Shown here: positions 1 to 64,000 of the stretch, piece after piece
Layout of the letters: each line of letters starts with the position of its first letter
How positions within the stretch are numbered: position 1 is the first letter of the stretch
Position numbers and translations under genes: made by a program
The notes under the pieces: generated by a model
Told to the model about the DNA's origin: nothing
Databases searched by the model: none
What the model saw: only the letters and a program-made list of their open reading frames with translations
Virus record (IMG/VR): IMGVR_UViG_3300031576_000001
Coordinates: 1-64,000 of that record
Source: a virus
Direction: 5' to 3' (one strand)
DNA: 64,000 nt

Positions 1-529
1 CTTTCTGACCTGGAGGATCTCTGGGTTCTGGCGTTGCAGGCTGAGAGGGGCGTGAGGGCAAGTCTTGACGCGCTGGACCCCAAGGTGAACCGGGCGATAA
101 CGGTCATGACCCCGGCGCTACCTAGAGGGGGTGGGGCTCGGCTCGCAAAGGCTTGGACGGGGCTTACTAAGGCACCCAAGAAGCTAGACGCTCCTTACCC
201 CTTGTTTCTACGGTCCTTTCGCGACGCCAAGAGTAAGGCGTGGGGCAACCTGGGGAGCACGGACCAGAACTTCCTGAATAAAATAGAGCACGAGATATAC
301 CAAGACCTCGGGGGGGCTCTCGGCGCGGCATCTAACCATTGGGGTACGCCAGCCCCTCCCCGAGGAACTTACCCGAGGGTCGCTGCCTGAGCCTTGGGGC
401 ACAATACGCGCTCGGTTCGTCGCCAGCTTGAAGACGCTGAAAACCACGGAGCCAGGCAAGCCTGACTTTACCACGGTCTTTCAGCGGGTCATCGAAGAGG
501 CTACGGAAAGCTACCTCTCCGTCCGATAA
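1..529 (+). CDS. Hypothetical protein, 3' part only, frame broken at a G run
   Basis: The frame is open from the first base, so the gene starts outside the window. It reads as a normal soluble protein (charged helices, LNKIEHEIYQDLGG) until a run of seven G at 310-316. It then runs into unlikely sequence and stops at 390. The +1 frame continues in protein-like sequence (PLPEELTRGSLPEPWGTIRA and onward) to a TAA at 527-529. One G fewer would give a single open frame. I see no family. Either the assembly has an extra G, the gene is a recent pseudogene, or the ribosome slips on the run. Confidence 0.55.
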
Positions 530-612
530 GTGTTGATAAATATCTTTTGGCTACTGTCATAAGTTCGCCCGCGCCCCTCCCCAACATGCCGGTCCCCGTG
601 GCTCAGTCCGGG

Positions 613-759
613 CTAGGGACGTGCCCCGCTTGCTTCCGCCAGCGCAAGCTCCTGCCGGTAGACGGCGATGAGCTTGCCAGTGTAAATCATCGTTACGGTG
701 CGAACGATGACACTCCTGCCCACCATGTGGGAGTACGGTCCCTTGTGCTTCGTTTTCAT
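613..759 (-). CDS. Small protein, 48 aa, possibly truncated
   Basis: ATG follows a good Shine-Dalgarno (AAGGTGAGG, 4-5 nt spacing). The sequence VGRSVIVRTVTMIYTGKLIA resembles, from memory, the N-terminal half of a widespread small phage protein that continues with GRGA..D. A GRGAGELM stretch does occur downstream in another frame. The copy here may therefore be cut short or frameshifted. The gene follows a small gene ending at 767 and is probably in the same operon. Function unknown. Confidence 0.5.
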   Translation of the reverse strand: MKTKHKGPYSHMVGRSVIVRTVTMIYTGKLIAVYRQELALAEASGARP

Positions 760-766
760 GTGTACC

Positions 767-937
767 TCACCTTCTGGACTCTCTTACCCCAGGAGAGCCC
801 AATAGTTCACGGATTTCTTTGTGTTTAGGCGCCAGGGTAATCCAGCGCCCGTGCCAGAACTTTCCAGCGACGATGGGCGTGCCAGCACCCCAAGAGACAC
901 CCCAGCGCCAACACTCCCATGTGAGGGGCGCTTGCAC
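767..937 (-). CDS. Small hypothetical protein, 56 aa
   Basis: GTG start, no clear Shine-Dalgarno. The C-terminal 40 residues (GTPIVAGKFWHGRWITLAPK, then a basic tail) look like real protein and the stop sits just at the ribosome binding site of the next gene. A second frame (825-1040) is also open across this stretch but is Ala/Cys/Trp-rich and less convincing. The start is uncertain. Confidence 0.4.
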   Translation of the reverse strand: MQAPLTWECWRWGVSWGAGTPIVAGKFWHGRWITLAPKHKEIRELLGSPGVRESRR

Positions 938-980
938 CTACGCCAGCGGCGGCGCACCCCCAGAAACCAGCGAAACAGAA

Positions 981-996
981 GGCTCTTTGAAGAGCC
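981..996 (-). terminator. Short hairpin downstream of the 1044-1553 gene
   Basis: Palindrome GGCTCTTTGAAGAGCC. On the minus strand it lies 48 nt past the stop of the upstream gene and is followed by a weak T-containing stretch. It could attenuate transcription into the small genes; the call is weak. Confidence 0.25.
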
Positions 997-1043
997 GCTA
1001 CCCCAAAGTCCCACTGCAAGGTGTGCTTGTTCGGGGGCATGGC

Positions 1044-1553
1044 TCAAAAACCGTGGTGATGGTGCTGAGCCATCCTGGGGAGCCCCTTGGGGGAGGGGAG
1101 GCGAGTGCCCAAGTACTCCCAACCTAGCTTACTCCCTGGGCGGTAACCTATTGTGCTTGTCTTGTCTGCCCCGGAGACAAACAGCAATTGTAGGGCGGTG
1201 TCAGGCATAGCTTCCTCGGGGAGGTCTACCTCTACGGAGAGGTTTCGTTCCTGAAGCGCCTTGACCAGCGACTCCAGGTCAGACGCCTCTTGGGGGGCTT
1301 CGTCCTTGATGGCGGCAATAAGGGCGACCCTGCCGGCGCCTGCCTTGACCAGCTTCAGACGAGCCATGACGGTACCCGAGGTAAAGCGCCAGCCCCCTTT
1401 GGGTGTGTTCTCCCCGGCGAGCTTCAAGACCATCCTGGCTAGCCCCACGGGCGAGCGCACCGAGGAGACTTCCGGCTTGGAGCCAGGGTAAATGCGTAGA
1501 ACCTCTGCGCAGAGGTCCGAAGGGGTAACCGGGGGGTGCTTTCTCGTTGTCAT
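1044..1553 (-). CDS. Hypothetical protein, 169 aa
   Basis: First gene of the minus-strand group reading toward the window start. The sequence is soluble with mixed charge and has no transmembrane segment or motif I recognise. It ends in a histidine run (QHHHHGF). The start is well supported: ATG lies 7 nt behind a TACACT box preceded by GGTG, and AGGGGGG fills the spacer, so the message may be leaderless or have a very short leader. Confidence 0.65.
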   Translation of the reverse strand: MTTRKHPPVTPSDLCAEVLRIYPGSKPEVSSVRSPVGLARMVLKLAGENTPKGGWRFTSGTVMARLKLVKAGAGRVALIAAIKDEAPQEASDLESLVKALQERNLSVEVDLPEEAMPDTALQLLFVSGADKTSTIGYRPGSKLGWEYLGTRLPSPKGLPRMAQHHHHGF

Positions 1554-1570
1554 CCCCCCTAGTGTACACC
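1554..1570 (-). promoter_or_regulatory. GGTG-TACACT leaderless-type promoter
   Basis: On the minus strand GGTG then TACACT (1561-1566), 7 nt, then the ATG at 1553. Same layout as about ten other genes in the window. Confidence 0.6.
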
Positions 1571-1600
1571 GCTGGCTAGGCTAGCTGCCAGCCCCCTCCC

Positions 1601-2101
1601 TCACTCCGAGCAGTCCTCCAGGGAGTCGAGCCAACGCCCCCTCACGTCGTCGAGGAAACTCTTGTCATCGTTGAGCACCTGGAGAGTGTCCGCCAACAAT
1701 TCCACGTCGTCCCCCGACTCGTGAAAGGTCACCCACCCCCGGGTAACCCAGACGTGCTCGTCCGGGGTAGGACCGTCATCGCGAGGGTACTCTTGGGTAA
1801 CTTCAGCCTCGACCGTGAGGTCGAAGCCGTCGTAGTTGAACGTGAACTCGTGCTGGCTCTTGTAGGGCATGATGACTCCTCTTACGCTGAGAGGTCGCGG
1901 GGGTTCACGTAAAAAGCAGCAGTGACCCGCCACGTCCGCGACGAGCGCCCGGTCAGCGTTGAGCCGGGCGATCTCGTCGTCGCTCAGCTCTGTCTCGTCG
2001 TCGCGCCAGGCGTTGACAATCACGGTCTCCTCCACGGTGGGCGACGAGACCACCAGATAGAGACCGTTGTGCTTGAACGTGTACGTGAATGCGTGGGACA
2101 T
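1601..2101 (-). CDS. Two-repeat hypothetical protein, 166 aa, with internal start
   Basis: The protein has two homologous acidic halves: residues 1-63 (HAFTYTFKHNGLYLVV) and about 78-166 (HEFTFNYDGFDLTVEA). Each half starts right after a copy of the hairpin leader element. No stop separates them: the leader before the second half is read as PLSVRGVI. So either one fused protein is made, or a second 89-residue protein starts at the ATG at 1870, or both. Function unknown. The repeat arose by tandem duplication that copied the leader as well. Confidence 0.65.
   Translation of the reverse strand: MSHAFTYTFKHNGLYLVVSSPTVEETVIVNAWRDDETELSDDEIARLNADRALVADVAGHCCFLREPPRPLSVRGVIMPYKSQHEFTFNYDGFDLTVEAEVTQEYPRDDGPTPDEHVWVTRGWVTFHESGDDVELLADTLQVLNDDKSFLDDVRGRWLDSLEDCSE
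1871..1917 (-). promoter_or_regulatory. Hairpin leader element, copy B (inside the reading frame)
   Basis: CCTCTCAGCGTAAGAGG, a 5-bp stem whose 3' arm is the Shine-Dalgarno, ends 6 nt before the ATG at 1870. It is preceded by TTTTTACGTGAACCC, as in the other copies. Confidence 0.6.
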
Positions 2102-2142
2102 AACCCCTCTTACGCTGAGAGGTTGGCAGGGTTCACGGTTTT
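2102..2142 (-). promoter_or_regulatory. Hairpin leader element, copy A
   Basis: Same element as copies B to D: CCGTGAACCC, a short gap, CCTCTCAGCGTAAGAGG, then the ATG at 2101. The Shine-Dalgarno lies in the 3' arm of the hairpin. Confidence 0.65.
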
Positions 2143-2145
2143 CTG

Positions 2146-2310
2146 TCAGGGTCTCTTTGTACCCACTGAGCTTCCATACACTTTCACGGTTTCCGTGTTC
2201 TGCTCACCTGAGTCCCCCTCCAGGGGCTCAGTGATAAAAACATCGTAAATAGTGGCAGGGTCATCTTTGACCTGTATGGAAACGCTGTATAGGTTAGGTA
2301 GGACTACCAA
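2146..2310 (-). CDS. Small hypothetical protein, 54 aa
   Basis: A short acidic reading frame (VSIQVKDDPATIYDVFITEP) with good coding character. TTG start directly behind AGAGGGGGG and 7 nt after the stop of the 2318-2650 gene. It ends just before leader copy A. No family recognised. Confidence 0.5.
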   Translation of the reverse strand: MVVLPNLYSVSIQVKDDPATIYDVFITEPLEGDSGEQNTETVKVYGSSVGTKRP

Positions 2311-2317
2311 CCCCCCT

Positions 2318-2650
2318 CTAGGGGTCGAGGGTTACCTTCCAAGAGGTAGGACCGAGGGTGCGGGGCAGCGGGTTCTTGATGTTCCGCCAAGAGGGGGCAG
2401 CACCGACAGAGGCAATCTTGACCACCTGTGACCATACGCGACCATCGCATTGTACGGTGACCTCTTCGGCGCGGTAGACGCCCGCGACTTGCAAAGCCTC
2501 GGTTCTGCCCTTGCGCTTCCTTGTGAAGACCGCCGGGGGGAGGATGACACGCTCGCCTAGCCGTAGGCGCCCACAGACCCCGCTACGTGCGGTAAAGGGT
2601 TCCTTGAGGTCCGCGAACACAAAGAGGGTGAGAATGTCAACCATCGGCAA
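2318..2650 (-). CDS. Hypothetical protein, 110 aa
   Basis: Compact beta-rich protein, no motif recognised. Two starts are possible: TTG at 2650, 6 nt behind GAGGGGGG, and ATG at 2644 at a poor 12-nt spacing. I prefer the TTG on spacing. It overlaps the end of the upstream triplet gene by 14 nt and is followed by the 54-aa gene, so it belongs to the same operon. Confidence 0.6.
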   Translation of the reverse strand: MPMVDILTLFVFADLKEPFTARSGVCGRLRLGERVILPPAVFTRKRKGRTEALQVAGVYRAEEVTVQCDGRVWSQVVKIASVGAAPSWRNIKNPLPRTLGPTSWKVTLDP

Positions 2651-3230
2651 GCCAAGCCCCCCTCGTTAGCTCGGGCACTTCCACGGCGCGTGCCCAGGGG
2701 GCAGACTTGATCACGATGACCCCCTGTTGGTCTAGCCCCGTGAGTACCAGGGAGACCGCTGCCATGAAGTCGTCGGAGCACACCGTGGCTACCGTGACCG
2801 CTGGTGTCGTGCTCAGGCGTACACTCTTGGTGCGCCCCCCCAGGCAGACCGCCGACCTGTCTACCCCCAGGGCAGCCGCAACCACCTCAGTCGTGGTGCT
2901 AGTGAAAGGTAGGGAAGCCACCCACACGTAGGTAGGTATATCCTTCAAGGTGAAGCACGGTAGCCCCTCGGTTACTCGCTCGTCCCCAACGAGAACCTTT
3001 ATGTGTGCCACCAGCGACAGACAAGCCAGGGCCGCCAAGAGGTTCACCGCGTCTAGGTTGGCTGCCTCGGTCACGACTTCACAGGGTCCAAGCTGTACCC
3101 TGACCGTGTAGAACCAGTCCCCATTCGTGAGGTACTTACCGTAGAGGGACGCCCCCGTAACTTCGGGCACAAAGGGCTTTATTAGGTCGAGTGTGTCTCT
3201 AGGCATGTGGTCTTTTCCGTGGTGGGTCAT
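2637..3230 (-). CDS. Tandem triplet paralogue 3, 197 aa
   Basis: Third of three adjacent related genes. The C-terminal half follows a common pattern: EVVAAALGVDRSAVCLGG, then a short beta segment, then a last helix ending LDQQGVIVI. The N-terminal half has a hydrophobic Leu/Ala helix. The ATG overlaps the stop of the upstream gene (ATGA at 3227-3230). Function unknown. Confidence 0.65.
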   Translation of the reverse strand: MTHHGKDHMPRDTLDLIKPFVPEVTGASLYGKYLTNGDWFYTVRVQLGPCEVVTEAANLDAVNLLAALACLSLVAHIKVLVGDERVTEGLPCFTLKDIPTYVWVASLPFTSTTTEVVAAALGVDRSAVCLGGRTKSVRLSTTPAVTVATVCSDDFMAAVSLVLTGLDQQGVIVIKSAPWARAVEVPELTRGAWLADG

Positions 3231-3808
3231 ATCCACCCCTGCTTGTATTTGAGGTTGAGGCTCAGAATACCCTGGGCCTCTAGCGCTTGTAGGACAGCGC
3301 AAGTCCCCGCGACGCGCTCACTGGCGTAGTAGTCCCCGACACCAAAAACTCGTACAGGGCTCGCTAGCGTCGGTAGGCTGACCATGGCAACCCTCCCCGG
3401 GAACACCGCAGAGCGATGCACCCCGCAAGCCGCCGCCATGACCCCCCCGTGGTCTGCCTCTCTTGGTACAGCCCTCACCCAAGACACGGTGGGTAGCAAA
3501 GAACCCCGGTTGACTGCCTCCTCGGGGGTCATGTCCCGCAAAGGCTTGCGCAAGCGCGCCTCGACCCGGTGGGTGCTCTCCAAGAGGTCTAGCAGCACCA
3601 GCAGCGCCGCTGCCTCCAGGTTGAGCGCCTCTTGCCCCCAGAACATCGAGCAAAGGCGCACGCCCACAATGTAACCCGGTTGCCCGTGCAAGTAGGTGTG
3701 AGTCTCGGTTACCTCTGTTACCGCAGGCTCAAAGAACCGGAAGAACGTGAGGAGCGACGAGGGCTCTCCTGCGGCAGCCCGACGAGCCAGGTATTCCGCC
3801 CGGGTCAC
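3227..3808 (-). CDS. Tandem triplet paralogue 2, 193 aa
   Basis: Middle gene of the triplet. It shares GVMAAACGVHRSAVFPG and the closing LEAQGILSL with its neighbours. Its N-terminal half contains a long Leu/Ala helix (LNLEAAALLVLLDLLE). It overlaps the upstream gene by 4 nt and the downstream gene by 4 nt, so the three are translationally coupled. No known domain recognised. Confidence 0.65.
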   Translation of the reverse strand: MTRAEYLARRAAAGEPSSLLTFFRFFEPAVTEVTETHTYLHGQPGYIVGVRLCSMFWGQEALNLEAAALLVLLDLLESTHRVEARLRKPLRDMTPEEAVNRGSLLPTVSWVRAVPREADHGGVMAAACGVHRSAVFPGRVAMVSLPTLASPVRVFGVGDYYASERVAGTCAVLQALEAQGILSLNLKYKQGWI

Positions 3809-4386
3809 CCCAAACCCCCAAGGGTGATGATGCCCCGCGAGGCGAGAACGCTGAGCACCGCGTAAATGGCGGACTCTGCCACGGTGCCTTCATTGCAAGG
3901 CACCCGGACCTCCAGGGAATTGCTGAGCATCACGCTCACAGAAGAACGTGAGCCGGGCAGCCCGCCCACCACAACCCCGCACAAGGGCACCCCCAGCGCC
4001 GCCGCGACCACCCCGCGCCACCCCTCCTCCGGGGTCACGTCCACTACCCAGTCGTGGGTCGGAATCAATCCACTGTTGCTGCCACCTTGACCTTCGCACC
4101 AAGAGGGGACGGGTGCTTTCGGACCCGTAATCTCTAGTAGCCCCGTGTACTCCATGACCCCCAGCGTGGCGAGCAGAAGCAAGCCCTCGGGGCTACGCGC
4201 CCTTGTACGCGACGAGAACTGCCCGCCCGACCGCGGGTTCATCCCGATGGCAACGGACTCCAACACGCCCCCTTCTAGCGCGGCCTGGCGGTAGCTCGCG
4301 ATGGTGGGGGCGAACCGCTGGACCACGGAGAGGTAGGTGGGGTCGGGCTCGGGGGCAGGGGACTCGGTAGCTGAGGGCGTTGTCAT
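3805..4386 (-). CDS. Tandem triplet paralogue 1, 193 aa
   Basis: First gene of the triplet and of the whole minus-strand operon. It has the shared GVVAAALGVPLCGVVVGG segment and ends LASRGIITLGG. The frame is open upstream, but the ATG at 4386 is chosen because a GGTG-TACAGT box lies 7 nt before it. The N-terminus is Pro/Glu-rich. Function unknown. Confidence 0.65.
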   Translation of the reverse strand: MTTPSATESPAPEPDPTYLSVVQRFAPTIASYRQAALEGGVLESVAIGMNPRSGGQFSSRTRARSPEGLLLLATLGVMEYTGLLEITGPKAPVPSWCEGQGGSNSGLIPTHDWVVDVTPEEGWRGVVAAALGVPLCGVVVGGLPGSRSSVSVMLSNSLEVRVPCNEGTVAESAIYAVLSVLASRGIITLGGLG

Positions 4387-4403
4387 AGACCCCACTGTAC
4401 ACC
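4387..4403 (-). promoter_or_regulatory. GGTG-TACAGT leaderless-type promoter
   Basis: Minus strand: GGTG, TACAGT (4394-4399), 7 nt, ATG at 4386. It heads the triplet operon. Confidence 0.6.
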
Positions 4404-4429
4404 ACCCCCTCGCTTCTCGCCAAACACGC

Positions 4430-4860
4430 CTTGCGCAACTGGCACAGAGGGTGTACAACCCCCGAGCCGGTTGTGTTTCATCCGGTACGCCCCCGCTAAT
4501 CACGGGGTCACCGTGCTCCCCCAGGCTAGTCCTGGGAACCCCCTCTCGGTCTGTCGGGGGTAGGCTCTTTGACAAGATGGGTAAGCTAAGCTCGGCGGCA
4601 GAAGCCCCTGCCAGTCTCTACCAAGAGGCTGGGGCAGGGCTAACCGATGGGTCTACGGGGGACTTCGACCCCCGGTGACCTACGCCGAGAATCCAGCCCT
4701 CCACGCACCTCCCCGTGCTCTACGCCTTCGGGCACCTAGAGCTACGGGGTTGAAACGTAGCCTCTCAGGAGAGGCTACTGGCATCACGGTGGAGGTCTCC
4801 CCGGTCAGCACAGGGTTGCAGTTGGCACAACCGCTGCAAGTGCTTCGATCCGGGGTCTAG
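4430..4860 (+). other. Hairpin-rich region without genes
   Basis: No protein-like frame on either strand. It holds several strong hairpins: GTAGCCTCTC/GAGAGGCTAC with a 2-nt centre (near 4757-4778), CTACG/CGTAG just before it, a UUCG-capped GCC/GGC inside a GCTCTA/TAGAGC stem (near 4718-4743), and GGGGG/CCCCC (near 4656-4672). It probably belongs to the structured RNA that follows, but could be a separate RNA. Confidence 0.35.
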
Positions 4861-4932
4861 GAAGTCAGGGAAGGTACGGTGTAGGACGCATACTACACTT
4901 ACCTACACCCTCCATATCACCTCCTCGGTTTC

Positions 4933-5295
4933 GTAGGGGGGTAGGGGGGTTAACCTTAAACGGTCTGTACTAACAGTACAGACCTAATTTCCTAGAGGAT
5001 CTCTCTTCATAGAAACACAAACCCTTGTGTTTCTAAGTCTGAAGAGGATCTTAGAGCCCCAAACACTAAAGAAAACAGCAATGATAACGCAAATAGTCCA
5101 ACAATAAGTCCAAATAGTCCAGCAAAAGATACAGAAACAGAAACAAATACCGCAAATAGTCCAACAGAAACCGCAAATACAGCAAGTCCAAGTAGTTCAG
5201 CAAACCGTTCAAGTACCTCAGCAAGTGCAAACGCAGATACAGACGATACGAGCGATGATAGTAGAGCGAGTAAAGTTAACCCCCCTACCCCCCAC
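4933..5295. repeat. Inverted repeat of about 21 bp enclosing an A-rich segment
   Basis: GTAGGGGGGTTAAC at 4941-4954 is the exact reverse complement of 5275-5288. With one gap the match extends to 4933 and 5295, through a second G-block. The enclosed 320 bp are A-rich with AGTCCA repeated about six times, unlike the rest of the window. Either it is the closing stem of an RNA domain or the ends of a small inserted element. Confidence 0.7.
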
Positions 5296-5349
5296 GGTCA
5301 AAAAACACCCAGGGTCACTTGAGACCCACCCGGAGTAGGCTACGCCCTC

Positions 5350-5395
5350 TAGGTAAGAAGATACTCCCCCTACCCCCTCTTAGGTAAGAAGATAC
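5350..5395 (+). repeat. Direct repeat AGGTAAGAAGATAC, two copies
   Basis: Copies at about 5351-5364 and 5382-5395, separated by a CCCCCTACCCCC block that echoes the G-blocks of the flanking inverted repeat. Confidence 0.6.
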
Positions 5396-5533
5396 CCAGA
5401 GGAGGTTCTCAGAGAAAAACTGAGAAAAGCCCTTGCAAGTATCTCTTAGTTGAAGTAGAGAAGTACCGACAATTGCAGACTCCTTCTAAGTGAGAGATCA
5501 CCACGGGGCCGATCTGCGTCTAAAATACGGAAA

Positions 5534-5885
5534 CCACGGAGAGAGACCGTGGAAAAGCGGGTCAGAGAGAGACTGACCACAAGTTAAAGCCCCAGTAAAC
5601 CCCCATATAAGGCTCCTACACGCTGTCTCACTAGAGAAGACGGGGCACAAGCTCGGATGGGGAAGCCAGCAGCGAAATTGATGCCTTCGGGCGTTGAGCA
5701 CGGGAAGCCTCAGCGAAATTGCAGTAAAGAAGCACAGCAGCAAGGCAGAGAGAGACTGCCGTAGAAAAGCTCGAAAAGAGCACCCAGACCTCAGAGCGAG
5801 ACTGAGGACCAGCGAAGCTACTACAGAGCACACCTACCTACCTCTTAGGTGGAGGGCTCAAACACGTCTTGGAGCGAGACCAAGA
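5534..5885 (+). repeat. Five hairpins with a shared heptaloop AGMGAGA
   Basis: Stems differ but the loop is the same: CCACGG/CCGTGG (5534-5552), GGTCAG/CTGACC (5560-5578) and GGCAG/CTGCC (5744-5760) carry AGAGAGA; CCTCAG/CTGAGG (5789-5807) and TCTTGG/CCAAGA (5867-5885) carry AGCGAGA. Covarying stems around a fixed loop are a sign of selection on RNA structure, for example a repeated protein or loop-loop contact. Confidence 0.7.
5680..5700 (+). repeat. CCTTCGGGCGTTGAGCA element, copy 1
   Basis: A 21-base match with 52810-52830; 17 bases also match 52743-52759. The GCC-TTCG-GGC core is a stable tetraloop hairpin. Confidence 0.7.
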
Positions 5886-6118
5886 AGCCAAAGCAGTAAA
5901 GGTTATCGCGGACTACCCTCTAAGCCGACCCCACTATGGGGGTCCACCGTGGGTAGGAGTACTCTCAAGTGTTCTCAGGTAAGAGTGTAAGCCTTGCCCT
6001 GAGAGTGCGAGAGAAAGACGGGATAGTAGTGTGAAGAGAGGGCTTCGCCCTCTAAGTAGAGAAGACTCCCCTGGTCAGGTGGAAATGTGGTCTAGTGTCA
6101 TCTACACTCTAGGTGAAG

Positions 6119-6202
6119 ATGGCGAAACTAGACGCATGGTTCTACGCGATTCTCCTGGCGGTATTTCTGGCTTGGAGGGTCAAGGAGCACCTGAGACGGT
6201 AG
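6119..6202 (+). CDS. Single-pass membrane microprotein, 27 aa
   Basis: MAKLDAWFYAILLAVFLAW then a basic tail. There is one hydrophobic helix with a positively charged C-terminus and an AGGTGA Shine-Dalgarno just upstream. It is the only convincing frame between the RNA region and the sigma-like gene. A regulatory or holin-like role is possible but not shown. Confidence 0.45.
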   Translation: MAKLDAWFYAILLAVFLAWRVKEHLRR

Positions 6203-6352
6203 TATTGCCTTCATGTGGGGTGGTAGCGCACTTCTGGTTATTCAGGGTGACATTGCCCTATCAAAGTGATTGAATTTCTTGCCAAGCTACGAAGAAGCGT
6301 GCAAGGTGGCGCACAGTCGATCTGGATCAGGGGTTCGACTGAGGAGGCGCAC

Positions 6353-7192
6353 ATGGCGAAGCAGTTGCGGGAGACGGCGATACCTAAAAACGACACGGAG
6401 CTAGTCAAGCTCTACGGGGAGGCTCTGGCATGTTTTGTGGGGCGCCTGGACAAGGGGCGCAAAGGGGGTGATGATCTTCTTCAGCACGTCTACCTCCAGG
6501 TCGTTCACCAGAAGGTGCTGGAGAAGTACCGGGCGAAGATCGCCTCTTTGCAAGAGGTGGTGACGATCCGCCGGTTCAAGCAAGAGATCACGGGGGCTGA
6601 GGCGGCAGCCTACCTGGGGGTCAAGTTCGTGGTCCTGCGGATCTGCTTCTGGCGTAGGGTCAACGGTGACCGTAGGTTCAAGAAGGGCGTCCCCCAGAGC
6701 TTCAAGGATGGGGTCAACGGCGTGCTCCCCATTGAGGAGTTCTGGCGCCAGCCCCCCCGGTGGATTCCTCCCCCTCTTCGCGGTATGCCCTGCTCCCCCA
6801 AGGCGGTCTACCGCACGGCAGACGTACTCACCTTCGACTCCCTCAAACCCTTTCGCACCCAAACCGACCGCGCCCCCCTCCCCGAAGAAGTCGTGACCGA
6901 CGTGAACGTGTCCCCCGAAGGTAAAGTGACCATGAGTTTCTGGTCCTACCTGGCGCGCGCCGTGCATAACATCTTCGCTAACTGGTGCCGGACGGCGTAC
7001 CGTAAGAACAAGGAGCGTTTTCTGGGGGAGTCGTGGGAGGAGACGTTCACGGGGGACGATGAGACCTTCTCTTGGTCGGAGCGGTTGTCGGACCCGTTCT
7101 CAGTTTCCCGAATTGAGGCTGGGGTGGAGCTACGCCAGGCGGGCCTTGAGGCGGTCAACGACGCAGCCAAGCGTGTCTTATCCCGCGTGTAG
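6353..7192 (+). CDS. Putative sigma-factor-like protein 1, 279 aa
   Basis: ATG at 6353 is chosen for its GAGGAGG Shine-Dalgarno. Residues 15-60 (LYGEALACFVGRL, GGDDLLQHVYLQVV) look like sigma-70 region 2, and the C-terminal part has an HNIFANWCRTAYRKNKER helix like sigma region 2.4 or a linker. The resemblance is weak. Its partner in the next gene has the same style. It could redirect host RNA polymerase to the phage promoters. Confidence 0.45.
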   Translation: MAKQLRETAIPKNDTELVKLYGEALACFVGRLDKGRKGGDDLLQHVYLQVVHQKVLEKYRAKIASLQEVVTIRRFKQEITGAEAAAYLGVKFVVLRICFWRRVNGDRRFKKGVPQSFKDGVNGVLPIEEFWRQPPRWIPPPLRGMPCSPKAVYRTADVLTFDSLKPFRTQTDRAPLPEEVVTDVNVSPEGKVTMSFWSYLARAVHNIFANWCRTAYRKNKERFLGESWEETFTGDDETFSWSERLSDPFSVSRIEAGVELRQAGLEAVNDAAKRVLSRV

Positions 7193-8319
7193 TGGGAAAG
7201 ATGACTCTAGCTCCGCTACGTCAAAAGTTTGCTGCGCTCTGCCGTGACCTGTACAGAGCGCGTCCCGTGGTTCAACGGTACGCCTCACTCATGACCCGGC
7301 TAGCGTTCAACACGGACTCTGCGAAGTCCTTGGGTCATGGAGTCTACCGCGTCCTTGTGGACATTGGAATCCAGGGGATGCCCGAGGTCCACGGCAAAGC
7401 CCCGACCCCGAGGCAAGCGTTGCCCTCCTCTTACGGAGCAGACTGGGGGCAGAAGGCGTTTCGCACTGTGCTGAAGTACACACGCAGCGAGGACGCCGCC
7501 GAGAACGTCTGCATGGACTTCTTGGTAGACTTCCTGTCCCATGGCAAGCAAAAGGTGGACCGTGACAAGACCGCTCCCCAGGTTTTGCAATGGGTGATGA
7601 CCTCTTTGGTGAGGGCGGCGATTGACGCTGGGCGTAGGAAGAATCGTGCGCCAGGGGAAGAGTCGATGACGGTGGAGGACGAGGGGGGTGGAGGCTTTAG
7701 TCAACGGGACGTGGTGATGCAGACGGACCTTGAGGGTGTGCTGGGCACGCTAGAGACGTTCAGCGAGGCGTGGCTCAATGCGCTCCTTGAGCGGGAGAAG
7801 CCAGCGCTGGACAAGATTCATCCGGACGCCTACGACTACCTGACCCTTCTCTTGGAGAGTGACATGACGGACCAAGAGATTCTTGGTTTTCGTCAGGGTA
7901 AGCCGGTGGGACCGCCCAAGACCCCGTACCTACGCAAGATATACCCGGGGGGCGCGCTCCCCTCCATGTGGTCCGCCTACAAGAAGAAGATTTTCCAGCA
8001 CTTGAAGAAGGTCATCGAGTCTGGGGCAGTACCCATGGGCGGTATGCTTGGCCTTGGCGCCGTCAACCGCCTCTTTGATCAGTATGAGAAGACCGAGAGG
8101 GAGGGTGGTGACGTGACCTTCCTCTTGGGTCGGCTAGAGAGTCTCTTGTCAGCCTCACCGCAAGCAACGGCGCCCCTGTCCCTGGTAAGGGACGCTCTTG
8201 ACGCAGCGCGTAACGCCCCGTCTGAACCGGACGAGCGTGAGTTTTATATGAGCCAGGCGCGTCAAGAGCTAAGCAAGATGCAAAGAACCTCTCCGTGGTT
8301 AGTGTACCTTCGCACATGA
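7192..8319 (+). CDS. Putative sigma-factor-like protein 2, 375 aa
   Basis: Overlaps the upstream stop (TAGTG at 7190-7194); an ATG at 7201 is the alternative start. Residues about 83-150 (KAFRTVLKYTRSEDAAENVC and then WVMTSLVRAAIDAGRRKNR) follow the pattern of an ECF-like sigma region 2. The long C-terminal part is unknown. Tandem arrangement with the gene before suggests a two-part or duplicated transcription factor. Family assignment is inference. Confidence 0.45.
   Translation: MGKMTLAPLRQKFAALCRDLYRARPVVQRYASLMTRLAFNTDSAKSLGHGVYRVLVDIGIQGMPEVHGKAPTPRQALPSSYGADWGQKAFRTVLKYTRSEDAAENVCMDFLVDFLSHGKQKVDRDKTAPQVLQWVMTSLVRAAIDAGRRKNRAPGEESMTVEDEGGGGFSQRDVVMQTDLEGVLGTLETFSEAWLNALLEREKPALDKIHPDAYDYLTLLLESDMTDQEILGFRQGKPVGPPKTPYLRKIYPGGALPSMWSAYKKKIFQHLKKVIESGAVPMGGMLGLGAVNRLFDQYEKTEREGGDVTFLLGRLESLLSASPQATAPLSLVRDALDAARNAPSEPDEREFYMSQARQELSKMQRTSPWLVYLRT
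8301..8315 (+). promoter_or_regulatory. AGTG-TACCTT leaderless-type promoter
   Basis: TACCTT (8305-8310), 5 nt, then ATG at 8316, inside the end of the sigma-like gene. Confidence 0.45.
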
Positions 8320-8582
8320 CGGACGTTGAGTTTACCGTGTTGGCGCGTGGCGTCCCTTACTGGGTCAAGGTCAGACTGGACATCACCCCGGAGAGGGGCG
8401 TGCCTCAACCTACGCTGGCGGGACCGAAGGTAAGGGAGACGTGCAAGGTGAGCGTGACCAGCATTGTTTGTGAGGGGGGTATCTTGTCGGAGAATGCCGC
8501 GCAGCTTTGGTTGCACCAGCACGGGGGTACCATGCTACGCCGGCTGGACGAGGTACGCCTGGCCAAGTGCAAGCCCAACTGA
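8316..8582 (+). CDS. Hypothetical protein, 88 aa
   Basis: ATG overlaps the stop of the sigma-like gene (ATGA). Small beta-rich protein (MTDVEFTVLARGVPYWVKVR). No motif recognised. Confidence 0.6.
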   Translation: MTDVEFTVLARGVPYWVKVRLDITPERGVPQPTLAGPKVRETCKVSVTSIVCEGGILSENAAQLWLHQHGGTMLRRLDEVRLAKCKPN

Positions 8583-8685
8583 GAGGGGGGTGCCCCGTGG
8601 AAGACAACACTTGATGCAAGACGGCAGCTAGCCTGTAAATCACCGTGGACAGGACGAGCCTCTTGGGTGTATACCTCCCCGCAAG

Positions 8686-11600
8686 ATGCTGGTTCTCGAC
8701 GACACACGGGCGAAGGTCTATCAGGGCGACAGTGAGTTTGAGCTAGGAGAGCTAGCCAGCGAGTCTATAGACAGCATGGTGACCGACCCTCCCGCGGGAA
8801 TCGCTTTCATGCACGGTAAGACTTCCGGCTGGGATGCTCCCTCTACGTGGAAGTACCCTATCACCAGCCACGGCTTCAAGGATGACCCTGGTAAGTTCAG
8901 AAACCCGGCACCCTCGATAGGGCAGAGCACTCGAAACCCGGTGTGCCAGGTCTGTCACAAGCACAAGCGGGGTAAGAAGCGCTGTCAGTGTGAAGAGCCG
9001 GAGTTTGACGAGCGCGAACACGCCCGAAGCGACCGTGACATATTTATTGCCAAGATGACGGCAATCTTCAAGGAGTGCCTTCGAGTGCTCAAGCCAGGGG
9101 GTCACGCTGCGGTCTGGGCTATCCCTCGTACTGCACACTGGACCGCCATGGCGCTAGAGGAGGCGGGCTTTGAGGTGCGCGACTGTATATCGCACCTCAA
9201 AGACAACTCAGCCGAGCTAGCTAGCTTCTTTGAATCACTCTCGCCCTCTCAGCGTGAAATGTGGATGCGCGCCGAGCCTACCAACGGCTTGATGCTACAC
9301 GTCAACGGGAGCGGGTTTCCCAAGGGAAGAAATATCAGTAAAGAGATTGACGCGCAGTACGGGCGCATTCGATCCTCCGTGAAGCAAGTCAAGCAATCCC
9401 TGCGTGAGAAGTTTGACGCCAGTGGGAAGACCCGTACACAGATTGACAAGGAGTGCGGGTTTCGAGCCAGTAATTACCTCTCCGTAGAAGACGACACCAA
9501 GAGGGATGACCCTTGGTTTAACGTACTGCCCTCTCCTGAAAAATGGCTTGTCCTAAAAAAAGTGCTCGGGCTAGAGGACGAGACAGTCAGTGCCCAGCTA
9601 GACCAGTGGTTCAAGCAAGCCGAGCGTGAGCTTGTGGGTTGGAAAAAGACCGGTCCAGGGATACCCTTCTCTACAGCGGGTGGGCCTACGGAGCTACCTA
9701 TTACAGAGAGTCAGACGCCAGAAGGTAAGCAGTGGAAAGGGTGGAACGTAGCACTCAAGCCCTCTGTAGAGCACTGGCTACTCGTCCGTAAGCCTCTTTG
9801 TGAGGGTACCATTGTGGCTCAGGTTCTTGCCACCGGGACGGGGGCTCTCAACATTGACGCTTGCCGTGTCAAGGGTGGTGCGGGCTACGAAGAGGAAGTA
9901 GCCAAGAACATGGCTTCCTTCAAGAAGCTACATGAGAAGACTCCGGGCTGGAAAAACTCATCTGAGTTTGCCCCTGACGTGGACGGAGCCATGCTGGGTA
10001 GGTGGCCGTCTAACCTCCTCCTCAGTCACACGCAGAGGGTCATGTGTCAGCCCCGCCCTGACCTCTCCGCTGACGTGAAGGCTACGCTGTGGGCTTACTT
10101 TGAGTCGGAGCCCACCGAGGAGCTAGAGGTACGCCAGGAGGCAATCCCTCTTGGGTGGCGCCAGCTTTTCCTCCCTGTGCGTATCGAGGGTTGTAAGCAC
10201 GTAGGGACCAAGATTGTCCGTGCCCCGGTCATCAACCGGTTCGTGGACGGCATGAGGCCCTTCGGTGAGGGTGCGGGTCACAAGTACACTCAGACCGGGG
10301 GTGGTGTAGAGTCCCAAGCTGTTACAGACTGCAAACCCCCCTGCCCCGTGCCCGTGCTGGACAACCAAAGCGGTGACCGTAAGTCTCACGACACGGCTGA
10401 CACGGGTGGTTTTCGAGAGTCTATGCGAGACCCTTCCTGGCTAAAGAGTGGTACCCAACCCTCTTTGCCTCCCGGTCGGGGTGACACGGGCGGGGCTAGT
10501 CGGTTCTTTCCTGTGCTCTGTGCCCCTGAAACTCTAGACAACCAAAGCGGTGAGACCCGTAGTGCTTACCCTGGTAACCCCCAAGTGGCTTCAGCCTACA
10601 ACGCCAGGGACAAGTCAGACCAGAAGTCCCCCAAAGATGTCATCTTTGGGGGTAAAACCCCGGGGAAGGTCTACGGGGACACAGGGAGCGTCTCTCGGTA
10701 CTTCCCTGTCTTCTCTTGCGCGGCTGGCAGCCTGGATGACCAAAGCGGGGAGCGTCGTGGGGGTGGACCTGTTTACACAGCCAACCAAGGTAAGGGTTAC
10801 TGGGCAGGGGGTATGACTGGCGTGGCTACGCCTTTTAGCAGAGAGGCTGACGATGGGGGCGCCTCAAGGTTCTTTCCCACGTTTACTTGCGCGCCCGACA
10901 CCTTGGACAAGCAAACTGGGGAGAGAACCTCGACCCTCACCGGTAAAGCTGACCCCTCTCGCGCCCACACCAACCCAGGTCAAACGTCCAAGGAGTACCT
11001 CTGGGGTAACATCGGTCACGAAGCCTCAACCCATGTTTACGCTGACTCTGGTGGGGGCTCCCGGTTCTTCCCCACGTTTAGCCCGGATTGCGCTTTGCAT
11101 ATCCTCGATATGCAAAGCGGTGACCTCACACCCCACGCGCACAGAGAGGGTTACACTCCGAGGCTGGACACTGGCGTGTACAACCCTGGGCGCAAGGGTT
11201 CTCAAAGCGTGTGGGGTGGGGTTGCCCGGGGGGGCGCCTCTCAGTTTTACCCGTCATTTAGTCCCGAGTGTGCTTTGGAGGTTCAGAACCTCCAAAGCGG
11301 TGACTTGCGCGGAAACACTGGTGGTTCCGGGGGGGTAAGCTCAATCTTTGGTGGGCTCGACGCTTCAAAGACAACCTACAAGGCTTACGGCGACCACGGG
11401 GGTGCTGCTAGGTTCTTCCCCTCCTTTGAGCCCGAGTGCGTCCCGAGTCTCATTGATGCACAGAGCGGGGAGACGGTCTCTTCGCCTCGTACCGGTGACG
11501 ACGCGGGCACCGCCATGGATAAGACCCGTGAGGGCTGGCGGTTCAAGCGAGCTAACGGGGGGTTCTCCGACTCAGGGGGTGGCTCACGGTTCTTCCCCTC

Positions 11601-12114
11601 CTTTGAGCCCGATTGTCCTCTGAACGTCAATGACGTTCAGAGCGGGGTGTCTGTGTCTAGGGCGGGTGGCGTCGCAGGTGGTGAAATCTTCGGTAGTGCC
11701 ACAGGGTTTGTACCACGGAAGGGTCAGAATGACTCTGGTGGGGGGGGTCGCTTCTTCCCCTCGTTTGAGCCTGACCCTACCTTGCCTCCCTTCTACTACA
11801 CGCCCAAGGCGTCTACCGCGGATCGCATCTTGCCTGACGGGTCGAAATCACCTCACCCAACGGTCAAATCGCACGCCCTCATGTCGTGGCTCATCAAATT
11901 GGTCACACCGCCGGGTGGGGTAGTTCTTGACCCCTTCTCAGGTTCCGGGTCCACGCTAGTCTCGGCTGTCAAGCTGGGCTTTCGAGCCGTGGGTATAGAG
12001 CAGGACGAGACCTACATTGGGGTCATCCGTCAACGCCTGGCGGCAGCGCTGGCAGAGAGCACCGACAATGTAGCCAGTCGTGCTGCAATGGACCTAATGC
12101 ACGACATCGAGTGA
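8686..12114 (+). CDS. Beta-class DNA methyltransferase with eight tandem QSG...GGxSRFFP units
   Basis: Transfers methyl from SAM to an exocyclic amino group of DNA (N6-adenine or N4-cytosine). Motif IV is TDPPAG near residue 33 (usually DPPY/W). Motif I, DPFSGSGST, is near residue 1082, giving the permuted beta order. A Cys-rich insert (CQVCHKHKRGKKRCQC) follows motif IV. Known enzymes of this type have one LDxQSG...GDxGGASRFFY segment before the C-terminal domain. Here the segment is repeated eight times between residues about 556 and 1045, with different spacer sequence each time. At 1142 aa it is far longer than usual. It may be a modification enzyme protecting phage DNA. Confidence 0.85.
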   Translation: MLVLDDTRAKVYQGDSEFELGELASESIDSMVTDPPAGIAFMHGKTSGWDAPSTWKYPITSHGFKDDPGKFRNPAPSIGQSTRNPVCQVCHKHKRGKKRCQCEEPEFDEREHARSDRDIFIAKMTAIFKECLRVLKPGGHAAVWAIPRTAHWTAMALEEAGFEVRDCISHLKDNSAELASFFESLSPSQREMWMRAEPTNGLMLHVNGSGFPKGRNISKEIDAQYGRIRSSVKQVKQSLREKFDASGKTRTQIDKECGFRASNYLSVEDDTKRDDPWFNVLPSPEKWLVLKKVLGLEDETVSAQLDQWFKQAERELVGWKKTGPGIPFSTAGGPTELPITESQTPEGKQWKGWNVALKPSVEHWLLVRKPLCEGTIVAQVLATGTGALNIDACRVKGGAGYEEEVAKNMASFKKLHEKTPGWKNSSEFAPDVDGAMLGRWPSNLLLSHTQRVMCQPRPDLSADVKATLWAYFESEPTEELEVRQEAIPLGWRQLFLPVRIEGCKHVGTKIVRAPVINRFVDGMRPFGEGAGHKYTQTGGGVESQAVTDCKPPCPVPVLDNQSGDRKSHDTADTGGFRESMRDPSWLKSGTQPSLPPGRGDTGGASRFFPVLCAPETLDNQSGETRSAYPGNPQVASAYNARDKSDQKSPKDVIFGGKTPGKVYGDTGSVSRYFPVFSCAAGSLDDQSGERRGGGPVYTANQGKGYWAGGMTGVATPFSREADDGGASRFFPTFTCAPDTLDKQTGERTSTLTGKADPSRAHTNPGQTSKEYLWGNIGHEASTHVYADSGGGSRFFPTFSPDCALHILDMQSGDLTPHAHREGYTPRLDTGVYNPGRKGSQSVWGGVARGGASQFYPSFSPECALEVQNLQSGDLRGNTGGSGGVSSIFGGLDASKTTYKAYGDHGGAARFFPSFEPECVPSLIDAQSGETVSSPRTGDDAGTAMDKTREGWRFKRANGGFSDSGGGSRFFPSFEPDCPLNVNDVQSGVSVSRAGGVAGGEIFGSATGFVPRKGQNDSGGGGRFFPSFEPDPTLPPFYYTPKASTADRILPDGSKSPHPTVKSHALMSWLIKLVTPPGGVVLDPFSGSGSTLVSAVKLGFRAVGIEQDETYIGVIRQRLAAALAESTDNVASRAAMDLMHDIE

Positions 12115-12129
12115 CCCCAGGGACAGGGA

Positions 12130-12150
12130 ACCACCTCTCAGTTCCAGAGG
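12130..12150 (+). promoter_or_regulatory. Hairpin leader variant, copy E
   Basis: CCTCTCAGTTCCAGAGG directly before an ATG. It has the same stem as the four other leaders but a different inner loop, and GGGAACC in place of GTGAACC. Confidence 0.4.
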
Positions 12151-12246
12151 ATGGGTGCCCCCTTCCGCGAGGCTACGGTTTCCCTTATGGTCACGTCGGA
12201 CACTGTGCATATCGCGTTGCAAAGACGCCCCACGCTACCAAAATGA
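12151..12246 (+). CDS. Possible microprotein, 31 aa
   Basis: MGAPFREATVSLMVTSDTVH and a basic tail. Supported only by the leader-like hairpin before it and the terminator-like hairpin over its stop. Could be a chance frame. Confidence 0.3.
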   Translation: MGAPFREATVSLMVTSDTVHIALQRRPTLPK

Positions 12247-12266
12247 CACAGCCCCTTCATTTTGGT
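12237..12266 (+). terminator. Hairpin ACCAAAATG/CATTTTGGT
   Basis: A 9-bp perfect stem with a 12-nt loop, downstream of the methyltransferase. No clear T tract follows. Confidence 0.35.
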
Positions 12267-12341
12267 AACTGTGGTGTCATGCAGTGTATTTCAGGGTGTG
12301 GTAATAACATTTAGTAGGGTAATGAGGTGAAAGGTAGGTGT

Positions 12342-12386
12342 GATCTTTCTTGTGAAGCCCTTCAGCCTCTCAGCGTAAGAGGGATT
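12342..12386 (+). promoter_or_regulatory. Hairpin leader element, copy C
   Basis: TTGTGAAGCCC, then CCTCTCAGCGTAAGAGG (12366-12382), then ATG at 12387. Identical hairpin to copies A and B. Confidence 0.65.
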
Positions 12387-12821
12387 ATGAACAAGCTGAG
12401 TAAGACGCAGTGCGGGGAGTTTGAGGCGGTCAACGTGGCGTTTCAGGGCGCCTGGCAGGACGCCTCTGAGGCGGTCGAGACGTACAACCTCAAGGAGACG
12501 ACCTGGAAAGAGCTGAAGGTCACCCTGGACGACCTGGAGTCCGCCAAGGACGCCGCGCACACCCTCATCACTGCTACCGTGGAGGCCATGCAGGAATACT
12601 ACGACTCGAAGAGCGAGAAGTGGCAGGAGGGGGACAAGGGTACGGCGTACTACGGCTGGATCGAGTCCTGGCAGGATATGGCAGACCGTTTGCAGGACAC
12701 CATGGTCAAGATGACGTGCGTTGCCGAGGTTGAGCAAGGCAACGTGCTCTTGGAAGACCTCATCACGGACACTCTGGAGGAAGACTGCCTCAACGAGTTG
12801 ACCACGGAGCCCGATGGTTGA
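12387..12821 (+). CDS. Acidic helical hypothetical protein, 144 aa
   Basis: Mostly helical, strongly acidic (WKELKVTLDDLESAKDA, VEQGNVLLEDLITDTLEED). Start set by the hairpin leader. It stands alone between a leader and a strong terminator, so it is probably made in quantity on its own transcript. No family recognised. Confidence 0.65.
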   Translation: MNKLSKTQCGEFEAVNVAFQGAWQDASEAVETYNLKETTWKELKVTLDDLESAKDAAHTLITATVEAMQEYYDSKSEKWQEGDKGTAYYGWIESWQDMADRLQDTMVKMTCVAEVEQGNVLLEDLITDTLEEDCLNELTTEPDG

Positions 12822-12852
12822 CCGAGGACTGAGCCCCCCCAACGGAGCACGA

Positions 12853-12890
12853 AGCCCTGGTACGGGCGGGTACCAGGGCTTTCCTCTTTT
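12853..12890 (+). terminator. Rho-independent terminator
   Basis: AGCCCTGGTA/TACCAGGGCT, 10-bp stem with 8-nt loop, followed by TTCCTCTTTT. It ends the 12387-12821 unit. Confidence 0.75.
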
Positions 12891-12920
12891 ACACCCCGCC
12901 TAGAGGTAGGAGCCCCTGTC

Positions 12921-13595
12921 ATGCACCCCGAGTATAAAATGCGCCTGGACATGGTTGCCAAGCTAGAAGACCTGGACCGGCAAGTTGAAATGACGGACCA
13001 CAACAACCGCGACTTGCAGCGTAAAGCCGCCATCCTGGCGCTACGGAAGGTCAAGGACGCCCGCAGCAAGCTGGTCTTCTCGGGCAACCGCCCCCCGGCG
13101 GGCATGAGCGGTGCCACGGTGGCGCTGGATAACACGGAGACCTTTATCGAGCGCTTTCTGGACCCTAAGTCGGGCTTGTCCTGGGCGGGCTACAAGGGGC
13201 AGCTAGACACGGTAACCAAGGCGCTAAAGGGCATGAAGCGTAGCCAGCCCGAGATTTACGCCTCTTGCGTGTCAGCGCTGGCGGGCTCGGAAATGCTGGC
13301 AACGCAGGGAGGGGTCAACGTCTACAAGTTCTCTTCGGAAATGTTGGAGCTACTGGACGACCTGCTTTTCCGAGCCCCCGGCACGGTGCCTTCCGAAGAG
13401 AAAGTCAAGGCGGGCTACAAGCCGCTTGACCCCGAGGTTGAGGGTGCCTTTGACGGTTTCCTTGTGGACCTTGAGGAAAGCCTAGAGCGTAACCCCGCCG
13501 ACGAGATCGACGAGCGCAAGTTCATCTACGGTCAGATGAAAAGCCTACTTCACCGTGCCCCCAAAGAGCAAATGAAGCTCGATTGGAATGCCTGA
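12921..13595 (+). CDS. Hypothetical protein, 224 aa
   Basis: ATG with AGGTAGGAG upstream. Helical, charged protein with an N-terminal heptad-like stretch (MVAKLEDLDRQVEMTDHNNR). No motif recognised. It is followed by a separate promoter at 13641. Confidence 0.6.
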   Translation: MHPEYKMRLDMVAKLEDLDRQVEMTDHNNRDLQRKAAILALRKVKDARSKLVFSGNRPPAGMSGATVALDNTETFIERFLDPKSGLSWAGYKGQLDTVTKALKGMKRSQPEIYASCVSALAGSEMLATQGGVNVYKFSSEMLELLDDLLFRAPGTVPSEEKVKAGYKPLDPEVEGAFDGFLVDLEESLERNPADEIDERKFIYGQMKSLLHRAPKEQMKLDWNA

Positions 13596-13636
13596 TCCTA
13601 TGGACCTACACCCAGGGTACTGACCTGAGCCCGCTC

Positions 13637-13653
13637 GGTGTACCCTCTCTGGC
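13637..13653 (+). promoter_or_regulatory. GGTG-TACCCT leaderless-type promoter
   Basis: TACCCT (13641-13646), 7 nt, ATG at 13654. Confidence 0.65.
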
Positions 13654-14004
13654 ATGATACGAGACGTTACGGGCTACAAGGGTCTGGTAGTTACCACCTG
13701 GGGTAGAGACCTCGACGGGAGCCTCTGGGTAGGCGAGAGTCGCCCTGTGACCACCACGATAACCTGCGGGTGCAACACGACCCTTACGCAGAGGGGGTTC
13801 TTCTCGGCGCTGGACCTGGCGAAGTCTGGGTGGGTAGAGGTAGGCGACACCAAGCCCCCTCGGTGGTGGTGTTCTTTCCGGTGTCTGGCGACTCTTGACC
13901 CTGACGGATGGTCCGCCCTAGTCAGAGAGGTACAAGGCAAACGAGACCGGCTAGACCGGCAGCTAGTCGGGCTGCTCGGTACTGCCAGGGTAAACGCAAC
14001 ATGA
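13654..14004 (+). CDS. Cys-containing hypothetical protein, 116 aa
   Basis: Start fixed by the promoter 7 nt upstream. Contains TITCGCNTTL and WWCSFRCLATL, which could form a CxC...CxxxC zinc site. The last third is basic and helical. First gene of a run of three small Cys-rich proteins that overlap one another. Confidence 0.6.
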   Translation: MIRDVTGYKGLVVTTWGRDLDGSLWVGESRPVTTTITCGCNTTLTQRGFFSALDLAKSGWVEVGDTKPPRWWCSFRCLATLDPDGWSALVREVQGKRDRLDRQLVGLLGTARVNAT

Positions 14005-14258
14005 ACCGACCTAAAACGATCCACGGAAGCGAGGGTGTCTACAAGGGGGAGCACTGCGGCATGTGTTACCGTAACGGTAATCTAGAGGACGCCACCCACA
14101 AGGTAGGCGAAGAGAGTACCCACACCAGACCGATAACCGGGCACAACCTGACCCAGTACCTCTGTTGTTCATGTTTCCGAGAGGTCATGGGTCTACGGTG
14201 CCCCGCACCAGGAGAGGACGACGATGGCACAGCAGACGAAGACAGTTTACGAGTGTGA
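14001..14258 (+). CDS. Small putative zinc-binding protein, 85 aa
   Basis: ATG overlaps the previous stop (ATGA). Pattern CGMC...LCCSCFREVMGLRC suggests a zinc ribbon. Acidic tail. Overlaps the next gene by 35 nt. Confidence 0.55.
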   Translation: MNRPKTIHGSEGVYKGEHCGMCYRNGNLEDATHKVGEESTHTRPITGHNLTQYLCCSCFREVMGLRCPAPGEDDDGTADEDSLRV

Positions 14259-14565
14259 CCTTTGCTGCACGGAGCTACCTCGGAAGCAACTGGTCACGCT
14301 CCCCCCCGGCGCGTTTATCGGAGAAGTCGAGCTACCCGAGGGACTCGAACCCACCATGCTTTGCGGTCACTGCCTGGCAGAGCGCCTGGGTACCCCTCTG
14401 AGGGTCAAGGTTGAGACGAGGGTGGATGAGCGTGTTGTCTACCGGGATACGTCATCTTCGTCCCGTTCGAGCTACGGAGGGTACAAGGGTCCAAGCGGGC
14501 GCCCTTTCGTGGTGGGGGGCTCTGCGAGAACAGCGCCCCTCTTCACCAACACGTCCTGGGTCTAA
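14224..14565 (+). CDS. Small putative zinc-finger protein, 113 aa
   Basis: YECDLCCTELPRK and MLCGHCLAERLG give two Cys pairs about 45 residues apart, a treble-clef or zinc-ribbon spacing. The C-terminus is Ser/Gly-rich and probably disordered. No specific family recognised. Confidence 0.55.
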   Translation: MAQQTKTVYECDLCCTELPRKQLVTLPPGAFIGEVELPEGLEPTMLCGHCLAERLGTPLRVKVETRVDERVVYRDTSSSSRSSYGGYKGPSGRPFVVGGSARTAPLFTNTSWV

Positions 14566-14618
14566 AAGAACACCTCCAACCCTGGGCGCGCTGGCTAGCC
14601 CTTCGATTTGGTCGTCCT

Positions 14619-14981
14619 GTGTACCTTGTAGGGTCCGCCCTTACCTTGTCTCACCCAAGGGACGTTGACGTGCGGGTCGTGCTCACGGATGTTGAGTTTT
14701 CCGCACGGTACGGCGACCCTTCTAACTGGGCAGAGAGGCTCTGGACAGACCGGACCACCTTGGTGAGGTACGGGGCGGATCTATACAACCTCTCCCGCGA
14801 GGCGTCGCTGGCACTGTCGCTCAACCTGGACGTGATGGTGCAACCTGTCAGTGAAACCACGCCCCTCTTGGCAGAACCGAGGCTGCGCCTGGATGACCTC
14901 CCTGCCATCCTCTCTGTCCCTGGGCTAGAGCAAGATGAGTCTAGCCCGAAAGGTAGCCCAGAGGTACAAGAGAGCGTGTGA
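14619..14981 (+). CDS. Nucleotidyltransferase-like protein, start uncertain
   Basis: VYLVGSALTLSHPRDVDVRV matches the GS...DxDxR core of the pol-beta type nucleotidyltransferase fold. The GTG at 14619 gives 120 aa but cuts off the helix before the core. The frame is open upstream, and LKEHLQPWARWLALRFGRP just before it looks like the natural N-terminus; only a CTG at 14556 could start it. Substrate unknown. Confidence 0.5.
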   Translation: MYLVGSALTLSHPRDVDVRVVLTDVEFSARYGDPSNWAERLWTDRTTLVRYGADLYNLSREASLALSLNLDVMVQPVSETTPLLAEPRLRLDDLPAILSVPGLEQDESSPKGSPEVQESV

Positions 14982-15399
14982 CGTTTGCGTGGCTTCTCGG
15001 GCGCTAGACGCAGGCGAGAAGGGCATACGTTCGCTGTGGGACTACTCCGATAACACAGTGTCTAACCTGGCGAACCTTGTACCGGGCAATGTGCGAACCA
15101 CTAACCTCCCTGTCATCTGGGTGCGAGTGCAAGGGACCAGCGCTGAGTTTTCTCCCGCCGTGTATCAAGTACGGAGAGAGGGTGAAGCCTGGCCGGAACG
15201 GTGGAACTTCTCGGCGGACTTGGCTGGCACCATGTCAGCTCTAGGCTTGGACTCTAAGTGGCAATATGTTTCTGATGCAGCAAAGACTTACGCTTACGGG
15301 GAGTCGGATACGGTACCCGTCAGGGATTTTGACCTTTCTAACTTTATCTGGCCAGAGGGCTACGTACCAAACACATGGTTAGTTCATCTGATGTGCTAA
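14935..15399 (+). CDS. Hypothetical protein, 154 aa
   Basis: Overlaps the nucleotidyltransferase-like gene by 47 nt. Basic N-terminus (MSLARKVAQRYKRACDVCVA), then a mixed soluble domain. Converges with the small membrane protein gene, overlapping it by 21 nt. Confidence 0.55.
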   Translation: MSLARKVAQRYKRACDVCVASRALDAGEKGIRSLWDYSDNTVSNLANLVPGNVRTTNLPVIWVRVQGTSAEFSPAVYQVRREGEAWPERWNFSADLAGTMSALGLDSKWQYVSDAAKTYAYGESDTVPVRDFDLSNFIWPEGYVPNTWLVHLMC

Positions 15400-15588
15400 G
15401 CCCCAACCGCTTGGGTGAGGAGGCGCCGTTGCCCATTCCTTCTGACTGTACGCCACCACCCAGAGGCACGTTGCGATGGACACTGTGCCTTGCACCCAGG
15501 AGCACCAGTGGTGGTACCAACAGTAGAGGACCAACGCTACCAGGGCATAAGCACAACCCCCTAGCAGAGACCACGCTAGTTTTGTCAT
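15379..15588 (-). CDS. Small membrane protein, 69 aa, two TM helices
   Basis: MTKLAWSLLGGCAYALVALV begins the first hydrophobic helix; a second follows around residues 30-48. Start chosen because TACGGT lies 7 nt before this ATG. The ATG shares bases with the ATG of the GIY-YIG gene on the other strand (CATG at 15586-15589), so the two diverge from the same four bases. Function unknown; holin-like size. Confidence 0.5.
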   Translation of the reverse strand: MTKLAWSLLGGCAYALVALVLYCWYHHWCSWVQGTVSIATCLWVVAYSQKEWATAPPHPSGWGLAHQMN

Positions 15589-15865
15589 GCCCGCCACCGT
15601 AGCACCACCCTCTAAGCCTTGGTATCTATACATCCTGGGCAACGCGAAGGGGCTTCTCTACGTGGGGATCACGGTGGACCTTGCTCGGCGCATCGCTCAG
15701 CACAACGGGAAGACCAAGAAGGGCGCTCGGTTTACCCGGGGTCGTGGTCCATGGTATATCCTCTACGTGGAGCACATTGGACCGGGTGTTTCTCAGGCTT
15801 TGCGGAGAGAGCGCCAGGTCAAACGCTTTCACAAGCCACAGAAGCTAAGGCTTTGTGGGTACTGA
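15587..15865 (+). CDS. GIY-YIG domain nuclease, YhbQ/Slx1-like, 92 aa
   Basis: WYLYILGNAKGLLYVGITVD carries the GIY and YIG-type strands. ARRIAQHNGK and LRREREVK-type residues (ALRRERQVKRF) complete the short single-domain family that cuts branched DNA. No extra DNA-binding domain, so more likely a repair enzyme than a homing endonuclease. Confidence 0.8.
   Translation: MPATVAPPSKPWYLYILGNAKGLLYVGITVDLARRIAQHNGKTKKGARFTRGRGPWYILYVEHIGPGVSQALRRERQVKRFHKPQKLRLCGY
15596..15605 (-). promoter_or_regulatory. TACGGT leaderless-type promoter
   Basis: Minus strand TACGGT (15596-15601), 7 nt, ATG at 15588. Confidence 0.4.
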
Positions 15866-16817
15866 GGTAGCGCTCAACCACGGCTGCTGTCCTGGTCGCT
15901 GGGGTCATTACGTAGCTTTCTCCGTACTCTACATAGAGGGGCAACCCTTTCAGGTTGGGCTCTCGCGAGGTCAGGTTTTTCTGAGCAATGAGGTTAGCAA
16001 GTAGCTTCTTTCCCAGAGCAAGAGCTTCGACCTCATTACGCGCCACGGTGGCTCGGATGGCCCAGGCTTGCTTGCCGCGGTAGTAATTGAACTTCTGGCT
16101 CACCAGAGGGAGTACGGCTGGCTTGAGTACCTTCTCTGAGGCAATAAGCATGGGCGTCTCCCCTAGCTTCGCAGCTAGATTATTACTCTTGCTGACCTCT
16201 GGTGTGGGGGGGGTGACTGGCGTGTCAAAGAGGTCAAAACCGCCAGCTTTGTTCAGAGCTTCCTCGGCTTGGCTCGAAAAGAATAGAACCTCGTCGTAGT
16301 CATGGGTCGCTAGAGCCTCCTTGGCGTCGTCAAGCAAGCCTAGTGCCTTATGGTTGGGCTCTGTGCTCATGCCCTTCACGAAGTCTCTCCTGGCCTCGCC
16401 AGTCATTTCGTCTAGCGCGTACTCCGTGTTTACCATGGGTGCTACCACCATGACCACCTCAGCTTTCACCTCTTCGAGGGTCTTGGTAGCGAGGTTGATG
16501 GTACCTTGCACAACCTTACCTTGGTCAGGTGTAAACTTTGCACCATGCTTGAGGAGTGCCGCTTGAAGTGACCTGATTGCCAGGCTCACCGGGGCAGAGC
16601 CAGAGACGTGCCAGTAGTCGAAAGCCTCAAAACTGAGGGACACCTCACGTAGCGCCCGCCCTACAGGACTCTTGGCTACCGCGGGGTCCGCCTTCAAGCG
16701 GGACGCAATCAGCCTAACCAGGGTGTCTACCTGATTGTCTTTCAAGTCATCCAGCTTGTCTTTGATCCGTGGCAACACTTGCATATTTAGCTTTACAGTC
16801 TGAAATGCTTTGCTCAT
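15819..16817 (-). CDS. Hypothetical protein, 332 aa
   Basis: Helical, fairly basic N-terminus (MSKAFQTVKLNMQVLPRIKD), then a central segment with a Pro/Thr linker (TPVTPPTPE). No motif recognised. Lies 1 nt after the zincin gene, with which it is probably co-transcribed; it converges with the GIY-YIG gene and overlaps it by 47 nt. Confidence 0.6.
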   Translation of the reverse strand: MSKAFQTVKLNMQVLPRIKDKLDDLKDNQVDTLVRLIASRLKADPAVAKSPVGRALREVSLSFEAFDYWHVSGSAPVSLAIRSLQAALLKHGAKFTPDQGKVVQGTINLATKTLEEVKAEVVMVVAPMVNTEYALDEMTGEARRDFVKGMSTEPNHKALGLLDDAKEALATHDYDEVLFFSSQAEEALNKAGGFDLFDTPVTPPTPEVSKSNNLAAKLGETPMLIASEKVLKPAVLPLVSQKFNYYRGKQAWAIRATVARNEVEALALGKKLLANLIAQKNLTSREPNLKGLPLYVEYGESYVMTPATRTAAVVERYLSTHKALASVACESV

Positions 16818-16818
16818 G

Positions 16819-17463
16819 CTATGTTCCGCCTAACCAAGTAAAGTCACCCTCGGCTTTACGCATACGCAAACGAGCCAAGAGCATGGGTCCGTGGACCATC
16901 GTGGCGTACACCCCCCCTGCCCACCGTTTGCGGTCGTAGTCCGACAACCCCTGGTACGCCCTCTCCCTACGTACCGCTATGTTGTACGACGCCTCGCGCA
17001 GCATAGCCTCTTGGTGCTCACCCCAGAACGGAGCGTGACTCATCAACCACACAGAGGTATCAACGACCCCCTCGTCATAAAATGCGTCGCCCTGGGGGAA
17101 CCTGGCTACGGCGCCGTGCGTCATCTCGTGCGTCATTTTCTCCAGCAACCTCCCTGGGTTACCTTCGCACGACCGGCAAATCTCAATTTGCCCGGTGTCG
17201 AGGTCAAAGGAGGCGTTGGCCCCGCTCAGGTGCATAGCGTCCCCCAACGGCAGGATGAGGGGCAACGGCTCCTTCCCATAGGGTCCAAGGCAGGCTTGAA
17301 CGAACCGGTACGCCTTGGGAGCCCACCCCTCGATAAACCGGTCCCACTCAGAGCCACCCCCAAAGACCTTGCTCATGAACGTGGGCGCCAGCGATGCGGT
17401 ACGGCTCGACGCACGCTCACCGGCTTCTTTGAGGTAGCGCTGGGCTCTAAGGGGGAGGGTCAT
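16819..17463 (-). CDS. Putative zinc metallopeptidase, 214 aa
   Basis: KMTHEMTHGAVARF contains HExxH, the zinc and catalytic motif of zincins, near residues 108-112, followed by DEG about 15 residues later as a possible third ligand. No signal peptide. Middle gene of a three-gene minus-strand set of phage accessory proteins. Substrate unknown. Confidence 0.6.
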   Translation of the reverse strand: MTLPLRAQRYLKEAGERASSRTASLAPTFMSKVFGGGSEWDRFIEGWAPKAYRFVQACLGPYGKEPLPLILPLGDAMHLSGANASFDLDTGQIEICRSCEGNPGRLLEKMTHEMTHGAVARFPQGDAFYDEGVVDTSVWLMSHAPFWGEHQEAMLREASYNIAVRRERAYQGLSDYDRKRWAGGVYATMVHGPMLLARLRMRKAEGDFTWLGGT

Positions 17464-17465
17464 GC

Positions 17466-17903
17466 TTACCCCCTAGCTTGAGCACTAAGAGAAATGCGCA
17501 AGGCGTTCAGCCGCTCGTAAGCCTCACGATCAGCTTTCAGGGAGGTCATCCGACACCTACGCACTTCACTCATTCCCTCTTGGTGACGACGGTAGGACAC
17601 GAACCCCCAGAGAAGCCTCTTCGCGTCGTCGCTGGGTTGTAGCCACCCGGTCTCACCCTGTACCCAAGCCCAAGCCTCGCCAGGCTCAACGACCTTGATC
17701 TCCGGGGTTAGCACCCTCCCGTAGCGTGTCCAAAGGTACCACCGGCTGTCCTCCTCGTCCTCGGGTACGCCCCGGCGGTAAACTATCGTGCCGTAGCACC
17801 CCCTCTCGTGGTCACTGCAAGGGATGCCGTACCAACCCTCGCCTAGTTCGGCTATCTTCTGCCCAGCTTCTTCTTCGCTCGCTACCAGGGTCTCTTGGTG
17901 CAT
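17466..17903 (-). CDS. Hypothetical protein, 145 aa
   Basis: Trp- and acid-rich small protein (EDSRWYLWTRYGRVLTPEIK). It is first in the three-gene minus-strand set and diverges from the leader-controlled gene at 17965. No family recognised. Confidence 0.6.
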   Translation of the reverse strand: MHQETLVASEEEAGQKIAELGEGWYGIPCSDHERGCYGTIVYRRGVPEDEEDSRWYLWTRYGRVLTPEIKVVEPGEAWAWVQGETGWLQPSDDAKRLLWGFVSYRRHQEGMSEVRRCRMTSLKADREAYERLNALRISLSAQARG

Positions 17904-17920
17904 GGTGACCTACCCTTACC

Positions 17921-17964
17921 ATGTTTTCCGTGAACACTACAACCCGTCCAGCGTAAGAGGGTTT
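17921..17964 (+). promoter_or_regulatory. Hairpin leader element, copy D
   Basis: TTTTCCGTGAACACT, then CCAGCGTAAGAGGG, then ATG at 17965. The 5' arm is changed (CCGTC), so the stem is weaker than in copies A to C. Confidence 0.55.
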
Positions 17965-18387
17965 ATGACCCCCACCGAAGTCAAGCCTGTTAACGTCATC
18001 CACCTCTACAAGGGTACTTACATCGAGTGCTTCCTCGTCCGCGAGGCTTACGCCCGCAGCGGCAACGCTCACAACCCCACCAAGGTTTACAGCTACGCTG
18101 TAAAGGACTGGGAGGGTGGCACGGTGTACATCACCAGCACGTTGCGTGCCGCTAAGGCTTTCATCGACGACGTTGTTTTACACATGACTCGACCTTACGT
18201 TGTCTTCTACGACCTGTTTTTTTCAGGTCCGTACAGCCTGACCGTCGAGGCTGACTCCAAAGAGCACGCCCTAGAGGTAGCCCGCGCTGAGGTAGCTCGG
18301 TCAGGCGTAGGCTACGGCGGGAACCTCAAAGAGGACTCTTTCAGGGTAGGTAAAAAGCTGCCCCCCAGGAAGCTCAAGAAACCATGA
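17965..18387 (+). CDS. Hypothetical protein, 140 aa
   Basis: Start set by leader copy D. Begins MTPTEVKPVNVIHLYKGTY; the last third is a beta-alpha unit (YSLTVEADSKEHALEVARAE) like a small ferredoxin-like fold, then a basic tail. Overlaps pyrE by 4 nt, so the two are coupled. Confidence 0.6.
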   Translation: MTPTEVKPVNVIHLYKGTYIECFLVREAYARSGNAHNPTKVYSYAVKDWEGGTVYITSTLRAAKAFIDDVVLHMTRPYVVFYDLFFSGPYSLTVEADSKEHALEVARAEVARSGVGYGGNLKEDSFRVGKKLPPRKLKKP

Positions 18388-18992
18388 CGCCCAAGACGAG
18401 AACCCTAGTCAAGCGGGCGCTCATCCGTGACGCCCTTACCCGTGCTCCCCCCGGGGAGCACTTCACCCTAGCCTCTGGGGTACAAACAGACACCTACTGC
18501 GACGTGAAGAAAGCCGCACTTCACAGCGAGACCATGCTGCACCTGGCAGCCCTCCTCGTTAAAGAGTTCCTCCCCGTGGTACCCGACTGTACGGCGCTGG
18601 CGGGCGTATCTCTAGGGGGGTGTCACCTGGCAAGCAGTACGGCAATGTATGCCAAGGTTCACTACGTGGGTGCCTTTGAAGTACTCTACATGCGCAAGGA
18701 AACTAAGGGCTACGGTACCAAGAGCCGGGTCGAGGCGCCGTGCTCCCTTCTTAAAGGAGGGAGGGTGGTTCTCCTAGAGGACGTGGTGACCACGGGGGAC
18801 TCTGTCCTGTCCGCGGCTGACGCCCTTACCCAAGAGGGCTTCAGCGTAAAACTCGTTCTCTCCGTGGTGGACCGGCGCCCCTGGTTTGAGCACTACCTCG
18901 GGGGTGGAAAGTACCCCTACCGGGCTCTTTTCGCGCTGGACGAGCTACTTGCGGACGATTTGTCAGGCAACGCCCCTCAAGAGGGTGTATAG
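18384..18992 (+). CDS. pyrE: Orotate phosphoribosyltransferase
   Basis: Makes OMP from orotate and PRPP in pyrimidine synthesis. FTLASGVQTDTYCDVKK is the family's N-terminal signature. VVLLEDVVTTGDSVLSA is the PRPP-binding loop with the usual two acidic residues. Length (202 aa) fits. It would support pyrimidine supply during infection. Confidence 0.85.
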   Translation: MTPKTRTLVKRALIRDALTRAPPGEHFTLASGVQTDTYCDVKKAALHSETMLHLAALLVKEFLPVVPDCTALAGVSLGGCHLASSTAMYAKVHYVGAFEVLYMRKETKGYGTKSRVEAPCSLLKGGRVVLLEDVVTTGDSVLSAADALTQEGFSVKLVLSVVDRRPWFEHYLGGGKYPYRALFALDELLADDLSGNAPQEGV

Positions 18993-19037
18993 GTCCGCAG
19001 TCGCCTTGGTGTTGCGGTCAGCGCCAGTGTGACCCAT

Positions 19038-19177
19038 GGGAAGGTAGCTCAGGTCAGAAGAGCACCGGAACGAAAGCACTCTCAAAAAAACATCCTCCCG
19101 GCTCGCGCTGGGACGGTCAAACTGAGGGTTACTTCACCATAAACCGTTGGTCGGTGGTGCAAATCCACCCCTTCCCA
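19038..19177 (+). tRNA. tRNA-like gene with large insertion, anticodon unclear
   Basis: Acceptor GGGAAGG/CCTTCCC, D-arm GCTC/GAGC and T-arm GGTGG/CCACC are intact, but the molecule is 140 nt. The T-loop is TGCAAAT. The anticodon stem is not where expected: ACGGT/ACCGT (19113-19147) pairs around repeat-element copy 1, after a 48-nt insertion. Maybe an intron-bearing or decayed tRNA. Confidence 0.4.
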
Positions 19178-19207
19178 CCCAACTTGACTTTCTCATCAGT
19201 ACACACG

Positions 19208-19282
19208 GGTTCCTTCATCTAAACGGACTAGGAGACCCTTGCTAACGCGAGGAGGATGTACGTTCAAATCGTACAGGAACCA
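19208..19282 (+). tRNA. tRNA, anticodon not assignable
   Basis: Acceptor GGTTCCT/AGGAACC, T-arm GTACG-TTCAAAT-CGTAC. The anticodon stem CCTTG/CGAGG leaves a 6-nt loop (CTAACG), so the register cannot be fixed. Confidence 0.5.
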
Positions 19283-19285
19283 CTA

Positions 19286-19357
19286 AGGCGGGCAGTCAAC
19301 CGGCAAGGGTTACTTCACCACTAACGAAAAACACCTTTGCCACCACACCTCCCGCCT
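19286..19357 (+). ncRNA. AGTCA/GGTTACTTC structured element, copy 2
   Basis: Outer stem AGGCGGG/CCCGCCT, then AGTCA, then an inner stem GGCAAGG/CCTTTGCC whose 5' arm runs into GGTTACTTC. Confidence 0.5.
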
Positions 19358-19363
19358 ACTTAT

Positions 19364-19493
19364 TGCAGTGTAGCTCGACGGTAGAGCACGCATGACGCCC
19401 TGAGCGTCAACCTCCCCAGCTAACGCCGGGGCAGTCATTGCATAGGGTTACTCCCATAAGCAGGACGAGGCGGGGCGTAGTCCCTCCACTGCA
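19364..19493 (+). tRNA. tRNA-like gene with insertion containing element copy 3
   Basis: Acceptor TGCAGTG/CACTGCA and D-arm GCTC/GAGC are tRNA-like. The interior (130 nt overall) carries AGTCA (19433) and GGTTACT (19446) and no canonical T-loop. Confidence 0.35.
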
Positions 19494-19541
19494 ACTTCTA
19501 CGACTTTCAGCCGCGAACCTCTCTCAACCAGGAGCAGTCAC

Positions 19542-21101
19542 ATGGGCCAATCCAAGTCGCACAAGAACTTCATGGCGGGCACGAGCTACACAGTCTCGCC
19601 CCTACTCACCCTTCGTATCGCAGCGGCGTCGTGCTTCTTCGGGGAGCCCACGTTCTACGGAGCCAAGGACAGCAAGCCGGTCGCGCCCTCCCAGCAACCC
19701 CAAGCGGTACAGAAGCACCTGAGTGTAACCCTCGGGGGTCTGGGGCAACCTGACTTCTCGGGGCTCACGCCCTCTCAGCGCATGGAGAAGGTCATTGACA
19801 ACGCGCTCGACGCGGACCCCGAGGCTACCCTCCAAGAGGCGGTTCTGCTCCGTAAGCAGGGTCACATTCGTACCACGCCCCAGGTCATCATGGTCCGGGC
19901 GGCGCGTCACCCCAAGGTGAGGGGCACGGGGCTCATCCGGCAGTACGCACCCAACATCCTGTCCAGGGGGGATGAGTCAGCGGTACAACTCAAGTACCTC
20001 AGCAACCTAACGGGCAAGGGGCCCATCCCCAACGCCCTCAAGAAGGCGTGGGCTGCTCACCTCTCGGGCATGAATGAGTACACGCTGGCCAAATACGCCA
20101 AGGACGGGCTGACCGACGTGGCGAACGTGTGTCACCCCGCAGGCAACCCTCTCTTGGAGAAGCTGGTCAAGGGCAAGCTCTCTCAGGGGGGCTCGACTTG
20201 GGAAGCCATCGTGAGCAAGGATGGCTCGACCAAGGAGGCATGGTCCAAGGCGGTCTCCGTCATGGGGCACATGGCGCTCCTACGCAACCTGCGCAACTTC
20301 CACGAGAAGGGCGTAGACCCCGCCGTCTACCTGGACAAGCTGGTGAACACCGCCAAGGACGGCAAGCAATTGCCGTTCCGCTACTGGTCCGCTTACAACG
20401 CCCTATCCGAGGGGAGCGCTACCACGCGGCAAGCCATCGAGGAGTGCTTGAAGAACTCGCTGGGTTTCCTGCCCTTCTTCAAGGGTAAGGTCGCGTCCCT
20501 CTGCGACAACTCAGGTTCCGCGGTGTCTGCCCGGGTGTCGTGCATGAGCGACGTGAACGTGGCGACCATTGCCAACCTCTCGGCGCTTCTCACGGGCTAC
20601 CAGTCGGACGAGGGCTGGGTCGGGCTCTTTGGGGACCGGCTTACGATGCGCCAGGTGGACCGCAGCAAGGCGCCCCTGGCTCAGCTTGCCGCTCTGAACG
20701 TGCTGGGTAAGCAGGTAGGCGGCTACACGGAGAACGGGATTTGGCTCTTCTGGGACGAGGCGATCCGCACCAAGAAGCACTGGGATCACGTTTTTGTCTA
20801 CAGCGACATGCAAGCCGGTCACGGTGACTTGTACGGCTCAGACCCGAGCCAATACAAGGCTTTCCAGTGGGTTCAGAACCCCAGCCACATTGACGTGGCT
20901 CGTCTCATCGGAGCCTACCGCGCCAGCGTGAACCCGAAGGTCAACGTGTTCCTGGTTCAGTGCGCGGGCTACGCAGACGCGATCCTGCCCGAGGAGTACT
21001 ACCGCACCAGCATCCTCGGCGGCTGGGGTGACGGTATCTTCCACTACGCGGACCAGATGACCCGTCTCTTTGACGGTCTGGACGCTTCGCAAGCAACTTG
21101 A
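19542..21101 (+). CDS. Ro60-like TROVE-vWA protein, 519 aa
   Basis: Ro60 (Rsr in bacteria) is an RNA-binding ring that holds Y RNAs and misfolded RNAs for quality control. The HEAT-like TROVE domain fills residues about 30-310 (TPQVIMVRAARHPKVRGTG, NALKKAWAAHLSGM). A von Willebrand A domain follows with the MIDAS motif DNSGS near residue 321 and SDMQAGHGD later. Length fits the family. A Shine-Dalgarno (CAGGAGCAG) precedes the ATG. It sits between RNA elements and tRNA genes, as bacterial rsr often sits beside Y-RNA genes. Ro homologues are known in some tRNA-rich phages. Confidence 0.85.
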   Translation: MGQSKSHKNFMAGTSYTVSPLLTLRIAAASCFFGEPTFYGAKDSKPVAPSQQPQAVQKHLSVTLGGLGQPDFSGLTPSQRMEKVIDNALDADPEATLQEAVLLRKQGHIRTTPQVIMVRAARHPKVRGTGLIRQYAPNILSRGDESAVQLKYLSNLTGKGPIPNALKKAWAAHLSGMNEYTLAKYAKDGLTDVANVCHPAGNPLLEKLVKGKLSQGGSTWEAIVSKDGSTKEAWSKAVSVMGHMALLRNLRNFHEKGVDPAVYLDKLVNTAKDGKQLPFRYWSAYNALSEGSATTRQAIEECLKNSLGFLPFFKGKVASLCDNSGSAVSARVSCMSDVNVATIANLSALLTGYQSDEGWVGLFGDRLTMRQVDRSKAPLAQLAALNVLGKQVGGYTENGIWLFWDEAIRTKKHWDHVFVYSDMQAGHGDLYGSDPSQYKAFQWVQNPSHIDVARLIGAYRASVNPKVNVFLVQCAGYADAILPEEYYRTSILGGWGDGIFHYADQMTRLFDGLDASQAT

Positions 21102-21163
21102 CGCTTGCGTGTAGCTGCAACGACGGTCTGGACGCCCAGACCCCGTTACAAGATATCCCTCCC

Positions 21164-21206
21164 GTGCTACGTGTACCTCGCAGTCAGTTCAGGGTACACG
21201 TAGCAC
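21164..21206 (+). terminator. Terminator after the Ro60 gene
   Basis: GTGCTACGTGTACC/GGTACACGTAGCAC, 14-bp perfect stem, then TTT. Ends the Ro60 transcript just before tRNA-Gln. Confidence 0.65.
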
Positions 21207-21208
21207 TT

Positions 21209-21279
21209 TCCCGGTTCGTTCAGTGGTAGGACAGGATGTTTTGGTTATCCTTACCGTGGTTCGATTCCACGACCGGGGG
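21209..21279 (+). tRNA. tRNA-Gln(TTG)
   Basis: Acceptor TCCCGGT/ACCGGGG, anticodon stem GGATG/TATCC with loop TTTTGGT, T-arm CGTGG-TTCGATT-CCACG. No encoded CCA. Confidence 0.85.
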
Positions 21280-21280
21280 C

Positions 21281-22030
21281 TCATACAAACTGAGGCGTAG
21301 CAGACAGGGCTGAGGCTAACTTGCTCAGCCGCTTGTCGATGGCCTCGTATTCGCGCACCACGTTGCGTTCTGCGTAGGAGAGGTCAGACGAGGGGATCTG
21401 TTTCAGAACCTCCATGATGCCGGCCCTGTTACGCATAACGTCCCGGTTGGCGAAGAACTCTAGCTCGTCCGCCAGACCCTCAAACTTGCGTAGCGTGACC
21501 GCCAGACCGAGAAGGGTAGCCTTGACCGCTGCGATCTCCTTCTCAGCCGATCCGCCCAGCTTGTAGGTTATGTCGTCGAAAGCCTTCTGGGGAAAGTAGT
21601 TCCGAGGGTCTCTCAGTTGATCCAGGGTTTGGTTCTGAAAAGTTCCCCAGTAGACGCCTCCCGTGCCCTGCTCGACCTTGGCTGTGCCTCCAAAGGTACC
21701 AGGGACCGTCTGACCGCGAGACTGCACGTCCAACGCAAAGAAAAAGTTGGGTGTGTACTCACCCGGGGTGTCTAGCCACCAAGAGAAGTTAACCCCCATG
21801 ACGGTTTTGTGTCCACCTCGATACTCGCAGGCTAGCCCGCTCTTTTGCGTGAAGTAGGCAGCGTAAGCCTTACCAGCCCGCCCCATCAGGCGCCCCACGT
21901 CAGCGAGAGGGTTGGCGCCAGCCGCGCCACGGTCGTAATTGTAGGTCATGGTTTCCAAGAGCGACGGGGACAAGACCCTTACAGGGGCACGCGACACCCT
22001 CTCAGAGGTTTGCGAAGCATTGTGCGTCAT
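21281..22030 (-). CDS. Hypothetical protein, 249 aa
   Basis: Only sizeable minus-strand protein inside the tRNA array. N-terminal 30 residues are Ser/Arg-rich; an internal ATG (MTYNYDRGAAG, about 25 residues in) is a possible alternative start. The middle is aromatic and beta-rich (MGVNFSWWLDTPGEYTPNF), the end helical. No motif recognised. Confidence 0.55.
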   Translation of the reverse strand: MTHNASQTSERVSRAPVRVLSPSLLETMTYNYDRGAAGANPLADVGRLMGRAGKAYAAYFTQKSGLACEYRGGHKTVMGVNFSWWLDTPGEYTPNFFFALDVQSRGQTVPGTFGGTAKVEQGTGGVYWGTFQNQTLDQLRDPRNYFPQKAFDDITYKLGGSAEKEIAAVKATLLGLAVTLRKFEGLADELEFFANRDVMRNRAGIMEVLKQIPSSDLSYAERNVVREYEAIDKRLSKLASALSATPQFV

Positions 22031-22181
22031 CCATGGTGACGCGATGCGTCAAAGACCCGAAGGTGGGTGGGTGTGCTACCCATGTGAGGCAGAAGAAAAA
22101 CAAACCCGTCAGGAAGCCTGTACAAAACTTGTCTATCCCGGTGTAGCAAGATACAGTAGCCGAGAACCCGCCGGCAGTTGA
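22020..22181 (+). CDS. Small zinc-ribbon-like protein, 53 aa
   Basis: Pattern CVIHGD...WVCYPC resembles the Cys-His/Cys-Cys half of recombination endonuclease VII or related zinc ribbons. TTG at 22020 is needed to include the first Cys; ATG at 22050 would give 43 aa. It starts inside the first codons of the divergent 21281-22030 gene. Confidence 0.4.
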   Translation: MCVIHGDAMRQRPEGGWVCYPCEAEEKQTRQEACTKLVYPGVARYSSREPAGS

Positions 22182-22255
22182 GGTAGGGTCGGAGCTACAG
22201 ACCGAGCGAGGTTCCCTTAGATGGGAGCGTGGTTCCTTGACAACTGAAACCTTTT

Positions 22256-22335
22256 CTAGCTCACGTAGCTGGTGCTACAGGCGGTCTGTAAAACCGCTGT
22301 CCATGACATGCGGGGTTCGATTCCCCGGGGCTAGG
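22256..22335 (+). tRNA. tRNA-Tyr(GTA)
   Basis: Acceptor CTAGCTC/GGGCTAG, anticodon stem GCGGT/ACCGC with loop CTGTAAA, long variable arm TGTC/GACA, T-arm CGGGG-TTCGATT-CCCCG. Confidence 0.85.
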
Positions 22336-22336
22336 C

Positions 22337-22414
22337 TGACAAGCTGTAGGCGCAAGGAGTGCTACCAGCATGGAATGCTGGGGGTGTGTAGGTCATATCT
22401 ACACCGGCTTGTCA
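22337..22414 (+). tRNA. tRNA-Ser(GGA), atypical
   Basis: Acceptor GACAAGC/GCTTGTC and anticodon stem CCAGC/GCTGG with loop ATGGAAT are clear. There is no long variable arm and the T-arm lacks the TTC loop (TGTAG-GTCATAT-CTACA). It may be decayed. Confidence 0.45.
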
Positions 22415-22415
22415 A

Positions 22416-22515
22416 TCGAGGAAGCCACAGGCGTGGCCTTTGGGGGTGATACCCTGAAGCGGGGTGTGCAGTGTGCATAACTGGGCACCAGCGGGTCCGA
22501 TTCCCACTCCTCGGG
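22416..22515 (+). tRNA. tRNA-Cys(GCA)-like, 100 nt with extra hairpin
   Basis: Acceptor TCGAGGA/TCCTCGG and T-arm with loop TCCGATT. Loop GTGCATA on an extended stem gives GCA. An extra hairpin (GGGTGATACCC) sits between D-arm and anticodon arm. Confidence 0.4.
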
Positions 22516-22525
22516 CTTGTACCGT

Positions 22526-22554
22526 GCTCACCGGGGCTATACGGTGAGGTTTTA
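22526..22554 (+). terminator. Hairpin with T run between tRNA genes
   Basis: CTCACCG/CGGTGAG, 7-bp stem with an 8-nt loop, followed by GTTTTAT. Confidence 0.5.
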
Positions 22555-22555
22555 T

Positions 22556-22628
22556 CCGCGCAAATCCTTGGTGGTCTAGGTACCTGTCTGATATACAGGC
22601 GATGGGAGTTCGACTCTTCCTGCGCGGA
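22556..22628 (+). tRNA. tRNA-Ile(GAT)
   Basis: Acceptor CCGCGCA/TGCGCGG, anticodon stem CCTGT/ACAGG with loop CTGATAT, T-arm GGGAG-TTCGACT-CTTCC, discriminator A. Confidence 0.85.
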
Positions 22629-22630
22629 CT

Positions 22631-22704
22631 GTGGCCGGTGGTTGCATGGTGCGACCGTCTAACTGTGAATTAGACTTCAGAGGGTTCGATTCCCTTCGGT
22701 CACT
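22631..22704 (+). tRNA. tRNA-His(GTG)
   Basis: Acceptor GTGGCCG/CGGTCAC, anticodon stem TCTAA/TTAGA with loop CTGTGAA, T-arm GAGGG-TTCGATT-CCCTT. Confidence 0.85.
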
Positions 22705-22728
22705 CTGGCGTGCCTAGGGCACGTCTTA

Positions 22729-22869
22729 CGCTTTCCGTTCCGGCTTGAAAGTCTTGGGCTGCGCGCGTACACCCAAGAGGAGTAGAGAGAGGGAGACTCT
22801 AACCAGATTGATCCTCTGGTGTACATCTGAAAAGAGGGGAGACCTGTGTGCGAGTCACAGGGAGGGCAC
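22729..22869 (+). other. tRNA-like region, not resolved
   Basis: GCTTTCC can pair with GGAGGGC across 140 nt. A T-arm CTGTG-TGCGAGT-CACAG (G at position 55) and a hairpin CTTGGG/CCCAAG are present. D and anticodon arms cannot be placed. Confidence 0.3.
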
Positions 22870-22929
22870 TAGTCGAGAGCAGTGTTGAATGGTTCAGCGA
22901 GGGAGAGGATGCCCGACTGCCCGACGAAT

Positions 22930-23001
22930 TCCGAGGTTGTCAACGGTAGGGCGACCACACTGTTACTGTGGTGTTTGCAGGTCCGACTCCTGCCCTCGGA
23001 G
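22930..23001 (+). tRNA. tRNA-Asn(GTT)
   Basis: Acceptor TCCGAGG/CCTCGGA, anticodon stem CCACA/TGTGG with loop CTGTTAC, T-arm GCAGG-TCCGACT-CCTGC (C at position 55). Confidence 0.8.
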
Positions 23002-23303
23002 CCCGGTACGCGGAAGGGGTAAGCGATGCCTCTTCGTGCGTGCCTGAGATTACGTGCTCTAGTTCAACGCTAGAACAACGTCACTGGCTCGTCGTGGGCC
23101 GGCGTGTAGATGCAACGCACGGTGTGCTCCGCGCTAGCCTTTGGTTAGTTGCACAGACTACCCTTTGGTTTGACACCCAAAGGTGGCCCGTCTTGGACAA
23201 GACAGGGGTATCTCACCCCTCGGAGTCCCATGAGGATGACGAAATCAGAACCGGCGGAGGCTGTGTTTACACGGTCGAAGAAACCGGGGACGGAGAGAAC
23301 TAT
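23002..23303 (+). other. Array spacer with hairpins, no clear gene
   Basis: About 300 nt between tRNA-Asn and tRNA-Phe. It holds CCTTTGG/CCAAAGG (near 23160-23182) and GGGGT/ACCCC hairpins that look like tRNA arms, but no complete cloverleaf and no credible protein frame. Confidence 0.4.
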
Positions 23304-23376
23304 GCCACCCAAGCACATCTGGTGATTGCAGTCCCCTGAAGAGGGAAACGGCCCGGTTCGATCCCGGGGGGTGGCA
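23304..23376 (+). tRNA. tRNA-Phe(GAA)
   Basis: Acceptor GCCACCC/GGGTGGC, loop CTGAAGA on GTCCC/GGGAA, T-arm CCCGG-TTCGATC-CCGGG, discriminator A. Confidence 0.8.
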
Positions 23377-23382
23377 CTACGG

Positions 23383-23420
23383 GCGACAAGACTTGTGGTT
23401 CGAGTCCACACTGATTCTTC
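23383..23420 (+). pseudogene. Orphan tRNA 3' half
   Basis: A perfect T-arm TGTGG-TTCGAGT-CCACA with no 5' half: the preceding tRNA ends only a few bases upstream. Confidence 0.4.
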
Positions 23421-23449
23421 TGAGAGACGAAGGGTCGGGTAACGGATAA

Positions 23450-23521
23450 CAGCGTGAAGTCTTATGGCGAGACGCCAGTTCGGGGAACTGGAGATCGGAG
23501 GTTCAATTCCTCTCACGCTGA
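23450..23521 (+). tRNA. tRNA-Pro(GGG)
   Basis: Acceptor CAGCGTG/CACGCTG, anticodon stem CCAGT/ACTGG with loop TCGGGGA (C at position 33), T-arm GGAGG-TTCAATT-CCTCT. Confidence 0.75.
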
Positions 23522-23522
23522 C

Positions 23523-23594
23523 CGCGGAAGAGTGGCACGGTTCCATAGCTGGCTCATACCCAGAATACATTCAGTTCAACTCTGATTTCCGCCA
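23523..23594 (+). tRNA. tRNA-Met(CAT), possibly initiator
   Basis: Acceptor CGCGGAA/TTCCGCC with a C1-C72 mismatch, which recalls initiator tRNA. Anticodon loop CTCATAC on CTGG/CCAG, T-loop TTCAACT. Confidence 0.65.
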
Positions 23595-23608
23595 CCAGTG
23601 AAGACATT

Positions 23609-23681
23609 GCGGCGTGGAGCAGCCTGGAAGCTCGCAAGGCTCATAACCTTGAGGTCGTCGGTTCAAATCCGACCGCTCGCG
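23609..23681 (+). tRNA. tRNA-Met(CAT), initiator-like body
   Basis: D-arm and body read like initiator tRNA (TGGAGCAGCCTGG). Anticodon stem CAAGG/CCTTG with loop CTCATAA, T-arm GTCGG-TTCAAAT-CCGAC. The 5' acceptor strand is one base short (GCGGCG against CGCTCGC). Confidence 0.7.
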
Positions 23682-23685
23682 ACAA

Positions 23686-23772
23686 AGAGTGTAGTCAAAG
23701 AAGAGGGTTACTTCCTCTAGTAAGAGAAACCTGACGGTTCGATTCCGTCCCGGCGTGGTCGCCATACACTCT
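23686..23772 (+). ncRNA. AGTCA/GGTTACTTC structured element, copy 4
   Basis: Outer stem AGAGTGT/ACACTCT, AGTCA, inner hairpin AGAGG-GTTACTT-CCTCT, then a canonical T-arm GACGG-TTCGATT-CCGTC and a GGCG/CGCC hairpin. This is the most tRNA-like of the copies. Confidence 0.5.
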
Positions 23773-29913: not shown

Positions 29914-30100
29914 CAACACAGGCGCACCAAAGTACACGGGGCGTGTGTGCAGTCCGTAAAGGCAGTAGGTAGGAGACTACTCATGTTCCTGCCCTGACGC
30001 GTTGGTACTCCGTACCTAACCAGGGTGTTGGCCCGTTCAATTCGGGTCTAGGGGGAGCGTGGACGTGTGGTGTAGGGCAGCACAGTACGGGCGAGTTTTT

Positions 30101-30172
30101 GACGTGGCGTCAAGGCTGACACAGCCGTCTGCAAAACGGCTTGACTATGGGGTTCGAGTCCCCTCTACGTCT
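30101..30172 (+). tRNA. tRNA-Cys(GCA)
   Basis: Acceptor GACGTGG/CTACGTC, anticodon stem GCCGT/ACGGC with loop CTGCAAA, T-arm TGGGG-TTCGAGT-CCCCT. A similar 5' half (GACGTGT...) precedes it at 30061. Confidence 0.85.
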
Positions 30173-30176
30173 CTCT

Positions 30177-30251
30177 GGGCATGGTCAGCGATTACTCAAA
30201 GTAAGGGAAGTCCTAAATCGCGTGGAGAGGGTGCGACTCCCTCCTTGTCCA
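30177..30251 (+). tRNA. tRNA-like gene, anticodon not resolved
   Basis: Acceptor GGGCATG/CTTGTCC and T-arm GAGGG-TGCGACT-CCCTC. GCGATT/AATCGC forms a stem with a 22-nt loop where the anticodon arm should be. No D-arm. Confidence 0.4.
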
Positions 30252-30255
30252 CCAC

Positions 30256-30633
30256 GGGGATGAATTGGCTTCGATCAGGGCTAAGCATTCTCACTCGCAG
30301 GCGCGCTTTTCCTGGCCGTAGCGCTAAAAGAAGCTGGGGACCGACAACTGCCAACGACAACGTTGAAGCTGCTCCTCTCGCCCTCGCGGCGTTAGGTGGT
30401 TGGGGTGGGCTAGATACCCTTAGTAACCCCCTCGACTCAAAAGTGACCAAGGGTGCGCTGCCCGACGACGCGCTGTAAGAGTAGGGTGGCTAAGAGCGAG
30501 TTTACAGACATGGCCAGGCGTGACCTTGGAAACCCACCTCTCAGGGGAGACTGTAGAGAGGAAAGCCTGTAAACATAGAGAGTGGGCGATCTTTACTCTG
30601 AGACCGCGGGATCGAACCCGCGCATCTCCACCA
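30256..30633 (+). ncRNA. ssrA: tmRNA (ssrA), one-piece, encoded CCA
   Basis: 5' end GGGGATG pairs with CATCTCC before ACCA at the 3' end; the T-arm is GCGGG-ATCGAA-CCCGC. The tag frame reads ANDNVEAAPLALAA from about 30350, the typical ANDN...LALAA form. A phage tmRNA would rescue ribosomes and tag products with a phage-encoded peptide. Oddly, the frame does not stop after ALAA: GCG GCG is followed by TTAG rather than TAG, and the frame stays open to 30476. Confidence 0.85.
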
Positions 30634-30688
30634 ACTGTTTCGTAATTATGCGAAACGCCCCGTCACCTAGAGACCTTGTTTGGCAGTC

Positions 30689-30729
30689 GGTACCCGCGTT
30701 CCGACTCTCTTGGTGGCGGGTACCCTTTT
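30689..30729 (+). terminator. Hairpin with TTTT after the tmRNA
   Basis: GGTACCCGC/GCGGGTACC, 9-bp stem with an 18-nt loop, then CTTTT. tRNA-Thr(TGT) starts at the next base. Confidence 0.6.
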
Positions 30730-30800
30730 GCCCCTGTAGCTCAATAGAAGAGCAGTAGCCTTGTAACCTACCGACGACGGTGCAATCCCGTCCTGGGGCT
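30730..30800 (+). tRNA. tRNA-Thr(TGT)
   Basis: Acceptor GCCCCTG/CTGGGGC, D-arm GCTC/GAGC, loop CTTGTAA on GTAG/CTAC, T-arm GACGG-TGCAATC-CCGTC (G55). Confidence 0.75.
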
Positions 30801-30808
30801 CTCAGAAT

Positions 30809-30880
30809 GGACTGCGACGGTCTGGTTGACCTGCGACAGCTTATATCTGTTTTGTCAGGGTTCAATTCCCTGGCAGTCCA
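30809..30880 (+). tRNA. tRNA-Ile(TAT)
   Basis: Acceptor GGACTGC/GCAGTCC, loop CTTATAT on ACAG/CTGT, T-arm CAGGG-TTCAATT-CCCTG. Confidence 0.8.
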
Positions 30881-30881
30881 C

Positions 30882-31035
30882 TGTGCTCGTTTGGTTGTGA
30901 GGTCACGGTTGAAAGCACCGGAGTAGCTACCGGTTGAGTAAGCCGTGCCAGTAACAACCTGACTGTCGTGAACGTGACGATGGTTTAGTTGCCCCTCTTC
31001 GATGGGAGGTGTGCGGATCGAAGACGAGCACTTTT
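30882..31035 (+). ncRNA. Putative structured RNA between tRNA genes
   Basis: GTGCTCGT at the 5' end pairs with ACGAGCAC at the 3' end, followed by TTTTC. Inside are nested stems GGTTGT/ACAACC, CACGG/CCGTG and CCCCTC/GGGAGG. About 150 nt, no protein frame. Candidate partner of Ro60, but no Y-RNA signature is certain. Confidence 0.4.
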
Positions 31036-31038
31036 CTC

Positions 31039-31110
31039 GCTGTGCTAGTTCAAAAAGAAGAACTGCGGTCCCGTACCCCGCTAATGACAGTGCAAGTCTG
31101 TCGCACAGCT
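31039..31110 (+). tRNA. tRNA-Thr(CGT)
   Basis: Acceptor GCTGTGC/GCACAGC, D-arm GTTC/GAAC, loop CCCGTAC (C33) on GCGG/CCGC, T-arm GACAG-TGCAAGT-CTGTC (G55). Confidence 0.7.
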
Positions 31111-31182
31111 CCAAGGGTGAGCGTATCGACAATCACCTACAGGTACACCCCGCGAAGATCGCGTAGTGTGTGCGGTAAAGAA

Positions 31183-31255
31183 GCCCCTGTAGTCTAGTGG
31201 AACAGGCTACCGTTTCCTATACGGTCTTACGTAGGTTCGATTCCTACCAGGGGCG
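31183..31255 (+). tRNA. tRNA-Arg(CCT), last of the array
   Basis: Acceptor GCCCCTG/CAGGGGC, D-arm GTCT/AGGC, anticodon stem ACCGT/ACGGT with loop TTCCTAT, T-arm GTAGG-TTCGATT-CCTAC. Confidence 0.85.
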
Positions 31256-31300
31256 CACCAAAAAAGGTTTCAGTTGTTAAGTAGAGGTAGGAGGGTCATT

Positions 31301-31474
31301 GTGTTTATTCGGCGCGTTGAGTGGTTCTTGCAAACGGTTGACCCTGACGACCGCCTCAAATGGGTCTGCACGCTTGCTTACGTTAGCGTGTGGGTCATTG
31401 TGCTTGTGGCCCTATCCGCAGTACGTCTCATTGCGGACGCTTCTGACCGTCTCTCTGTCTGTCCCCGTGACTAG
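31301..31474 (+). CDS. Small membrane protein, 57 aa
   Basis: GTG start 5 nt behind AGGAGGG. One transmembrane helix (VCTLAYVSVWVIVLVALSAV) after a basic, amphipathic N-terminus. First gene after the tRNA array. Function unknown. Confidence 0.6.
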   Translation: MFIRRVEWFLQTVDPDDRLKWVCTLAYVSVWVIVLVALSAVRLIADASDRLSVCPRD

Positions 31475-31476
31475 GG

Positions 31477-31719
31477 GTGATGCCTCGTCGCGCACGTACA
31501 CGACAGCCTGGGTCAAAGACCCTCAAGACAAGCAAGCTAGACGCGAAAACAGAGAGGTTGTCCGACAAGACAGCCCGATCCACCGAGGTAGCTAGGGTGC
31601 GTACCTTTCATCACAAGCTGGCAGACCTCTGGACTGAGATTGACCCGGATCTCATGCAGGCAACTTACGGACCTGACTGGCAATCCATTGTCCAAGAGGC
31701 TTTTCGCGCCGCTGAGTAG
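31477..31719 (+). CDS. Basic hypothetical protein, 80 aa
   Basis: GTG or ATG start (31477/31480) 2-5 nt after the membrane protein stop. Very basic N-terminal half (PRRARTRQPGSKTLKTSKLD), acidic C-terminal helix. A nucleic-acid-binding role is conceivable. Confidence 0.5.
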   Translation: MMPRRARTRQPGSKTLKTSKLDAKTERLSDKTARSTEVARVRTFHHKLADLWTEIDPDLMQATYGPDWQSIVQEAFRAAE

Positions 31720-31735
31720 TGCGCCCGACCGTTCA

Positions 31736-31751
31736 GGTGTACCCTCTTTGC
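31736..31751 (+). promoter_or_regulatory. GGTG-TACCCT leaderless-type promoter
   Basis: TACCCT (31740-31745), 6 nt, ATG at 31752. Confidence 0.65.
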
Positions 31752-32051
31752 ATGGCTGAATACAAGTACAATAAACTCCACAGGCTTGAAAAGGTGCGTC
31801 GTGAGGCGAACCTGCCTCATGAGGGTAACCTGGGAAACAATGTGGCGCGTGCAGTGCTCTCGTGGGAGCGCCAAGATCGAAAGGGTCTAGGGCGCAAAGT
31901 CGTCTTCGTAGCCACCCTGGAGTGCGGTCATTTCGCCTTTCGGTCGAATGTACCTACAGAGGCACAACGTCTGGCTATGTGGTGCAGTAAGTGTCCCCCA
32001 TGCTCACCGCCAGTCGAGGGTGCTCTCAACCCGGACGTGGGTGATAAATGA
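31752..32051 (+). CDS. Hypothetical protein, 99 aa
   Basis: Start fixed by the promoter. Basic N-terminal helix (YNKLHRLEKVRREA), then ECGHFAF and MWCSKCPPCSPP, a possible CxH...CxxC zinc site. Converges with the ClpP-like gene, overlapping it by 48 nt. Confidence 0.6.
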   Translation: MAEYKYNKLHRLEKVRREANLPHEGNLGNNVARAVLSWERQDRKGLGRKVVFVATLECGHFAFRSNVPTEAQRLAMWCSKCPPCSPPVEGALNPDVGDK

Positions 32052-32624
32052 GGGCACCTTGACCTTGTTGACGAGATTGATACCCATAGCCTCTTGGGAG
32101 GTAAGGAACCAATCGGAGCGCCCCCGTAGTTGGCTCTCATTCCACAGAAATCCCCGCTGGCAGCCTATGTTGCGCTCCATGATGCCCCACAGCTTTCTGT
32201 TGAGGCGTAGCACCTCGCGGGTAGCCAGACCCATCTCTTCAGCCTTACCCTCGGTAAAGCTGGCCACGTCGTGTAGCATGAGGGTGGCGTTGGGCGCTGC
32301 AAACCGGTAGCCCTCGCTACCGCACGAGAAGAGCACTGCCCCGCACGACATTGCCTTGCCCTCGACCACGGTGGCTATCTTCACCTTGGTTGACTTCAAG
32401 GCGTCAAGCATGGTCAGCAAGGCGTACACGTCCCCCCCGAAGGAGTTGATGACCACGGGGATGAGGGTTTGCTTTGCGGCTAGCGCCAGGTTCAAGTCCT
32501 CGATAAACCTCTTGGCGGCAAGCTCAGAGAAGCGCCTGACGTGGATAACCCTGGGGCGATTCAGGAAAAGCTCATTGGGGTCGCGAATGCGTATCTGTCT
32601 GTCTACCTGAAAGCGCTCAATCAT
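32004..32624 (-). CDS. ClpP-like serine protease, 206 aa
   Basis: Peptidase S14 fold. NSFGGDVYALLTMLDAL is the oxyanion-hole segment; the nucleophile is the Ser of KAMSCGAVL; the His lies in LMLHDVASF about 25 residues later. ClpP-like enzymes in phages often mature the prohead, or may cut host proteins with an ATPase partner; none is seen here. Overlaps the upstream phosphoesterase stop (ATGA). Confidence 0.8.
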   Translation of the reverse strand: MIERFQVDRQIRIRDPNELFLNRPRVIHVRRFSELAAKRFIEDLNLALAAKQTLIPVVINSFGGDVYALLTMLDALKSTKVKIATVVEGKAMSCGAVLFSCGSEGYRFAAPNATLMLHDVASFTEGKAEEMGLATREVLRLNRKLWGIMERNIGCQRGFLWNESQLRGRSDWFLTSQEAMGINLVNKVKVPSFITHVRVESTLDWR

Positions 32625-33799
32625 CGGGCCATTCCCTGGTAGACTGCTCTAGACCCCCCACGGAAGCCATCCTCGATGCGTGAGGGTTGCTCAACCTCAA
32701 AGTAGCTGCGGTACTTGAGGTTGAAGTCTCGCATGGTGCCGTCCTCCGTGAGCCCCCAGGAGAGCACAAGCCCACCGATGGCGGGCGCTCCTCCGAGAGA
32801 CTTAGAGAAGGCACTGCCGCCCCCTTGGAAGGTGGGGCAGGCGATACCGTGGACTCCCCGCTCCATGACGTGACAGAAGACGTGCCAGTGCCCGCAGAGT
32901 AGAACGTGGGGCTTCTCCCCAGACGAGTAAGTCTCAATGATGCGCTGGACCTTGTAACTCTTGGCATACCCATTGCCAGACCGAGGGTGCCACAGGTGAA
33001 AGACCGCGCCCCTGAGACGGACGAAAGCCGAGCGGTCCCCGTAGAACTTGAGGTCCGTGCGACCATTTTCCACGAAGAATCGCGAGAGATACGCCCCCAC
33101 GTCAATCCCGGCGCTGTCCGTGAACGTGTAGTCGTGGTTGCCCGTGATCCCGTGGTACGTGAGCCCTGGTAGCTGGGGGAGGGTCTCTAGCAAGTCGCGG
33201 GCTTGCTCTTCCAACCCCATGTGGGTCATCTCAAACTTGGCGTGCCGGTAGTCCCCGTCTACCACGTCGCCAGGGTGAAGGATCTCCCTCACCCCCTCTG
33301 CGTAGGCATGGTGAATGAAGTCCTTTAGCTGCGCCCGTAGACAGAACCGGCTTCCCAGGTGGGTGTCCGATATAACCCCCACCTTGTGCTCCCCGCCGAC
33401 GACAGGTTTGACTCCGGCGTCCTGCACCCGGTCCTCGACCGTATTGTTCTTGCGCCCGACCGAGCCACCCTCGTCCATCTGGACGCTCATTCCGCGGGCC
33501 TGAGCCTCCTCGATGAGTTTCTCTAGCTTCCTGGGGGAAATGTCGAGGGTGTTGCACAGGTCCACGGAGCTATGTGGCTTGCGGGTCAGGGTGGCTAGGC
33601 GCTGGACGAGGGGGGCGGGGCTCCCCTGGCAGAAGTCCTTGGGGCTGCCCTGCCCTCTGTGCGAGAATGCACGCCTTACGCTGTCCGTGGTGGTGCCCAG
33701 CTCCTCCGCGCACTTCTTCAGGGCGTCGCCGTAAGCCTCGGGGCGGTATCTTTTCAGGATTTTCTCGGCTTGTGCGTAGACTTCCGGTGTCCAATTCAT
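32621..33799 (-). CDS. Calcineurin-like metallophosphoesterase with N-terminal HTH region, 392 aa
   Basis: Metal-binding motifs in order: DTHLG near residue 145, GDVVDGD, GNHDY, and GHWH near 305. This order is that of the Mre11/MPP superfamily. The first 130 residues are helical with features of DNA-binding helix-turn-helix units (EELGTTTDSVRRAF, LDISPRKLEKLIEEA). Substrate unknown; DNA or cyclic nucleotides are possible. Upstream partner of the ClpP-like gene. Confidence 0.8.
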   Translation of the reverse strand: MNWTPEVYAQAEKILKRYRPEAYGDALKKCAEELGTTTDSVRRAFSHRGQGSPKDFCQGSPAPLVQRLATLTRKPHSSVDLCNTLDISPRKLEKLIEEAQARGMSVQMDEGGSVGRKNNTVEDRVQDAGVKPVVGGEHKVGVISDTHLGSRFCLRAQLKDFIHHAYAEGVREILHPGDVVDGDYRHAKFEMTHMGLEEQARDLLETLPQLPGLTYHGITGNHDYTFTDSAGIDVGAYLSRFFVENGRTDLKFYGDRSAFVRLRGAVFHLWHPRSGNGYAKSYKVQRIIETYSSGEKPHVLLCGHWHVFCHVMERGVHGIACPTFQGGGSAFSKSLGGAPAIGGLVLSWGLTEDGTMRDFNLKYRSYFEVEQPSRIEDGFRGGSRAVYQGMAR

Positions 33800-33852
33800 G
33801 GGTGCCTCACCTTTTCGCTCAGGAAAACAAGGTGTCCCTGAGAGGGTAAAAA

Positions 33853-34366
33853 ATGACCGACGCTCTAGATAAGCTCAGAACCCTGGTACTTACCCCGGCA
33901 TACACCCCGCAAAGGGTGGTAGCGTGGCAAGAGGCGGTGTGTCTCTTGGTGACTGAGAAGGTCGAGGTGGTTGAGTCGTACCCTGCCACGATTTCGTCGC
34001 CTTCGATCACTCTACAGGTACCCGCGGTGGTGCGCCACACCAAGGGGTTTCACATTCCCAGGCGCGCTCAGCGGTTTTCCCGTAGGGGGGTGCTGGTTCG
34101 CGACCGGTACCGCTGTCAATACTGCGGGTGTCAGGGGACCAGCGCCACGCTGAACTATGACCACGTAATCCCGCGCAAACTTGGGGGGCGTACTGTATGG
34201 GAGAACATCGTGACGTGCTGTTACCCTTGCAACAGCCGGAAGGGCGGGCGCACCCCGGCGCAAGCTGGGATGGCTCTACTCAGTATGCCCACTCGACCCA
34301 CAGTCTACGCCCACCTCTTCGTGCTTGAGGGGAGCGAGCACATGCAGTCTCTTTGGGAACCCTACC

Positions 34367-34377
<11 letters not shown>
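33853..34377 (+). CDS. HNH endonuclease, 174 aa
   Basis: RFSRRGVLVRDRYRCQYCG, then LNYDHVIPRKLGGRTVWEN, then CYPCNSRKGGRTPAQAGM: the standard CxxC-DHVxP-N-CxxCN HNH family found in bacteria and phages. The first 70 residues are the family's usual beta-rich N-terminus. It is free-standing, with no disrupted gene beside it. Confidence 0.85.
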
Positions 34378-36306
<1,929 letters not shown>

Positions 36307-36323
36307 TCCCCCTGGGTTAGGGT

Positions 36324-36716
36324 ATGGACGCCAGGATGAACCTCGTCGGGGGGCGTAGGTTCTCCCCGCTCACTGCGGTAGACCTCCCCCGTGTAGCAGA
36401 AGCCTTGACCGGGTTTCTACACGGGGCGGTCAACCTCTTGGTGACCTACCATGGAAACCTCTCAGGGGTGACCCTCTGGCGAGGCCAGTTCACGGTCACG
36501 GTGCGTCAGGACGATTGGGCTAAGATAGCGCCTCACACCATGGGGGAGTGGTCTCGTCTCAATAACCCTTACGCACGTCCCTTCCTGAGCCCACCCAGAG
36601 GCACGCTGAGCTTTCGCGACCTTGACCCTACGCTCTACCAGCGTATCCTTACCACGCTACAGGGTCTTTTACCGTTACCAAGGTGTCATCGTGAACGAAC
36701 AGCAACCGCCCCCTGA
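36324..36716 (+). CDS. Hypothetical protein, 130 aa
   Basis: Soluble, beta-rich (VNLLVTYHGNLSGVTLWRGQ). Basic C-terminus overlaps the start of the zinc-ribbon gene by 26 nt. No family recognised. Confidence 0.55.
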   Translation: MDARMNLVGGRRFSPLTAVDLPRVAEALTGFLHGAVNLLVTYHGNLSGVTLWRGQFTVTVRQDDWAKIAPHTMGEWSRLNNPYARPFLSPPRGTLSFRDLDPTLYQRILTTLQGLLPLPRCHRERTATAP

Positions 36717-37290
36717 CGAGTCCGCCCCCCCGCCCCCCCGCGCCCCTAACTACAAGGTGGTCGCCGTGCGTTGTCGCAAAGAGGGTTGCGGGTCCAACAA
36801 GGCGCGAAACATTGCCATCCCCAGCAACACCCCAGGGTCATACATTTACCAGTGTGAGGGGTGCGGGCACACCTGGACCGTCCAACTGGGCGGTCATATC
36901 AACCTCTTAGCGGAGACCCCTGTGCCAGGCGACTGCCCCCTATGCAATGGTCAGACCGGACGCGCCGGGGTGGCGGCGAACGTAGTGGAGTGCATCGCCT
37001 GCGGTGAGCGTTTCCAGATCAAGGTAACGGTGTACATGGAACACCTACCCCGGCATGACGCTCTCCCGCCTCCTCGGTCAACCCAGAGCCCCCCCCTACT
37101 TGAGGGCGTGGGCTCTGGGGAGCCTAGTACGACCCCTCCTCCTTTACGGTCCCGAGGGTGTAGGCAAGCGAAGCGCCACCTTCTTCGCGACCCAAGAGGC
37201 TTTCTGCGGCAAAGCCCCACCTTGTGCGTGCTTTCACTGCCAGACATTGGCGGTCATGTCTCACCCGGACGTGACGTACCTCCCGCCTGA
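36691..37290 (+). CDS. Zinc-ribbon protein, C-terminal part uncertain
   Basis: GTG start; acidic-proline N-terminus, then four Cys pairs: CRKEGC, CEGCGHTW, CPLCNGQ and CIACGERF, i.e. two zinc ribbons in residues about 25-115. After residue 122 the frame overlaps the delta' gene for 79 codons and reads like a shadow (Pro/Arg-rich). The true protein may end near 37055 through a frameshift or sequencing error. Confidence 0.55.
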   Translation: MNEQQPPPDESAPPPPRAPNYKVVAVRCRKEGCGSNKARNIAIPSNTPGSYIYQCEGCGHTWTVQLGGHINLLAETPVPGDCPLCNGQTGRAGVAANVVECIACGERFQIKVTVYMEHLPRHDALPPPRSTQSPPLLEGVGSGEPSTTPPPLRSRGCRQAKRHLLRDPRGFLRQSPTLCVLSLPDIGGHVSPGRDVPPA

Positions 37291-37933
37291 GACCAAGGTT
37301 GAGGACGTGCGAGAGGCGCTGGCCATGGCGCACACCCCGCCTGGGTACGCACCTTTCCGTCTCTTGGTTATCGACGGGGCAGAGGGGCTACACGGGGCGT
37401 CCGCCAACGCCCTCCTTAAGAGGGTAGAGGAACCGCCCGATGACTGGCGCGTGGTTCTACTCGCTACCTGTAAGAAGCGGGTCATACCTGCCCTACAGGG
37501 TCGCTGCATACCCGTGCCCTTCCTACCCCTCTCTGTAGACACCCTGTCTACACTGCTCGCCCCCCTGGAGAAGAGCACGCCCCGTGTCAAGGAAATTGCT
37601 GCGCAAGCGGGTGGGTCCATGGCAACGGCGATCCGACTCTGGAAAGAAGCCTCGCAGGGGCATAAGCAAGCGCTGGCGCTACTGGAGGCGGTGAGCAAAG
37701 GGGACGTGTCCTTGACCTTGGCGCTCGCTCAAGATGCACAAGAGAAAGGATGGGTGTCACAACTCACCTACGCCCTACGCGATCTGCTTATGGTGCCATC
37801 TAAGGTCCATGTTGGCTCTCGGTCGCAAGAACAGTGGCGCGCTCTCTTGGTGTCGGTGTCTCGTCTGTCAACATTGCCAGAGACGAGTCGCGGTGTAGGT
37901 CTCAAGGCTGCACTTTTGGACGCCATGCTATGA
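37055..37933 (+). CDS. holB: DNA polymerase III clamp loader subunit delta'
   Basis: AAA+ fold. Walker A is GPEGVGKRS near residue 32. The zinc module is CGKAPPCACFHCQTL. LLVIDGAEGL stands at the Walker B place and the sensor region NALLKRVEEPPDDW ends in QGRC where active subunits have SRC. It works with delta and gamma/tau to load the clamp. It overlaps the delta gene by 4 nt. Confidence 0.85.
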   Translation: MTLSRLLGQPRAPPYLRAWALGSLVRPLLLYGPEGVGKRSATFFATQEAFCGKAPPCACFHCQTLAVMSHPDVTYLPPETKVEDVREALAMAHTPPGYAPFRLLVIDGAEGLHGASANALLKRVEEPPDDWRVVLLATCKKRVIPALQGRCIPVPFLPLSVDTLSTLLAPLEKSTPRVKEIAAQAGGSMATAIRLWKEASQGHKQALALLEAVSKGDVSLTLALAQDAQEKGWVSQLTYALRDLLMVPSKVHVGSRSQEQWRALLVSVSRLSTLPETSRGVGLKAALLDAML

Positions 37934-39003
37934 GCACCACTACGCCAGAGTCGGGGCACCTTCTTATCGCCTTTGGGGGCGAAGCGTACCTCTTGGACGA
38001 GGTAGCTTCTCGGTCAGCCCAGCCTAGCAAGGCGCACCGTGTTGTGACGCTCTCTGGGGAGGGTGGCGTCGAGCCCGTGCTTGCTGCGTTGGAGCAACGG
38101 GGTGTAGACGACCTCCCCGTGGTGGTCGTGGTGGACGACGCTCAGATTATCAAGGCGTCCCCCGACCTGAAGGCATGGTCAGACCGCACGCAGACACGCG
38201 CCTCTTTGGTGGCGGTCTGTCGCTCAGAGACCCTCCCTGCGTTCTGGGCGTCACTCAAGACCGCCAAGCGCATCGAGCGCCCCAAGTTCAAGCCGTTCTC
38301 AAAAGACTTGCCAAGGTGGGTCGCTGAGCAAGCCAAGAAACGCAAGGTCAAGCTCTCTGAGAAGCAAGTCGCCGCTCTGGTAGAGAACCTGGGGCACGAC
38401 CTACGCATCCTCTCCGGTGAGCTAACCAAGCTGGCGCTCGTGGTCTCCCCGGACTGCGAAGTGTCCCCAGAGAATTTTGCCCGGTACGTGGTGGGCTGCA
38501 ACGAGGTCACGCCGTACAACGTGGCAGAGAACGTAGCGGAACGTAGCCCCGCGCCCGCGCTCAAGGCACTCTCCCGGCTGGTGGATCGAGAGGGTGAGGC
38601 TTGCCTTGTCCCCGTGGTTGTCAGCACCACCAAGCTCCTTGAGAAGCTCTTGCTGGCGTCCGCCTTGCAGAGCAAGAAGACACCCCCAGATGAAATCGCT
38701 GCCAGGGTGGACGTTCACCCTTGGCGGTACAAGACCTGGCTAGTACCCTTGGCGTTGAAAAGAAGCGCTGGCGAGTATCGCAGCGCGTTCCGGGTGCTAG
38801 CTGACCTAGATGTAGACGTGAAGACCCTTCCGAGGTCCAGACTGTCCAGGGTGGAATCCGCTCTGGTTGAACTGTCTCTCTTAGAGGGGTGCTCCGTGAC
38901 TGTTTTCGTTAGCAGTCAGACCGCCATGCCTTTTCTGGAAAACCACAACCCTCTTACGGAACCGAAACACCCATGGTCTCGTCCTCTACCTCTTTGCGCC
39001 TGA
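37930..39003 (+). CDS. holA: DNA polymerase III clamp loader subunit delta
   Basis: Opens the sliding clamp. Starts GGEAYLLDEVA like the family, with AAA+ domains I-II lacking a Walker A. LPRWVAEQAKKRKVKLSEKQ and NLGHDLRILSGELTKLAL match the HolA pattern of the second domain, followed by the helical collar domain. 357 aa is typical. Coupled to holB. Confidence 0.8.
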   Translation: MSTTTPESGHLLIAFGGEAYLLDEVASRSAQPSKAHRVVTLSGEGGVEPVLAALEQRGVDDLPVVVVVDDAQIIKASPDLKAWSDRTQTRASLVAVCRSETLPAFWASLKTAKRIERPKFKPFSKDLPRWVAEQAKKRKVKLSEKQVAALVENLGHDLRILSGELTKLALVVSPDCEVSPENFARYVVGCNEVTPYNVAENVAERSPAPALKALSRLVDREGEACLVPVVVSTTKLLEKLLLASALQSKKTPPDEIAARVDVHPWRYKTWLVPLALKRSAGEYRSAFRVLADLDVDVKTLPRSRLSRVESALVELSLLEGCSVTVFVSSQTAMPFLENHNPLTEPKHPWSRPLPLCA

Positions 39004-41855
39004 GCCCTGATTTCCTACGCCCCTACCGTATCAAGGGAGACTGCTTTGAGAGTCTCTTGGCAAGGTCCACGTATCTCACGAAATACTGCCGTGGTACTGA
39101 GACGTGGACTGATACAATTCGCCGTGTTGTCGAGGGCAATTGCTCTATGGTCCCTGGGGTTAGCATGGGGGAGGCTGAGGCTCTGTTTGAACTGTTCTGG
39201 ACGATGCGGTGCCTTCCTCCAGGTCGTGCTCTTTGGATTGGTGGTGTCTCTGGGGTTCCGGGTGATTCTGTATTCAACTGCTACAGCACAACGATCCGTA
39301 CACCCGAGGACTGGTGCTGGGGTATGAATCAGCTCATGCTAGGAGGGGGTGTTGGTTTTTCCCTCTTGGCTGTTGACGGTCTGCCCTTTGTGAAGAAATC
39401 AGACTCGGCGGCACTACGAATACTCTGCGACCCCGGGCACGCTAATGCTGAAGAAGTGCAACCCGACAAGGTACGAGGGCAAGGGGTCTTTTATGAGGTA
39501 GCTGACAGCCGGGAGGGTTGGGTAGAGGCACTCAGGCGTGTTCTACTAGCGGCGTACAACGGGTTCAACCTCAACTTGGACCTTACTAAGGTGCGGAGCC
39601 GTGGTTCCCCTCTGAAGACCTTTGGTGGGGCGGCTTGTGGGCCTGGACCTTTGGCTAGCTTGTTGCGAATGGTTTGGGGTGTTGTGCGTGGTGCCTCGGG
39701 GCGCCGGCTGTCCAGTGTCGAATGCCTGGATATCGTGAACTTGATTGCTTTTTGCATCAAGAGTGGGAATATCCGCAGGTCTGCAACGTGCGTGCTGGGT
39801 AATCCTTATGATCGTGAGTTCCGCGACGCTAAGAAAGATTGGGAGAAGGTTGCAGCCTACAGGCACACAAGCAACAATTCAATTGTATTTCGCACCAGGG
39901 AGGAAATCGCTAGCTTTGATTGGAAACAGCTTGTTATGGACAACGTGAAGTATGGCGAACCTGGCGTCCTCAATCTCTATAAAGTGTGGCAAACTGACCC
40001 AGGTGCTACCGGCATAAATCCTTGTCAACCAGCATGGGCTCCCGTACTGACGCCTGACGGGATACGCAGGCTAGGCGAGATCCAAGTGGGTGACACCGTT
40101 TGGGGTGGCAAGGCGTGGACCAAAGTGGTGAGCAAGTGGAGTACAGGTGTCAAGCCTATTTTCCGTTACCGTACCACGGCTGGCACCTTTGTAGGGACGG
40201 CTAACCACAAGGTCTTTCAACAGGGAGAGCGTGTAGAGGTCAAGGACGCAGGAGCTATTGACCTGAGCCTCGGTGCCCCGGACGTTGACGTGCCGCATGA
40301 CCCTCAGACTGTGATGGATGGTCTGCTTGTGGGTGATGGTTACGTCAAGCCCTGCAAAGCCGTGGAGTACCCTTTGCTCATTGTGGGAGCTAAAGATCAA
40401 GATTACTTCACAAGCGAGGTGAGTCACCTCTTGAATCGTGTAGCGTTCGACAGACTACAGCACCGTGCGGTCACCAGCCTGCGGCGCGTTGACCTGGCAA
40501 AGCTACCTGAGAGGGTGGTGCCTGCGCAGTATTACCACGGCAGCACCAATACCGTGCGGTCTTTCCTCCGGGGTTTGTACTCGGCTAATGGTTCCGTGGT
40601 GGCGAACCGTGTCATGCTCAAGTCTACCTCAAAGAGACTGGTGGAGCAGGTACAGCACATGCTGTCCGCTCTAGGAATACCGTCTTACGTCACCACGAAC
40701 AAGGCTACTCAGGTGACATTCGCAAACGGAGCCTATATCTGCAAAGAGAGTTACGACATAAACATCACCACGGGGCGTCGTGAGTTTCAGCGCCAGATTG
40801 GCTTTCTACAAGGCTACAAGCAAGACAAGCTCAAGCAAGCCTGTACTGTAGCTGCCACCACCAAGCCCATTAAAACCACCTACGACGTGGTAGCTGTGGA
40901 ACCTCTTGGTGAAGAGGAAGTTTTTGACATCACAGTAGAGTCAGACGAACATGCTTACTGGACAGGGGGTTTGCTGGTTTCTAACTGTTTTGAGATCCCG
41001 CTGCACGACCGAGAGGCTTGCAACCTGTCAGAGGCTTTTCCTTCCAGGTTCACAACGCCTGCTAGTCAAGTCTTCAACTTGCTAGCCAGGTACACCTTGC
41101 GGCAAAAGCTGCATGTTCTCACGGACACTGAGAGCGATATGGTAAATCGCAATAACATGCGAATCGGTGTAGGTCTTGGGGGTCTGTGCGACTTCGATTG
41201 GACCTCCGACACCTTGCAATCTTGGTACTCTGTAGTGCGAATCGAGTCTACACGTTATGCTAAAGAGCTAGGGGTGCCAGACCCGATCACTGTATCGTGC
41301 ATCAAACCCAGTGGGACAATCAGTCTTCTCTGTGGGTCGTCGCCTGGCATACACGCGCCCTACGCCCCGTATTACCTGCGGCGCACCCGTATCGCCAAGA
41401 ACGACCGGATGGCTTCTGCTATGATGCGTGCAGGCGTGCCCTTTGCGGACTGCATTTACGACAAGACCGGGCACACCTGGGTCTTCTCGTTTCCCACCAA
41501 AGCCAAGCACACCCGGCTCACGGTACAAACGGAGAGCATCCGTGACCAGTTTGAACGCCAGGTCGCCGTCCAAGAGAACTGGGCAGACAACGCGGTTTCG
41601 GCTACGCTCACGTTCAACCAAGACACAGAGAGGGGTGAGCTAGAGCGCTGCCTCAAAGAGTACGTGCCCAGGCTCAAGGCAACCTCCTTCCTACCCAAGG
41701 CGCACGGTTACGCTCAGCCCCCCTACGAAGAGATTACCGAGTCCGTCTACAACGACCTCATGAAACAGATCGACCACACGTCTACCCTCCAAGAGGGCTG
41801 GGGCGGTGACATGGAAGTCGAGGAATGTCAGGGTGGCGCGTGCCCCGTCCGTTGA
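38973..41855 (+). CDS. nrdJ: Class II (B12-dependent) ribonucleotide reductase with intein
   Basis: Makes deoxyribonucleotides aerobically or anaerobically without a small subunit. FNCYSTTIRT holds the first redox Cys. After splicing, NPCFEIPL carries the thiyl-radical Cys and the catalytic Glu, and EACNLSE the second redox Cys. KPSGTISLLCGSSPGIHAPY and the C-terminal CQGGAC (Cx4C shuttle pair) complete the set. The extein is 639 aa. Residues 351-671 are an intein. The start overlaps holA by 31 nt. Confidence 0.85.
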   Translation: MVSSSTSLRLSPDFLRPYRIKGDCFESLLARSTYLTKYCRGTETWTDTIRRVVEGNCSMVPGVSMGEAEALFELFWTMRCLPPGRALWIGGVSGVPGDSVFNCYSTTIRTPEDWCWGMNQLMLGGGVGFSLLAVDGLPFVKKSDSAALRILCDPGHANAEEVQPDKVRGQGVFYEVADSREGWVEALRRVLLAAYNGFNLNLDLTKVRSRGSPLKTFGGAACGPGPLASLLRMVWGVVRGASGRRLSSVECLDIVNLIAFCIKSGNIRRSATCVLGNPYDREFRDAKKDWEKVAAYRHTSNNSIVFRTREEIASFDWKQLVMDNVKYGEPGVLNLYKVWQTDPGATGINPCQPAWAPVLTPDGIRRLGEIQVGDTVWGGKAWTKVVSKWSTGVKPIFRYRTTAGTFVGTANHKVFQQGERVEVKDAGAIDLSLGAPDVDVPHDPQTVMDGLLVGDGYVKPCKAVEYPLLIVGAKDQDYFTSEVSHLLNRVAFDRLQHRAVTSLRRVDLAKLPERVVPAQYYHGSTNTVRSFLRGLYSANGSVVANRVMLKSTSKRLVEQVQHMLSALGIPSYVTTNKATQVTFANGAYICKESYDINITTGRREFQRQIGFLQGYKQDKLKQACTVAATTKPIKTTYDVVAVEPLGEEEVFDITVESDEHAYWTGGLLVSNCFEIPLHDREACNLSEAFPSRFTTPASQVFNLLARYTLRQKLHVLTDTESDMVNRNNMRIGVGLGGLCDFDWTSDTLQSWYSVVRIESTRYAKELGVPDPITVSCIKPSGTISLLCGSSPGIHAPYAPYYLRRTRIAKNDRMASAMMRAGVPFADCIYDKTGHTWVFSFPTKAKHTRLTVQTESIRDQFERQVAVQENWADNAVSATLTFNQDTERGELERCLKEYVPRLKATSFLPKAHGYAQPPYEEITESVYNDLMKQIDHTSTLQEGWGGDMEVEECQGGACPVR
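40023..40985 (+). mobile_element. Intein with LAGLIDADG endonuclease, 321 aa
   Basis: Starts with Cys1 after NP, has TANHKVFQ as the block B TxxH motif, DGLLVGDGYV and RGLYSANGSV as the two LAGLIDADG helices, and ends VSN before Cys+1. Cys+1 is the catalytic radical Cys of the reductase. Confidence 0.85.
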
Positions 41856-41916
41856 AGTGCTCACTGCCCTGTGCGCCAAACCATTCTCTCTCGCCGGTAG
41901 CCTCTGCCCTCTCCCG

Positions 41917-41936
41917 GTGTTACCCTGACCGTCAAC
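41917..41936 (+). promoter_or_regulatory. GGTG-T-TACCCT promoter with short leader
   Basis: TACCCT (41921-41926) preceded by GGTGT, 10 nt before ATG at 41937. Confidence 0.45.
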
Positions 41937-42158
41937 ATGAGCGAGCAAGACTACGGCTACCTCGTTGAGGGTACAGTGGAAGAGAACCCAGCCACGGGGG
42001 CGCTGACCATCCGTACCGAAAAGGATGGGTGCGCCTTCAACTTCAACCCGTTGGACGCCCTACGGGCTTACCAGGGGCAAGAGGTCCGGCTGACGCTGGT
42101 GTCTCACGCCACCATGGCTCACTTGCAGAAGCTACTAGAGGAAGCACAGCGCAAGTGA
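41937..42158 (+). CDS. Hypothetical protein, 73 aa
   Basis: Small beta-rich protein (YGYLVEGTVEENPATGALTI) ending in a helix. Its stop overlaps the GTG of the helicase gene (GTGA), so the two are coupled. Possibly a helicase accessory factor. Confidence 0.55.
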   Translation: MSEQDYGYLVEGTVEENPATGALTIRTEKDGCAFNFNPLDALRAYQGQEVRLTLVSHATMAHLQKLLEEAQRK

Positions 42159-44341
42159 GTCATGAGACCCTCCGGGGCTTTGTTGGGCGCATCATCTTCA
42201 ACTCGGGGGACTTCTTCGTCTTCCTGTTTGAGCTTGATAGGGACAGCCGTACCGTGGTCGAGACGGTGCTAGCGCGCTCCGTAGCGCACTACAAGGTACG
42301 GGGGGACTTTCCAGGGCTGGACCGGCTCAAGGAGGGCGTGCCCCTAGAGCTAACCGGGGTCATAGACGATACCTTTCACTGCGCGTACTGGGCTCCCTGG
42401 GTAGACAGCGCTAACCGCCTCTACGCCTTTCTCACCCTGGCGGTGCCCTCGTTCTATGAGCGTGACTGGACGAGACTGATGGTCAACGCCTTCCCGGCGG
42501 ACCTCCCTCAAAGGCTGTCCAACAATGACCACGAGCTAGCCGAGTGGGCAGCTTCCCGGTACCCTTGCCCCCTCCCTGACGTAGAGACCCGAGGGACGCG
42601 GCATCTTGCGAAGTGTATAGCCTCTTGGAAGGCATTGTGTGCTCGGGCTGAGATGACAGAGATTCTCACCCGTCTAGGGCAGAAGACTACCCTGACTGCA
42701 AAGGTCTTTGAGACCCTCGGGGAGTCCGCTGCCGCCGTCATAAGAGAAGACCCCTACCAGCTAGCCAGACTGGGGTTGCCCCTCGGCACGCTTGATCAAG
42801 TCGCCCAACGGTACGGCGTCGCACCTGATGACGCCAGGCGCTACAGGGGGCTCTGTCTCGCCGTGCTCTACCAGAGACTTCATGAGGGGCACACCGTAAC
42901 CCCCCGCGCAAACCTCCCCCGTCTCTTGGGAGACCTCAAGGGCGTCAAGCTAGGCGTCGTGGTCCCTTCAGCGCTGGCACAAGCCGTGGATACCATGGCC
43001 AAAGAGGGTTGGGTACACATTGACCCTGTAACTCAGCAAGTGTCCTTGCCTGACCCTCACCTGTGGGAGTCTGAGAGCGCCGCTCTGCTTCACAAGCTAC
43101 TCGCCTCCCCGGTACAAGACCCCTCGCCGGTCAACTTTGAGGCTTTTGAGCAAGAGTCTGGGCTCACCTTGACCAAGGACCAACGCCAGGCTGTAACGCT
43201 GGCGCAAACCCAGCGTGCCTTTGTGCTGACTGGGTACCCAGGGACGGGCAAGACCAGTACGGTTCGCGCGATTGTCCGGCTGTGGCAGCTACAAGGCAAG
43301 CGCTTGGCGCTCTTGGCGCCCACGGGAATTGCAGCCAAGAGGCTAGAGACCCTCACGGGGCACATGGCGAGCACGATTCACCGGGCGCTAGGTTATGACG
43401 GTACCGAGTGGCAGCGCTCCCTGGGTAACGTGGACGCCGTGGTCGTGGACGAGGTAGGGATGCTGGACGCGGAAGTCTTCTACCGTGTCCTAGACGCCCT
43501 CCCTGCTCGGGCACAGGTGGTTTTTGTGGGCGACCCGGACCAACTGTACCCCGTGGGCGTGGGCGCAGGCGCCGTGCTGGTAGACCTCTTGGAGAGCAAC
43601 GCTGTCCCTGTAGTCAGGCTTACCAAGGTCTTCCGTGCCTCCGAGCAAGGCGCCGTGGTCAAGTACGCTAACGACCTCCGGGCTGGCGTCCCTGTAAAAC
43701 CCTCTTCGCTGAACCGGGGTAAAGAGTTTCGGTTTGTTGCAGCCCTGGATGGGATGGGTCTGGACCTCATCGTAAAGCTAGCCAAAGCCCTTGAGGCTCA
43801 GGGGCGGCAGCAACAGGTTCTTGCCGCTCACCACAAGGGCACGCTGGGCTGTACCAACCTCAACGCTCACCTACAGGAAGTACTCAACCCCCCCTCTGAG
43901 AGCAAGACCGAGGTACAGCCCAAGGAGACCCTCTACCGCCAAGGGGACCGGGTTATCGTGGTCGAGAATGACTACAAGCTCAAGGTCTTCAATGGCGACC
44001 GGGGTACCTTGGTCTTCATTGGTCCCTCTTACGACGTGCTTCTTGAGGACGGGCGCAAGGTGGGCGTGCCCGCCAAGATCGCCCACGAGATCCTGGCTTT
44101 GGGCTACTGCGTCACGGTGCATCGAAGCCAAGGGCAAGAGTGGAACACGGTCATCCTGGCCATGCCCCCCAGCAAGTTTCTCACCAAGCCCCTCGTCTAC
44201 ACGGCGGTCACGCGCGCTAAGCAGGCAGTCTGGATCGTGGGCGCAGAGTCCGCTTGGACCTATGCCACCCAGACCGAGCAACCTCTTCGCCAAACCGGAC
44301 TGAGAGAGCTTCTCTCACGCGGGGTACGGAGTAAGGCATGA
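42155..44341 (+). CDS. RecD2-like SF1 DNA helicase, 728 aa
   Basis: Walker A GYPGTGKTSTVRAIVR near residue 360, Walker B VVVDEVGMLD near 429, GDPDQLYPVGVG (motif III), and YCVTVHRSQGQEW with VYTAVTRAK (motifs V-VI) near the end. The N-terminal 330 residues have the OB and helix-hairpin-like region of RecD2/TraI-type enzymes. It unwinds DNA 5' to 3'. GTG start. Confidence 0.85.
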   Translation: MSHETLRGFVGRIIFNSGDFFVFLFELDRDSRTVVETVLARSVAHYKVRGDFPGLDRLKEGVPLELTGVIDDTFHCAYWAPWVDSANRLYAFLTLAVPSFYERDWTRLMVNAFPADLPQRLSNNDHELAEWAASRYPCPLPDVETRGTRHLAKCIASWKALCARAEMTEILTRLGQKTTLTAKVFETLGESAAAVIREDPYQLARLGLPLGTLDQVAQRYGVAPDDARRYRGLCLAVLYQRLHEGHTVTPRANLPRLLGDLKGVKLGVVVPSALAQAVDTMAKEGWVHIDPVTQQVSLPDPHLWESESAALLHKLLASPVQDPSPVNFEAFEQESGLTLTKDQRQAVTLAQTQRAFVLTGYPGTGKTSTVRAIVRLWQLQGKRLALLAPTGIAAKRLETLTGHMASTIHRALGYDGTEWQRSLGNVDAVVVDEVGMLDAEVFYRVLDALPARAQVVFVGDPDQLYPVGVGAGAVLVDLLESNAVPVVRLTKVFRASEQGAVVKYANDLRAGVPVKPSSLNRGKEFRFVAALDGMGLDLIVKLAKALEAQGRQQQVLAAHHKGTLGCTNLNAHLQEVLNPPSESKTEVQPKETLYRQGDRVIVVENDYKLKVFNGDRGTLVFIGPSYDVLLEDGRKVGVPAKIAHEILALGYCVTVHRSQGQEWNTVILAMPPSKFLTKPLVYTAVTRAKQAVWIVGAESAWTYATQTEQPLRQTGLRELLSRGVRSKA

Positions 44342-44922
44342 CGCCGGAACGCTCTGCGATCATCTTTGACCTCCTACCCACCTTGGTGCTGTCACTCCCC
44401 CAGCGGAGCGCCGACCTTGGCCCTGCTTTTCTGTTGGAACTGATTGGCAAGTGCCGTGCCAACCTCAACCACGTCACCTTGTTGCTCCACGAGATTCAAG
44501 AGGAACGCACCGGGCTAGAGTCTGACCTCCACGGCAAAGAGGCTGACTTCGAGATGCAACACGACACCCTCTTGGCGGAAGACCCCGCGATACGCCTCTT
44601 GCCCAACATCGCAGACCGTGAGGCTACCGTGAGGGTCTTCCTGCGCGTTGCGAAGGGGGCTATCTCGACCCTCAAGAAAACCCTGCAAACCCTCTCCGGG
44701 GTCGAGAAGGCGGTCAAGCTCGCCTACACGGAGTTGAAGGGTACCATGCAGGACATTCGCCGTCAGCAACAACTCCTCCACGATGACATCAAACTCAAGA
44801 CCTTCTACGGGTCAGAGGAGACCCCCCACCCCACGGGCGACGTGCCCCCTGTTAACGGAGAGGGGGGGCTTTTTGAGCAGCTTGAGAGGGACTTGAGCGA
44901 CCTTGACAGTTCCGGTGTATAG
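44338..44922 (+). CDS. Coiled-coil hypothetical protein, 194 aa
   Basis: ATG overlaps the helicase stop. Long helical stretch from residue 45 to 150 with heptad character (LHEIQEERTGLESDLHGKEA, KTLQTLSGVEKAVKLAYTEL), then a disordered acidic tail. No family recognised. Position suggests a recombination or replication accessory role. Confidence 0.55.
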   Translation: MTPERSAIIFDLLPTLVLSLPQRSADLGPAFLLELIGKCRANLNHVTLLLHEIQEERTGLESDLHGKEADFEMQHDTLLAEDPAIRLLPNIADREATVRVFLRVAKGAISTLKKTLQTLSGVEKAVKLAYTELKGTMQDIRRQQQLLHDDIKLKTFYGSEETPHPTGDVPPVNGEGGLFEQLERDLSDLDSSGV

Positions 44923-45062
44923 TCCTGCCAGGTCAAACAAAGACCTAGCGCTATCGCCGGCATCATGCTTAGATAGGCGAGCGAACCAGTGACCTGACCC
45001 GCGGCTCTACCCCAGTCAACTCAACGTATCCGCGGGTTGTCCCAATTGTTCGGAGAAAAACC
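44914..45062 (+). promoter_or_regulatory. GGTG-TATAGT promoter and structured 5' leader
   Basis: TATAGT (44918-44923) preceded by GGTG. The leader of about 130 nt has AGGTC/GACCT and ACCCGCGG/CCGCGGGT hairpins, then GGAGAAAAACC before the ATG. It is the longest clear leader in the window. Confidence 0.55.
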
Positions 45063-45932
45063 ATGGGCTTGCTAGAAGACATCGAGAGTGACATTGACCT
45101 GGGTGGTGAGGACGCTTCGCGCGTCATGTCCAACAAGGTGGACAATTTCAAGGGCGAGAAGGGGGTCACACACCGTGTGGCCATCGTGAGCTTCCGCTCG
45201 GTCATCAACGAGACGATCCGCCAGGAGAAGGTGAAGAACCCCGCCTTGACCGAGGAGGAGGCGGGGCGGCTGGCGGCGAAGGTGCGCGCTGCGGTGGCGC
45301 GCAAGAACGGGGTGAAGGAGTCCGATCTGTGCGACGAGGACTTGCTGGACCAGACGCGGCTCTCGTTCAAGCTGGCGGACGTTCACTACGACGAGCGCCC
45401 CGGGATCGGGTTCGTGCAGTCGCGGGTGGGCAAGGACGGTCCCGAGGCAGATCGTGTGTGGGCGCACCTCCCCCCCGCCGAGCAGACGATCTCGTGCCTC
45501 CTCCTCCTCTACCCCACCGACCGCAACGGGGAGATCCTTGAGGGGCGGCTCTCCAAGGGGTGGAAGATCCAGCCGTGGAAGTTCAAGGAGGGCAAGTACC
45601 GCGATCTGATGAAGATGGCGGGCGGGCTGACCAAGAACCGGCTGAGCCTGGCTTCTCAGGATTTCACCATCGAATGCACGGACGGCACGTACCAGAACTT
45701 CAAGTTCGAGGCGGCGGGTCCGTGTCGGTGGAAGGATGACCCTGCGGTCATCAAGGCGGTTCTCAAGCGCGCCGTCACCCTCGCGGACAAGATGGTGATC
45801 GGCAAGACGCTGAGCACGGACGAGCTACGCCAGAAGCTCGGGCTGCCCGCGACCAAGGCGCCGTGCTCGGCCACCAGCGCCACGATCAACACGCCCACCG
45901 ACGCCGACGACTTGATCAACCAGGGCGTCTGA
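45063..45932 (+). CDS. Abundant protein, putative single-stranded DNA-binding protein, 289 aa
   Basis: No domain certain. Acidic start (GLLEDIESDIDLGGED) and acidic last residues (TPTDADDLINQGV) with a mixed basic core resemble phage SSB layouts. Codons are strongly biased to GC-ending forms, more than in neighbours, and the gene has its own promoter, leader and strong terminator, all signs of high expression. It sits just before ruvC and recA. SSB is an inference from context. Confidence 0.45.
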   Translation: MGLLEDIESDIDLGGEDASRVMSNKVDNFKGEKGVTHRVAIVSFRSVINETIRQEKVKNPALTEEEAGRLAAKVRAAVARKNGVKESDLCDEDLLDQTRLSFKLADVHYDERPGIGFVQSRVGKDGPEADRVWAHLPPAEQTISCLLLLYPTDRNGEILEGRLSKGWKIQPWKFKEGKYRDLMKMAGGLTKNRLSLASQDFTIECTDGTYQNFKFEAAGPCRWKDDPAVIKAVLKRAVTLADKMVIGKTLSTDELRQKLGLPATKAPCSATSATINTPTDADDLINQGV

Positions 45933-45953
45933 CCCGTCACGGTGTAAAGCCTA

Positions 45954-46006
45954 CGCACGAGCGCTCCTTGAGCCTCGGTTTACAAAGGAGCGCTCGTGCG
46001 CGTTTT
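45954..46006 (+). terminator. Strong Rho-independent terminator
   Basis: CGCACGAGCGCTCCTT/AAGGAGCGCTCGTGCG, 16-bp perfect stem, then CGTTTT. Confidence 0.8.
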
Positions 46007-46038
46007 GGGCTTTGATCCCAGTTTGTGTGGGTACACGT
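45995..46038 (+). pseudogene. Duplicated 5' fragment of ruvC
   Basis: Starting at a GTG, the bases read VRVLGFDPSLCGY, a near copy of the start of the intact ruvC at 46437 (ITLGCDPSLRGFGW). The fragment breaks off where the GIY-YIG gene begins. Confidence 0.6.
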
Positions 46039-46440
46039 ATGTGTGATTGGCCCACCATTGCAGGGCTTTATCGGCTCTGGCTCTCTCCTACCCACTATTA
46101 CATAGGGAGAACTTGTAACTGTAGGGTGCGATGGTTGAGGCACCTGGCTAGTCTCCGTCGAGGAAATCACCCCAACTCACACATGCAGAGAGTATATAAC
46201 ATATATGGTACTTTCACCGCGGAAGTCCTTGTTGAGTTTACCGCCGAAACAAATATAACAAAAGCGGGGCTTGAAAATCCTTCAGGTGGGGTGCGGAAGC
46301 ACTCGGAAGAGACCCGCAAGAAAATATCAAAGGCCCTAACTGGAAAGCCTCAGTCTGAAGAGGTAGTAGCGCGAAGGTCTGTGGCACTCAAAGCAGCGTG
46401 GGCTAAACGCAAGCTCTCTAACTCGAAGGTGCCTGTATGA
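46039..46440 (+). CDS. GIY-YIG homing endonuclease, 133 aa
   Basis: GLYRLWLSPTHYYIGRTCNC is the GIY...YIG core, and RHLASLRRGNHPNSHMQRVY continues the domain. The C-terminal HSEETRKKISKALTGK is the NUMOD-type DNA-binding helix. AT-richer than its neighbours. Inserted between a broken copy of the ruvC start and the intact ruvC. Confidence 0.85.
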   Translation: MCDWPTIAGLYRLWLSPTHYYIGRTCNCRVRWLRHLASLRRGNHPNSHMQRVYNIYGTFTAEVLVEFTAETNITKAGLENPSGGVRKHSEETRKKISKALTGKPQSEEVVARRSVALKAAWAKRKLSNSKVPV

Positions 46441-47078
46441 TAACTCTTGGCTGCGATCCGAGTTTGCGTGGGTTTGGATGGTGTCTACACGACAGCGAGG
46501 GTACCACCCCTGCAACCCGTGTTCTTGCGCGGGGCAAGTGGAAGACCACGCCGCGTGAGCCCTTCGTCTCTCGGTACATGACGATGCGAGCCAACGTGGC
46601 GGGTCTCCTTACCCCCGAGGTTGAGGCGGTGGGCGTAGAGTCCCCTCCCTTCGGAGAGCTGTGGTCAGAGGGCTTGTACGGCTTGTTTCTCTACGTCAAC
46701 GAGGCGTTGTACCTTGCCAAGAAGGACGTGGTGTTCTTTGACCCGTTGACAGTCAAGATGCTGGTCAAAGTCGACCCCTCTGTGCGCAAGGGTACCCTGG
46801 GTAAATCTGATATGGTTGAGGCTGCCAAGCAGGACTCAGGGGTCAAGAAGTGGGATCACAATGGGGCGGACGCTTATCACATTGCGCGGTTCGCGGCGCG
46901 GTTCTGGCAGCTAGAGAAGGGCGTGCTCACCAAGGAAGACCTGACCCCCTCGGAAAATAAGGCTTTCTTGGGTGAGCACACCTACCTTCGGGGTAAGAAG
47001 GCAGGCACGACCGAGCACACCGGGGCGCTTTTTAAAGAAGACGCTCGCTTCATCCGTTACAGCGAAAGGCTAGGCTAG
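46437..47078 (+). CDS. ruvC: RuvC-like Holliday junction resolvase, 213 aa
   Basis: RNase H fold. Catalytic acids: Asp in LGCDPSLRGFGW, Glu in GVESPPF, and the Asp pair in DHNGADAYHIA near residues 141-146. It cuts four-way junctions made during recombination-based replication. Overlaps the GIY-YIG stop (ATGA). The C-terminal 50 residues are extra and basic. Confidence 0.8.
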   Translation: MITLGCDPSLRGFGWCLHDSEGTTPATRVLARGKWKTTPREPFVSRYMTMRANVAGLLTPEVEAVGVESPPFGELWSEGLYGLFLYVNEALYLAKKDVVFFDPLTVKMLVKVDPSVRKGTLGKSDMVEAAKQDSGVKKWDHNGADAYHIARFAARFWQLEKGVLTKEDLTPSENKAFLGEHTYLRGKKAGTTEHTGALFKEDARFIRYSERLG

Positions 47079-47081
47079 TAG

Positions 47082-48359
47082 ATGGCACAACGACGTAAAA
47101 AAGACGAGTCTGTCGCAAGCGCAGTAGGGGGCGGCGGGGCAGCTACGCCCTCCCCGCTCATGTCGAAGTTCAGCAACGCCGTGGAGAAGATCGTCAAGGT
47201 CAAGGCGGTCTCCAAGTTTCAGAAGCACTTTGACGCTGTGTCTACGGGCTCCTTCATCGTGGACCAGACCATCGGGGGGGTTCACGCGAGCGATGGACAC
47301 CCTGCGTGCCTGGGCTTCCCCCGGAGGCGTATCTCAGAGGTTGCGGGCGCCGAGGGTTCCGGCAAGACGACCCTCCTCTTGGCAGCGCTAGCCAAGCTGG
47401 CACGCGAGGGTGGCACGGGGGTCTTCCTCGACTTCGAGCAAGCCATGTCGCATGAGTACGCCTATTCATGCGGTGCGGACTTCAGCTTGCCCAGCATCAA
47501 GCTCTACCAGCCGGCGAACCTGGAGGAGGGTCTCAAGATTCTGGGGCTGGCGATCAAGCTCGGGGTGGACCTTGTGGCGGTGGACAGCCTCTCTGCCATG
47601 GTCCCGCAGAAGGAAATGGAGAAGCAGCTAGACGCCCCTGCCAAGGTGGGCGCGCTAGCGGCGAGCATGAGCACGCAAATGCCCAAGCTGGCTACCTTCC
47701 TGAACCAGTGGAACCCAGAGGGGCGGGGTACCGCCTTGGTATTCCTCAACCAAAAGCGCGCACTGATCTCCACCACCCCCTCTTACGGTGGACCCTCGGA
47801 GACAACCTCGGGCGGCAAGGCTCCGAAGTTCTACTTCAGCCTACGCCTCGACCTGGCGCGTATCCAAACCGAGTCGGTCGAGGTTGTGGACCCCCTCTCT
47901 GGCAAGAAGAAGAAGCGCTCGGTGGGGAACGTGGTGGGAGCGCGCCTGGTCAAGACCAAGCTGGCGGCGAACCTCAACACGTCGGGCAACTTCTTCATCC
48001 GGTACGGTCAGGGTGTAGACGACGCCTTCTCCCTCATGGCAACGGCTGAGGTTCACGGTATCGTTGAGCGCAAGGGGGCGACCTACACGTACAACGGAGA
48101 GAGTGTGGCGGGTAAGGAGAGCTTTCGCAAGCACCTCTGCGAGCACCCCGAGTTGATGAACACCCTGCGCGAGGCGGTCACCAAAGCCATTCTGGAAACG
48201 GCTCCCCGCGCCATGACCGAGGAGGATGCTGAGCTTGAAGACCTGACCTCTTCGGTGTCTATCTTCTCGGGCGGTGAGGACGGTGAGGAGGCTGACCCCG
48301 ACGCCCCGGCGGATCTGGACCTAGAGGACGAGGCTACCCCAGGGGATGATGCAGAGTGA
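47082..48359 (+). CDS. recA: RecA/UvsX-type recombinase, 425 aa
   Basis: Walker A GAEGSGKTTLLLAAL near residue 88, Walker B VDLVAVDSLSAM, LNQKR after the L2-like region. Strand exchange with ATP. Long acidic C-terminal tail (EDGEEADPDAPADLDLEDE), as in many RecA proteins, which dampens DNA binding. Followed with 4-nt overlap by the Rad50 N-half. Confidence 0.9.
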   Translation: MAQRRKKDESVASAVGGGGAATPSPLMSKFSNAVEKIVKVKAVSKFQKHFDAVSTGSFIVDQTIGGVHASDGHPACLGFPRRRISEVAGAEGSGKTTLLLAALAKLAREGGTGVFLDFEQAMSHEYAYSCGADFSLPSIKLYQPANLEEGLKILGLAIKLGVDLVAVDSLSAMVPQKEMEKQLDAPAKVGALAASMSTQMPKLATFLNQWNPEGRGTALVFLNQKRALISTTPSYGGPSETTSGGKAPKFYFSLRLDLARIQTESVEVVDPLSGKKKKRSVGNVVGARLVKTKLAANLNTSGNFFIRYGQGVDDAFSLMATAEVHGIVERKGATYTYNGESVAGKESFRKHLCEHPELMNTLREAVTKAILETAPRAMTEEDAELEDLTSSVSIFSGGEDGEEADPDAPADLDLEDEATPGDDAE

Positions 48360-49492
48360 GCGTCGAGGTTGAGGTCAAGGGCTTTCAAAGCATAGAGCAC
48401 GTCAAGGTCACCCTTGACGGTCTGACGGTGCTTGTGGGTCGCTCGAATCTTGGCAAGAGTGCTTTGGTGAGAGCGGTCTCCGCTCTCCTCACCAATCCTA
48501 CGGGCTCTGACTTCGTAAGGCACACCCCCGCGTGTCACAGGGCGACCGGGGGTAAGACGTGCAAGTGCTTCGCTCAGGTCACCCTACGCCTCTCAGGTCA
48601 CGAGATCACTTGGCAGAAGGGTGACAGTACCCACCGGTACACGGTAGACGGTGGTCTGTACGACAAGGTGGAGCGAGGCGCACCCTCCTTCCTACAGCCT
48701 CTCGGCTTGCACCCTTTTGCCTTTGGGGACGATGAGGCACACCTACAGGTAGCAGACCAGTGGCAGCCCTTGTGCCTTCTGGACCGTAAAGGAAGCGAGG
48801 TCGCTGAGGCTGTCTCAGGCTTGGGCAACCTGGACCGTATCCATGACGCGCTGCGTCGCTCCGAGTCAGACAAGAAACAAGCTGCGTCAACGCGCAAGGT
48901 AAGGGAGTCTGACCTTATTGCCTCGACCCAGGCGCTTACCCTCTTTGATGGGTTTGACGCTGCGCTGTCCCTGGTAAGCCAAGCAGAGCAAGCCCGGCGC
49001 GCTTACCAGACCACGCAAAAGAAGCTAGAACAGGTACAAGCCTACCTGGCACGCCAGGAGGTCTTGCAAGGCGTCGTAGACAGAACCCGCGAGCTAGCGA
49101 GCCTAACCCTGCCCGTGCCACCCCCCCCTTCGCTGGCTCAACTGCGAGGTTACTCCGGGCGCTATCAGAGCACGCTGACAGCGCAAGACGCTACCGCCCG
49201 GCTTACCCGTGCGTTGACGGTTGACCCCCCCGCCGCCCCTGGCGCCTTGGTCTTGGTTCGCAAGCTAAGGCGTGCTGGGTTGGACAGACCTGTCCCTCCT
49301 AGCTTTACTTTGGAACCCCCTTCCTCTCCTCGGTTGCTACCCGCTGGGTGGGCTGCCCAGGTCGCTCGACTGGTCAAGCAAGCCAGGGAGCGCAAAGAAG
49401 CCCTGACCCGGCTAGAGTCGGAGAGTACCACCTTGGAAAGTACGCTTGCCACGTTTGCGTTGTGTCAAGAGTGCGGGAGACCGGTACCGTGA
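48356..49492 (+). CDS. SbcC/Rad50 ATPase, N-terminal half, 378 aa
   Basis: TVLVGRSNLGKSALVRAVSA is the Walker A of the SMC/Rad50 family (residues 24-43). A coiled coil follows from about 170 to 340. The protein ends in a CQECGRPVP zinc-hook half-site, exactly where full-length Rad50 would turn back. The missing Walker B half is encoded separately at 52846. Overlaps the Mre11 gene by 4 nt. Confidence 0.8.
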   Translation: MSVEVEVKGFQSIEHVKVTLDGLTVLVGRSNLGKSALVRAVSALLTNPTGSDFVRHTPACHRATGGKTCKCFAQVTLRLSGHEITWQKGDSTHRYTVDGGLYDKVERGAPSFLQPLGLHPFAFGDDEAHLQVADQWQPLCLLDRKGSEVAEAVSGLGNLDRIHDALRRSESDKKQAASTRKVRESDLIASTQALTLFDGFDAALSLVSQAEQARRAYQTTQKKLEQVQAYLARQEVLQGVVDRTRELASLTLPVPPPPSLAQLRGYSGRYQSTLTAQDATARLTRALTVDPPAAPGALVLVRKLRRAGLDRPVPPSFTLEPPSSPRLLPAGWAAQVARLVKQARERKEALTRLESESTTLESTLATFALCQECGRPVP

Positions 49493-50481
49493 GAGGGGAG
49501 CTACGTTTCCTGTTTCGCACGGACGTGCATAGCGCGGACAAGAACCCTGCCTCTTGGAAAGCCAACTACGCCCAAGAGATTGACAGCAGCTTGCGCCAGG
49601 TGGGTCGGTGGGCGATAGAGCGCTCTGTTCACGCGGTTCTTGACGGGGGAGACTTCTTTCACGTCAAGAACCCAGCGCGCAATAGCCACGGGCTGGTGCG
49701 CAGGATGGTGGACCTTCACCGGGAAGCCTACCGAAGTACGCCCGTCTACATCGTGGAGGGTAACCACGACATTACCAACCAAAACCTGGGCTCGGTACAG
49801 GATCAACCTCTAGGGGTCATGTTGGCGTCGGGCACCTTTCGCCCGCTACGCGAAGAGGTGTTCAGGGCGGGCGCGCTACAGGTTCGCGTGGTTGGCTTGC
49901 CTTACGTGCCCGACCGTACCAGGGAGAGCATCCAAGTACGAAAGCAGCCCGGGGACACACACCTCATTCTGATCGTTCACGCCCTCGCGGGAGAGAAGCC
50001 CCCTGCGACCGTGGAAGACTTCTTTGGTGAGCCTGTCTTTCAGTACGACGAGTTCGCCCAGGTCTTCGATGGCCCAGATGCCATATTTTTCGGGCACTGG
50101 CACAAGGACCAAGGCATTACCACCCTCGACACGCCCTCTGGGGTGTGTCACTTTGTAAACCTCGGGGCGCTATCGCGTGGCAGCTTGGTTCACGAGAACC
50201 TGACCAGAACCCCCAAGGCGGCCTTCTTCACGGTAACGGAGAGGGGCATCACCATAGAAGAACTACCCCTCTCCGTAGCCCCCCCGTCCGACGTGTTTGA
50301 CCTGGAAAAGAAAGAGCAGAGAGATAAAGAGCGTGAGGAGATCACGGCTTTTGTGGAGCGGTTGCAGTCAGATTTGCAAAGCCTACAGGCTCCTGACCTC
50401 GTTGCTGCCCTGAGAGGCGTAGGGGGCTTTGCGGTGGACGTGGTGAACGAAGCGGTCAGGTACCTAGAGGAGGTTGGCTAG
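49489..50481 (+). CDS. sbcD: SbcD/Mre11 nuclease, 330 aa
   Basis: FRTDVHSADKN (D.H), DGGDFFHV (GD), EGNHD (GNHD), VHALAGEKP and FGHWHKDQG (GHxH) give the full phosphoesterase metal site. GTG start overlaps the Rad50 N-half stop. It forms the nuclease partner of the split Rad50 for DNA-end processing. The C-terminal 70 residues are helical and probably bind the Rad50 coiled coil. Confidence 0.85.
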   Translation: MRGELRFLFRTDVHSADKNPASWKANYAQEIDSSLRQVGRWAIERSVHAVLDGGDFFHVKNPARNSHGLVRRMVDLHREAYRSTPVYIVEGNHDITNQNLGSVQDQPLGVMLASGTFRPLREEVFRAGALQVRVVGLPYVPDRTRESIQVRKQPGDTHLILIVHALAGEKPPATVEDFFGEPVFQYDEFAQVFDGPDAIFFGHWHKDQGITTLDTPSGVCHFVNLGALSRGSLVHENLTRTPKAAFFTVTERGITIEELPLSVAPPSDVFDLEKKEQRDKEREEITAFVERLQSDLQSLQAPDLVAALRGVGGFAVDVVNEAVRYLEEVG

Positions 50482-51305
50482 TGGACCTATCCTATACAGC
50501 CTTTGCTCAACTTTTGGAGTGTCCGCGCGCATACGCTCACCGGTACGTGACCCCCAGGGAGCACGGTAAGCGCAACGCTCCCATACCCCCCCAAGCCGCT
50601 GTGGGTGTCCTTGTCGAGCGCCTGGTGCAACGCTTCTACCGTGACAAGCTCTGGCTAGAGACAACCTGGGAAGCCCACCTCACCTTGCAGGGCGCACTCC
50701 CCGAGGTAGCGCGCGAAGTGTACCAGGAGTCCTCGGGGGTACTCTCAGGCGCGCTAGAGGAGGACGTGTCGGATCTCCTACCCAGGGTCGTCTTGCTCAT
50801 CCACCGAGAGGGTCTGGGGCAGGAAGGCAAAACCGAGGTCACGTACCGCCACCCTCCCCTCATGGGTCGAGCTGACATAGTGCTGGCAGACACGACCCTC
50901 TTGGACGGCAAGGTCGTGAGAGACCCCTCCCGGGTCAGTCCGTTGCAGCTTCACTGGTACCGGATGGTCGCCGGTCTCTGTGGTGTACCCGTCTTGCGCA
51001 CTGGCTTTGCTTTCTGGCGCCAGTCCAAGGTGGTGTGGCACGAGCCAGAGGAGGCGAGCGTAAAACAGCTAGAACGACAAGCCTCTCTCGTGGTAAAGTC
51101 ACTTACAGGTCGGGCACCTACCGCGGGCTACCTCCCCAACCCTGGGGGGCATTGTCAGAAGTGCCCTTGGCTCGCAGGGTGCCCGGAAGGGAAAGCAGAG
51201 AATGCAGCACACACACAACGAAGACCCAATTTTGCGCTACCAGGACTACAAGTCACGGTACGAGAAGGTTCAACAGCACAAGGCGGAAGCCAAGGGTGCC
51301 TTTGA
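50481..51305 (+). CDS. Cas4/RecB-like PD-(D/E)XK nuclease with Fe-S site, 274 aa
   Basis: SYTAFAQLLECPRAYAHRY is the N-terminal Cys-containing element, GRADIVLADTTLLDGK the D...DxK core, QLHWYRM the QxxxY helix, and CQKCPWLAGC the C-terminal Cys cluster: the AddB/Cas4 pattern of a 4Fe-4S nuclease. GTG start. The last 35 residues overlap the next gene and look like shadow; the real end may be earlier. Likely exonuclease of the recombination set. Confidence 0.75.
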   Translation: MDLSYTAFAQLLECPRAYAHRYVTPREHGKRNAPIPPQAAVGVLVERLVQRFYRDKLWLETTWEAHLTLQGALPEVAREVYQESSGVLSGALEEDVSDLLPRVVLLIHREGLGQEGKTEVTYRHPPLMGRADIVLADTTLLDGKVVRDPSRVSPLQLHWYRMVAGLCGVPVLRTGFAFWRQSKVVWHEPEEASVKQLERQASLVVKSLTGRAPTAGYLPNPGGHCQKCPWLAGCPEGKAENAAHTQRRPNFALPGLQVTVREGSTAQGGSQGCL

Positions 51306-51504
51306 GTCCTCCCGCGTACAGCTTGCGGAGCTAGCCGAGGAAATCCGTAACGCGGGGTTTGACCCTAGTAAGCTCAAGGAAGAAGAGGCTCGTCTGGTCA
51401 AAGAGGCGCACGAGAAGCTCGACGCTTACGAGAAGCTACTTGTAGAAGCCGAGACCGCTATCGCGGTGTACTCACAGAAAACGGCTGTCACCGTGAAACG
51501 ATAA
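51202..51504 (+). CDS. Coiled-coil hypothetical protein, 100 aa
   Basis: Almost entirely helical with charged heptads (YKSRYEKVQQHKAEAKGAFE, EARLVKEAHEKLDAYEKLL). It overlaps the nuclease gene by 104 nt. It could be a linker or accessory of the clamp that follows 5 nt later. Confidence 0.55.
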   Translation: MQHTHNEDPILRYQDYKSRYEKVQQHKAEAKGAFESSRVQLAELAEEIRNAGFDPSKLKEEEARLVKEAHEKLDAYEKLLVEAETAIAVYSQKTAVTVKR

Positions 51505-51509
51505 AACCC

Positions 51510-52718
51510 ATGAAGATCAAATTTACCACGTCTGCCTTGCAGTCAGCGCTGGCACTAGCCGGCGTAGTCCCTCCGAAGTCTGCCATACCGACCCAGCCCG
51601 CGGCGTACCTTTTCATGCCCACGGGGTCGGGGACCGGGGTGCAGATACACTCGCGCGACGGGTTGCAAGAGGCTCGGGCTGAAGTGCCTTGTGAAGCAGA
51701 GGACTTTGACGCCCCGTTCCTCTTTGCGGCGACCTACGCTGACGCGCTGTCTTTTTCGGGGGAGTACGTCACCTTCGAGACCAAAGAGGAACAAGGGACA
51801 ACCCTGCTTGGTTACGTGGGGGAGCGTGGTAACCGTAGTGACCGCCCCCTCTTGGACGCGGCCTTGGTGCTCCCCATAACCACGCCGCTCGACGATGACG
51901 CTCAGGTTTTCAACGTGAGCACGTTGTTGGACGCCCTCAACCAAGCAAAAGCCTTCCTCCCCAAGCTCAACGACCCCACGGTGGAAGAACCCTACAAGAC
52001 GGTCATGCTGGTGGACAGCGCTAGCACGGGCAAGAAGATTGGTACGGGGCACCTCTACGTGAGCGACAGTTACCGCGCGTTTTACTGCCACACCCCGGAC
52101 TTTGAGGGTAAGGCGTTCAACCTTCACGGCACGTACCTCCCCACCGTGACCAGCTTCCTAGCCAAGCTGGGCGACTCCACGGTCAAGGTACTCTCCACCC
52201 CTCGCAAACTGTGGCTCATGGGGAGTACCGCCGTCCTTGCCGTGCCTGGCGCTACCAAAGTTCACGAGCGGGTCACTTTGTACACCAAGGACACCGTGAC
52301 GCTGCAAGTCCCCCGTGAGCTTTTGGTGGCAGCGTTGAAGTACCTGCGGGGTGACATGGAGAGCAAGCTGGTCAAGGTCAAGGTGCTGTATGAGCCTGAC
52401 CCTGGCACGTTGGCTTTTGTGGCAGTCAACGGTTCTACCAAGAGCCAGAGCTTCCCGGTACCTGCCAAAATCAAAGAGGGCACCGAGGCATCCACGGACA
52501 GTAAGACCTTCCAGGTCAACATTGACCACCTCTTGTCACTGGTAGCGTCGTGCCGGGGTCAAGTGGTCGAGGTACGGTTCAACTACCAGAGCCGGGACGG
52601 TCAAGACATGGTGCTCCTACGTACCGTGGACGAGTACCACCTCTCCGAAGAGGGTAAGGTGGTCGCCACAGGCGGTGCGCTTTGCAAAGCCACACGTTAC
52701 GTGGGGTCCATGGGCTAA
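51510..52718 (+). CDS. dnaN: Putative DNA polymerase sliding clamp (beta-like), 402 aa
   Basis: MKIKFTTSALQSALALAGVV is the typical start of beta-clamp domain 1 (first strand and helix). Three domains of about 130 residues fit the length: second unit near VLPITTPLDDDAQVFNVSTL, third near LYTKDTVTLQVPRELLVAAL. Sequence is divergent, but the genome also encodes delta, delta' and gamma/tau, which need such a clamp. Confidence 0.65.
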   Translation: MKIKFTTSALQSALALAGVVPPKSAIPTQPAAYLFMPTGSGTGVQIHSRDGLQEARAEVPCEAEDFDAPFLFAATYADALSFSGEYVTFETKEEQGTTLLGYVGERGNRSDRPLLDAALVLPITTPLDDDAQVFNVSTLLDALNQAKAFLPKLNDPTVEEPYKTVMLVDSASTGKKIGTGHLYVSDSYRAFYCHTPDFEGKAFNLHGTYLPTVTSFLAKLGDSTVKVLSTPRKLWLMGSTAVLAVPGATKVHERVTLYTKDTVTLQVPRELLVAALKYLRGDMESKLVKVKVLYEPDPGTLAFVAVNGSTKSQSFPVPAKIKEGTEASTDSKTFQVNIDHLLSLVASCRGQVVEVRFNYQSRDGQDMVLLRTVDEYHLSEEGKVVATGGALCKATRYVGSMG

Positions 52719-52742
52719 GCATGGTGTACCCCTCTGTGTAAG

Positions 52743-52759
52743 CCTTCGGGCGTTGAGCA
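52743..52759 (+). repeat. CCTTCGGGCGTTGAGCA element, copy 2
   Basis: In the gap between clamp and Rad50 C-half. Flanking GTGT and ACAC add a closing stem to the TTCG hairpin. Confidence 0.65.
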
Positions 52760-52809
52760 CACGCCAAGGGTCAGCAGATCGCCGTGGCCTGGGACGTGAT
52801 CTCGACAGT

Positions 52810-52830
52810 GATGCCTTCGGGCGTTGAGCA
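52810..52830 (+). repeat. CCTTCGGGCGTTGAGCA element, copy 3
   Basis: Second copy in the same gap, 51 nt after copy 2. It matches the 5680-5700 copy over 21 bases. It lies 15 nt before the start of the Rad50 C-half. Confidence 0.7.
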
Positions 52831-52845
52831 GAGTAGGTACCCACC

Positions 52846-53472
52846 TTGACTTACGACCGGATGACACAGCTAAAGCAAGCGAGTCTTCTCCTACAAGCCA
52901 GGCGAGACGCCCTGACCGAGGAGAAGGCTCGCTTGACCGCTGAGCTTTCGCGCCTAGATGTCCGGGTCATGCTGCTAGCCAAGGTGGGGGAACTGTACCG
53001 TCACCTTCTGGACTCCTTGGTACTCCACCAAGCCCAGGGCATGAGTCAGATTGCCACGGAGGGTCTAAAGGCAGTACTACACGACCAAGACCTTGCCGTG
53101 GTGCCTGACATGGGGCAACGGGCGGGGCGCGTGACCTTGCAGTTTCTCTTGCAACAAGGCGGTGAGGGTGGACCGAAGGGGCTACCGCAGTCCTCTTTCG
53201 GGGGTGGTCCTACGTCGCTTACCTCGCTCATCTTGCGTGTGCTTTTGCTGCTACGCACCGGTAGAGCCAAGTTCTTGATTCTGGACGAGACCCTTGGACC
53301 TTTGAGTGACCAGTACATCGAGCCGGCGGGTAAGTTTCTGGCTCAACTGTCCAGGTCAACGGGGGTGCCCATCCTCTTGGTGACTCACAAGAGCCAGTTT
53401 CTCGAAGAGGCTACCCAGAGGCTCCTGGCTACCGAGGGCGCTGGACCCCAGTTGGTGCTAAAGCGCGTCTAA
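52846..53472 (+). CDS. SbcC/Rad50 ATPase, C-terminal half, 208 aa
   Basis: Begins with coiled coil (LTEEKARLTAELSRLDVRV), then SSFGGGPTSLTSLILRVLLL is the ABC signature, FLILDETLGPLSD the Walker B with D-loop, and LLVTHKSQF the H-loop. TTG start at 52846; ATG at 52861 is the alternative. Together with the gene at 48356 it would rebuild one Rad50 head. No zinc-hook Cys pair is seen at its N-terminus. Confidence 0.8.
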   Translation: MTYDRMTQLKQASLLLQARRDALTEEKARLTAELSRLDVRVMLLAKVGELYRHLLDSLVLHQAQGMSQIATEGLKAVLHDQDLAVVPDMGQRAGRVTLQFLLQQGGEGGPKGLPQSSFGGGPTSLTSLILRVLLLLRTGRAKFLILDETLGPLSDQYIEPAGKFLAQLSRSTGVPILLVTHKSQFLEEATQRLLATEGAGPQLVLKRV

Positions 53473-53476
53473 CCGG

Positions 53477-54265
53477 ATGCAACCCACGGACGAGATCAAA
53501 GCCCGACTAAGGCGAGCCCTGGTCAACGAGATAGAGGCTCGCTGGCAGCACTCCGAGTCTCGCCTCCCTCAGCATTGCCTGCATAACCACAGGGAACGGC
53601 TCGACACACGCAAGGCACTCCCTGACGGCGAGCCTAACCCCCAGTGGAACACAAGAGCCCCCGACGAGACGTACCACCTTCCGGTCATTGGGCTCTGCCT
53701 CTACGGCGTAGACGACCCCGAAAACTGGCAAGGTACGATCTGTGATGAGCCCGCCACGAGCGCCGCGTGCCCCCTCTTCAAGACCACGCAAAGCAAGGCT
53801 GACCTTCTAGCTCGCTTTCAAGCCGACCTGACTAACCCCCTCTGGGTAGAAAAGAACCTACCTGAAGTAGCCGCGCTGGCTTGGGTTCTAGGTAACCCGC
53901 CTCTGGCGCTGCCGTGGTGGTGTAGGCTCTTCAACAAGCTGCGCCCCTGGCACGTCGCACCTGTAACCCCTTCGGAGTATTATGGACTGGACGAGCTTGT
54001 TCCCCGTCTCCCCGCTGCCTCAGCCGTCGCCGGTCATGATGGAGCTATTCGCGCCCCAGGCGCCACCGAGCAAGCCGATCCGTTACCTCGTCACCTCGTC
54101 CCTCTCAGGGTGGCTCTGCCCGAAGAAGGTTCAGCCTGGGATTGTCACCTTCGGGGTACAAAGAGACCCCACCTTGCCGGTTCTCCTGTCCGCGCTGGCG
54201 AACAAGCTGCGCGAAGAGCCGGATCTGGGTCAAACCGCACCCACGCTAACCAAGGCCCCCCTTAA
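53477..54265 (+). CDS. Cys-containing hypothetical protein, 3' part uncertain
   Basis: Residues 1-170 look real, with PQHCLHNHRERLD and GTICDEPATSAACPLF suggesting a metal or Fe-S site. From 53982 the frame overlaps the next gene for 284 nt and turns Ala/Gly/Arg-rich, so it may end earlier through a frameshift. Function unknown. Confidence 0.5.
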   Translation: MQPTDEIKARLRRALVNEIEARWQHSESRLPQHCLHNHRERLDTRKALPDGEPNPQWNTRAPDETYHLPVIGLCLYGVDDPENWQGTICDEPATSAACPLFKTTQSKADLLARFQADLTNPLWVEKNLPEVAALAWVLGNPPLALPWWCRLFNKLRPWHVAPVTPSEYYGLDELVPRLPAASAVAGHDGAIRAPGATEQADPLPRHLVPLRVALPEEGSAWDCHLRGTKRPHLAGSPVRAGEQAARRAGSGSNRTHANQGPP

Positions 54266-54497
54266 TAAGGAGTACACGGTGGGTACGTTCCCCCTAGACA
54301 CTGCGGAGGCGTACACTGGGGCAGAGTATACCCCAGAGGGTATCAAGGTAGGTTCCCTCTTGGTGTACGGGGTACCCGGGCTGACGGGGATGCTTCTTTG
54401 GAAGCCCGCCAAGCGTCGGGGGGTATGGCTAGGGGGCGGTCATGTGGGGGCGATGCTGGACCTAACCGAGGTTTTGCATGTCAACAGATTGGGTTGA
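53982..54497 (+). CDS. Hypothetical protein, 171 aa
   Basis: Aromatic, Pro-rich start (MDWTSLFPVSPLPQPSPVM), then a beta-rich domain (KPIRYLVTSSLSGWLCPKKV). The start may be further in. Overlaps the primase gene by 20 nt. Confidence 0.55.
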   Translation: MDWTSLFPVSPLPQPSPVMMELFAPQAPPSKPIRYLVTSSLSGWLCPKKVQPGIVTFGVQRDPTLPVLLSALANKLREEPDLGQTAPTLTKAPLNKEYTVGTFPLDTAEAYTGAEYTPEGIKVGSLLVYGVPGLTGMLLWKPAKRRGVWLGGGHVGAMLDLTEVLHVNRLG

Positions 54498-55161
54498 GGC
54501 GTTCTGTGCGTTCTGCCAGGGCAACTTGACGGATGAGGTAAAGGAGACCTACCATGGGCGAGGTGTCTCTGAGGCTCAGCTAACCAGCTACCGACTGGGG
54601 TACCTGTCTGCCCCCCCGCCAGACTTTCCGGTTGTGTATCAGTGGGCGACGGAGAAGAGGTTGTCAGACGCCTTGGTACTCCCGCTCACCACGTTTGGTG
54701 GGCGTATCAGGGGGTTTCAGTTTCGCACCCGAGAGTACAAGCGCTATCTGGACCTCAAGGTTATACCCTGGGGACCGGACCTCTTTGGTGCTCACCAAGC
54801 GGCGCCGTTGGCTTATGACACGGCTACCCTTTTTTTGGTCGAGGGTGTCTTTGACCTGTTCCCGCTTGCCAGGCTCTACCCCAACGCAGTAGCTACGCTG
54901 ACCGCCCGCGTCTCTCAGAACCTTGTTCGCACCGTGTCTCGGTTCTGCACACGTATTGTCATCCTGTATGACAAGGACGAGACAGGGCAACGCGCTACCC
55001 AAGAGGCGGTACGGCGCTGGGGGCGCACCTTGACAGTGGACAGTGTAACGCTGCCACAGGTAGCTTATGAGGGCGCGCGGTGGGTCAAAGACCTTGGGGA
55101 GCTATGGGAGGTCTGGGGTGACACCAGGCTCCACGAGTACCTACAGCCCCGGTGTACTTAG
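54478..55161 (+). CDS. DnaG-type primase with TOPRIM domain, short form, 227 aa
   Basis: RGVSEAQLTSYRLGYLSAPP matches the N-terminal RNA-polymerase domain of DnaG. LFLVEGVFDLFPL holds the TOPRIM Glu, and IVILYDKDETGQRA the DxD pair. The zinc-binding domain and the helicase-binding domain of full DnaG (about 600 aa) are absent, though CAFCQG at the start may be a remnant zinc site. It makes RNA primers for the phage fork. Confidence 0.8.
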   Translation: MSTDWVEAFCAFCQGNLTDEVKETYHGRGVSEAQLTSYRLGYLSAPPPDFPVVYQWATEKRLSDALVLPLTTFGGRIRGFQFRTREYKRYLDLKVIPWGPDLFGAHQAAPLAYDTATLFLVEGVFDLFPLARLYPNAVATLTARVSQNLVRTVSRFCTRIVILYDKDETGQRATQEAVRRWGRTLTVDSVTLPQVAYEGARWVKDLGELWEVWGDTRLHEYLQPRCT

Positions 55162-55195
55162 TAGGACGGTAACGTAGCAACCAGAGACAGAAAAC

Positions 55196-55669
55196 ATGCC
55201 AAACACATTCAGTGGGGCGGAAGCGGTACAGCTTCTCGCCAACTCCCTCATCGCTCAGTTTCACCCTCACCTGGCCACGGCTCGTGTCCGGTACGTCTAC
55301 CGTGAGAAGGCAGCCAAGCGGGGCTCTCGGCTCGTCCCCGGTGCCGTTCGCAAGCTGGGGGGTGCGCTGGAGTACCTCCTTGAGGCGGACTTCCTGGTTG
55401 AGGTTGCCCTGGACGTGTGGAACACGCAGGACGAGAACCAGCGCCGCGCCATCATCGACCACCTCCTCTCTCAGTGCAAGGGCGAAGAGGACGAGAAGAC
55501 CGGCGATATGAAGTGGGGCAAGCGGCACCCCGACGTGCAAGAGTACGCCGAGGTTCTTCACCGCAACGGAGCCTGGCACCCGGACCTCGCCAACTTTGTC
55601 GAGGTTGCCAAGGGGGTAGATGCCCCCGCCCCGACAGCCCCGGACGTGGGCACCCAGGACTTCAACTAA
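55196..55669 (+). CDS. Putative phage metallopeptidase-family protein, catalytic site altered, 157 aa
   Basis: The pattern FHPHLATARVRYVYRE, ADFLVEVALDVWN, DVQEYAEVLHRNGAWHPDL follows a common phage family with an SprT-like HExxH site. Where that family has DHELCHC this one reads DHLLSQC, so the Glu and one His are gone. It may be an inactive relative kept for binding. Codons are GC-ending, suggesting good expression. Confidence 0.6.
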   Translation: MPNTFSGAEAVQLLANSLIAQFHPHLATARVRYVYREKAAKRGSRLVPGAVRKLGGALEYLLEADFLVEVALDVWNTQDENQRRAIIDHLLSQCKGEEDEKTGDMKWGKRHPDVQEYAEVLHRNGAWHPDLANFVEVAKGVDAPAPTAPDVGTQDFN

Positions 55670-55684
55670 GGTACCCTAACAGGT
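55668..55684 (+). promoter_or_regulatory. TACCCT leaderless-type promoter
   Basis: TACCCT (55672-55677), 7 nt, ATG at 55685. Upstream bases are AAGG rather than GGTG. Confidence 0.55.
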
Positions 55685-57082
55685 ATGACCTCTTCGTGGG
55701 CAACCAAGTACCGACCTCACACGTTTGCTGAGGTTCTCGGGCAAAGCCACGTCAGCGACGTACTCAAGGCACGCCTACGGGGGGGTACCGGACTACAGAC
55801 CTCCTACCTCCTTGCTGGACCCTCGGGGCATGGCAAGACCACGCTGGGTAGGATCTTCGGGCGAGCCTTGATCTGCCAGAGTCTCTCACCCGACACCCTT
55901 GAGCCTTGCAATCAGTGTGAGAACTGTTTGGCGTCGCTAGCTGACCAACCGTGCGCCCTGGTAGAGATTGACGCGGCTACCGGGGGCACGGTGGACGCCA
56001 TACGCTCCATTCTGGAGTCCATCCAGTACCCCCCACTAGGCGCTAAGAAGTGGGTCTACCTCATCGACGAGACGCACCGGCTGAGCAAGGCGGGTCAAGA
56101 CGCCCTGCTCAAGCCTATCGAAGAGGGTTACCTTGTTTGCCTGTTCTGCACCACGGAGCCCGAAGCCGTAAGGGACGCCATCCAAGGACGGTGCGAGCGC
56201 CACCACCTACGCAAGGTCAACCAAGAGGCCCTGGTTGCCTACCTCTCAGGGATTCTCACCCGAGAGAACGTGACCTTTGATGCTGACGCGGTGCGTCAAG
56301 TTATCGGTCACCATCGGGGTCAAGTCCGGGATATTCTGACTACACTGGAAACCCTGGCCACGCTGTCCGGGGGGGTTTCTCTTGCGGCGACTGCCGAAGT
56401 TTTGCACCTTGGTTTGCGCTCCAAGGTGCTCCCGGTGTGGCTTGCGTTGGCTCAGGGTCCAAGCGCGCTCTGTACTTCGCTGGCGCCCCTGGTGGAGGAG
56501 GCTACCCCCGAGGATATTCTTGAGGCGTTGACCGAGGCAGCCATGACCGCCTACAAGGTCACGCTGGGTGTAGCTACGCCTTCTTTGCTGGAGAGGGACA
56601 AGCCTGTAGCGGTAAAGGTAGGGAGCCTCTTCAAGGACCACCTACCACGGTGGACCAAGGAAATGAGCAAGGCGAGCGTGTCTACGCTTTCTGACCTGGA
56701 GGCTTTGCTGTTGTCTCTCACGGTCAGCGCTGCCACACAGGAAAGACCGTGCGTTGTCACCCCTGCGTCCTCTCAGGTGGACACCCCCCCACCCTCCAAG
56801 CCGGGAACCCTACCGGCGTATGACCCTTACGTGGCGGCAAAGCCAGCCCCCCCAAGAGTACCCCTGGCTAAACCTACCCCGGTTAGGCTAGACTCCCCCA
56901 CGAATGGCAACACGGGAGAGAAATCCAAGGAATCCGACCTTTCTTACCGGGGGAAGGGCAGGACGCCAATACCCCCCGAAGCCTGGCGCGAAGCCCTCAA
57001 AAGTGCGGCGCGTGACACTTCCGTCCAATCTTTCCTACTCCGATTTGGACTTGGGGGGGTCGAAGGGGTGGGTCGTTCTTGA
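55685..57082 (+). CDS. dnaX: DNA polymerase III clamp loader subunit gamma/tau
   Basis: WATKYRPHTFAEVLGQSHV start, Walker A GPSGHGKTT near residue 45, zinc site CNQCENC, Walker B WVYLIDETHRLS, and IQGRCERH at the sensor/arginine-finger region where SRC is usual. Domain III follows; a Pro-rich linker near residue 365 leads to a short tail (465 aa in all). It is the ATPase motor of the clamp loader, with holA and holB at 37 kb. Confidence 0.9.
   Translation: MTSSWATKYRPHTFAEVLGQSHVSDVLKARLRGGTGLQTSYLLAGPSGHGKTTLGRIFGRALICQSLSPDTLEPCNQCENCLASLADQPCALVEIDAATGGTVDAIRSILESIQYPPLGAKKWVYLIDETHRLSKAGQDALLKPIEEGYLVCLFCTTEPEAVRDAIQGRCERHHLRKVNQEALVAYLSGILTRENVTFDADAVRQVIGHHRGQVRDILTTLETLATLSGGVSLAATAEVLHLGLRSKVLPVWLALAQGPSALCTSLAPLVEEATPEDILEALTEAAMTAYKVTLGVATPSLLERDKPVAVKVGSLFKDHLPRWTKEMSKASVSTLSDLEALLLSLTVSAATQERPCVVTPASSQVDTPPPSKPGTLPAYDPYVAAKPAPPRVPLAKPTPVRLDSPTNGNTGEKSKESDLSYRGKGRTPIPPEAWREALKSAARDTSVQSFLLRFGLGGVEGVGRS

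Positions 57083-64000: not shown

Follow-up and report, generated by a model that had tools for sequence, protein, structure and literature searches.

An Eightfold Array of Variable Units in the Target-Recognition Region of a Phage Beta-Class DNA Methyltransferase: A Candidate for Multispecific Methylation

The Methyltransferase Gene and Its Product

The window analysed here, the first 64 kb of a virus record of 322,633 bases, carries at positions 8686-12114 of the plus strand a gene for a beta-class DNA amino-methyltransferase of 1142 residues, recognised by comparison with Pfam and PHROGs and referred to below as P0001. Its sole Pfam match is N6_N4_Mtase (E 2.2e-22, above the family cut-off), and among the PHROGs it matches phrog_67, DNA methyltransferase (E 4.2e-44). 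Motif IV, read from the sequence as TDPPAGI (the DPPA subtype), begins at residue 33 (8782-8802, on the plus strand like all other coding features of this gene). A motif X-like stretch, FYYTPKASTADR (FYYTPKAS), was located at residue 1036 by alignment with relatives (11791-11826), and motif I, LDPFSGSGS, at residue 1081 by Pfam and the same alignment (11926-11952). The order of elements is motif IV, a very long target-recognition region, X, and I; this arrangement, with IV ahead of the recognition region and X and I behind it, is that of the beta class. The product is a phage orphan beta-class DNA amino-methyltransferase that probably acts on adenine N6.

P0001 belongs to the phrog_67-type family, which includes single-unit enzymes of Mycobacterium phages ThulaThula (gp61), Pelly (gp59), and MooMoo (gp65) and of Corynebacterium phage Kimchi1738, on the basis of the DPP of motif IV and the motifs GSGFPKS, ALKPAxEP, NIDxCR, GRWPxN, LDxQSG, GGASRFF, HPTVKP, and DPFxGSG. 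The single-unit enzymes have one copy of the variable segment described below, whereas P0001 has eight. The literature searched contained no characterised specificity for any of these single-unit enzymes.

In beta-class N6/N4 amino-methyltransferases motif IV usually consists of D or N, two prolines, and an aromatic residue. P0001 departs from this pattern, having DPPA and not DPPY at 8785-8796. The same form, DPPAGIxF(M), is present in 20 of the 82 relatives read, among them L006 and L136, which are otherwise intact; a motif IV subtype devoid of the aromatic residue thus seems to be stable and conserved, its activity being putative. The same virus encodes a second methyltransferase of this family, with one unit (L007:888-3443, at about 217.4-219.9 kb of G000), in which an insertion with weak Pfam matches to inteins and Hint domains lies just N-terminal of the C-terminal catalytic part. 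A similar insertion is apparently present in the 882-residue homolog from Mycobacterium phage RedBird.

The Array of Eight Units

The recognition region contains two kinds of variable segment. The first, V1, is present in a single copy between NIDACRV and GRWPSN (9871-9996) and is delimited by alignments and by its reassortment in cultured phages. The second occurs within an array of eight LDxQSG...GGxSRFFP units, each preceded by Cys, that spans residues 558-1025. The first anchors start at residues 558, 617, 683, 740, 807, 867, 923, and 982, and the second ones at residues 602, 667, 724, 789, 849, 905, 964, and 1018. Defined by this anchor pattern, unit 1 (LDNQSG...GGASRFFP) occupies 10357-10512, unit 2 (LDNQSG...GSVSRYFP, the variant second anchor at residue 667 being read from the sequence) 10534-10707, unit 3 (LDDQSG...GGASRFFP) 10732-10878, and unit 4 (LDKQTG...GGGSRFFP) 10903-11073. 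Unit 5 (LDMQSG...GGASQFYP, with the second variant anchor at residue 849) occupies 11104-11253, unit 6 (QNLQSG...GGAARFFP) 11284-11421, unit 7 (IDAQSG...GGGSRFFP) 11452-11598, and unit 8 (NDVQSG...GGGGRFFP), which adjoins motif X, 11629-11760. The anchors of three units are degenerate: unit 5 has QFY and lacks the Arg that is otherwise invariant, and in units 6 and 8 the LD is incomplete.

The inserts between paired anchors, hereafter V2, are 30-44 residues long. The unit pattern is found eight times in P0001 and not once when the repeat region is shuffled 2000 times, which bears out the first-pass annotation in its description of an eightfold segment with a different spacer each time. At the DNA level a repeat finder detected a 44-nt anchor in seven copies of 64-82% identity to the reference copy. 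The eight V2s are no more similar to one another than shuffled sequences are, and a comparison with the pool of V2s from relatives gave similarities at chance level, with none matching. Recent copying of one insert within P0001 was considered and rejected, since matches between its V2s are only those expected by chance.

The anchors are under purifying selection. Between units, 52-55% of the third codon positions differ, compared with 23-26% of the first and second positions, and in an all-against-all Nei-Gojobori comparison of the anchors of the eight units pS was 0.72, pN 0.21, and pN/pS 0.29. These differences, together with the unrelated inserts, indicate old units that have stayed in frame and are maintained by selection at the protein level.

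Four of the units also carry perfect hairpins, revealed by a palindrome search: one of 12 bp with a 1-nt loop within unit 2 (10628-10652), and three located exactly at unit starts, namely 13 bp with a loop of 3 nt for unit 5 (11091-11119), 13 bp with a loop of 1 nt for unit 6 (11272-11298), and 12 bp with a loop of 1 nt for unit 8 (11618-11642). The remainder of the window and another 100.8 kb of the virus, about 160 kb together, yielded no further stem of at least 12 bp with a loop of at most 3 nt. The hairpin scores of the units of P0001 fall into two classes, 4-5 for those without a hairpin and 12-13 for those with one, with no intermediates. In all four cases a motif that is conserved or recurs (DxQSG, NLQSG, VIFGG) is encoded by the 3' arm, of which the 5' arm is the reverse complement. 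Our guess is that the hairpins originated by templated foldback mutation, and a role for them in cassette exchange is conceivable. The idea that hairpins are common to V2 units in general was rejected, none of the 123 units of relatives reaching a score of 9. A further perfect palindrome of this size class (12-13 bp), with an 11-nt loop, is located in the same gene at 9168-9202; palindromes of this kind cluster in the one gene.

One Unit as the Rule among Relatives

Eighty virus loci were retrieved with a profile of five homologs, and 74 methyltransferase ORFs were readable in them. Nearly all follow one layout, GRWPAN...LDEQSG (or FPxTKSG), a variable insert, and GDSGGASRFFY, and the last anchor has an invariant R, F, and F in the alignment of relatives. 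More than ten other virus genes (L226, L230-L235, L155, L220, L222, L217, L238, L010/L241, and L242) proved to have arrays of two to four units. They came from a targeted search by junction patterns and a profile of the unit; among the loci retrieved by the five-homolog profile, a less biased sample, L155 is the sole multi-unit gene, and arrays are therefore rare. The eight units of P0001 form the largest array seen. At the other extreme, the insert is nearly absent from the relative in Arthrobacter phage Renna12. The claim that the segment is single in relatives consequently holds for most of them, but not for the viruses with two to four units, nor quite for Renna12. The multi-unit relatives from IMG/VR resemble P0001 in their tandem anchors with different V2 inserts and differ from it in having fewer units, in the duplication of V1 in some of them, and in their V2 types, which are unmatched in P0001.

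In three of these genes V1 and V2 are duplicated together within one polypeptide (L226:47-2104, L230:1743-4244, and L233:2607-4748), the duplicated block running from ARKPL via NIDxCRV and GRFPAN to GGASRFF. L260:2218-4461 is of another kind, a fusion of parts of two whole methyltransferases.

Other searches for arrays gave little. A single-protein scan for close relatives of P0001 found no stretch encoding one. The junction pattern, which needs TTCTTC codons and misses other codings, matched two stretches in prokaryote genomes; neither contains an ORF with a tandem junction, and both were taken as chance matches and discarded as arrays. An AT-rich version of the pattern had no match in the virus contigs. 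In a tblastn search of the phage record collection a three-unit query retrieved one record and the P0001 array 27 weak matches, and all seven genes opened from these matches are single-unit; the sensitivity of tblastn for arrays is low because V2 is of low complexity.

Exchange of V1 and V2

In the single-unit enzymes of mycobacteriophages V1 was taken as the segment from NIDACR to GRWPTN and V2 as the second variable segment. Pelly and Pollywog are identical in V1 and only 28% identical in V2, while ThulaThula and Pelly share V2 at 100% and V1 at 12%. Likewise, the V2s of Pollywog and RedBird are identical and their V1s 23% identical, and GreaseLightnin and ThulaThula have V2s of 95% and V1s of 20% identity. 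V1 and V2 thus assort independently in cultured mycobacteriophages.

Among virus relatives taken as random pairs, V2 is 27% identical, compared with 47% for the N-terminal backbone and 52% for the C-terminal part. V2 nevertheless comes in discrete types, often common at 60-100% identity to enzymes whose backbones are 33-67% identical. Identity in V2 and in the backbone is, respectively, 60% and 33% for L222/L296, 59% and 37% for L135/L267, 66% and 52% for L185/L235, and 89% and 67% for L231/L235. Sixty V2 pairs exceed the score threshold, against 0.9 expected; near-duplicate loci or over-long segments account for some of them. Not every pair shows the excess, other V2s being less similar than their backbones.

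Whole units also change place. Unit 4 of L226 and unit 1 of L233 have an identical V2 at different positions of their arrays. Between L233 and L235/L236, in which both flanks are 98-99% identical, one V2 unit has been lost and another gained, and the alignment blocks have 41 nt in common at the conserved anchors, as expected from recombination between anchors. In composition V2 is rich in Gly, Ser, Thr, and Asn; its net charge is -1 to +2 in the units of P0001, the mean of the pool being +1.4.

Structure and Comparison with Known Systems

In the AlphaFold model of the single-unit relative L136 the catalytic core is confident and V2 has low confidence. The core superposes on two DNA-bound beta-class adenine methyltransferases, M.BceJIV (Z 27.3) and CcrM (Z 27.1), and the catalytic fold is thus shared with these enzymes; the profile alignments listed to solved relatives cover only the two catalytic halves, and V2, which lies outside them, has no counterpart there. 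For P0001 itself the mean pLDDT is 52, and the model is uninterpretable in units 2-8, which are without aligned homologs.

Two known systems offer parallels. The C5 methyltransferases of Bacillus phages SPR, phi3T, and H2 are multispecific orphan enzymes in which tandem recognition modules serve one catalytic core (PMC8936443). P0001 is like them an orphan phage methyltransferase with tandem modules, to which we ascribe a recognition role, and one core; multispecificity, however, is proven for the Bacillus phage enzymes and inferred for P0001. They also have another fold and motif order, and the modules of P0001 are far shorter and more numerous. Its sole Pfam match being N6_N4_Mtase, P0001 has a core other than that of the C5 enzymes and stands outside their family, although it would work alike.

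The second parallel is with the recognition domains of Type I (HsdS) and Type III systems, for example in Helicobacter pylori, in which near-identical homology groups move by recombination at conserved flanks (PMC3983042). The family of P0001 resembles HsdS in having two variable halves per protein, discrete types, and probable recombination at the flanks, and independent recombination of the two halves, as in HsdS, is seen in the single-unit mycobacteriophage relatives. HsdS, though, is a separate subunit with one pair of target-recognition domains, whereas V1 and V2 are parts of the methyltransferase itself and V2 is multiplied in P0001.

A Candidate Multispecific Methyltransferase

The sharing of V2 types, the gain and loss of whole units, and the reassortment of V1 and V2 match the behaviour of target-recognition domains and argue for V2 as a recognition module. 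The reading that we prefer, with a probability of roughly 0.6, is that P0001 is a multispecific amino-methyltransferase in which a single V1 is combined with eight exchangeable V2 cassettes that each add a specificity, and from which the phage draws an anti-restriction benefit. The target-recognition region would be composed of V1 and of eight V2 cassettes set between the anchors Cys...LDxQSG and GDxGGxSRFFP. Each V2 would have its own sequence specificity, giving the one catalytic core several motifs to methylate and in this way shielding the phage genome from several host restriction systems, while recombination between the conserved anchors would let the array grow, shrink, or change. The proposal of several recognition modules, made in the first-pass annotation, gains strong though indirect support from V2 types common to divergent backbones, from whole units gained and lost between near-identical viruses, and from the reassortment of V2 independently of V1 in cultured phages; that V2 contacts DNA and that the eight V2s confer different motifs are predictions from sequence comparison, and protection from restriction is the presumed benefit. 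Counted against the multispecific reading are the low AlphaFold confidence of V2 and its lack of a counterpart in the listed alignments to solved relatives, and also, in P0001 itself, V2s unmatched elsewhere, unit 5 without its Arg, the partial LD of units 6 and 8, and DPPA in motif IV.

If the multispecific reading is true, a phage amino-methyltransferase would be a rack of swappable specificity cassettes, its anti-restriction breadth would be readable from sequence, and moving a short V2 between enzymes might change the methylated sequence. Multispecificity by tandem target-recognition domains, known from cytosine-C5 enzymes of phages, would then reach the N6/N4 enzymes as well, where the modules number up to eight. 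The hypothesis is already testable in cultured mycobacteriophages, some of which agree in V1 and differ in V2 while others show the reverse. A bolder version, which we put forward only tentatively, combines the one V1 half with each of the eight V2 halves, so that eight motifs, possibly bipartite, would be methylated at once by an enzyme whose array is rewritten at the anchors and whose hairpins would be traces of the origin of variants.

Of the alternatives, an in-frame store of cassettes would have only the unit adjacent to motif X (or the first one) in recognition and the others as recombination donors, giving one specificity at a time. The movement of units as wholes and the degenerate anchors of units 5, 6, and 8 suit such a store, but silent donors would not need anchors jointly under purifying selection in all eight units, each of which is in frame and translated; we consider it unlikely. 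Similarly improbable is a structural role of the repeats as scaffold or flexible spacer, with anchors that fold or bind a partner and inserts that are unconstrained loops. The composition of V2, its low model confidence, and the near absence of V2 in Renna12 would fit, yet unconstrained loops should outpace the backbone in divergence, and in many pairs V2 is more similar than the backbone, apart from V2 being reassorted as a block. The scaffold or decoy function offered earlier as an alternative is weakened on both counts, since V2 can exceed the backbone in conservation and carries no strong negative charge. A decoy for a host restriction or defence protein, such as a DNA mimic, is suggested by short modules in tandem and is very improbable given that V2 is near neutral or positive, unlike acidic DNA mimics, and that the same segment sits in the recognition region of single-unit enzymes. 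Least credible is an assembly artefact, the local error against which the annotation had warned: the source is a metagenomic virus contig and a second contig with the array of P0001 was not found, but the units are in frame, diverged at synonymous sites (52-55% of third positions, pS 0.72), and furnished with eight distinct inserts, and multi-unit genes are present in other virus contigs.

Other Genes of the Virus

Elsewhere the virus encodes an exonuclease/SbcD-like protein (32621-33799, minus strand) and, on the plus strand, a GroEL-like chaperonin (34708-36306) and a ribonucleotide reductase (38973-41855). It also has a gene for a TROVE-domain (Ro-like RNA-binding) protein at 19542-21101 of the plus strand, with a Pfam E of 2.3e-10 and a match to phrog_850, RNA-binding protein.
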